Assembly (NCBI RefSeq): GCF_006539125.1
Contig: NZ_BJMK01000023.1
Location: forward strand, 1-34,958
Direction of reading: 5' to 3'
Source: Gluconobacter sphaericus NBRC 12467
GTDB lineage: Bacteria > Pseudomonadota > Alphaproteobacteria > Acetobacterales > Acetobacteraceae
DNA length: 34,958 nt
In this document: piece after piece, positions 1 to 34,958 of the stretch
Position numbering within the stretch: the stretch's first letter is position 1
Layout of the letters: every line of letters begins with the position of its first letter
Made by a program: the position numbers and the translations under genes
The notes under the pieces: model-generated
What the model was told of the DNA's origin: nothing
Seen by the model: the letters and a program-made list of their open reading frames with translations, nothing else
Database searches by the model: none

Positions 1-203
1 AGAGGCCCTCAAATGTTCTGCTTTCTTTTACCTAGGGGGAAGCGGAACTTTCTTTTTTCAGAAATGAGTGTGGGAAGAGTTTCCTGCTGACAACAATACA
101 GTGATTTTTTTGTTTTCAAACCCGATCTGTTGTGCACACTATATTCCGTATTCAGAACGTTATGAACTACGATTCGAACGATGCTGTAATGAGGGTGTGA
201 CAC

Positions 204-2537
204 ATGTCAGCGAGATCCTGGAAATATATCGGAATTTCTCAGATGGTGTTTTTGGCGTTGTATGGCCAAAATTCAGTCTGGGCAGCAGATATGAGACGCC
301 CTGAAGCTGCCAGTCTCCGCGCGAAGACAGCGCATGCCCAAAAACATGCGCCCGTCGTGAAGAGTGCATCAGAGACGATCAGTGTTGTAGGATCCGGCTC
401 CACAAGGCAGATGCAGTCGGTTTCCAGACGTGATATGCAGAATCTTGTTCCAGGAACAACACCGCTCAAGGCTGTCGGAAACCTTCCCGGCGTGCAGTTC
501 AGTTCTTCTGATCCACTCGGGATCGACCTGTGGTCCCAGAGCTTTTACATGCATGGTTTTACCAGCGATCAGCTCGGATTTACCGTTGATGGAATTCCGC
601 TCGGTGGTCAGGGTTATGAATCCTATAATGGTGTGCCGGTCAACCGGACGATCAGTAATGAAAACATTATCCGCACGGATGTTTCACAAGGGGCGGGCAG
701 TCTCGATACGCCTTCGACCAGCAATTTAGGTGGTACGGTCCGGTTCTACAGCGACGACCCGCTGGACAAGATGGGGGGCAGAATTTCCCAGACTTTTGGA
801 AGTTATGATGCTTTCAGAACGTTTGTGCGTTTCGACAGTGGAAAGCTCAATCCGAGTGGTACCAAATTCTACGTGTCTTATGACCGGCGAGCTGAAGACA
901 AGTGGCTGGGGGGGGATTCACAGTTCCAGCAAATGGTGAATACCAAACTGGTGCAGCCCATAGGCAACCATACGACATTCAAGACCTATTTTGATTGGTC
1001 ACAGGAAGCTGCGGCCTCCTATCTCGATAATTCGCTACAGATGCTGAAAACGGTCGGATATGACTCCGATTATTATTATCCTGATTACGCTGCTGCGCTT
1101 AACGCCGCGAATGGAATTTATCCAACAAAATATCAAAACCTATCTGACCCCAAGAACGCGGCCTATTACCGCGGGATCGAGACGAGCACTTACTATGTGG
1201 GCGGGATGAGTCTCGATAGCGAGCTGACCCAGCATCTGGAGTCCAGAACGACGTTTTATGGCATAGGTAAACGGTATGATGCTTGGTGGACCAGTCCCTA
1301 TGTCAGTTCACCAAGTGGCGCTCCTCTTGCAGCTCAGGACCAGGCAATGAGCACACGACGCCTGGGTTTTCAGACGGACCTTCTCTACCATCTTCGCAAG
1401 CAGACATTCGATGCCGGATTCTGGTATGAGAATTCGGTCTACAACCCCTCGATGCAGTATTATAACGAGCCGGACTCGCCAGATGGCACGCCGTATGATG
1501 AGGTTGCACATCGGGGAACACCATTCATGATCGGCTATGGTGAGGCCTTCAATACCAATACCTATGTCTTCCATATGCAGGATACCTACAAGGTGCTGCC
1601 GAGCCTGACGCTGCATGCCGGTTTCCGTACCATGGTGGTTAACGCGGCAGATCGCGTCACTAATAATGATTTCCGTTATACCGGGTTGACACAGATTGCC
1701 TCTGGGTCTCTGACAGCTGAGGCGGCGGCGCTTCCTCAGTTCAGTGGAAACTGGAAATTCGCTCCACATAACGAATTCTACTTTGATATTTCAAAGAACA
1801 TGCAGGCTTATCCGCAAGGTGGCTATAATACCTCAACCCCTTGGGGAGCCCAGACCCAGGCTGATTTCAATACGCTCAAGAAAAACTTACGTCCCGAGAC
1901 GGACTGGGTGTATGAAATCGGGTACCGTCTTCAGACGAAATACGTTCAGGGGCTCATCAATCTGTATCATACGGATTTTTCTAACCGGCAGCAGTCGATC
2001 TCTGTCGGTCCGCTCGTGACGGCGCATTCCCTATTCCAGAATGTTGGAGATGTGGATATGAATGGGGTGGACGGAAGCGTTACGATCGTACCGGTTAGGC
2101 ATTTTTCGATTTACAACAGCATCAGTTACAACAGCTCGAAATTTGAAAACAACCTGACATCTGGCGGCGTGACGTATCAGCTCAAGGGGAAGCAGGAACC
2201 TAATTATGCGAAGCTGATGTATAAAAATTCGCTCAGTTATTCTGTCGGAGATTTTAATCTGCATTTTGATACGCTGTTCATGGGCAAGCGATATCTCAGC
2301 TACGTGAATGATACGCGTGTTCCGGCGTACTGGTTAGAGAATTTCGGTATGGGTTATAGCTTCAGGAATATCTCCATCGCCAAAACGCTGAAATTCGATT
2401 TCAATATCTACAATATTACCAACGAGCGTTATGTCTCGAATATGGGAAGCGGGGGCAATCCGCTTTCCGGAGATTATAATAGTTTACAGGTTGGAGCCCC
2501 CCGTTCCTTCTACGGAACGATCAGTGCCAGTTTCTGA
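204..2537 (+). CDS. TonB-dependent outer-membrane receptor
   Basis: A 777-residue outer-membrane active transporter that would import a chelate or other scarce ligand using TonB/ExbBD energy. The N-terminus has a signal peptide ending near VWA-AD (about residues 1-27). A TonB-box-like ETISVVG follows at residues 57-63, then a plug domain (about 70-190, with the typical FTVDGIPLGG stretch). A long beta-barrel runs to a terminal phenylalanine (ISASF), the usual BAM signal. The ATG at 204 is preceded by a GAGGGTG ribosome site. The ligand cannot be told from sequence; the plug has no feature specific to siderophore or B12. A run of eight G lies inside the barrel part at 907-914. No regulator or accessory gene adjoins it. 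Confidence 0.93.
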   Translation: MSARSWKYIGISQMVFLALYGQNSVWAADMRRPEAASLRAKTAHAQKHAPVVKSASETISVVGSGSTRQMQSVSRRDMQNLVPGTTPLKAVGNLPGVQFSSSDPLGIDLWSQSFYMHGFTSDQLGFTVDGIPLGGQGYESYNGVPVNRTISNENIIRTDVSQGAGSLDTPSTSNLGGTVRFYSDDPLDKMGGRISQTFGSYDAFRTFVRFDSGKLNPSGTKFYVSYDRRAEDKWLGGDSQFQQMVNTKLVQPIGNHTTFKTYFDWSQEAAASYLDNSLQMLKTVGYDSDYYYPDYAAALNAANGIYPTKYQNLSDPKNAAYYRGIETSTYYVGGMSLDSELTQHLESRTTFYGIGKRYDAWWTSPYVSSPSGAPLAAQDQAMSTRRLGFQTDLLYHLRKQTFDAGFWYENSVYNPSMQYYNEPDSPDGTPYDEVAHRGTPFMIGYGEAFNTNTYVFHMQDTYKVLPSLTLHAGFRTMVVNAADRVTNNDFRYTGLTQIASGSLTAEAAALPQFSGNWKFAPHNEFYFDISKNMQAYPQGGYNTSTPWGAQTQADFNTLKKNLRPETDWVYEIGYRLQTKYVQGLINLYHTDFSNRQQSISVGPLVTAHSLFQNVGDVDMNGVDGSVTIVPVRHFSIYNSISYNSSKFENNLTSGGVTYQLKGKQEPNYAKLMYKNSLSYSVGDFNLHFDTLFMGKRYLSYVNDTRVPAYWLENFGMGYSFRNISIAKTLKFDFNIYNITNERYVSNMGSGGNPLSGDYNSLQVGAPRSFYGTISASF

Positions 2538-2581
2538 ACCCTTTGCGCCGTTCCAGATTGAATGTAGGAGTGGATGAATGG

Positions 2582-2932
2582 GGTACTATGTGGCGAAGCC
2601 ACGATGGTTTTTTTTGGAGGGCTGCTGCCACCTCGTTCACCGGTATCCACTAGTCATTCTGCGCGGTGGATCACGTCCGGATTATGCTGGATGACGATTA
2701 GGGAATCGTCTGCATCGCGCAGTTCTTCGGTGGACGTCACGACCGGGACCGGCATTTGGCCGAACAGACGTCTGGCATAGGGGGAAATGGAATCCAGATA
2801 GAGTCTTTGCGCCTCGGCATAGATTGTCCCGAAGGCCAGTGAGGATTTGCCTGACTTGGAAATACCTGTGACCACGATGAGCTGGTTACGCGGGAGATCT
2901 GCGTCTACATTTTCCAGATTGTGTTCCCGCAC
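2582..2932 (-). pseudogene. UvrA-like ATPase remnant (N- and C-terminal ends fused, interrupted)
   Basis: The open part (2654-2932, GTG start) begins with a near-complete UvrA N-terminal ABC segment: [15 protein letters not shown], Walker [10 protein letters not shown], then [13 protein letters not shown] and YARRLFGQM. After about 70 residues it jumps to the extreme C-terminal part of UvrA ([20 protein letters not shown], matching the LIVIEHNLDVIK-type end). More than 800 residues of a normal ~940-residue UvrA are therefore missing. A TGA at 2654-2656 falls where UvrA has a Trp-type residue (ADW.IDLG), and the same frame continues with LVDTGERGG, matching the family's DLGPEGG region. An in-frame TGA also lies just upstream of the GTG. 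It cannot be a working excinuclease. The left edge is approximate. This assignment rests on motif recognition, not an alignment. Confidence 0.78.
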
Positions 2933-3021
2933 TCTTCAGACACGGACCGTCTCATGGGGTATTCCTGATGATGTCAGCAAGAATGTAGATCCGCCAGACA
3001 TCAGAGCGCACAAACCACGCT

Positions 3022-3444
3022 TCAAAAGCGGCGGTTGAGGCGGGCCTTCTGAAAGGCGGCGTTGATGATCTGCGTTTCCCGCATCGCCAGTTCACGGATT
3101 TTTTCTCCCATCGCGCCGACCTTGTCCGGATGGTACTGCCGGATCAGATCGCGATAGGCGCGCTTGATTTCGTCAGGCGATGCAAATTCGTTGACGCCGA
3201 GGACTTCGAACCACCTCCGGTTCGCAGGGGACGCAGCGATCGGGTCTTTCGCTGTTTTCTGATCGGTGTTTCCAGCATTCTTTTTGCCCGAAATCATCTG
3301 CATCACGATGCCAAGGATGATCAGAGCTCCAAGCGCAAAGACGATGAATTTCGCGAAAGCAAAGATGAGACCGAACACAAGTCCCAGATGGGTCACGACC
3401 CAGTAGACGAGAAACGCTGCTCCGATGAGCGCGAGAAGCTGCAT
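3022..3444 (-). CDS. Membrane-anchored J-domain (DnaJ-like) protein
   Basis: A 140-residue protein with two hydrophobic helices at the N-terminus (about residues 2-50) and a C-terminal J-domain (about 77-137). The J-domain carries the HPD motif (residues 105-107), which stimulates DnaK ATPase activity. The domain reads [22 protein letters not shown] in outline, then RQYHPDKV and a final helix with NAAF. No Gly/Phe or zinc-finger region is present, so it is a DjlA/TIM14-like co-chaperone working at the inner membrane, not a general DnaJ. Its client is unknown. It stands alone between the UvrA remnant and the response regulator, in the same orientation as the latter, with a gap of about 95 bases. 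Confidence 0.88.
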
Positions 3445-3539
3445 GAAAAATCTTCCGCCAGTAGTCGCAAGCTATCCTACCATGGCCAGGCAGATTTTAG
3501 GGAACGGCTTCTTTTTCCGGACTGTCCTTTCCGCCCCTG

Positions 3540-4145
3540 TTAGAGCCAGCCGTTTGCTCGGGCGATCCGCCCGGCTTCAATGCGGTTGCGGGCATCGAGT
3601 TTCTGCACGATTTCTGAGAAGTAGTTGCGGACCGTGCCTGAGGAGAGGGACAATTCCTCCGCGATTTCGCGGTTGGTGCGTCCGGCTTCGGCGAGGCGGA
3701 GCATGGCGCGTTCGCGTTCGGAGAGCGGGTCGGGCAGGGCGTCCCAGACGGCTTCGGCCAGGTCGGGTGCGATGGCCCGGCCGCCTGCCGCGACCTTGCG
3801 GATGGCGGCGGCGAGCTGCGTGATGGGTGCGTCCTTGAGCATATAACCGCGCACGCCGGCCTGAAGTGCGCGGCGCAGATAGCCGGAGCGGCCGAAAGTC
3901 GTCACGATCATAACGCGGCTGGGTAGGCCTTCCTGAAGGATCTTTTCCGCAAGCTCGATGCCGGTGACATGGGGCATCTCGATATCGGTCAGGACGACAT
4001 CAGGGCGGTGTTCGCGGATCAGGTCGAGCGCCTCGCGCCCGTCGGTCGCCCGGCCGACGATCCGGATGTCGTCTTCGAGTTGAAGCAGGGCCTCGAAGGC
4101 ATCGAGGAGCATGGTCTGGTCTTCGGCGAGGATGAGGCGGATCAC
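3540..4145 (-). CDS. NarL/DesR-type response regulator
   Basis: A 201-residue two-component regulator. The receiver domain (1-120) has the acidic pocket (E8, D9), phospho-acceptor D54 in VLTDIEMP and K104 in YMLKDAP. A LuxR-type helix-turn-helix follows (about 137-201: LSERERAMLRLAEAGRTNREIA in outline, then GTVRNYFSEIVQKL). The start codon is GTG (4143-4145) and overlaps the kinase stop codon as GTGA, so translation is probably coupled. The receiver plus LuxR architecture and the short length match partners of DesK-type kinases. The nearby ABC transporter is a plausible target, but no binding site was identified. Confidence 0.93.
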   Translation of the reverse strand: MIRLILAEDQTMLLDAFEALLQLEDDIRIVGRATDGREALDLIREHRPDVVLTDIEMPHVTGIELAEKILQEGLPSRVMIVTTFGRSGYLRRALQAGVRGYMLKDAPITQLAAAIRKVAAGGRAIAPDLAEAVWDALPDPLSERERAMLRLAEAGRTNREIAEELSLSSGTVRNYFSEIVQKLDARNRIEAGRIARANGWL

Positions 4146-5266
4146 GGTAGTATCGTTGCAGTCAGCTTGAAGCCCTGGGGGTGGGGGGAGACGGTGAGCG
4201 TGCCGCCCGAAGCGGCAAGCCGGGCACGCATGCCACGTAGGCCGTTGCCTTCGATAAGGCTGGGGGCGGATTGCGCGGTTTGAAGTGGGCCATCGTCTTC
4301 GAGGGTGAAGGTGTAGATATGCCCATCAGCGTTATGTTGGAAGGTGAGGGTGCAGGTCCGGGCATCGGAGTGGCGGATGACATTTGTGACGGCTTCGCGC
4401 AGGGCCAGGGCAAGCACGCTGTTCTGCGGCTGGTCAGCGGAGGGACTGGGACCGTTCAGGGTGAGCGCGATCCCCGCTGTGTTCAGGGCCTTGCGGGCGC
4501 GACCCAGTTCTCGCTGGAGCGAAGCGCCGTTCATGCCGGAGACGGCGTCCCGGACTTCGCGCAAAGAGGTGCGGGCGATCTGGCTGATCTCGGTTACTTC
4601 CTGTTGCGCACGGGGTGCGTCGGATTTGAACAGGTGGTCGGCCAGTTCTGCTTTCACGGAAATGACCGTCAGGGAATGACCCAGAAGATCGTGCAGGTCG
4701 CGGGCGATGCGTTCGCGCTCGGCGGTCGTGGCGAGGGTGCGGATCTCGTTCTGGGCTTCGCGTAGTTCAAAATTACGGATGCCGAGCTGCCACTGCATCA
4801 GCGTGCCCATATAGGTGATGATGCTGAAAAAGGCGCCGGGGATGGCTTCTAGCGTGGTCTTGTGGCGGAAATGCCCGGAAATGATCAAGACGACCTGTAG
4901 CAGGATGACCATCGTGATGGACTGCCGTTTTCCGGGTAGCCGGGCACACATTCCAGCTGCGAAAATACAGTAGACTTGCCAGTCCCCATGCGTCCAGGCG
5001 CAGGCATAGCCGATCAGGTCGGTCAGGATGATCTCGCCGTAGCCGTAATATCTGTCCTTCCGGTAGGGGGCGAAATAGACCAGCAGGAAAACCAGCATGG
5101 CGGCTGTGGAGAACAGGATGCCAGGCAGTGTGGGGCGGTGATGGCCCAGCAGCCACGGGACGGGATAGAACAGCAGATAGCTTAGATAGGCCACCAGATA
5201 CTGGTTGAAATGGGGCCAGGGCGTCTTACGGTCAGCCAGGTGGCGAGAGAGGGAATCTGCGGCCAT
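4142..5266 (-). CDS. DesK-like sensor histidine kinase
   Basis: A 374-residue membrane kinase. The N-terminal ~160 residues hold several hydrophobic helices without a large periplasmic domain, as in DesK-type sensors of membrane state. A HisKA_3 dimerisation domain follows, with ERERIARDLHDLLGHSL and phospho-acceptor H192. The HATPase domain has the N-box ALREAVTNVIRH (N296), EDDG (323-326) and EGNGLRGM (339-346). It overlaps the response regulator by 4 bases. It begins 32 bases after the tyrS stop on the same strand, so it may share a transcript with tyrS. No good ribosome site is seen before the ATG at 5266, so the start is less certain than the gene. The signal sensed is unknown. Confidence 0.92.
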   Translation of the reverse strand: MAADSLSRHLADRKTPWPHFNQYLVAYLSYLLFYPVPWLLGHHRPTLPGILFSTAAMLVFLLVYFAPYRKDRYYGYGEIILTDLIGYACAWTHGDWQVYCIFAAGMCARLPGKRQSITMVILLQVVLIISGHFRHKTTLEAIPGAFFSIITYMGTLMQWQLGIRNFELREAQNEIRTLATTAERERIARDLHDLLGHSLTVISVKAELADHLFKSDAPRAQQEVTEISQIARTSLREVRDAVSGMNGASLQRELGRARKALNTAGIALTLNGPSPSADQPQNSVLALALREAVTNVIRHSDARTCTLTFQHNADGHIYTFTLEDDGPLQTAQSAPSLIEGNGLRGMRARLAASGGTLTVSPHPQGFKLTATILP

Positions 5267-5298
5267 TTGGTGAGGATGGTAACGGCTATGGCGGGTGT

Positions 5299-6549
5299 TC
5301 AGACCGGACGGAGCAGGATATGCTTCTTCTTGCCGGACGAGACCTTCAGGACACCGTCCCGCAGGTCGTCGAGCGTGAAAGTCTGGTTCTCGTCCGAGAC
5401 CACCACGTCATTGACGCGACCGCCGCCGCCCCGGATCAGACGACGTGCTTCACCACCACTGGTGGCGATACCGGCCTCCTGAAAGACGCGGAAAGCAGGC
5501 AGGCCTTCGGCGATCAGGTTGGCGGGCAGGTTGATTTCCGGCAGCGCGGCCTGAGCGGAGCCCTGTTCGAAGACGCGACGCGCTGTTTCTGCGGCTTCTT
5601 CGGCGGCAACGCGGCCGTGGCAGATGGCGGTGGCTTCGGTCGCGAGGATCTTCTTGGCCTCGTTGATTTCCGAGCCTTCGAGCGCACCTAGACGCTCGCA
5701 TTCCTCAACGGGAATATCCGTGAAGAATTTGAGGAAGCGGCCGACATCTGCGTCCTCGGTGTTACGCCAGAATTGCCAGTATTCGAAGGCTGCCAGTTTT
5801 TCTGGACGGACCCAGGTCGCGCCTTTGGCAGACTTGCCCATCTTGGCGCCCGACGATGTGGTGACGAGCGGGGTGGTCAGGCCGAAAATCTGCTTGCCGT
5901 CGGTACGGCGGGTCAGATCGATGCCGGAGACGATGTTGCCCCACTGGTCCGATCCGCCCATCTGTAGGATGGCGCCGTGGCGGCGGTTTAGTTCGCGGAA
6001 ATCGTAAGACTGTAGAATGGAGTAGTTGAACTCCAGAAATGTCAGACCCTGTTCCCGTTCCAGACGCTGCTTCACGCTGTCGAAGGACAGCATGCGGCTG
6101 ATGGAAAAATGCGCGCCGATATCTTGTAGCAGGTCGATGTAGGAGAGCTTGTCCAGCCAGTCGGCATTGTTCGCGAGGATGGCGCCGCTGGACGGGTCTT
6201 CGTCGCTGAAGGTGATAAACTGGCGCAGAGATTTTTCGATCCCGGCGATGTTGTGCGCGATCGTCTCGTTCGTGATGAGGGAGCGGGCCTCGTCGCGGAA
6301 GGACGGGTCGCCGATCTTGGCCGTACCGCCACCCATCAGGGCGATCGGGCGATGGCCGTGCTTCTGGAGCAGGCGCAGCGCCATGATGGAGAGCGCATTG
6401 CCGACATGCAGGGAGTCCGCTGTCGGGTCGAAACCCACATAGGCGGTGATCGGTCCGGCCAGCATGGCCTCGTCGAGGGCGTCGAGGTCGGTGCACTGGA
6501 AGATCAGGCCGCGGGCCTGGGCTTCGAGGAGGAACGGACTCTTTGGCAT
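5299..6549 (-). CDS. tyrS: Tyrosyl-tRNA synthetase
   Basis: A full-length 416-residue class I tyrosyl-tRNA synthetase, which charges tRNA-Tyr in the cytoplasm. The HIGH-type signature is DPTADSLHVGN (HVGN at 48-51). The tyrosine-binding region shows QMGGSDQWGNI (about 196-206), and the KMSKS loop is present as KMGKS (236-240). A C-terminal S4 RNA-binding domain covers about 345-405 (SGGEARRLIRGGGGRVND). It follows the ABC permease gene after a 101-base gap that contains a GC-rich hairpin, and precedes the kinase gene. This is essential housekeeping, and nothing suggests damage. Confidence 0.97.
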   Translation of the reverse strand: MPKSPFLLEAQARGLIFQCTDLDALDEAMLAGPITAYVGFDPTADSLHVGNALSIMALRLLQKHGHRPIALMGGGTAKIGDPSFRDEARSLITNETIAHNIAGIEKSLRQFITFSDEDPSSGAILANNADWLDKLSYIDLLQDIGAHFSISRMLSFDSVKQRLEREQGLTFLEFNYSILQSYDFRELNRRHGAILQMGGSDQWGNIVSGIDLTRRTDGKQIFGLTTPLVTTSSGAKMGKSAKGATWVRPEKLAAFEYWQFWRNTEDADVGRFLKFFTDIPVEECERLGALEGSEINEAKKILATEATAICHGRVAAEEAAETARRVFEQGSAQAALPEINLPANLIAEGLPAFRVFQEAGIATSGGEARRLIRGGGGRVNDVVVSDENQTFTLDDLRDGVLKVSSGKKKHILLRPV

Positions 6550-6604
6550 GGGTCGGTCTTGCTACGCTGCTACAGGAAAGGATGCGGACCCTAGCATGAC
6601 CGGA

Positions 6605-6624
6605 GCCGGAGCGGAAACTCCGGC
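6605..6624. other. GC-rich hairpin between permease gene and tyrS
   Basis: GCCGGAG (6605-6611) and CTCCGGC (6618-6624) form a perfect 7-bp stem with a 6-base loop, 27 bases downstream of the permease stop and 56 bases upstream of the tyrS start. No T-run follows on either side, so it is not a typical intrinsic terminator. It could attenuate transcription or protect the mRNA between the ABC genes and tyrS. This is only a structural observation. Confidence 0.4.
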
Positions 6625-6650
6625 AGCGGCCATGATGGCGGGCCAGGTGC

Positions 6651-8057
6651 TTATTCTGTTTCGTAAGGCCAGTCGATGCGGGCCATGCGGGACGGGACGA
6701 GCAAGAAGCAGAGTGTCCCCAGGGCGGCAAAGGCCAGTGCGACCGGTCCGAAGATGCGGGTGCCCAGAATGAACGGATTGCATAATTGCAGTACGAAGGC
6801 GGGCGCGACGGTTGCTGCAATGATGACACTTTGCGGAGGCTGCTTCATGACGAGGAATGGCAGCGGGCAGCAGAACGTCACGCCGAGGGTTGCAACCAGA
6901 AGTTCTGTGGCGTCCAGCAGGGCATGCGAGAGTGCGAGCGGCTTGAATAGGGTGGCCGGCAGCATGAGGCTCAGCGTGCGCAGAGGGGCCGTCAAGAAAA
7001 CCCTGTTGGCTTTGGCGGTGAAAACTGCCCGCACGAAGTTCAGCCGGCTGCCGAAGCGACCCGTTGTCAGAAGCAGCGGCCAGTGTTTACGGTTGCTGAT
7101 CCAGGCGTCCTGCAGGGCTATCAGGATGGTCATGCCGGGGGTCAGATGTGCGATTCGGTTGCCGAAACTGCCATGTCCGAGCGGCAGGCTCCCCATGATC
7201 AGGACCGCGCAGGCGGGCATGAACAGGCTGGTCAGGAGATCACTGCGCAGATTGGTCGGAGTTGCGGGAGCTAGGAGCATCTGTCGCAACTGGTAGAAAT
7301 TGAGACCCTGTGGGGCGATACGGGGTGTCGTGTCGGGAAGTGCAAAATCCGGGGGCGAGGCAGTGAAGCCGTCCGTGGAGGCCATCATGGCCGGAGAATG
7401 CAGACGGTTCGGCAGTGTAATGATGGCGGTCGTCAGCAGCCCCATCATGATGAGATCGGCCGGGATGGTCAGCAGGGCCGGGCGTGTAAGGGCCCAGAGC
7501 GGGAAATCGGTGGCAAAGGTCAGGAGCATCAGGCCCAGCAGCAGGCCGACGCCAATGACTGTCGTGATGCCCTTGGCCCTGCGTGACGTCTGCTGCGGCG
7601 GGGCATACCACTGGATGACGGCCGGCACAGTATTGAGAAGCGTGTAGAAAAGCGTGTCATGTAGGGGGAGGCCACTCCAGGCGAGCAGGCCGGAAAGGGC
7701 GAGGATGGCCCCCATGGACATCAGGGATGCCGCGCGGGCCTCGGCCTGGAGCAGGCCGGGGATGGCGGGGGCCTGGGATGCACCGATCTGGTTGCCCGAA
7801 TGGGTTTGAAGGCAGTTCTGCACAAAGGTCGCGGCGATGGCCGCGTTGAAGACATTGGCGTGTTTGAGCGCCTTTTCCAGACTTTGGGTCAAGAGGGCAG
7901 CGTGCAGTTCATGGGCCGTCAGACCCGCCAGCAGGATGAAGATTACTGCCGTGAAGATCATCGGGTTGCCGACGAGGAAAATGCGCGTTCCATACAGCCG
8001 TAGGGCACGGATCATGTCGCTGCGTTCCAGGGCGCCCGAGGGCAGGAAGCTTCTCAT
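6651..8057 (-). CDS. ABC transporter membrane subunit (unclassified permease)
   Basis: A 468-residue, strongly hydrophobic protein with roughly ten predicted membrane helices, e.g. PMIFTAVIFILLAG (about 33-46) and IGVGLLLGLMLL. A soluble linker lies near residues 215-260. No family signature was recognised by eye. The role as permease is inferred from the ATGA overlap (8054-8057) with the upstream ATPase gene, which points to coupled synthesis of a two-component transporter. Such ATPase plus large-permease pairs are usually exporters or ABC-2-like. The substrate is unknown. Alternatively it is an accessory membrane protein of the ATPase. Confidence 0.8.
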   Translation of the reverse strand: MRSFLPSGALERSDMIRALRLYGTRIFLVGNPMIFTAVIFILLAGLTAHELHAALLTQSLEKALKHANVFNAAIAATFVQNCLQTHSGNQIGASQAPAIPGLLQAEARAASLMSMGAILALSGLLAWSGLPLHDTLFYTLLNTVPAVIQWYAPPQQTSRRAKGITTVIGVGLLLGLMLLTFATDFPLWALTRPALLTIPADLIMMGLLTTAIITLPNRLHSPAMMASTDGFTASPPDFALPDTTPRIAPQGLNFYQLRQMLLAPATPTNLRSDLLTSLFMPACAVLIMGSLPLGHGSFGNRIAHLTPGMTILIALQDAWISNRKHWPLLLTTGRFGSRLNFVRAVFTAKANRVFLTAPLRTLSLMLPATLFKPLALSHALLDATELLVATLGVTFCCPLPFLVMKQPPQSVIIAATVAPAFVLQLCNPFILGTRIFGPVALAFAALGTLCFLLVPSRMARIDWPYETE

Positions 8058-8980
8058 GTCGCGGAGTCCGGGGTGTTGGTTTCAGCAGGAGAAATGCGCG
8101 GCGTCGTGATTTCCAGGAAGGCGTCTTCGAAATCCGGGATGACCGTCAGGGTGCCTTCGGGAAGGATCAGGTTTCCGGTCCAGCCATGAACCAGCAGCGC
8201 ATCAGGACGCTGGCCGAGGATCTGAATATCGGCGGGCAGGGCGGCGAGGAGCTGGTCGGGTGCGGGATGTTCGAGCCAGCGCGTGGTGGCGCGGAAAGTC
8301 TCGGTAGAGACGTCGAGCACAACATTTCCCTGCCGGACGAAAATCAGGCGTGAGCACAGGCGTTCGAGATCGGACAGGATATGTGACGAGATCAGGATGC
8401 TGGCGCCGGTCCGCTGCGTGTAGGTATCGAGCAGGTTTATGAAATCGCGCCGGGCATGGGGATCCAGGCTGGCGACGGGTTCGTCCAGAACCAGGAATTC
8501 GGGGCTGTGACGCATGGCCAGAACGATGGCCAGACGTTGTTTCTGGCCGCCTGACAGGGAGCGCACCTGCTTTTTCGGGTCGAGGTCGGCCCAGGCAGTT
8601 AGGGCCGGATCGATTGGGGAAAGCTCCCCGTAGAACGCGGCGATGTAGTCCATGAGCTGGGCGACGCGGAAGTTGCCGAAGCCAGTCATGGTCTGGGGGA
8701 CGAAGCCTGTCCGTGCTCGGATTTCGCGGGGGAGGATCGCGATGTTGTAACCGAAAATGTCGATGTTGCCGCTATCCGCGAGCAGGAAACCCATGAGGCA
8801 TCCGATCAGCGTGGATTTGCCTGCGCCGTTACGTCCCAGAAGGGCTACGGTTTCGCCCTGCGCGATGGAGAAGGAGATGTCATCCAGCGTCCGGAAGCTC
8901 CCGAAGCTTTTGGTGAGGTGCGAGACCTCCACAGGCAAGGACGAGGCGGCGGCGGGATGCAGAATGTTTCGGTCTTGCAT
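8054..8980 (-). CDS. ABC transporter ATP-binding protein
   Basis: A 308-residue nucleotide-binding subunit. From the start chosen here, Walker A GRNGAGKS is at 49-56, the signature LSGGQ at 142-146 and Walker B with catalytic Glu FLVLDEP at 162-168; the H-loop region reads ILISSHIL. A C-terminal extension of about 90 residues resembles those of CcmA-type (ABC-2) exporter ATPases. The frame is open back to 9133, but the longer version would read through a perfect 15-bp terminator hairpin at 9036-9070 and gives a non-family N-terminus, so the ATG at 8980 is preferred. The ribosome site there is weak. It is coupled to the permease gene by a 4-base overlap. Confidence 0.92.
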   Translation of the reverse strand: MQDRNILHPAAASSLPVEVSHLTKSFGSFRTLDDISFSIAQGETVALLGRNGAGKSTLIGCLMGFLLADSGNIDIFGYNIAILPREIRARTGFVPQTMTGFGNFRVAQLMDYIAAFYGELSPIDPALTAWADLDPKKQVRSLSGGQKQRLAIVLAMRHSPEFLVLDEPVASLDPHARRDFINLLDTYTQRTGASILISSHILSDLERLCSRLIFVRQGNVVLDVSTETFRATTRWLEHPAPDQLLAALPADIQILGQRPDALLVHGWTGNLILPEGTLTVIPDFEDAFLEITTPRISPAETNTPDSAT

Positions 8981-9035
8981 GAAATATCCGGTTACATATT
9001 TGTCTGGACGAAGCCAGGGATCGTGCAGCCCGAAG

Positions 9036-9070
9036 CAAAAATGGCTCTCCGGAATGGAGAGCCATTTTTG
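9036..9070. terminator. Bidirectional intrinsic terminator
   Basis: CAAAAATGGCTCTCC (9036-9050) and its exact complement (9056-9070) form a perfect 15-bp stem with a 5-base loop. The arms end in an A-run and a T-run, so it works as a hairpin plus U-tract in either direction. It lies 29 bases past the stop of the minus-strand hydrolase gene and separates that gene from the ABC operon. Confidence 0.9.
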
Positions 9071-9098
9071 AAGTATCTGACGGGACGGATGCCCCGGA

Positions 9099-9764
9099 TC
9101 AGTCTGCGGCCAGAGCCAGCGCCTTGCGGCCACGCATCGTGTTCACGTGGTCTTCGAGAGCTTCGGCAACCTGGTCGGCCTGCTTGGCGAAGATATGGTC
9201 GGCGTCTTCGAAGATGCGATAGTCGACGGCCACGTTCTTCTGGGTGTTCAGCTTGTCCACCAGCTTGCGGATTCCGGGTTCGGGAGCCATTTCGTCCCGG
9301 CCGCCAGCAATCATCAGGCCGCTGCAAGGACAGGGGGCCAGAAAGCCGAAGTCGTAGTCGTTGGCCGGCGGGGCCACGCTGATCCAGCCGCTGATCTCGG
9401 GGCGGCGCATCAGGAGCTGCATGCCTACGAAGGCACCGAAGGAATAGCCCGAGATCCACAGTTCTGTGGAGTTCGGATTGACCATCTGCATCCAGTCGAG
9501 GGCTGCTGCTGCATCGGAAATTTCGCCGATACCGCCATCATAGCGGCCCTGGGAGCGGCCCACGCCACGAGAATTGTAGCGCATGACCGAGAAGCCCATC
9601 TTCTCGAAGCTGCGATACATCGTGTAGGTGATGCGGTTATTCATGGTGCCGCCGTGGAGCGGATGTGGATGCAGCACCAGGGCAAGCGGAGCGTTGGGTT
9701 CGCTGGAGTGGTGGTAACGACCCTCAAGCCGGCCGTCTGGGCCGGCGAACATCACTTCAGGCAT
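9099..9764 (-). CDS. Alpha/beta hydrolase
   Basis: A 221-residue cytoplasmic alpha/beta-fold hydrolase. The start at 9764 (ATG with a GCGAGAG ribosome site) is chosen over the longer frame to 9917, whose first ~50 residues look non-family and overlap the divergent promoter region. It has the HPHP-x-HGG element of this subfamily (32-39), the nucleophile elbow GYSFG with S108, a likely acid D157 (GGRDE) and H190 (DADHIF), giving a complete triad. The order and size match the small alpha/beta hydrolases annotated only by fold; the substrate is unknown. It is transcribed alone, bounded by the terminator at 9036-9070 and divergent from the desulfurase operon. Confidence 0.9.
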   Translation of the reverse strand: MPEVMFAGPDGRLEGRYHHSSEPNAPLALVLHPHPLHGGTMNNRITYTMYRSFEKMGFSVMRYNSRGVGRSQGRYDGGIGEISDAAAALDWMQMVNPNSTELWISGYSFGAFVGMQLLMRRPEISGWISVAPPANDYDFGFLAPCPCSGLMIAGGRDEMAPEPGIRKLVDKLNTQKNVAVDYRIFEDADHIFAKQADQVAEALEDHVNTMRGRKALALAAD

Positions 9765-9900
9765 AATACTCTCGCACTGTGTCAGGCAGGATTGGAACTC
9801 TGCCGTCCGGTGGTGCTGTGTATATCGATTCGCAAAACCTGATTTCCACCAAAATCGACATGGCGTTGCGATTTCCGCCAGTTTGTCCAATCTGGAAAAC

Positions 9901-11001
9901 ATGATGACTGCACTCAAAACCGTCTCCGGGACGACCTATTTGGATGCCAATGCCACCGAGCCTCTGCGTCCCGGCGCGAAGGAGGCGGCGCTGGAGGGGA
10001 TGCTGCTGTCCGGGAACCCGTCTTCGGTGCATGCCGAGGGGCGGGAAGCTCGCCGGTTTCTGGAGGATGCCCGCAGCCGGGTTGCCTCAGGTTTCGGGCG
10101 GATTTCCGGCACCTGTGTGTTTACATCCGGGGCGACGGAAGCCGATGCGATGGCGGTTCATGCGTTTGGACAGGAGCGCCGGATTTTCGTTGGGTCTACG
10201 GAACATGATGCCATTCTCAGGGCTGCACCGGAGGCTGAAATTCTGCCCGTGAACAGGAACGGAATTCTGGACGTGGAACACTTGCGCTCGCGGTTGCAGG
10301 ACACCGGTCCGGCGCTGGTCTGCGTGATGTCCGCCAATAACGAAACGGGGGTGCTCTCGCCGCTGGAGGACGTGTTGGCGGTCTGTCGCGACTCGGGAGC
10401 ACATCTGCATGTAGATGCCGTGCAGAGCGCGGGACGGGTGCCGTTTGCGCTGGGCGGGTGCAGTGTTGCGGTGTCCGGGCACAAGATGGGTGGCCCAAAA
10501 GGGGCGGGCGCGCTCATGCTGGCGGAAGATGAGCCCATGGATGCGCTGGTGGCTGGTGGCGGTCAGGAGCGGGGGCGCCGGGGCGGGACGCAGGCGCTTC
10601 CAGCTATTCTGGGAATGGCAGCAGCGTTCGATGCCGCCCGTGCTCAGGACTGGGCTCCGGTGCAGCGTCTTCGGGGGCGTGTCGAAGCGGCTGCGAAAAG
10701 CGTTGGCGCGCGGATTGCGGGTGAGGCTGTGGCGCGGTTGCCGAATACGAGCTGTTTGATTCTGGACGGGGTAGCGGCTCAGGTCCAGCTTATGGCGCTG
10801 GATCTGGCTGGATTCTGCGTTTCGGCGGGCTCGGCTTGTTCGTCAGGAAAAGTGTCGTCCTCGCATGTCCTGCGGGCGATGGGGGAGACGGACGGCGCGT
10901 CGCAGGCCATTCGCGTGTCGCTGCCCTGGAATGTGCAGGAAGCCCAGGTCGAGGTGTTCTGCGAGGCCTATGAGGCTATGGCGCGGCGCTTGCAGAAGTA
11001 A
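9901..11001 (+). CDS. Cysteine desulfurase-like PLP aminotransferase (first of tandem pair)
   Basis: A class V PLP enzyme of the NifS/IscS family, 366 residues from the ATG at 9901 (a TTG at 9883 is also in frame). It shows YLDANATEP at the start, the HAEGREAR loop, SGATEAD and EHDAI. The PLP Asp/Gln pair is in HVDAVQSAG, and the Schiff-base lysine is in SGHKMGGPKG (K195). A catalytic-loop cysteine lies in SAGSACSSGK (C313). It is complete and probably active in removing sulfur from cysteine as a persulfide. It shares an operon with a second desulfurase 23 bases downstream, from which it differs clearly, so this is an old duplication or acquisition. Which carrier it serves is unknown. Confidence 0.9.
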   Translation: MMTALKTVSGTTYLDANATEPLRPGAKEAALEGMLLSGNPSSVHAEGREARRFLEDARSRVASGFGRISGTCVFTSGATEADAMAVHAFGQERRIFVGSTEHDAILRAAPEAEILPVNRNGILDVEHLRSRLQDTGPALVCVMSANNETGVLSPLEDVLAVCRDSGAHLHVDAVQSAGRVPFALGGCSVAVSGHKMGGPKGAGALMLAEDEPMDALVAGGGQERGRRGGTQALPAILGMAAAFDAARAQDWAPVQRLRGRVEAAAKSVGARIAGEAVARLPNTSCLILDGVAAQVQLMALDLAGFCVSAGSACSSGKVSSSHVLRAMGETDGASQAIRVSLPWNVQEAQVEVFCEAYEAMARRLQK

Positions 11002-11024
11002 GACGGGCAATAGAGGCAATAGAC

Positions 11025-12158
11025 ATGATCTATCTCGATTATTTTTCAACAACGCCGTGTGATCCGGCAGTCGTGAAGGCCATGCTGCCTTGGTTTGGGG
11101 AGGATTTCGGCAATCCGCACAGTCCGCATGGGCCCGGGCGCAAGGCGGCAGCAGTTGTGGAGCGGACGCGGGAGAGCGTGGCGAGACTTCTGGGCGTGGA
11201 AGCCCGGGAGATTGTCTTCACCTCTGGTGCGACGGAGGCGAACAACCTCGCCATCAAGGGGGTGGTGCGGCATCTGGCGCGGCTGGGCGATCCGCGGAGA
11301 CGGATTGTCACGGTGGTGACGGAGCATAAATGCGTTTTGGAATCGGTGCGCGATCTGGAAAAAGAGGGCTTTGAAGCGGTCGTACTCGGCGTAGACAGCG
11401 AGGGACGGGTTGATTCCGAAGCTCTGCGGGATGCACTGAAAGTGCCAACGCTTCTGGTCAGCATCATGGCGGCGAATAACGAGACCGGGGTGTTGCAGGA
11501 TATTCCGCAGCTTGCGGCGATCGTGAAGGAGCGCGGGGCGCTGATGCATGTCGATTTGGCGCAGATGGCGGGGAAGATGCTGGTGTCGCTGCGGGATGTG
11601 GATCTGGCGTCCGTCTCTGCTCACAAGATGTATGGGCCCAAGGGGATCGGCGCGCTCTATGTCCGGAGAAAACCGCGTGTCCGGTTGGAACCGCTGTTTT
11701 CTGGAGGTGCTCAGGAGCGGGGTCTTCGGTCTGGGACGCTGCCGACGCCTCTGATTGTGGGATTTGGGGAGGCTGTGGATATGGCGGCTTCGGCCATGGG
11801 CGATGAGGCGGCGCGGCACGTGTTCCTGCGAGATGATCTGTGGGCGCAGCTTCGTGAAGGCTTGCCGGGGGTCGTTCTGAACGGCGCCGGCGCGCCGCGT
11901 CTGGCAGGGGCATTGAATGTCTGTCTGCCGGAAGGATGTCGGGCGCTGGATGTTCTGGAAGCCTGTCCGGATGTCGCCGCTTCGACCGGATCGGCTTGTA
12001 GCGCAGCCGAGATTGCACCGTCCTATGTCTTGACGGCGATGGGACTTTCTGCGGAGAAGGCGTCCCGGTGCTTGCGCCTGTCGGTCGGACGCTTTACCTC
12101 CAAGGCCGATATTGACCGTGCGGCCTCTTTTCTGATCGCAGCCGCCCGGGCGTGCTAA
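11025..12158 (+). CDS. Cysteine desulfurase, IscS/NifS type (second of tandem pair)
   Basis: A 377-residue PLP enzyme that converts L-cysteine to alanine and an enzyme-bound persulfide. The motifs run in order [50 protein letters not shown] and [10 protein letters not shown], with PLP lysine K201. The mobile sulfur-carrying cysteine is C325 in [10 protein letters not shown]. The length is typical of IscS. It is followed by ferredoxin and mnmA, the classic sulfur acceptor for s2U in tRNA, so it is the best candidate sulfur donor for MnmA here. No iscU, iscA or hscBA accompany it. Confidence 0.93.
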
Positions 12159-12189
12159 CACAACTGAAACCGAAAAAAGCGGACGAACT

Positions 12190-12504
12190 ATGCCCAAGAT
12201 GACCTTTGTCGAGCGTGATGGAACCCGTCGTGACGTGGACGCGCCCGTCGGCCTGTCGGTGCTGGAAATTGCACATAAGCATGACATTGATCTGGAAGGC
12301 GCGTGTGAAGGCTCGCTTGCCTGCGCGACTTGCCATGTAGTGGTCGATCCTGAATGGGCTGCAAAACTGAGTGCGCCGACGGATGATGAGGAAGACATGC
12401 TCGACCTGGCGTTCGGTCTGGAAAAGACGTCCCGTCTGGGCTGCCAGATCGTCATGACGGATGCGCTGGATGGCCTGACCGTCGGCCTTCCGAAGGCGGG
12501 CTGA
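12190..12504 (+). CDS. [2Fe-2S] ferredoxin, adrenodoxin/Isc type
   Basis: A 104-residue electron carrier. The ligands are C39, C45, C48 and C85, in [10 protein letters not shown] (C-x5-C-x2-C) and later GCQIVM, which is the adrenodoxin/Isc ferredoxin pattern rather than the plant type. The acidic stretch DDEEDMLD (66-73) is the family's partner-docking helix. It sits 31 bases after the second desulfurase and 5 bases before mnmA. In Isc systems this ferredoxin supplies electrons to assembly on the scaffold, so its presence suggests cluster synthesis or repair as well as thiolation. Confidence 0.95.
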
Positions 12505-12509
12505 GCACT

Positions 12510-13595
12510 ATGCGGATCCTCGTTGCCATGTCGGGAGGCGTGGACAGTTCCGTAGTGGCCGCGCTGCTCAAACGGCAGGGCCACGAGGTAATTGGCGCGA
12601 CCCTCCAGCTCTACGATCACGGACAGGCGGCCAAGCCGGGTGCGTGCTGTGCGGGGCGTGATATCATGGATGCGCGCGCCGTGGCGGACCGTCTGGGCTT
12701 CCCGCACTACGTCATTGATGCGGAAAGCCGCTTCCGTGACAGTGTGGTCGAGAGCTTTGCGGACGCCTATGCGCGTGGCGAGACGCCTGTTCCCTGCGTG
12801 GCCTGCAATCAGGGCGTGAAGTTCACGGACCTTTTGGGCATGGCGCGGGATCTGGGCTGCGAGGCCATGGCGACCGGGCACTATGTCCGCCGTGTTGAAG
12901 GGCCGGATGGGGCGGAAATGCACCGTCCCGTCGATGCGGAGCGGGATCAGACCTGGTTTCTGTTCGCCACGACCAAAGATCAGCTCGATTATCTGCGCTT
13001 TCCGTTGGGCGAGATGCCGGACAAGGCGCATGTCCGTGCGCTGGCCAAAGAGCTGGGGCTGTCGATTGCGGCCAAGCCGGACAGTCAGGATATCTGTTTC
13101 GTCCCCACCGGCTTCTATGCGGAACTGGTCGAGAAGCTGCGTCCGGAAGTACGGGGCGAGGGCGAGATCGTAGACGAGGACGGCAGGGTTCTAGGCCGAC
13201 ACGAAGGCGTTGCGCGTTATACAGTCGGGCAGAGCAAGCGTCTGGGCGACATCCATACCGCAACCGGCGAGCGCCAGATGGTGACGCGCATTGATGTGCC
13301 CAAGCGCCGTATCGTGGTCGGGCCGCGCGTGCAGCTTTCGGAAGCCGATAGCCGTCGGACCGTGCGTCTGCGGGACATGAACTGGCTGATCGACGCGCCC
13401 GCGGAGGGTGTGCGTTGCGGTGTGCAGATCCGGGCGCGGGAAAAGTTGCGTGAGGCTGTTGTAAAGCCTCTGGAGAACGGTGGCGCACTGGTGGAACTAA
13501 CCGAAGCTGCCATGCCAGCGCCAGGTCAGGCCTGTGTGCTGTATGACGGAAGCCGCGTGCTGGGGGGTGGCTTCATTACTGCGGGAGAGGTCTGA
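12510..13595 (+). CDS. mnmA: tRNA-specific 2-thiouridylase MnmA
   Basis: A 361-residue enzyme that makes s2U34 in tRNA-Lys, -Glu and -Gln using ATP and a persulfide sulfur. The PP-loop SGGVDSS is at residues 8-14. The catalytic cysteine pair is C99 (PCVACNQGVKF) and C196 (DSQDICFVP), and ATGHY and YTVGQSKRLG are also present. The ribosome site AAGGCGGG lies in the end of the ferredoxin gene. The stop overlaps the next start by one base (TGATG). Its place directly behind a desulfurase/ferredoxin pair suggests direct sulfur supply. Confidence 0.97.
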   Translation: MRILVAMSGGVDSSVVAALLKRQGHEVIGATLQLYDHGQAAKPGACCAGRDIMDARAVADRLGFPHYVIDAESRFRDSVVESFADAYARGETPVPCVACNQGVKFTDLLGMARDLGCEAMATGHYVRRVEGPDGAEMHRPVDAERDQTWFLFATTKDQLDYLRFPLGEMPDKAHVRALAKELGLSIAAKPDSQDICFVPTGFYAELVEKLRPEVRGEGEIVDEDGRVLGRHEGVARYTVGQSKRLGDIHTATGERQMVTRIDVPKRRIVVGPRVQLSEADSRRTVRLRDMNWLIDAPAEGVRCGVQIRAREKLREAVVKPLENGGALVELTEAAMPAPGQACVLYDGSRVLGGGFITAGEV

Positions 13596-14242
13596 TGGCG
13601 GGTGTGCTGCTTTTGGGATCGCGCCGGTATTCGTCCTGGTCCTTGCGGGGTTGGCTGGCGGTGCGTTTGGCGGGACTGGACGTGACGGAAGAGGTTATCG
13701 CGCTCAAGGGCGGTGGCCGGACGACTGAGATCCATGCGCGTTCGCCGAACCGGATGGTGCCGTATCTTCAGCATGACGGTGCGGATGTCTGGGAAAGTCT
13801 GGCGATCTGCGAATACTGCGCGGAAATCGCGCCGTCCCTGTGGCCGGAAGATCGGATCGTGCGGGCCCATGCCCGCAGCATCAGCGCGCAGATGCATGCC
13901 GGTTTTCGCCCGATCCGCCAGAACTGTTCCATGGACGTGGAGCGCGTGCCGGCGCCCCTGCCGGAACTCGGCGAGGAGCTGGCTGCCGACGTAGCGTTGC
14001 TGAGCCGTACGCTCAAGGGCGCGCTTCTGCGTTCCGGTCAGCCGACACAGTTTCTGTTCGGGGAGCATATGACGGCGGCGGACTGCATGTATGCGCCGAT
14101 CGCCATCCGGATCCATACGTTCAAACTGGATGTTGATCCTGTCGTGAATACGTGGGTGCAGACGATGCTCAATCATCCGTTAATGCAGGAATGGTATGTA
14201 CTGGCGAACGCTGAGCCTGCTGAGTGGCGCCTGACGTACTGA
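13595..14242 (+). CDS. Glutathione S-transferase family protein
   Basis: A 215-residue protein. The N-terminal thioredoxin-like domain (about 1-80) contains SRRYSSWSLRGWLAV, NRMVPYLQHDG with the cis-Pro, and ESLAICEY, matching the GST glutathione site. An all-helical C-terminal domain follows, with TAADCMYAPI. SSWS near residue 10 offers the catalytic serine. It starts within the mnmA stop codon (one-base overlap), so it is translated from the same mRNA. The reaction is unknown; a thiol or persulfide detoxifying role would suit the operon but is only inference. Confidence 0.9.
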   Translation: MAGVLLLGSRRYSSWSLRGWLAVRLAGLDVTEEVIALKGGGRTTEIHARSPNRMVPYLQHDGADVWESLAICEYCAEIAPSLWPEDRIVRAHARSISAQMHAGFRPIRQNCSMDVERVPAPLPELGEELAADVALLSRTLKGALLRSGQPTQFLFGEHMTAADCMYAPIAIRIHTFKLDVDPVVNTWVQTMLNHPLMQEWYVLANAEPAEWRLTY

Positions 14243-14245
14243 AGC

Positions 14246-14458
14246 CTAGTGGTGAACAAAACCCATTCCGGTCTGGAGGGCGGTTCTGAAGACTTCCCCC
14301 CAGATACTGCCGTTACCGCCCATGCCACTGCCCTGGTGGCCCCGGACATTGTAGCCGGAATCATCGTCATTGGCGCTGGTTGCCATGTCGGCAGGCGAGG
14401 AATGTGAGGCACAGGCTGAAAGCAGAATGAAAACGGCCACGGCGCAGTTTTTTTTCAT
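14246..14458 (-). CDS. Small putative lipoprotein
   Basis: A 70-residue protein not recognised beyond its export signal. It starts MKKN, followed by a hydrophobic stretch and the lipobox LLSAC, giving a lipid-modified Cys at about residue 16. The mature part is short, polar and glycine-rich (GHQGSGMGGNG). The ATG at 14458 has an AGGAGG ribosome site 11 bases upstream. It converges with the GST gene with only 3 bases between the stops. The start codons include a run of eight A. Confidence 0.72.
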   Translation of the reverse strand: MKKNCAVAVFILLSACASHSSPADMATSANDDDSGYNVRGHQGSGMGGNGSIWGEVFRTALQTGMGFVHH

Positions 14459-14921
14459 GGGGACCGGTTCCTCCTGTTGCCCTGTCGGAAAGAATGCTTC
14501 CTGTCCTCATGACTGTCATGTCAGGAACCGTAAGGAAGCGTAATAGTGCCGTCTGGATTAGTGAAGGGTGGGTCCTGCGCCTGTCTGATATAGTTCGTAG
14601 TATCCCTTTTTGCCGGAAGAAAACCTAGTCAATCTGGCGGGTGGGAGCATGCTGTTCATCGATCCGACCTATGGGGATTGTCTGACGAAAGGCCATTCGG
14701 ATGCTCCGGGTGGAGACTGAAAAATCCTGGCGTTCGACCTGCTCAATGGGTGCCTTCAGAACGGCCGTGTGTCGAATTTTCTCTGTGGGGGAATGGATTG
14801 CGGCGGTGTCCGCAAGAAACTGCGGGGGCTGTTGGTAGTTAAATATGCTGGACCTGTTCGCCTGCGGTTTTTTACGCTGTAAGGCGCTGCCGGAGCGGGG
14901 ATCGGGGAGGAAAACGCGGGC
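14459..14921. other. 463-base intergenic region between lipoprotein and antiporter genes
   Basis: No gene is supported here. It separates two divergent genes, so it should carry both promoters. The only structure seen is the inverted repeat CATGAC-T-GTCATG at 14508-14520, inside a looser TCCT...AGGA frame (14504-14526). It lies about 50 bases upstream of the lipoprotein start and could be a regulator site. Confidence 0.5.
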
Positions 14922-16181
14922 ATGAACTCTTTGGGGCTGTTTGCTCTGCTGCTGGCTGTGGCAACACTGCTCGGGATCATCAATTACCGAACTCTGAAAT
15001 TGCCGCTGACCATCGGGATTCTGCTGATCTCGATGCTTATCTCTCTGGTCGTCATGATCCTGAACCCGCTGTTTCCGGCCTATGACCTGCAACAGGTTCC
15101 GCAGTCCCTGCTGGGAACGATCAATCTGCCCCGCACGCTGCTCGATGGGGCTTTGTCCTTCCTGCTGTTTGCGGGAGCGATGCAGGTCGATCTGGGCCAG
15201 CTACTGTCGCGTGGGAAATCGGTTGCGGCGCTGGCTATTCTAGGGACATCCTTGGCCGTGGGGCTGCTGGCGGTTCCGGTCTGGCTCATCTTTCCCGTGT
15301 TTGGACTGGCGGTCCCCTTCAGTTGGTGCGTGCTGCTCGGGGCGATGCTGGCGCCGACCGATCCGGTTTCAGTTGTGGGCATGCTGCGGCGACTGGGTCT
15401 GCCGTCAGCTTTGCAGGCGATATTCGCGGGTGAAAGTCTCTTCAATGACGGTGTGGGCGTCGTTATTTTCGGGACCATGATCGGGCTGGCGACCGGAGAG
15501 ACGAGCTCCGTTTCGATTGGAGATTTCGTGCTGCGGTTTTTGGTGGAAGCCGTGGGTGGTGGTCTGTTTGGCGCCTTTATGGGTTGGCTAACCCTGCTGT
15601 TGCTGCGGGGTGTGGAGGACACGCAGATCGATCTTCTGGGCTCTCTCGCGCTGGCGACGGGGACGTATAGTCTGGCGAATGGGCTGCATATGTCGGGGCC
15701 AATTGCGGTCGTGGTGGCAGGCATGAGTCTTGCGGGCCAAGCAGGTCATCGGGCTATTACGCAGAAATCCCGCGAGGAAATGGTGGTGTTCTGGAATCTG
15801 ATCGATGAGATCCTGAACGCGCTGCTGTTCCTGCTGATCGGGTTCGAGCTTCTGGAAATCCGGCTTCACCTGGCGCCGCTTCTGACGATGCTGGTGGTGA
15901 TCCCACTTTCGGTTCTGGTACGGGGAGCGAGTGTTTTTCTGTCCACTATGCCTGTTCATCTGCAACCCGGAGAACGGGGGCGCGCGCTGGGCGTTCTGAC
16001 CTGGGGCGGATTGCGGGGTGGTATTTCCGTTGCGTTGGCCTTGGGGCTTCCGGCCGGGGAGCTGCGCGAGACGTTGCTCCCGGTCTGCTATGGGGTCGTG
16101 GTCTTCACGATTATCGTGCAGGGGCTGACGATGGAGCGGGTGGTGCGCTGGCTTTACCCCGAGACAGCTCCGCCATCCTGA
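14922..16181 (+). CDS. CPA1-family Na+(K+)/H+ antiporter
   Basis: A 419-residue inner-membrane cation/proton antiporter with about 12 hydrophobic helices. Family motifs are LAPTDPVSVVGML (about 143-155, with the ion-binding Asp) and AGESLFNDGVGVV (about 168-180). A late TWGGLRGGISVALALGLP matches the conserved CPA1 helix. It ends soon after the last helix, so it lacks the long cytoplasmic tail of many NhaP/NHE proteins. It probably serves pH and Na+ homeostasis, relevant in an acid-producing organism. It is monocistronic as far as seen. Ion preference cannot be told. Confidence 0.93.
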   Translation: MNSLGLFALLLAVATLLGIINYRTLKLPLTIGILLISMLISLVVMILNPLFPAYDLQQVPQSLLGTINLPRTLLDGALSFLLFAGAMQVDLGQLLSRGKSVAALAILGTSLAVGLLAVPVWLIFPVFGLAVPFSWCVLLGAMLAPTDPVSVVGMLRRLGLPSALQAIFAGESLFNDGVGVVIFGTMIGLATGETSSVSIGDFVLRFLVEAVGGGLFGAFMGWLTLLLLRGVEDTQIDLLGSLALATGTYSLANGLHMSGPIAVVVAGMSLAGQAGHRAITQKSREEMVVFWNLIDEILNALLFLLIGFELLEIRLHLAPLLTMLVVIPLSVLVRGASVFLSTMPVHLQPGERGRALGVLTWGGLRGGISVALALGLPAGELRETLLPVCYGVVVFTIIVQGLTMERVVRWLYPETAPPS

Positions 16182-16280
16182 AGCGCCATTTCCGCAAAAG
16201 GTGTTTGGTTGACTGTATGGGTTCTGCCGGGGGGTGTGATAGATTTGGGAAATAGACGGTTTTGTTGGAGTATTTTGCAG

Positions 16281-16748
16281 ATGGTGTGCTTGAGATATTT
16301 CAGGGATTTCACAATGGCAGCGTTGCTGGGGGCTGGGCTTGTCGTACCTCAGTTGGCGTCTGCCACGCCGCTGGTGGGTCAGAAGGCGTGCTGGATGTCA
16401 AATGTGGGTGAGGACCCGCGTCCTGAAATCAGCTGTCAGAGCCTTTCGCCCGAGTTTCTGCGCAAGCTGGAACATGCAACCCCGGCTCAGGTGCGCAAAT
16501 TGTTTGCCGTTCCTGGAAAAGACGGAAAGCCGACCTATTTCGAAGGTGTGGGTAAGATTCCGGGTTTTCACAACGGATATGTCGACTTGGTCTACAGCAA
16601 AGGTCATGTGACGAATGTGAGTGCGGTGACGACCGAGTTCCAGAATAACGGCATGGCAGGCCCGGAAATGGATTTCCGCTGGGATGCCGTAAAGGGTGAA
16701 TGCTCGGATTTCCCTGGCTCAACCCAGCGCTGCAATGTGGTTGAGTAA
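16281..16748 (+). CDS. Secreted hypothetical protein
   Basis: A 155-residue protein of unrecognised family. From the ATG at 16281 it has a signal peptide (MVCLRYFRDFTMAALLGAG onward) cleaved near ASA-TP. The mature part contains four cysteines (ACWMS, ISCQS, GECSD, QRCNV) that could form two disulfides in the periplasm. The frame is open from 16209, but the longer N-terminus lacks export character; GGAG about 10 bases before 16281 supports the shorter form. It is the last intact gene before the IS remnants begin. Confidence 0.68.
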   Translation: MVCLRYFRDFTMAALLGAGLVVPQLASATPLVGQKACWMSNVGEDPRPEISCQSLSPEFLRKLEHATPAQVRKLFAVPGKDGKPTYFEGVGKIPGFHNGYVDLVYSKGHVTNVSAVTTEFQNNGMAGPEMDFRWDAVKGECSDFPGSTQRCNVVE

Positions 16749-16962
16749 GGGGGAGTAACCCTCTGGAATCTCTGTTGATCTGACGCTGTGGATGATTTGG
16801 GGCCTGATTGTTGGCCGCTTCTAGAGGCTGGTTGCGGCCTCGTCCGGAATTATCGTTGCTTTGTCGTGAAGCCGGATGGCGGTGGAGGATTCGAACCCCC
16901 TCCCTTGGCTCTGACCTGTTCTGTGTACTTCCATTTCTCTTGTGTTCATTGGGGCATGGATC

Positions 16963-17892
16963 ATGAGGCAGTCTGGTTTCTTCGATGTTGAAGAACGGCT
17001 TGCCTGGCTGAGTGGGCCTGGTGATCAGCTCGAAGCGTTTTCCCGGACTGTGGATTTGGAGGTGTTCCGCCCTGATCTGGAGCAGGCTTTGGTCTGTTCA
17101 GGTGGGAGTAAGAGCGGGTGACCACCGTTTGATCCCGTGTTGATGTTCAGGATCCTGGCGATCCATATCCTGAACAGTCTCTCCGACGAGCGGACGGAAT
17201 ATCTGATCAACGATCGCCTCTCTTTCTTGGTCTGAGGCTTTAAGATCGGGTGCCGGATGTCAAAGCGGTCTGGCTGTTCCGCGAACGTCTGACACAGGCG
17301 GGCGCGATTGAAAATCCGTTCAATCGCTTTGACGCAAGCCTGCGTAACGCCGGGTATTTTCCGATGTTAGGCCAGATCCTTGATGCCACGCTGGTGGCTA
17401 CTCCAAAGCAGCGGAACACCTACGATGAAAAGACAGACCTGCGGGAAAGACGGCCCACAGGAGTGGCAGGGCAGGCCCGCAAAGCTGTCGCAGAAGGATC
17501 GTCATGCACGCTGGACACTGAAGTTCACGAAGGCGAAGCAGCAGGATGATGGAACCATGCCGTCGAGCGATCTCGCCATCCCGTTTTTTTGCTGCAAGTC
17601 GCACATCTCCATCGACGGGAAGTTCCGGTTCATCCACAGATGGAAAACAACAGATGCCGCCGCCAATGAAGATGTCATGGAAAAGCACGGCTTTGTCTCG
17701 AAGGTTCACATAACAAAGTCGCATCTCAAACCTATGCCCCCGCATATCCAGAAATCGAATGCTGGAAAGTCGGTCATCCGCTCGCGTGTCGAGCATATCT
17801 TTGTCGACCAGAAATCACAGACGGAATTGTTTATCCGAGCAGTCGGCATCACCTGGGCCACAATAAGGATCGGGCTGGCCAATATCGTTTAA
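16963..17892 (+). pseudogene. IS5-family transposase, multiply broken
   Basis: Conceptual translation gives an IS5-type DDE transposase. It begins MRQSGFFDVEERLAWLSG, then PPFDPVLMF, SDERTEYLINDRLSF, WLFRERLTQAG, GQILDATLVA, RHARWTLKFTKAK, DLAIPFF, KSHISID, KSVIRSRVEHIF and IGLANIV. Stops interrupt it after SKSG (near 17119) and after LSFLV (near 17234), and a frameshift near 17400-17440 moves the reading frame. An internal deletion joins TTDAAA to NEDVMEKHGF, and a TAA at 17890 replaces a Tyr codon before the normal C-terminus (NMRRFLFLERLNASA). It is a dead copy of an element of the type common in acetic acid bacteria. Confidence 0.88.
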
Positions 17893-18061
17893 AACATGCG
17901 CCGCTTTCTCTTCCTCGAAAGGTTGAACGCGAGCGCGTAGTCATCCCGGTGGCGAGACGCCCTGGTCTGTTCAAAACGTAGATCGAAAACGACCCAAAAG
18001 AACCGTCAATCAGAACGCCAAATGCCTAAAAGCAGAGCCAAGACACATCAACCAACGGTTC
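16963..18061 (+). mobile_element. Decayed IS5-family insertion sequence
   Basis: The transposase remnant is followed by a non-coding tail ending in a terminal-repeat-like GATCGAAGAACCGTTGG (read on the minus strand, about 18045-18061). The same tail and end occur, inverted, at the right edge of the window (34774 onward), which supports this as the right end of the element. The left end was not found with confidence. No target duplication was identified. Confidence 0.7.
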
Positions 18062-18279
18062 TTCGATCCATTCAGGTCATAAGACCGTTTTTCCGGTATG
18101 TCCGAAGCTTTGAAATTGGCGCTGCCTGCCTTTCCACCAGTCTTTTACGGGTGTGTGGTTTACCCATACGATCAAGGGGCTCTGAGCTGGCCTTGAAAGT
18201 TAGGGAGGACAGGCCTTTCTGCTCCGCGCTAAGAGCAGCAAAAAGGAACACCCAACCAGGAAAATGTTTCTGCTGCCTG
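18062..18279. other. Unassigned spacer after IS remnant
   Basis: This stretch lies between the IS right end and the beta-propeller stop. No conserved gene was recognised in any frame and no clear terminator is seen for the minus-strand operon ending at 18280. It may be further decayed mobile DNA. Confidence 0.4.
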
Positions 18280-19425
18280 TTACCGCAAAGTTTTTTCGAG
18301 GTCGGCACCCCCTCCCGGAAGCGGGGTTTCGCCAGTCTTGCGGAGTTGCGTGCCATTCCATGTCAGGGTTAGTAGACTACGATCCATGACACCTTGGACC
18401 AGAATATTATGACCATCTGGAGAGAAAGTCAGTCCCTGCGGCCAGAGTGTGCCCGGAGCTTGTGCCAGTGGTGTCAGATGACCGTCGCCGAATGAAAAAA
18501 CTGTGACGATCCCCCGGTCGTGGTAGAGTGGAGATGTAGGGGAAAGTGCAGAGCCGTTCTGGGAAACGACGGCGACATAGTGGCCATCTGGAGAAATATC
18601 GAGCCCTTCCGGCGCGTTGGGGACGGGAGTGCGCTGGATTTCCCGGATTGGTTCGGCGCTTAGATCCAGAACCGAAAGAGCACCGGGCAACCCTTCACCA
18701 TGACCCAGCATTCCCATGACGGCGTAATGCCCGTCCTTGCTCAACTGGATATTCCAGGGGCCGGGTTTGATGTTCAGAGGATGAGGATCGACGGTAATCT
18801 GGTCGCCGTTGATATGGAGGGTATAGACCTTGTCCGCCTGCCAGAGGCTCACAAGGGCGCGCTTCCCGTCGGGAAGGATAGCGAGACCACCCGGAAAGCC
18901 GGAGACGGGTAAGGAAATCACGCGTCGATTGCTAAGGTTGTGTCCGTTAAACCTGAACCAGGTCAGAACTCCGGATTTGCCATTGGCGACGAGAAGATGG
19001 TGTCCGTCAGGCGTGAAACGCAGGGTGGTCGCGCCGGGAGCAGATGCTACGCGCTGTATGATTTTCGGTTCTGCCCCGGAAATATCGATGACAGTGATCT
19101 CATCGTCCGGAACGATTTTCCCCGCTTCAGGATCAGGCTTTGAAGCCGCGGAGACGACGAGGGTTTTGCCATCGGGACTGAAGGTAACGGCGGTAGGTGG
19201 CCCGATGACGCTAGTAGGCACATTGATGCTCGTCCGGACTCTCCAGACGCCATCGGGTGTTTGCACAAGAAACGAGAGGGAGTCTGGTTTCAGGGGGTGT
19301 GGCAGGACCTGTACCCCGTTTTGAAGGATGGAATGTGCATCATTCGCTGACACCACGGTCTGGGCGTGGGTGGATGAAGCGAACGCAAGCAGTGCGGTAC
19401 AGGAAAGCAGGCACAGTCTTTGCAT
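18280..19425 (-). CDS. Periplasmic beta-propeller protein (YncE/lactonase-like)
   Basis: A 381-residue exported protein with signal peptide MQRLCLLSCTALLAFASS ending at THA-QT. At least six propeller repeats are visible, each with an SPDG-type turn: VTFSPDGKTLVV, LRFTPDGHHLLVA, LAILPDGKRALVS, IQLSKDGHYAVMG, LDISPDGHYVAVV and LTFSPDGHNILVQ. The length fits seven-bladed YncE-like or lactonase propellers. It is the last gene of the dehydrogenase operon, 43 bases behind cytochrome c. A lactonase opening the sugar lactone made by the GMC enzyme is an attractive inference; a structural or metal-binding role is equally possible from sequence alone. Confidence 0.85.
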   Translation of the reverse strand: MQRLCLLSCTALLAFASSTHAQTVVSANDAHSILQNGVQVLPHPLKPDSLSFLVQTPDGVWRVRTSINVPTSVIGPPTAVTFSPDGKTLVVSAASKPDPEAGKIVPDDEITVIDISGAEPKIIQRVASAPGATTLRFTPDGHHLLVANGKSGVLTWFRFNGHNLSNRRVISLPVSGFPGGLAILPDGKRALVSLWQADKVYTLHINGDQITVDPHPLNIKPGPWNIQLSKDGHYAVMGMLGHGEGLPGALSVLDLSAEPIREIQRTPVPNAPEGLDISPDGHYVAVVSQNGSALSPTSPLYHDRGIVTVFSFGDGHLTPLAQAPGTLWPQGLTFSPDGHNILVQGVMDRSLLTLTWNGTQLRKTGETPLPGGGADLEKTLR

Positions 19426-19468
19426 CTTTGGAGTCTCCTGAAGACGTTAGACGACAGGGCGGAAAGCC

Positions 19469-20899
19469 TCAGGCTTTCGCCTTGCGGGAAAGTCGGATGA
19501 AGAAAAGAATGGCGATGGCGAAGATCAGGGCTGCTCCGATCATCGCGGGGACTGTGAAAGCGCCTAGCTGCGCAATAAGCGGTTTGGGACCACCGGAACG
19601 GATGAGCTTCACATCGTCAGGTGTGACTTTGACATTCGGATTGCCGAAGCGCTGCTCAACGTAATTGCTGATATCGGCAATGTCCTGATCGGACAGGGAG
19701 TCAACATACGAACCTGGCCCAAATCCAGGCATATAGGTCGTATGACCGTTGACCTCTCGCCGGACCCCCATGAGGATCGTGGTGATCAGGTTATCGGCGA
19801 TCGGGGCGCCCAACGCCGTATTGTGGAAAAGTTGTGGGTAGTACCCGTCCGGGCTGCCTTGGCCAGTTGGCCGATGGCAGGCTGCACACTCTCCCGAGAA
19901 GAGATATTCGCCGCGACCGATCCGGCTGGCGGGCAGAGCGCGGTAGAAGGATTCACGATCGGAAATTTTCCCATAGCTATCCCTGGGGGCCTTGTCCTTG
20001 CTGTCCGAAATAGCCGGAACCTGCTTGATGTAAGCAACCATGGCGCGGATGTCGGCATCGCTCAGATATTGGAAGCTGTGCTCAATGGCCTCTGCCATTG
20101 GGCCGCCTGCCTGAGCTTTTCCGGGAACGTCGCCGGTTTTGAGGTAGCGGACAAGATCGTCGTTGCTCCAGCCGCCGATACCGCTGACAGGGTCTGAAGT
20201 CACATTCGGCGCATACCAGGATGATAGTGATGCACCGGCCAGAGGGCTGCTGCCCTTCTCTGCCATCATGGCGTTGCGGGGGGTGTGGCAGGTGTCACAA
20301 TGTGCCAGGGCGTAGGACAGGTAATGCCCGCGATTGACTTTCACGGATTTGGAAGGATCGGGCTTGAAGCGGGTATCATCCAGGAAAAGGGCATTCCATA
20401 TCGCCATGGAAGCCCGGATATTATAGGGGAAAGGCAGCTCGGTTTTCTGCGGTCTGCTTTCGACCGGTTTCACCGATGTCATGAAATAGACGTACAGGGC
20501 GTGGACGTCGTCATCTGTCAGCTTGGTGTACGAGGTGTAAGGCATTGCAGGATAAAGATGAGCTCCGTCGCGTCGGATGCCTTCTCGCAACGCATGGGCG
20601 AACTCTTTCTCGGTGTAGTTCCCGATGCCGTATTTTTTTGAAGGTGTGATGTTAGTCGAATAGATGGATCCAAGTGGAGACGCGATGCCATAGCCGCCGG
20701 CAAACGGTTTATTGGAGCTGGGCGCCGTGTGGCAGGCTGCGCAGTCAGCAGCGATGGCAAGATAATGCCCGCGTTCGGCGACAGCCGTGTTGGGATCAGT
20801 AGCTTGTGCATGCGCAAATGTGATGGTGTTAAGTCCGATTGCAGCGGAAAGGACGAAATAGCCGGGAAGGTCCAGGCATTTTTGTCGTTTTTGTTTCAT
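19469..20899 (-). CDS. Membrane-anchored triheme cytochrome c (dehydrogenase subunit)
   Basis: A 476-residue electron-transfer subunit. From the ATG at 20899 it has a signal peptide (ending near AHA-QA). Three heme-binding sites follow: CAACH (53-57), CDTCH (201-205) and CAACH (338-342). A C-terminal membrane helix (PAMIGAALIFAIAILFFI) is followed by RLSRKAKA. This is the standard plan of cytochrome subunits that carry electrons from periplasmic FAD dehydrogenases to ubiquinone. The frame stays open to 21019, but 20899 makes an ATGA overlap with the GMC gene and starts directly at the signal peptide. A close paralogue is at 29578. Confidence 0.94.
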   Translation of the reverse strand: MKQKRQKCLDLPGYFVLSAAIGLNTITFAHAQATDPNTAVAERGHYLAIAADCAACHTAPSSNKPFAGGYGIASPLGSIYSTNITPSKKYGIGNYTEKEFAHALREGIRRDGAHLYPAMPYTSYTKLTDDDVHALYVYFMTSVKPVESRPQKTELPFPYNIRASMAIWNALFLDDTRFKPDPSKSVKVNRGHYLSYALAHCDTCHTPRNAMMAEKGSSPLAGASLSSWYAPNVTSDPVSGIGGWSNDDLVRYLKTGDVPGKAQAGGPMAEAIEHSFQYLSDADIRAMVAYIKQVPAISDSKDKAPRDSYGKISDRESFYRALPASRIGRGEYLFSGECAACHRPTGQGSPDGYYPQLFHNTALGAPIADNLITTILMGVRREVNGHTTYMPGFGPGSYVDSLSDQDIADISNYVEQRFGNPNVKVTPDDVKLIRSGGPKPLIAQLGAFTVPAMIGAALIFAIAILFFIRLSRKAKA

Positions 20900-22554
20900 G
20901 CCTGCCCCTGTGCGAAAGCGGCCTTGATGGAATCGGCAGCTTTCAGACCGAGCGCTGCCATGCTGAGCGTGGTGTTGACGACGCTGGCGGACGGCATCGC
21001 GCCGCCGCCAGGAATCCACAGGTTGGGGTGGTCATGGGCCCGACAGTTTCCGTCTACGACCGAGTCCTTGGGGTCCCGCCCCATGATCGTGCCGCCCATG
21101 ATATGATTGTTGGCGTTATAGTTCGTCGTGATGCGGAGTTCAGTTCCGCCCAGCAGGCCGGCAATCTGCTTGACCTGAGTGTTGACCGCATCCAGTCCTT
21201 TGCGGACATAGTCGCCGACATCGTAGTGGATATCAGGGCAGGCCAGCCCCAGAGGATCCTTGCGGGTTTTGCTCAGCGTCAGACGATTTTCCGGATCAGG
21301 AAGCGGTTCAAGGCTGATGGAGAGGTCAACACCGCAGGCTGCACGGCGGCGGATTTCGTCATCAAGCTCTTTGCCGACCAGACCCAGTTTGAGGGCCTGT
21401 TCCGTCGCAGGAGCGACGCGGCTGATATTGTTGAGGATCATCTTGTTGGCCGAGTATTCCCGCCGGAAATCTCCGTCTCGGGGGCCGACGATGCAGCTGC
21501 TTTGGGCTGGTCCGCGTCCAAACCAGAGAGGTTCGTTGGCCAGAAAGGATGCATGGACGCCCGAGTGGTCCATCATGTTGCGTCCCACCTGATCCGAGGA
21601 ATTGGCGATGCCGTTCGGGTTGCGTTCATTCGCCGCCAGAAGCAGAAGACGCGGGTTTTCGATACCATTACAGGCGAGCACGAATGTCTTGCCGGTAGCC
21701 TTGTGGGACTGCCGGTGCGCGTCATACCAGTGCACGGCCGTCACGCGGTTGTTTTCATCGGTATCAATACGGTAGACAACCGCTTCGGCGATGGTGACAG
21801 CGCCCTTAAACTCAGCTTTTTCGATGTGCTGAATGCCATTGTACATGGCGCCGATGGGGCAGATGGGTTGGCAGTTGTTATTGCCACAGCAGGCGGGGCG
21901 CTCACCGTAAGGTTCAATACTCCGTCCCTGTGGGATGGGAACAAGGTGAAAGCCGTGGGGGTTGACGATTTCAGCGACCCGACGGTCTCCATATCCGAAC
22001 GGTATCATGTCCCGGGGGTAGGGGCGGCTCCGTTCCGGAGGGGACTGGAGCGATTTGTCGTGCGGACCTGATACGCCCATTTCCTCTTCGGCGCGGCAAT
22101 AAAACGGTTCCAGCTCATTGTAGGAGATGGCCCAGTCGCGTCCGACGCCATAACGTGTCTTCATCTCGAAGTCGGAAGGAAGGTGGCGCCAGCAGGAAGC
22201 GGCCCAGTGCCATGTCGTTCCACCAACGGTGCGAAGGTAGCCTTGCTTGAACGCTGAGCCGTTGGGGCCTGACAGGCCTACATAGTCATTGGGCGGAAAA
22301 TATAAGGGGGCCTGAGCCAGCGGAGACTGGGGATAAAGGCCTTGAAAATCAGAATGGAGCCGGTTGTGAAACGACATGTTGCGCCAGTTTTCCACATATT
22401 CTGCGCGCTTGAGGCGCAGGCCCGCCTCCAGAATCAGTACGGAATGGCCAGCAGCAGCAAGCTCGTTTGCCACCATGCCGCCCACTACTCCGGAGCCGAC
22501 GACAATGACATCCGCCGATACATCTCCAGAGGATGAAAAGTCCGGTTTAGCCAT
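20896..22554 (-). CDS. GMC-family FAD dehydrogenase large subunit (sugar/polyol type)
   Basis: A 552-residue flavoprotein. The FAD Rossmann motif is VVGSGVVGGMVANELAAAG (G20/G22/G25) with E43 for the ribose. The cluster ACCGNNNCQPIC (C222, C223, C228, C232) matches the Fe-S-binding cysteines known in bacterial FAD glucose dehydrogenase alpha subunits. The active-site pair is likely H484 (NNHIMGG) and N527 (VVNTT). It has no signal peptide and is presumably exported with the Tat-bearing small subunit encoded 3 bases upstream. The order small-large-cytochrome c matches FAD sorbitol dehydrogenase and FAD glucose dehydrogenase operons. Sorbitol, another polyol or an aldose are possible substrates; sequence reading does not decide. 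Confidence 0.93.
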   Translation of the reverse strand: MAKPDFSSSGDVSADVIVVGSGVVGGMVANELAAAGHSVLILEAGLRLKRAEYVENWRNMSFHNRLHSDFQGLYPQSPLAQAPLYFPPNDYVGLSGPNGSAFKQGYLRTVGGTTWHWAASCWRHLPSDFEMKTRYGVGRDWAISYNELEPFYCRAEEEMGVSGPHDKSLQSPPERSRPYPRDMIPFGYGDRRVAEIVNPHGFHLVPIPQGRSIEPYGERPACCGNNNCQPICPIGAMYNGIQHIEKAEFKGAVTIAEAVVYRIDTDENNRVTAVHWYDAHRQSHKATGKTFVLACNGIENPRLLLLAANERNPNGIANSSDQVGRNMMDHSGVHASFLANEPLWFGRGPAQSSCIVGPRDGDFRREYSANKMILNNISRVAPATEQALKLGLVGKELDDEIRRRAACGVDLSISLEPLPDPENRLTLSKTRKDPLGLACPDIHYDVGDYVRKGLDAVNTQVKQIAGLLGGTELRITTNYNANNHIMGGTIMGRDPKDSVVDGNCRAHDHPNLWIPGGGAMPSASVVNTTLSMAALGLKAADSIKAAFAQGQA

Positions 22555-22557
22555 GGG

Positions 22558-23226
22558 TTAGTGCTCCTGACGGGGTTTGGGAACGTAGGGGGGAGAAGGG
22601 GGCATGATGGGTTTCAGGGGCGGCGACTGCGGCGGAATTTTGCTTTCCACGCCGAGGGGGGCTGGGGGCGGTGGCGTCGCTGGAAGCGGAACATGGATCG
22701 GAATGCCAAGTGCCGGAGGTGTCTCGGTCCACCATCCTGGGCGTGCAAAGCAGTAAGTTGGTACCGGCAGAGCGTCTTTCGTGGGCTGGTACATGAGAGC
22801 ATTGTAATAGGCGACCATGGGGGCGCCTGTTCTGTCTTCGACTGAGCCGGTGTACCAGGCAGCATTAAGGGCCAGAAAAGCCTTTTTCAGATCACCGGAG
22901 CGTTCGAGCATTTCTCGGGGTTGCCCCCCTTGTGCTGTGATAGAGGCCAGGGCCTGGATTGTGCTTGCATACTCAGGAAAAGTGGCCTGCATGGCGGCGC
23001 AGAGGCGGCTGCTGAGGAGCGGATCGAGATCAGGACGCCCGGTGATCGCCCGTGAGACGGCCAAGAATGTTTCATCAAGTGGAATGGCGGCAAGAGCGGC
23101 TGCATTTCCAAGGACTGAATTGCCGACAGCAACAGAAATACTGCCCATGATGGTCCCGAGCAGCAGGGAACGGCGCCCCAGAGCAGACTGCTGAACAGGG
23201 GGGGGAGAATGGCGGCCTTTGGTCAT
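22558..23226 (-). CDS. FAD-SLDH-type dehydrogenase small subunit, Tat-exported, with proline-rich tail
   Basis: A 222-residue gamma-type subunit that chaperones and co-exports the GMC partner. The Tat-like signal is GRRSLLLGT followed by a hydrophobic stretch ending in ALAA. The body carries the FAD-SLDH family (PF12318) features FLAVSRAITGRPDLD, RLCAAMQATFPEY and WYTGSVEDRTGAPMVAYYNAL. The usual family ends soon after YCFARPGWWTETP; here about 45 further residues are dominated by proline (ATPPPPAPL, MPPSPPYVPKP). The stop is 3 bases from the large-subunit start. A run of eight G (plus strand 23198-23205) encodes prolines near residues 8-10, before the signal. Confidence 0.9.
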   Translation of the reverse strand: MTKGRHSPPPVQQSALGRRSLLLGTIMGSISVAVGNSVLGNAAALAAIPLDETFLAVSRAITGRPDLDPLLSSRLCAAMQATFPEYASTIQALASITAQGGQPREMLERSGDLKKAFLALNAAWYTGSVEDRTGAPMVAYYNALMYQPTKDALPVPTYCFARPGWWTETPPALGIPIHVPLPATPPPPAPLGVESKIPPQSPPLKPIMPPSPPYVPKPRQEH

Positions 23227-23269
23227 GCCTTAACTCCTTTTCCACGATGCTCTGCAACAGAGATCATTG

Positions 23270-23782
23270 TCATTTCAGAGATCCCACCGCAGCATTGGCG
23301 GCATCGGCGTCCTGGGCATTGTTGCCTCCACTGACACCGATGCCGCCCATAAGCTGGGTCTTACGGAAAATAGGGACCCCCCCCCCTGCCGGCATGGCAT
23401 GGGGAAGAGCCAGAACGGCCATTTTCCCGCCGCTCAGAGCCGCTTCGAAAGTGGCTGACGGGCGCTTGTAAAAGACAGCGCTGACCGCCTTGCGTTGGGA
23501 AAGGTCGATACTGGCGAGCTGTGCTCCCGCCATACGCTCGACAAGAATGGGTTGCCCCGAAGGATCAACCACAGTCACGACGATGCTCGTCTGGTTCGAT
23601 GCTGCTTTCTTTTCAGCCGCCTGAGCCAGAAGGCGCGCCTGAGAAAGGGAAAGGGGTGGGAAAGAGGTTTCTTCCGCTTGAACCACCTGCGGAATGACTC
23701 CAAGTCCGATAAACACTGCACAACTGACATGTTGCAGGATTTTGCGAGCGTTCTTTGTGGACATATTCCTGAATAGCAGCAC
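23270..23782 (-). CDS. Secreted GlcG/HbpS-like (DUF336) protein
   Basis: A 170-residue protein with a signal peptide (hydrophobic core FIGLGVIPQVV, cut near QA-EE) and a single DUF336/GlcG-HbpS domain (PF03928). Family landmarks are LSLSQARLLAQAAEKKA, VTVVDPSGQPILVERM and the C-terminal GGIGVSGGNNAQDADAA. Some members bind heme or cobalamin-type cofactors. It heads the dehydrogenase operon, 43 bases before the small subunit, so it may help cofactor handling for the cytochrome. The start is ambiguous: GTG at 23782 with GAAAGG at good distance, or ATG at 23764 with AGGA only 2 bases away. A run of ten C (23377-23386) lies within the gene. Confidence 0.87.
   Translation of the reverse strand: MLLFRNMSTKNARKILQHVSCAVFIGLGVIPQVVQAEETSFPPLSLSQARLLAQAAEKKAASNQTSIVVTVVDPSGQPILVERMAGAQLASIDLSQRKAVSAVFYKRPSATFEAALSGGKMAVLALPHAMPAGGGVPIFRKTQLMGGIGVSGGNNAQDADAANAAVGSLK
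23377..23386. repeat. Homopolymer tract C10
   Basis: Ten consecutive C inside the DUF336 gene (GGG codons on the minus strand, in the AMPAGGGVPIF stretch). The frame as given is intact on both sides. A one-base slip would truncate the protein before its conserved GIGVSGG end. Confidence 0.85.
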
Positions 23783-23850
23783 GGGACGCGCCTTTCGGTC
23801 ATATTTCGTAACGGCTAAACGGCATGTGCCACGAGAATTGAGAGTCTACC

Positions 23851-23862
23851 TAGATCGGTCTA
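23851..23862. promoter_or_regulatory. Putative LacI-family operator, copy 1
   Basis: TAGATCGGTCTA is a palindrome with central CG, as in LacI/GalR-family operators, 69 bases upstream of the DUF336 start. It is one of three copies of TAGATCGNTCTA in the window; the sequence after it (ATTC) resembles that after copy 2. Confidence 0.6.
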
Positions 23863-24006
23863 ATTCACTATATTGTGACAAAGTATGGAAAAAGCGTGGA
23901 TTTGCCGTCGGAGAGAAGGCAAGGTTTTTGGCGCTTTATGATGCCAAGCGCTGCTATCTCAATGAAAAAACGTTATTTTTTCTAGTTCAAAATTCCCGGA
24001 AAATTT

Positions 24007-24018
24007 TAGATCGTTCTA
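24007..24018. promoter_or_regulatory. Putative LacI-family operator, copy 2
   Basis: TAGATCGTTCTA, symmetric out to TTAGA...TCTAA, lies 156 bases from copy 1 (close to 15 helical turns) and 188 bases upstream of the porin start. The spacing would permit a repression loop across the divergent promoters. Confidence 0.6.
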
Positions 24019-24206
24019 AATTCTTTTTTCAGGTTCTCAATGTCGTGAGGATGTCTTCACAGAATTCGTGATGAGTTCCTCTATGGGAAATGAGAAAATT
24101 ATATGGCATGCCGCTTCCAGAGAAGAAGCGAAGTAACTGATTCTGCATTCAATGATTCGCACTAGTAGATCAGTAGGTTAGCAAAGTATGATTCATTGGA
24201 ACGAAG

Positions 24207-25802
24207 ATGTTTAAGAATCGTCTTACAATAATCAATTCAGAAGTGCGTTCGTTTTTTGCATATAGAATCTGTAAAAAAATATTATATTTTTTTTTGATTT
24301 ATGGAGTTTCTGGGGGATTCTCGTTTTTGTTTGCGAAAGATCAGATCCAAGTCCAAGTCCAAGTCCAAAATTTGGGGCCGCAGCAAAACGCGTCAACGCC
24401 GTTGAATTCCGTTGAGCAAAATGCTCCGCCTCAGTCTTCTATTGCTCCTGGTATTTTCACCACTTATCCCGCGCCCCCTTTGTCTCCTCCGCAGGCAGCG
24501 CCTTCCGCTATTACGGAAGGGCCACCTTCCATTTTTCCGGATTTTTTTGGCATGACGCCTTGGTTAAGAAAACACGGAATTGGTTTTCATTTTGATAATA
24601 CAAATGAATATGCTGGGGCGTTGCAGCATCCAACGAAAGGCCCGCATTATGGAAATTACAGGGATGGATCAAGTAATGCTGGACAATATTCAGCAAACCT
24701 TATTGTGGACTGGGAGCATCTTGCTGGCATAAGGGGTTTTGTGACGCGCATGACGACCGTTGGTCGTTATGGAACCACTGCAAACCGGATGTTCGGTGAC
24801 TGGCTGGCGCATAGTTCTGAAATCTATGGCGGCGGAGGGAACGTGGTGGTTCATCTCGTCTCATTATATGGAGAAGAAAGTCTCTTTGGTGGCAGGTTTC
24901 TGATCGCGGGTGGGCGTATGTCCCAGCTGTCCGACTTCGCATCGAGCCCTATTTTTTGTAGCTTTCAGAACAATTCTTTCTGCGGACGGCCAAAGGCGGC
25001 TGCGGATAGCAACTATTATGGTAGCTACCCTGCGGCGACATGGGCTTTCCGTATGAAAGGCCGCCCTCGTAAGGATCTTTATATTCAGGCCGGCGTCTAT
25101 TTTGCCGAAAACGGGATCTATCAGAACTATCAGCACAGGACGGGATTTAAGTTCAACGGCGCCAATATCGTTGGATATGAAATTCCGATCGAAGCTCAGT
25201 GGGAACCCCATTTCGGATCTCATCATGATCTCCCGGGTCACTACAAGTTGGGATTTGTTTATGATGATGTGCGGCGGTCTGATAATTATTACAACACAGC
25301 TGGACAGTCTTATTATGTATATGGCGGGAAGCAGTTGATGAGAAACTCTTCATGGCAAACATATTTTATGTTCGATCAGAAATTAATGAACTATACGGGA
25401 AGGGCAAAGTCTGCTGGTTTAACTTTTATGGGCGGTTATATTTATAATTCCCCGCATACTGCCGTCCGTGATTTTGAAGTGTACGGTGCGCTCTTAAGCC
25501 AGGGACTTATTCCTGGTCGTCCGGAGGATGTGTTCGGTGTTGCTTTTTCTTATGTAAGCATCGCACCTGGAACCCGTGACACAACTATGGCGATGGTCGC
25601 TGCTGGGGATTATTCGGGGATGCCGAACCACGCAACCGGCGTGCAGACCAACGCCGAGGTGCTGGAAATCGATTATTCCATAAATGTGATGCGAGGCGTA
25701 ACGTTCCGGCCGGATTTTCAGTATTATATTCATCCCAATGGACAGGTCGGGTTGCGGAATTCAGCGATGCTGGGGTTCAAGTCCTATGTGTCTCTTTTTT
25801 AG
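24207..25802 (+). CDS. OprB-type carbohydrate porin
   Basis: A 531-residue outer-membrane porin. The long N-terminus has a basic region, a hydrophobic signal stretch (ILYFFLIYGVSGGFSFLFA), then a QVQVQVQ repeat and a proline/glutamine-rich linker (to about residue 105). The OprB domain (PF04966) then begins at PWLRKHGIGFHFDNTNEY. Barrel repeats include IVDWEHLAGIRGF, FLIAGGRMS, LYIQAGVYFAENG and YKLGFVYDD; it ends in VSLF with terminal Phe. It should admit sugars or polyols to the periplasm, feeding the dehydrogenases on either side. It is divergent from the first dehydrogenase operon, with shared operator-like palindromes between. The 5' part is AT-rich compared with its neighbours. Confidence 0.9.
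   Translation: MFKNRLTIINSEVRSFFAYRICKKILYFFLIYGVSGGFSFLFAKDQIQVQVQVQNLGPQQNASTPLNSVEQNAPPQSSIAPGIFTTYPAPPLSPPQAAPSAITEGPPSIFPDFFGMTPWLRKHGIGFHFDNTNEYAGALQHPTKGPHYGNYRDGSSNAGQYSANLIVDWEHLAGIRGFVTRMTTVGRYGTTANRMFGDWLAHSSEIYGGGGNVVVHLVSLYGEESLFGGRFLIAGGRMSQLSDFASSPIFCSFQNNSFCGRPKAAADSNYYGSYPAATWAFRMKGRPRKDLYIQAGVYFAENGIYQNYQHRTGFKFNGANIVGYEIPIEAQWEPHFGSHHDLPGHYKLGFVYDDVRRSDNYYNTAGQSYYVYGGKQLMRNSSWQTYFMFDQKLMNYTGRAKSAGLTFMGGYIYNSPHTAVRDFEVYGALLSQGLIPGRPEDVFGVAFSYVSIAPGTRDTTMAMVAAGDYSGMPNHATGVQTNAEVLEIDYSINVMRGVTFRPDFQYYIHPNGQVGLRNSAMLGFKSYVSLF
24346..24368 (+). repeat. Short tandem hexanucleotide repeat in porin gene
   Basis: TCCAAG is repeated three times followed by TCCAA, coding for the QVQVQVQ segment just after the predicted signal cleavage site. 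Copy-number change by slippage would keep the frame and only alter the linker length. Confidence 0.75.
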
Positions 25803-25811
25803 ATCGATCTA
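25800..25811. promoter_or_regulatory. Putative LacI-family operator, copy 3 (perfect palindrome)
   Basis: TAGATCGATCTA is a perfect 12-base palindrome that starts in the porin stop codon (TAG). It lies between the convergent porin and lacI-family genes, about 1.8 kb from copy 2. As a distant auxiliary site it could strengthen looping, or it could act as a roadblock to transcription reading into the regulator gene. Confidence 0.5.
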
Positions 25812-25896
25812 TGGGATCCGGAACATGAGCACTGCGCAGAGAACAAGCGATCTGAGAATTTTCGCAACTGCAAAACTGTTGGAAGGTCGTGATGGC

Positions 25897-26907
25897 TCAG
25901 GAAAGCTGGCCCCCGCAGCTCTGGCGGATCATCAACTGTCCGGAAACCAGGATACGGGTGCTGGACGTGGTGGGGTTGTCAATTCTGTCAAGCAACAGGC
26001 GTGCTGCATTGCGACCAACGCCCATCGGATCCGTCACGATGGTGGTCAAGGTCGGAAAAGATACGGCGCTTTGAGGCAGATCGTCGGCTCCGATAACTGC
26101 AAAATCGCGTCCGGGTATTTTCCCTCTGGCCAGCAGATAGCCCATGACAGACTGGGCGAGCATGTCATTGTAGCAGACAACGGCATCCGGCGGGCTGGAC
26201 GAGGCCAGGAGTTCCGGAAAGCTGCCCAGATCGGAGAGGTTCCCCAGATGGGTAGGAATGATCAGATCGTGTTTCAGCTTGTGTTTTTTCAGGGTCTTTC
26301 TGAAGCCATCGAGCCGTTCACGCGCAGCGGAATGTACCGGTTTGCCTCCAAGGAAGGCAATTTTCCGGCGTCCATGTCGGACGAGATGTGTGACGGCCAG
26401 GGAAGTCCCGTCTATATAGTCGGGGCCGACATAGTTGCCATTTCTCTGCGAGACGTGACGGAGAACCTGTACGAAGGGCAGGTGAAGCCGCTCGATTTCA
26501 GACAGAAGGGTGTCGGAGCTTCCGGCAGCCGGACAGAGAATGAGGCCATCCACGCCGTGTTCGCGCAGGCGACGGATTTGACGCAGCTGCCTGTCGGGAT
26601 TTTCGGCGCTGTTGACCAGAATGGCTACAATATTGGCGTCAACGATAACTTCGTCGATCCCCAGCATCAGTTGGCTGTAGAACGGGCTGCCAATGTCACA
26701 CAGGACAAGGCCGATCGTGCCGGTTTTCTGACCGCGCAGGTTTGCAGCGCCCCGATTGTAGATATAGCCCAGTTTATCCATCGCGCAGATGACACGGTCT
26801 CTTGTCTCCAGAGAGACAAGGGGGCTGTCCCGAAGCACCAGCGACGCAGTAGCGCGCGAGACCCCTGCTTCAACTGCCACAGAATTGAGGGTTATCGCTT
26901 TTTTCAT
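25897..26907 (-). CDS. LacI/GalR-family transcriptional regulator
   Basis: A 336-residue repressor-type protein. The N-terminal helix-turn-helix reads TLNSVAVEAGVSRATASLVL (about 6-25), with the hinge-helix region RGAANLRGQKTGTIGLVL. The periplasmic-binding-protein-like sensor domain follows (DIGSPFYSQLMLGID, GVDGLILCPA, VRHGRRKIAFLGG, GFRKTLKKHKL, DAVVCYNDMLA, VIGADDLPQS and FPTLTTI). It lies between the porin and the gluconate-dehydrogenase-type operon and is divergent from the latter, so it probably controls one or both in response to a sugar or sugar acid. The operator-like TAGATCGNTCTA sites nearby are its best candidate targets. Confidence 0.94.
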   Translation of the reverse strand: MKKAITLNSVAVEAGVSRATASLVLRDSPLVSLETRDRVICAMDKLGYIYNRGAANLRGQKTGTIGLVLCDIGSPFYSQLMLGIDEVIVDANIVAILVNSAENPDRQLRQIRRLREHGVDGLILCPAAGSSDTLLSEIERLHLPFVQVLRHVSQRNGNYVGPDYIDGTSLAVTHLVRHGRRKIAFLGGKPVHSAARERLDGFRKTLKKHKLKHDLIIPTHLGNLSDLGSFPELLASSSPPDAVVCYNDMLAQSVMGYLLARGKIPGRDFAVIGADDLPQSAVSFPTLTTIVTDPMGVGRNAARLLLDRIDNPTTSSTRILVSGQLMIRQSCGGQLS

Positions 26908-26998
26908 AACCCTCAGGCAGCCGTCACAAGCTGCAATATAGTGGAATTATTCAAAAGCGGACCTTCCGGAGAGCAGATATTCTTGCCTGTAATCATTC

Positions 26999-27014
26999 CA
27001 CACTTCCAGGTGTG
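26999..27014. promoter_or_regulatory. Inverted repeat in the lacI/dehydrogenase divergent region
   Basis: CACAC (26999-27003) and GTGTG (27010-27014) are separated by TTCCAG. The site lies 77 bases upstream of the small-subunit start, in the 183-base region between divergent genes. It differs from TAGATCGNTCTA and lacks a central CG, so it may belong to another regulator or be chance. Confidence 0.3.
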
Positions 27015-27090
27015 CGGGAAGCGAAAAGACTGAAGGGGCGATGGGCTGTTTTTCTATGTTGTCAGGTCATGTTTGTTATTGGAGCAAGAA

Positions 27091-27789
27091 ATGAAAATCC
27101 CCTCTTCGACGCGGCGTAATTTTACAGCCGGTCTTCTTGGGTCAGCGTCCTTCTGGATGTATGGCGGCCATAAAGTATGGGCTGATGCTTTGCAGTCAGA
27201 AAGTTTGCAGTCATACGAACCTAAATATTTCAATCGTGAGGAATGGCTATTCCTGAATGCTGCCTGCGCGCGAATATTTCCTGCGGATGCTCATGGACCC
27301 GACGCGGCCTTGCTTGGAGCGCCTGAATTCATTGATCGACAGATGGATACACCTTATGGGCATGGAGAGTTGTGGTACATGTCCGGTCCGTTCAAAGAAG
27401 GTGCCCCAAACCTGGGGTACCAGCTGTCTCTGCCGCCACGTGATCTCTATCGCCAGGCTATTGCCGCGGCAAATACCTATGTCCGCGATCATCATCAGGG
27501 ACAGACTTTCGCTCAGTTGACCATTCCGGAACAGATCGCACTCCTCAAACTGTTCGAGCAGGGCACGATGACTCTTGGCGCTGTCCCTGCCCATACCTTC
27601 TTCGAGCAGTTGCGTCAGAATACGCTTGAGGGTGTTTTTTCCGATCCCCTTTATGGCGGCAATAAGGCTCTGGCGGGATGGACGCTGCTCGGTTTTCCCG
27701 GCGCGCGCGCCGATTTCATGGACTGGGTTAATCAGAAGGGAGCGCCGTATCCGTTCGGGCCTGTTTCCATATCTGGCGAAACCGCCTGA
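27091..27789 (+). CDS. Gluconate 2-dehydrogenase subunit-3-type protein, Tat-exported
   Basis: A 232-residue small subunit of the Gluconate_2-dh3 type (PF13618). The twin-arginine signal is STRRNFTAGLLGSASFW (R8-R9). The mature part has FNREEWLFLNAACARIFPAD, EFIDRQMDTPYG and a C-terminal LEGVFSDPLYGGNKALAGWTL, all typical of the family. The ATG at 27091 is chosen because GGAG lies 8 bases upstream and the Tat signal follows at once. It should carry the GMC subunit (13 bases downstream) through the Tat system and keep it at the periplasmic membrane face. It is a different family from the small subunit at 22558. Confidence 0.92.
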   Translation: MKIPSSTRRNFTAGLLGSASFWMYGGHKVWADALQSESLQSYEPKYFNREEWLFLNAACARIFPADAHGPDAALLGAPEFIDRQMDTPYGHGELWYMSGPFKEGAPNLGYQLSLPPRDLYRQAIAAANTYVRDHHQGQTFAQLTIPEQIALLKLFEQGTMTLGAVPAHTFFEQLRQNTLEGVFSDPLYGGNKALAGWTLLGFPGARADFMDWVNQKGAPYPFGPVSISGETA

Positions 27790-27802
27790 GGATTTTTGAA
27801 TT

Positions 27803-29581
27803 ATGTGTGCGAAAAAAGTTGATGCCATCGTTATCGGTGCGGGTTGGGCTGGTTCCATCCTGGCCAAGGAACTCACGGAGGCAGGACTTTCGGTAGTTAT
27901 GCTCGAACGTGGTGACGAGCGTGCTACGGCAGTCGAAGGGGATTACCCAAGTTCGATTGACGAGTTGAGAGGAGCCATTCGTCACCGGCTTTTCCAGAAC
28001 CTGTCCCAGTCCACGGTTACGATACGGAATACGCTGGATCAGGAGGCACTACCTTACCGGCGTTTGGCGGCTTTCCTTCCCGGCGAGGGAGTGGGGGGGG
28101 CGGGACTGCACTGGTCGGGCGTTCATTTCCGTGTTGCTCCGGATGACCTGGCTTTACGCACGAATGTTGTCGCTCGGTACGGAAAGAATTTTATTCCTGA
28201 GGGGATGAATCTGCAGGATTACGGCGTGACTTATGAGGAGCTTGAACCGTTTTTCGATAAGGCGGAAAAAGTTTTCGGCACCTCCGGGGAACCTTACACC
28301 ATCAAGGGAAAGATAGCTGGAAACGGTAACCGGTTTGCCCCTGATCGTTCCGATGCATTTCCGCTTCCAGCGATGGGTGAGGTCTATTCTGCTAGCCTCT
28401 TCCGCTCGGCTGCCGCGAATGTAGGCTATCATCCCTATGCGCTTCCTGCTGCAAATGCTTCTGCGCAGTATACCAATCCTTACGGGGTGCAGATGGGGCC
28501 ATGCAATTTTTGTGGGTATTGCAGTGGTTATGACTGTTACATGTACTCCAAGGCTTCTCCCAATGTGAACATTCTGCCTGCTTTGCGCCAGGATCCGAAA
28601 TTTACTCTGATTACCAAGGCACATGTTCTCAAAGTCAATCTCGATGCCGACAACAAAAAGGCGACGGGTGTGAGTTACTTGGACCTGCGCACCAAAAAGC
28701 AGGTCGAACTGGATGCCGATCTGGTCATTATCAGTGCCTTCCAGTTTCACAATGTCCACCTCATGCTGCTATCCGGGATCGGCCAGCCCTATAATCCGCA
28801 ACAGAACACTGGAACGGTGGGACGGAATTTCGTTTATCAGACGATCACCACATCACGGGCGTGGCTGTCGCCAAAACAATACACCAATCTCTTCGTTGGA
28901 GCCGGTGGTGCAGGTGTTGCGATCGATGACTTCAACAGCATGAATTTTGATCATGGGCCACTGGGCTTCGTGGGTGGGTCTCCTGTCTGGGTTAATCAGG
29001 CTGGTGTGAAGCCGATTGCGGCTGCCGTTGGTGGCCCTGGTGGTAAGGCGCCAACCTGGGGGGAGGGTTACAAGGAGGCCATGGTCGATACCTACCGTCA
29101 CTCCCTGACCATTGACGCGCATGGCAGCAACATGGCGTACCGGGACGTGTATCTTGATCTCGATCCCACCTACAGCAATGCCTACGGTCAGCCTCTGCTC
29201 CGGATGACGTTCAACTGGAAAGACAACGATATCCGGATGAACCAGTATGTGGTGGGCAAGATCGAACCCATCATCAAGGCAATGGGGGCTACCAAGTATT
29301 CTTTGGGAATGCTGAAGGACGGAGAGGTTTTTGATACCCGCCGGTATCAGACTACGCATCTTGGCGGTGGGGCCATCATGGGAACTGATCCTAAGACCAG
29401 TTGCGTCAACCGATATCTGCAGAGTTGGGACGTCTCGAATGTTTTCGTGATCGGCGCCAGCGCATTCCCGCAGGGGATGGGATATAACCCGACCGGAATG
29501 GTCGCAGCCCTAGCATACTGGGCCGCCTATCATATCCGGACGACCTATCTGAAAAATCCAGGCCCGATGGTGCAGGCATGA
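27803..29581 (+). CDS. GMC-family FAD dehydrogenase large subunit (gluconate/2-ketogluconate type)
   Basis: A 592-residue flavoprotein. FAD motif IGAGWAGSILAKELTEAG (G12/G14/G17) with E35; VGGAGLHWSG (98-106) is the FAD-contact segment. A cysteine cluster CNFCGYCSGYDC (C234, C237, C240, C245) could hold an Fe-S cluster. H519 (TTHLGGG) and N562 (YNPTG) are the likely catalytic pair. With subunit-3 upstream and triheme cytochrome c overlapping downstream it matches the three-subunit gluconate 2-dehydrogenase and 2-keto-gluconate dehydrogenase complexes of acetic acid bacteria. The exact acid or polyol oxidised is not determined. It has no signal of its own. A run of eight G is at 28093-28100. 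Confidence 0.93.
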   Translation: MCAKKVDAIVIGAGWAGSILAKELTEAGLSVVMLERGDERATAVEGDYPSSIDELRGAIRHRLFQNLSQSTVTIRNTLDQEALPYRRLAAFLPGEGVGGAGLHWSGVHFRVAPDDLALRTNVVARYGKNFIPEGMNLQDYGVTYEELEPFFDKAEKVFGTSGEPYTIKGKIAGNGNRFAPDRSDAFPLPAMGEVYSASLFRSAAANVGYHPYALPAANASAQYTNPYGVQMGPCNFCGYCSGYDCYMYSKASPNVNILPALRQDPKFTLITKAHVLKVNLDADNKKATGVSYLDLRTKKQVELDADLVIISAFQFHNVHLMLLSGIGQPYNPQQNTGTVGRNFVYQTITTSRAWLSPKQYTNLFVGAGGAGVAIDDFNSMNFDHGPLGFVGGSPVWVNQAGVKPIAAAVGGPGGKAPTWGEGYKEAMVDTYRHSLTIDAHGSNMAYRDVYLDLDPTYSNAYGQPLLRMTFNWKDNDIRMNQYVVGKIEPIIKAMGATKYSLGMLKDGEVFDTRRYQTTHLGGGAIMGTDPKTSCVNRYLQSWDVSNVFVIGASAFPQGMGYNPTGMVAALAYWAAYHIRTTYLKNPGPMVQA

Positions 29582-30906
29582 AGTACGGTTTGTTCACCCG
29601 CGCAGCGTTTTTTGGCGTTGCCGCTCTGCTGGCAGGTTCGGTTTCTGAACTGCGGGCGGAGGATATGAGTGCCCTGATCGCTCAGGGAAAGTATGTCGCG
29701 GAAGCTTCCGATTGTAGCGCATGTCATACTGTCCGGGGCAGGGGCGAGTTCGCAGGGGGAATGGAATTCAAGCTTCCTATTGGATCGCTTTACTCATCTA
29801 ACATTACACCTGATCCTACCCACGGCATTGGGGCTTATTCTGAAGCGGAATTCTCCCGTGCCGTGCGTGAAGGTGTACGCCGGGACGGGGCAAGCCTTTA
29901 TCCAGCCATGCCGTTTCCTTCGTATGCCCGTATGAGCGACGGCGATCTTCATGCTCTGTATGTCTATTTCATGAAGGGTGTGCAGCCGGTTGCGCTAGCA
30001 GTTCCGCCCAACAGCATTCCGTGGCCTTTGTCCATCCGCTTACCAATGACCATCTGGCGAGCTGTATTTTCTCCTTCCGTTGTCGCGGCCCAGAAAGATG
30101 TCAACCGGCCTTTACGTGATGATGAAATAGAACGGGGGGCTTATCTGGTCGAGGGGCCAGGGCATTGCGGGGCATGTCATTCACCGCGGGGCATGGCCTT
30201 GCAGGAGAAAGCTCTTTCAAATAGCAATGGATCGCTTTTCCTTTCGGGCGGCGCTGCAATCGATGGCTTTGTACCGACAAGTCTGCGGCAGGATCAGCGT
30301 ACCGGACTGGCGGGATGGTCTGAAGACGATATCGTACAGTTCCTTGCTACAGGCCGTAACCGGCGCGGCGAAGCATTTGGGGGCATGACGGATGCCATTT
30401 TTCATGGAACACAGCATCTAACGGATGCGGATCTCCATGCGATGGCGCGGTATCTGCTCTCCTTGCAACCCCACCAGCCCACGCTCTCGGCATGGCATTA
30501 TGATCCGTCAGCGGCCAATGCGCTGCAGGCGGGAGACGCCTCTGCACAGGGTGCCAAAGTTTATGTGGATCACTGCGAGGCCTGTCATCGTTCAGATGGC
30601 CGTGGATATGCCCCTGCCTTCCCGCCTTTGGCCGGGAATCCTGTTCTCATGAGTGCTGATCCAGCCTCTTTGGTGCACGTAGTCCAAAGTGGTGCGGTTC
30701 TGCCGGGCATGACCAAAGCGCCGTCTGCCTTCGCCATGCCCGCATACTCAGGTATACTGAGTTCGCAGCAGATTGCTGATGTCGTCACTTTTATCCGCAA
30801 GGCCTGGGGCAATAATGCCGCTCCGGTCACTGCTGCAATGGTGGAAGAACTACGAAAATCAGCCCCTGAATCGGCAATCAAAAAAGGTATTATTCCTTTG
30901 AATTAA
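29578..30906 (+). CDS. Triheme cytochrome c subunit of the second dehydrogenase
   Basis: A 442-residue periplasmic cytochrome. The signal peptide ends near LRA-ED. Hemes are at CSACH (46-50), CGACH (197-201) and CEACH (333-337). The start overlaps the large-subunit stop (ATGA). It is clearly paralogous to the cytochrome at 19469: both share GSLYSSNITP-like, RRDGASLYPAMP-like and HALYVYFM segments. Unlike that protein it has no C-terminal transmembrane helix, ending SAIKKGIIPLN, so its membrane contact must be through other surfaces or partners. It ends the operon, with a terminator shortly after. Confidence 0.94.
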   Translation: MKYGLFTRAAFFGVAALLAGSVSELRAEDMSALIAQGKYVAEASDCSACHTVRGRGEFAGGMEFKLPIGSLYSSNITPDPTHGIGAYSEAEFSRAVREGVRRDGASLYPAMPFPSYARMSDGDLHALYVYFMKGVQPVALAVPPNSIPWPLSIRLPMTIWRAVFSPSVVAAQKDVNRPLRDDEIERGAYLVEGPGHCGACHSPRGMALQEKALSNSNGSLFLSGGAAIDGFVPTSLRQDQRTGLAGWSEDDIVQFLATGRNRRGEAFGGMTDAIFHGTQHLTDADLHAMARYLLSLQPHQPTLSAWHYDPSAANALQAGDASAQGAKVYVDHCEACHRSDGRGYAPAFPPLAGNPVLMSADPASLVHVVQSGAVLPGMTKAPSAFAMPAYSGILSSQQIADVVTFIRKAWGNNAAPVTAAMVEELRKSAPESAIKKGIIPLN

Positions 30907-30943
30907 AGGTCGGATTTATGAGGTCAGCATAAGGTGGAGGGAG

Positions 30944-30976
30944 AATGGCCGAAAAGAAGATTTTCGGCTATTTTCT
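30944..30976 (+). terminator. Intrinsic terminator of the second dehydrogenase operon
   Basis: AATGGCCGAAAA (30944-30955) pairs with TTTTCGGCTATT (30961-30972), a 12-bp stem with one G-U pair and a GAAGA loop, followed by a T-rich TTCTTT. It lies 38 bases past the cytochrome c stop. Confidence 0.82.
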
Positions 30977-31080
30977 TTAAAGCGACAGTTGGAGAATTCG
31001 AGAAATCCTCTGGGTTTAAGGTTTTCTCTATAATTTTATTTCTCGTGTATTTCCTCGATCTAGTCTTATCAAACTAAGTG

Positions 31081-31205
31081 CTTGACGCTCAAAAGGTCCG
31101 GCTGTTTCGCGAGCGTCTGGCGCAGGCAGGTGAGATCGATGGTCTGTTCAATCGCATTGATGTCATTCTGTAGAACGCGGGTTCTCCGCCGATGTTAGGC
31201 CAGAG
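31081..31205 (+). pseudogene. IS5-family transposase fragment
   Basis: Translation gives LDAQKVRLFRERLAQAGEI, then DGLFNRIDVIL, a stop, and NAGSPPMLGQ. This corresponds to the VKAVWLFRERLTQAG ... MLGQILDATL segment of the transposase remnant near 17250-17390. Only this internal piece is recognisable. It shows a second IS5 event in the accessory region. Confidence 0.8.
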
Positions 31206-31556
31206 CCCGCTTCAAATCCGGGCAGAAGACTTCAAAATGCACAGTTGGAAAAACTCTTCGAGCGGATCGCCAGGCCCGCTCAGCCGCGCAAGCCGCTCCT
31301 CGGTATCAAAGAAGCCCGGACCGCTTCATGATTCATATTCCAATCAAACTAGGAAAAATAAAATCACAGAGAAAGCCTCGAAACCATAGGTTTTTTGAAG
31401 CCTCCACGTAAAAATAACACGCCATTAAACTGCGGGACTAGGCACTCAAGAGCTCTCAAAAAGCGTTGGTATTATGCAACAGAAGAATGATTTTAATCCG
31501 ATGCCACATTCGTTTCGGTTGTCGGATCATTTCAGGAGTGTAGAAGGGGGAGCACT

Positions 31557-31577
31557 ATGACGTTTTTCAGCGTCTGA
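31557..31577 (+). other. Possible leader mini-ORF (six codons)
   Basis: ATG ACG TTT TTC AGC GTC TGA, coding MTFFSV, is preceded by the strong ribosome site AGGGGGA (31544-31550) and ends 24 bases before the TonB receptor start. It could couple or tune translation of the receptor. It may equally be chance. Confidence 0.3.
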
Positions 31578-31601
31578 ACATTCGATGAGGGGATCACTCA
31601 T

Positions 31602-34523
31602 ATGAGATCTAGGCCGTTTTTCGTTGGGCTGCTGCAAAAAACTGTAGAGTCCGTCAAGTCACGTCCTCTCCTTCTGGCGGCAACAGTTCTTACATCATCA
31701 TCGTTGGTGCCTGCATACGCAGAAACTGAGACGCCAGCTCAAACCTCAAATGCAGCGATTAATGCAAAAGCGAATATCCGAAAAGGTAAAGACAATAATT
31801 CAAAAAAGACTGTTATTTCTAGGTCTAAAAATATTACTTTTGATGGATCCGGGTCAACGGAAAATGTTGTAGTGACTGGATCCGCTCTGCATTCCGGAAA
31901 ATACAATCCAAATCCTGTCCAGATAATAACAGCTAAACAAATCAATATGACAGGATCAACAAATCTTGGTGACTACCTGCAAAGGTTGCCATCTATTGGC
32001 TCATCGGGAACAACGAACACGCAAACAAATGGCGGCGGCGGCGCTTCGTGTACAGATATCCGAAATTTTGGTAGTAGCCGAGTGCTGGTGCTGATTGATG
32101 GAAAACGCACCTCTCTTAATGGCGCTTCTGCTTGCGTGGATTTGAATACAATTCCAGTGCAGCAAATTGCTAGCGTTGAAATCCTGAAAGATGGCGGTTC
32201 AGAACTCTACGGTGCAGACGCTGTTTCGGGGGTGATCAATATCAAGCTTCGTCACGATTTAACGACTGGTAATATTACTGTTCGTGGCGGGATTACTGGT
32301 CAGGGTGATAATCAGACAGGTCAGATTTCTGCCTATAAAGGTTGGAATTTTGATCATGACAAAGGTAATATCACGCTCTTTGGATCTTACATGACGCAAG
32401 GAGGAGTATTACAGCGCAATCGTTCTTGGGCAGAAAATGCTCAAACGAATAATCCTACCAGTTCATCTGGCGCTGTATACGGCTCCAGCATCACCTCAAG
32501 TGGATTATTCTACGGAAACAATACAGGAAATGCCTATTCTGGTAATGGGACTAATGGCGTTACGTCATATAACGGTCAACGATATCAGTACGGTCAAGCT
32601 CAGTCTCTTATGAATGCCCTGCAGAATGCGACTATGTCTGCAGATTTGCATTATGAATTGAACAGACATTTCGATTTCTACGGAAATTCACGTTATTCCC
32701 ATAAAACATCAAATAGCTATATGGCACCGGAGCCTGTTGCTGGGACGCCAACTACCATCCTTCTTCCGACTAACTATCCTGGGAATACTACTGGTGAACC
32801 TCTTCAGGTTTACAAGCGTATAACACAATGGGGAAATCGTCGGGACGAAACGGCACTGGACACTTGGACCAGTATGGCGGGCGTCAAAGGTGAAATCACT
32901 CACGGGTGGAATTACGACTTGTCCTATACCTACGGTATGAGTCGCGAAACAGATCAGATGGAAGGGGCTGGAAACTACCTCAAGCTTTTGCAGGAATGGG
33001 GTTTAACCCCGAGCGATTTGGGTAATCTGGAAGACCCCAACACGACTTTTACGTATAATCCAAACAGTTGCGCCGGTAGCGCAGGATGCCAGCAAACAAG
33101 TGCGTTTTCAAACCTCTCTTCTACTGGGGCTGCTTACTCAAATTACACCACTATTAACCATTCTTTGTACCAGTTGCGTGATTTGAACCTCCGTATTCAT
33201 AATAATCATGTTGCACACATGCCTTGGAATAATGGTGGAGATCTTGGTATTGCCTTGGGAATGGAGCATAGAGGCGAATCTTTGAATTATACGCCTGATC
33301 CAAATGTCGTTTCGGGGAACACTTTGACAAATTCTCAGGGTATTACTTCTGGTGGATTTAACGTCACAGAAGGATATCTGGAAGGTCGCGCTCAATTTCT
33401 AAGAAATGCCTTTCTTGCAAAGGATCTTAGTGTTGATGCCCAGGGACGCTTTTCTTCTTATAATACGTTTGGAAGCACTAAAAACTGGAAGGTCGCACTT
33501 AACTGGGCACCGACTGAAGATGTGAGTTTTCATGCGACTTTGGGAACGTCATTCCGTCAGCCTAATGTTTATGAAATGTACGGTGGCCAAGCGCTCAGCT
33601 ATGCAACCGCGACTGATCCGTGTGCACAAGTAAGTTCTTACGCGGGCGACGCAGCTGCTGTTCAGGCTAATTGTGCTGCTCACGGTATTAATACTTCTAA
33701 GTTTGTACAGGCAGGTGGTGGACAGGTTGCTACTACAACAGGTGGTAACTCTAAACTACGTCCAGAAACAGGTCGTACCTATACGTTTGGTGCTACGCTG
33801 ACGCCGCGTTGGGTTAAAGGTTTTTCTACATCGGTGGAATTTTGGCACTACTCCCTGCAGCACATGATTGGGAGTCTGGGAACACAATATATCCTAGACT
33901 CCTGTTACACAAATTCCGATCCAAGTCAGTGCGCGTATATTACTAGAAACTCTGGTGGACAAATTACTAATGTAAATGCCATTGATGAGAATTTGGGTGA
34001 TATGATTACAAGTGGCATAGATTGGGACCTTAATTACAGCTTCAGAATTACGCGAAATGATTTGTTTTCTATAGCAAATAATTTCCAAAGGCTTCTTCAG
34101 TACAAGCAGCAGAATGTTTCTGGTGGGGCTTGGTATGATTATAGCGGATCTTTGATGTATCAAGGAACTGCTGGTGAAACATCCGGTGTGCCTATTACCC
34201 GTGATTACCTCACATTAACATGGCAGCATGGGCCATTTGCCTTAAATTATATGGTGAATTATATTAGCGGTATGCGTTGGAATAATGGAACAAATAATCT
34301 AACTCGCGTTGGTACTATGCGTGTTAAGACGCCTGGCATGTATATGCAGGACCTGAGTGCAAGTTATAGCTACAAACAATGGGCATTTACTGGCGGGATT
34401 CAGAATGTCGCCAATAAAAAGCCACCATTTGTCGCTAGTGCAACAGATAATAGTCTTGGTGGAATGTATGGAAGCTACTATCAAGGGCGTTATTTTTTCC
34501 TGCAAGCCGGAATGAATTTCTAA
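31602..34523 (+). CDS. TonB-dependent receptor, AT-rich, with extended N-terminus
   Basis: A 973-residue outer-membrane receptor. Signal peptide of about 40 residues ending VPAYA-ET; a charged Asn/Lys-rich linker; TonB-box-like ENVVVTGSAL (88-97). The plug contains DIRNFGSSRVLVLIDGKR and VEILKDGGSELYGADAVSGVINI, the form typical of large sugar- or peptide-type receptors. The barrel is rich in Asn, Ser, Gly and Thr and ends LQAGMNF with terminal Phe. GAGGGG before ATG 31602 supports the start. Base composition and codon choice are visibly more AT-rich than the dehydrogenase genes, pointing to transfer. The ligand is unknown; placement suggests a substrate or metal used by the oxidation island. 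Confidence 0.92.
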   Translation: MRSRPFFVGLLQKTVESVKSRPLLLAATVLTSSSLVPAYAETETPAQTSNAAINAKANIRKGKDNNSKKTVISRSKNITFDGSGSTENVVVTGSALHSGKYNPNPVQIITAKQINMTGSTNLGDYLQRLPSIGSSGTTNTQTNGGGGASCTDIRNFGSSRVLVLIDGKRTSLNGASACVDLNTIPVQQIASVEILKDGGSELYGADAVSGVINIKLRHDLTTGNITVRGGITGQGDNQTGQISAYKGWNFDHDKGNITLFGSYMTQGGVLQRNRSWAENAQTNNPTSSSGAVYGSSITSSGLFYGNNTGNAYSGNGTNGVTSYNGQRYQYGQAQSLMNALQNATMSADLHYELNRHFDFYGNSRYSHKTSNSYMAPEPVAGTPTTILLPTNYPGNTTGEPLQVYKRITQWGNRRDETALDTWTSMAGVKGEITHGWNYDLSYTYGMSRETDQMEGAGNYLKLLQEWGLTPSDLGNLEDPNTTFTYNPNSCAGSAGCQQTSAFSNLSSTGAAYSNYTTINHSLYQLRDLNLRIHNNHVAHMPWNNGGDLGIALGMEHRGESLNYTPDPNVVSGNTLTNSQGITSGGFNVTEGYLEGRAQFLRNAFLAKDLSVDAQGRFSSYNTFGSTKNWKVALNWAPTEDVSFHATLGTSFRQPNVYEMYGGQALSYATATDPCAQVSSYAGDAAAVQANCAAHGINTSKFVQAGGGQVATTTGGNSKLRPETGRTYTFGATLTPRWVKGFSTSVEFWHYSLQHMIGSLGTQYILDSCYTNSDPSQCAYITRNSGGQITNVNAIDENLGDMITSGIDWDLNYSFRITRNDLFSIANNFQRLLQYKQQNVSGGAWYDYSGSLMYQGTAGETSGVPITRDYLTLTWQHGPFALNYMVNYISGMRWNNGTNNLTRVGTMRVKTPGMYMQDLSASYSYKQWAFTGGIQNVANKKPPFVASATDNSLGGMYGSYYQGRYFFLQAGMNF

Positions 34524-34535
34524 TATCGCTGAGTA

Positions 34536-34578
34536 AAAAATCTCCGCCATTGTATGGTGGAGATTTTTATTTTTTTTG
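34536..34578 (+). terminator. Intrinsic terminator of the TonB receptor gene
   Basis: AAAAATCTCCGCCAT (34536-34550) pairs with ATGGTGGAGATTTTT (34554-34568), a 15-bp stem with one G-U pair and a TGT loop, followed by a long T-run (ATTTTTTTT). It lies 12 bases after the stop codon. Confidence 0.92.
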
Positions 34579-34668
34579 TATCTGGAGCCTTCGAAAACCC
34601 TCTACTTTTGATGCTTTCTGTATAATTCCACTCATCCGGTTCTGGTTGAGGGAATGGCGATATGAAAC

Positions 34669-34770
34669 AGCCTTATGATCCAGACGTTAAACAATTTCTC
34701 CGATGAACGGGGGGAGTATCTGATCAACGATCGCCTGTCGTTCATGCGCTCCTTGGTCAGAGGCTTTCAG
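34669..34770 (+). pseudogene. IS5-family transposase N-terminal fragment
   Basis: Plus-strand translation gives LMIQTLNNFSDERGEYLIND then RLSFMRSLVRGFQ, equivalent to the LAIHILNSLSDERTEYLIND segment of the copy at 16963. It breaks off at about 34770, where DNA of the opposite end of the same kind of element begins in the other orientation. Confidence 0.8.
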
Positions 34771-34771
34771 A

Positions 34772-34958
34772 TGGAGAGATCGAAGAAGCGTTGGTTGATG
34801 TGCTTGGTTCGTGATTTCTGGGTTTTGTCGATTTGATTGACGGTTTGTGCGATGGCATCCGGTCTGCGTTTTGAGCAGAAGGAAGGCTGCCCCCTGCTGG
34901 ATATCTAAGCGCTCGCGTTCAATCTTTCGAGGAAGAGGAAGCGGCGCATATTGTAGAC
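34772..34958 (-). mobile_element. IS5-family element, right end (runs off the window)
   Basis: Read on the minus strand this matches the end of the copy at 17890-18061: transposase C-terminus, then a non-coding tail, ending in the repeat-like GATCGAAGAAGCGTTGG near 34774-34790. The transposase part (34905-34958) reads VYNMRRFLFLERLNASA and then TAG. Here the Tyr codon that is a stop in the older copy is intact, so this copy may be younger or complete beyond the edge. Confidence 0.75.
34905..34958 (-). CDS. IS5-family transposase, C-terminal end only (partial)
   Basis: Seventeen residues (VYNMRRFLFLERLNASA) and a stop are visible; the rest lies outside the window. The identity comes from matching the C-terminus of the remnant at 16963-17892. 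Whether the full gene is intact cannot be seen. Confidence 0.6.
   Translation of the reverse strand, partial: VYNMRRFLFLERLNASA

Follow-up and report, generated by a model that had tools for sequence, protein, structure and literature searches.

Three short palindromes lie around a carbohydrate porin gene of Gluconobacter sphaericus NBRC 12467, within a stretch of 34,958 nucleotides (hereafter the window) and next to a gene for a LacI-family regulator. This raises the question of whether the palindromes are the operators of this regulator and, if so, how they may act on the surrounding sugar-oxidation genes. We predict, with a probability of about 0.8, that all three are operators of the adjacent regulator (25897-26907, minus strand), which would act as a local repressor. 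Computed here were the presence of the palindromes, their uniqueness in the whole genome, their conservation and their co-occurrence with a subfamily of LacI proteins; we infer that the protein binds directly and that it represses and does not activate, and likewise its effector and the function of the third operator.

Gene content of the locus

The features of the locus are compiled in Table 1. The LacI-family gene that had been noted beside the palindromes indeed adjoins them; its product has both the helix-turn-helix (HTH) domain of this family and a periplasmic-binding-protein sensor (PF00356, 4.8e-13; PF13377, 1.6e-29), and the sites track lacI across species and distant genera, as detailed below. 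The gene is convergent with the porin gene, and the gluconate 2-dehydrogenase-type operon (27073-30906) is divergent from it. The setting among sugar-oxidation genes, likewise proposed earlier, is confirmed by an operon resembling those of FAD-SLDH and fructose dehydrogenase, by the gluconate 2-dehydrogenase-type operon and by the OprB porin. Both dehydrogenases are classed by homology, and these matches do not settle their substrates.

Table 1. Genes, operators and weaker operator-like matches in the window
Feature	Position	Strand	Remarks
Beta-propeller gene	18280..19425	-	
Multi-haem cytochrome c subunit, HbpS-operon dehydrogenase	19469..21019	-	Pfam Cytochrom_C, 3 stretches
Weak match TGGATCCATCTA	20661..20672	-	Cytochrome c codons for GSIY; ambiguous
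GMC flavoprotein large subunit	20896..22554	-	phmmer: fructose dehydrogenase large subunit 7w2j, E 5e-195 (best solved relative)
FAD-SLDH-family small subunit, membrane-bound FAD dehydrogenase	22558..23226	-	Pfam FAD-SLDH 7.5e-36
HbpS-like protein, first gene of divergent operon	23270..23782	-	Pfam HbpS-like 6.7e-31
Operator 1, TAGATCGGTCTA (predicted)	23851..23862		~69 bp upstream of HbpS-like start
Operator 2, TAGATCGTTCTA (predicted)	24007..24018		~190 bp upstream of porin start codon
OprB-family carbohydrate porin, 531 aa	24207..25802	+	Pfam OprB 1.3e-74
Operator 3, TAGATCGATCTA (predicted)	25800..25811		Perfect palindrome; TAG = porin stop; 85 bp from lacI stop codon
LacI-family regulator, 336 aa	25897..26907	-	Pfam LacI and Peripla_BP_3; HTH with VSRATASLVLRDSPLV
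Gluconate 2-dehydrogenase-type small subunit, first gene divergent from lacI	27073..27789	+	Pfam Gluconate_2-dh3 3.4e-29
GMC large subunit, second dehydrogenase	27803..29581	+	Pfam GMC_oxred_C/N; distant fructose dehydrogenase match
Cytochrome c subunit, second dehydrogenase	29578..30906	+	Pfam Cytochrom_C
Weak match TGGATCGCTTTA	29781..29792	+	Second-dehydrogenase cytochrome c, GSLY codons; ambiguous

The 5' end of the porin gene carries a 6-bp tandem repeat (24346-24368, 3.8 copies), seen in the protein as a short N-terminal QV repeat. It is in frame and codes for Gln-X dipeptides in the window and in the related locus L125, where about 23 units (13.2 plus 10.2) are present at 10013-10153; locus L132 has at least 14.7 units (11498-11585), the contig ending inside the repeat. 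The repeat looks like a variable-length linker of this outer-membrane porin.

Three palindromes unique to the locus

The palindromes are present exactly as described in the earlier note, at 23851, 24007 and 25800, and share the pattern TAGATCGNTCTA. A scan of the whole genome (97 contigs, 3,059,744 bases) found no exact copy besides these three. Only the copy at 25800 is a perfect palindrome, while those at 23851 and 24007 have one symmetry mismatch each. The previously given chance expectation of 0.008 agrees with the 0.003 (first-order Markov) to 0.006 (independent bases) per strand calculated here for the composition of the window, and the clustering within 2 kb is equally real, three random points of the genome spanning 1,949 bp or less with a probability of about 1e-6. 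The central CG, pointed out before, and the even length are usual for LacI operators according to the available part of a regulon survey (PMC4052901).

The idea that the copies are due to chance or are a repeat, that is, a duplicated stretch without function, draws on the excess of GATC in the window (238 seen versus 131 expected). However, TAGA, TCTA and CTAG are under-represented in the window, the three copies are not alike in their wider flanking sequence, and the sites are kept where neighbouring non-coding DNA is not. Uniqueness in the genome, co-occurrence in the genus, conservation in alignments and a test with permuted half-sites already contradict this idea, the probability of which we consider negligible.

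Co-occurrence with the regulator in Gluconobacter

Among 26 Gluconobacter genomes, TAGATCGNTCTA was found in all 10 that encode this LacI (E 1e-40) and in none of the 16 that do not. Five of these 16 contain only TGGATCG[CT]TCTA somewhere, a form with two matches in the source genome, both in coding-like ORFs. Among the best 80 matches listed, the closest relatives of the regulator are from Gluconobacter as well (G. potus, 97% identity; G. aidae, 95%). The gene layout of the window is common to 8 of the 10 LacI-carrying genomes, the window included, two of the eight loci being each divided between a pair of contigs (L127 with L128, L131 with L132). A different order is found in the remaining two, L134 (2454-8270) and L135 (2418-8180): lacI, TAGATCGATCTA, GFO/IDH oxidoreductase, MFS transporter, FAA-hydrolase-like protein, 2-hydroxyacid dehydrogenase and OprB, which is likely an operon for 2-ketogluconate utilisation that belongs to this regulator subfamily.

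Six genomes without this lacI encode a close homologue of the dehydrogenase large subunit at 79-89% identity (in G317 the matching region is interrupted by a TGA), accompanied by a small subunit that is 43-47% identical and a cytochrome subunit that is 54-64% identical. These six loci (12-14 kb each) gave no match to lacI, porin or HbpS and no site at up to one mismatch. The operator goes with lacI and not with the dehydrogenase.

Short palindromes of a similar kind are known for TetR-type regulators, and a protein of that family encoded elsewhere in the genome is an example of another regulator that might bind the sites. We hold this to be very improbable, since the sites follow lacI with the 10/10 versus 0/16 distribution given above, and since a site is found with 73 of the best 80 LacI relatives listed, many of them in other genera and with different neighbours.

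The palindrome in distant relatives

The comparison with related species, which had been suggested as a check, revealed that the palindromes are kept beside relatives of the LacI-family gene across species and distant genera. Of 299 sampled genomes of the family, 27 match this LacI at E 1e-60 (29 places) and 24 contain exact TAGATCGNTCTA. With A or G allowed at position 2 and C or T at position 11, a site with at most one mismatch is present in 20 of the 28 family loci other than the window (9-19 kb fetched each). It was found in 20/22 loci without the divergent helix VALSTAALAL and in 0/6 loci with it; the eight loci lacking a site in the fetched 9-19 kb are the six with the helix VALSTAALALRDD plus L073 and L078.

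The best 80 relatives listed are mostly alpha- and gammaproteobacteria, together with one record titled Anaerolineae, and some are genomes of the family sample. In the DNA fetched for them, 73 have a TRGATCGATCYA site with at most one mismatch and 7 have none. Close to lacI, no more than 450 bp before or 350 bp after it, 54 of these 80 have an exact site, and 56 exact copies were counted in these 67 kb versus 31 in 836 kb elsewhere. When the half-site was permuted, the true one was the best of 360 (54 loci), followed by two close variants (32 and 12), with a median permutation of 0. Perfect 12-bp palindromes near lacI in at least five of the relatives' loci were TAGATCGATCTA and TGGATCGATCCA only. 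What stands beside these lacI genes is TRGATCGATCYA with T/A flanks, an even operator with a central CG. Because relatives of the repressor in many bacteria carry the same palindrome, the palindromes of the window are very probably sites of the adjoining LacI-type repressor.

The genes next to the relatives vary. In the four loci measured (L062, L063, L134, L135) the site precedes, by 48-151 bp, an operon that starts with a GFO/IDH or an MFS gene, and the neighbours scanned include MFS, ABC, TctC and DctM transporters, 2-hydroxyacid dehydrogenases, ILVD/EDD dehydratases, a putative cyclase, a CobW protein and several proteins that matched no Pfam family. No tRNA genes were found in six loci scanned.

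Position 2 of the half-site is A or G in a ratio of 83:23 for regulators with Ala in the helix and of 2:46 for those with Ser. When the helix was left out of the tree, six changes of the residue and five of the base were counted on it (57 of 79 rows scored), and three supported independent pairs give a median p of 0.5 in a sign test. Given these few independent changes, the association is suggestive only.

Predicted operators 1 and 2 in the divergent region

In the mechanism that we propose, a LacI dimer would bind the even, CG-centred palindrome wTTTRGATCGATCYAAAw, the predicted target duplex of which carries TTTTAGATCGATCTAAAA. Bound at operators 1 and 2, between the HbpS-FAD-dehydrogenase operon and the OprB gene, it would block transcription of both. 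The repressor would be released once its sensor domain binds a ligand, which may be a sugar but is more likely a ketogluconate-like sugar acid. Operator 3 would be an auxiliary site of the same protein.

Operator 1 together with its flank (CTAGATCGNTCTAATTCACTATATTGTGA) is conserved in 8/8 aligned Gluconobacter loci, with a long invariant flank. LacI-family operators are mostly situated 30-140 bp upstream of start codons in the material available from PMC4052901, and the roughly 69 bp between operator 1 and the HbpS start are a usual distance. Operator 2 is exact in five of the eight loci and degenerate in three, where one half is kept.

The earlier statement that two copies sit in the divergent promoter region holds with respect to the gene layout; as for the promoter itself, a simple scan gave a single match (24032-24003, minus strand), which overlaps operator 2 and is at chance level (1 found versus 0.8 expected), and no promoter-like match at operators 1 or 3. 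Immediately following operator 1, ATTCACTATATTGTGA (23863-23878) is invariant in 8/8 aligned loci. It forms an imperfect dyad (TCAC-N6-GTGA) and might be part of a promoter or the site of a second regulator. Neither the window scan nor the alignment found a copy of the palindrome in the promoter region between lacI and the second-dehydrogenase operon, so that autoregulation and control of this operon are unsupported.

The 156 bp between sites 1 and 2 amount to 14.9 turns of 10.5 bp, in agreement with the nearly 15 helical turns noted before, from which a looping operator set had been proposed. Repression by looping between two or three LacI operators would account for the spacing of 155-156 bp kept in five genomes while the intervening sequence diverges, for the degenerate second site of the three other loci, which falls within two bases of the same distance, and for the conservation of the third site about 1.8-1.95 kb away. 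We nevertheless regard looping as rather unlikely. The 336-aa protein aligns to residues 2-308 of the 360 of LacI and ends soon after, for which reason the tetramer tail seems to be absent and the regulator looks, by its length, like a dimeric protein of the PurR type. Moreover, the second site is degenerate in 3/8 loci, and a single site, the first, could be enough for repression.

Predicted operator 3 at the stop codon of the porin gene

The third copy had been described as lying past the porin stop. It does extend beyond it, and it begins with the stop codon itself (TAG). In all eight porin-LacI junctions aligned, operator 3 is present within one mismatch, and the sequence beyond diverges at once. 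It may serve as an additional anchor or as a roadblock that keeps apart the porin and lacI transcripts, which run towards each other. Alternatively, it may have been retained from an ancestral gene order with the target operon downstream of lacI, the operator of which it would have been.

To the reading that operator 3 is such a relic or a roadblock and not a promoter operator, having been kept when the inverted porin gene replaced the ancestral target operon, we assign somewhat less than even odds. In relatives from Asaia, two Gluconacetobacter, two other Gluconobacter, many Rhizobiales and Halomonas, a site follows the lacI match at a distance of 56-219 bp, and in the four of these loci that were checked (L062, L063, L134, L206) it precedes an operon running in the same direction as lacI. 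In the lineage of the window, operator 3 has a similar place past lacI, but is followed by a gene in convergent orientation. For E. coli, the available text of PMC3711431 reports that lacI transcription is roadblocked at operator O3. The conservation of operator 3 in 8/8 junctions, set against the divergence of the following DNA, speaks against a mere relic. The placement, which is that of the operon operator downstream of lacI in the relatives, suggests the origin of operator 3, and its conservation suggests a present use.

Operator-like matches inside cytochrome c genes and the wider regulon

Each cytochrome c gene of the window contains a weaker, ambiguous match (Table 1). In relatives with the same layout, TGGATCGATCTA occurs in 7/7 other copies of the first gene (cytc1) and in 6/7 other copies of the second (cytc2), in GSIY codons, and the copies of the window differ from it by one and two bases. 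L125 has operator-like TGGATCGATCTA at 6335 and 15567, inside both flanking cytochrome c genes.

As firm operators, the intragenic matches were rejected, since their bases encode the conserved motif GSIYS[T/S]NIT. Many other cytochrome c genes of the genus have GGCACGATCTAT or GGCACGATCTAC (GTIY) at the same place, and the conserved motif together with the strong codon conservation in the paralogues of the genus explains much of the match by coding constraint. By conservation over 12 bases, the matches ranked fourth or better among 513 and among 439 such 12-base segments when the copy of the analysed stretch was left out, and 5 of 513 and 16 of 439 when it was included. In the six homologous operons without lacI, the three with a GSIY cytochrome use codons that do not form the palindrome. 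A five-site array over about 9 kb, in which two operators are embedded in GSIY codons and the repressor pins or roadblocks the two dehydrogenase operons internally, is in our estimation unlikely.

At one mismatch, TRGATCGATCYA has 20 places in the genome, 4 of which are in the window, against 2 for a reversed-pattern control that is too low because it contains the rare CTAG. A wider regulon was rejected, 13 of the 15 single-mismatch places outside the window being in coding-like ORFs and the other two, C3:76218 and C4:42723, possibly intergenic; the 15 comprise 12 of 16 places from one genome scan and 3 found only in another.

Comparison with known systems and possible effector

Several of the LacI relatives stand before operons with a 2-hydroxyacid dehydrogenase, and by analogy with relatives the effector of the window regulator is probably ketogluconate-like, although it may respond to another sugar acid or to a keto-sugar. 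The 2-ketogluconate reductase GLF_1777 of Gluconobacter sp. CHM43 is induced by 2-ketogluconate and otherwise tightly repressed, by a mechanism called unknown in the accessible sections of PMC11837542, and its gene is near the LacI gene pair GLF_1772/GLF_1773. Three of six primer parts from this source match best, with 2-3 mismatches, around the 2-hydroxyacid dehydrogenase gene of L134 and in the expected places, and TAGATCGATCTA lies 48 bp before the first gene of that operon. The other three primer parts had no in-place match in L134, and a genus-wide search with one GLF_1777 primer part gave 12 places in 11/26 genomes, none of them LacI-linked. With the partial primer match on the one hand and no LacI-linked place across the genus on the other, a link of GLF_1777 to the present subfamily appears likely. 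The locus of the window differs from that of GLF_1777 in having dehydrogenases instead of the reductase.

Gluconate dehydrogenase is encoded by gad. Together with kgu, the gad operon of Pseudomonas serves the use of gluconate and 2-ketogluconate, and both are controlled by PtxS, a LacI-family repressor that senses 2-ketogluconate and has an even, CG-centred palindrome (PMC3402500, available part). The Asaia relative and the two Gluconobacter relatives that precede MFS, FAA-hydrolase-like, 2-hydroxyacid dehydrogenase and OprB genes resemble this system. In contrast, the PtxS operator TGAAACCGGTTTCA is unlike the palindromes of the window, and PtxS binds its own promoter, as far as the same part of PMC3402500 goes, whereas the lacI promoter of the window has no site. 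A search for TGAAACCGGTTTCA in the window returned nothing better than 3 mismatches, the 2 matches versus 1.36 expected being at chance.

The LacI regulons in RegPrecise (Ravcheev et al. 2014, PMC4052901), in the part of that survey available, are similar in having local sugar regulators with even palindromes and a central CG. They differ in that autoregulation, which applies to 72% of that set, is not seen here, and in that one site of the window coincides with a stop codon and others may lie within coding sequence, a class of less than 1% there.

Literature searches with four spellings of the palindrome, other than those of operators 1 and 2, gave matches unrelated by title, and a search on LacI-family regulators and operators of acetic acid bacteria gave none. 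Among titles and abstract openings, with RegPrecise and supplements outside the search, there was no paper on this operator.

Significance for Gluconobacter and related bacteria

The operator set is a well-supported prediction and would be a switch of an ordinary kind in sugar metabolism. Of more interest are the putative operator that overlaps a stop codon and those that may lie inside genes. The analysis provides a concrete candidate operator, with its regulator, for the periplasmic sugar-oxidation genes of Gluconobacter. This genus serves in the production of sorbose, vitamin C precursors and ketogluconates, and foreign regulators are imported into it for inducible expression according to what is available of recent papers. 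A possible regulator is also suggested for the reductase operon inducible by 2-ketogluconate, the repression of which is called unknown in the part of PMC11837542 at hand. Beyond the genus, it points to a widespread LacI subfamily in which a residue of the helix and a base of the operator may change together.
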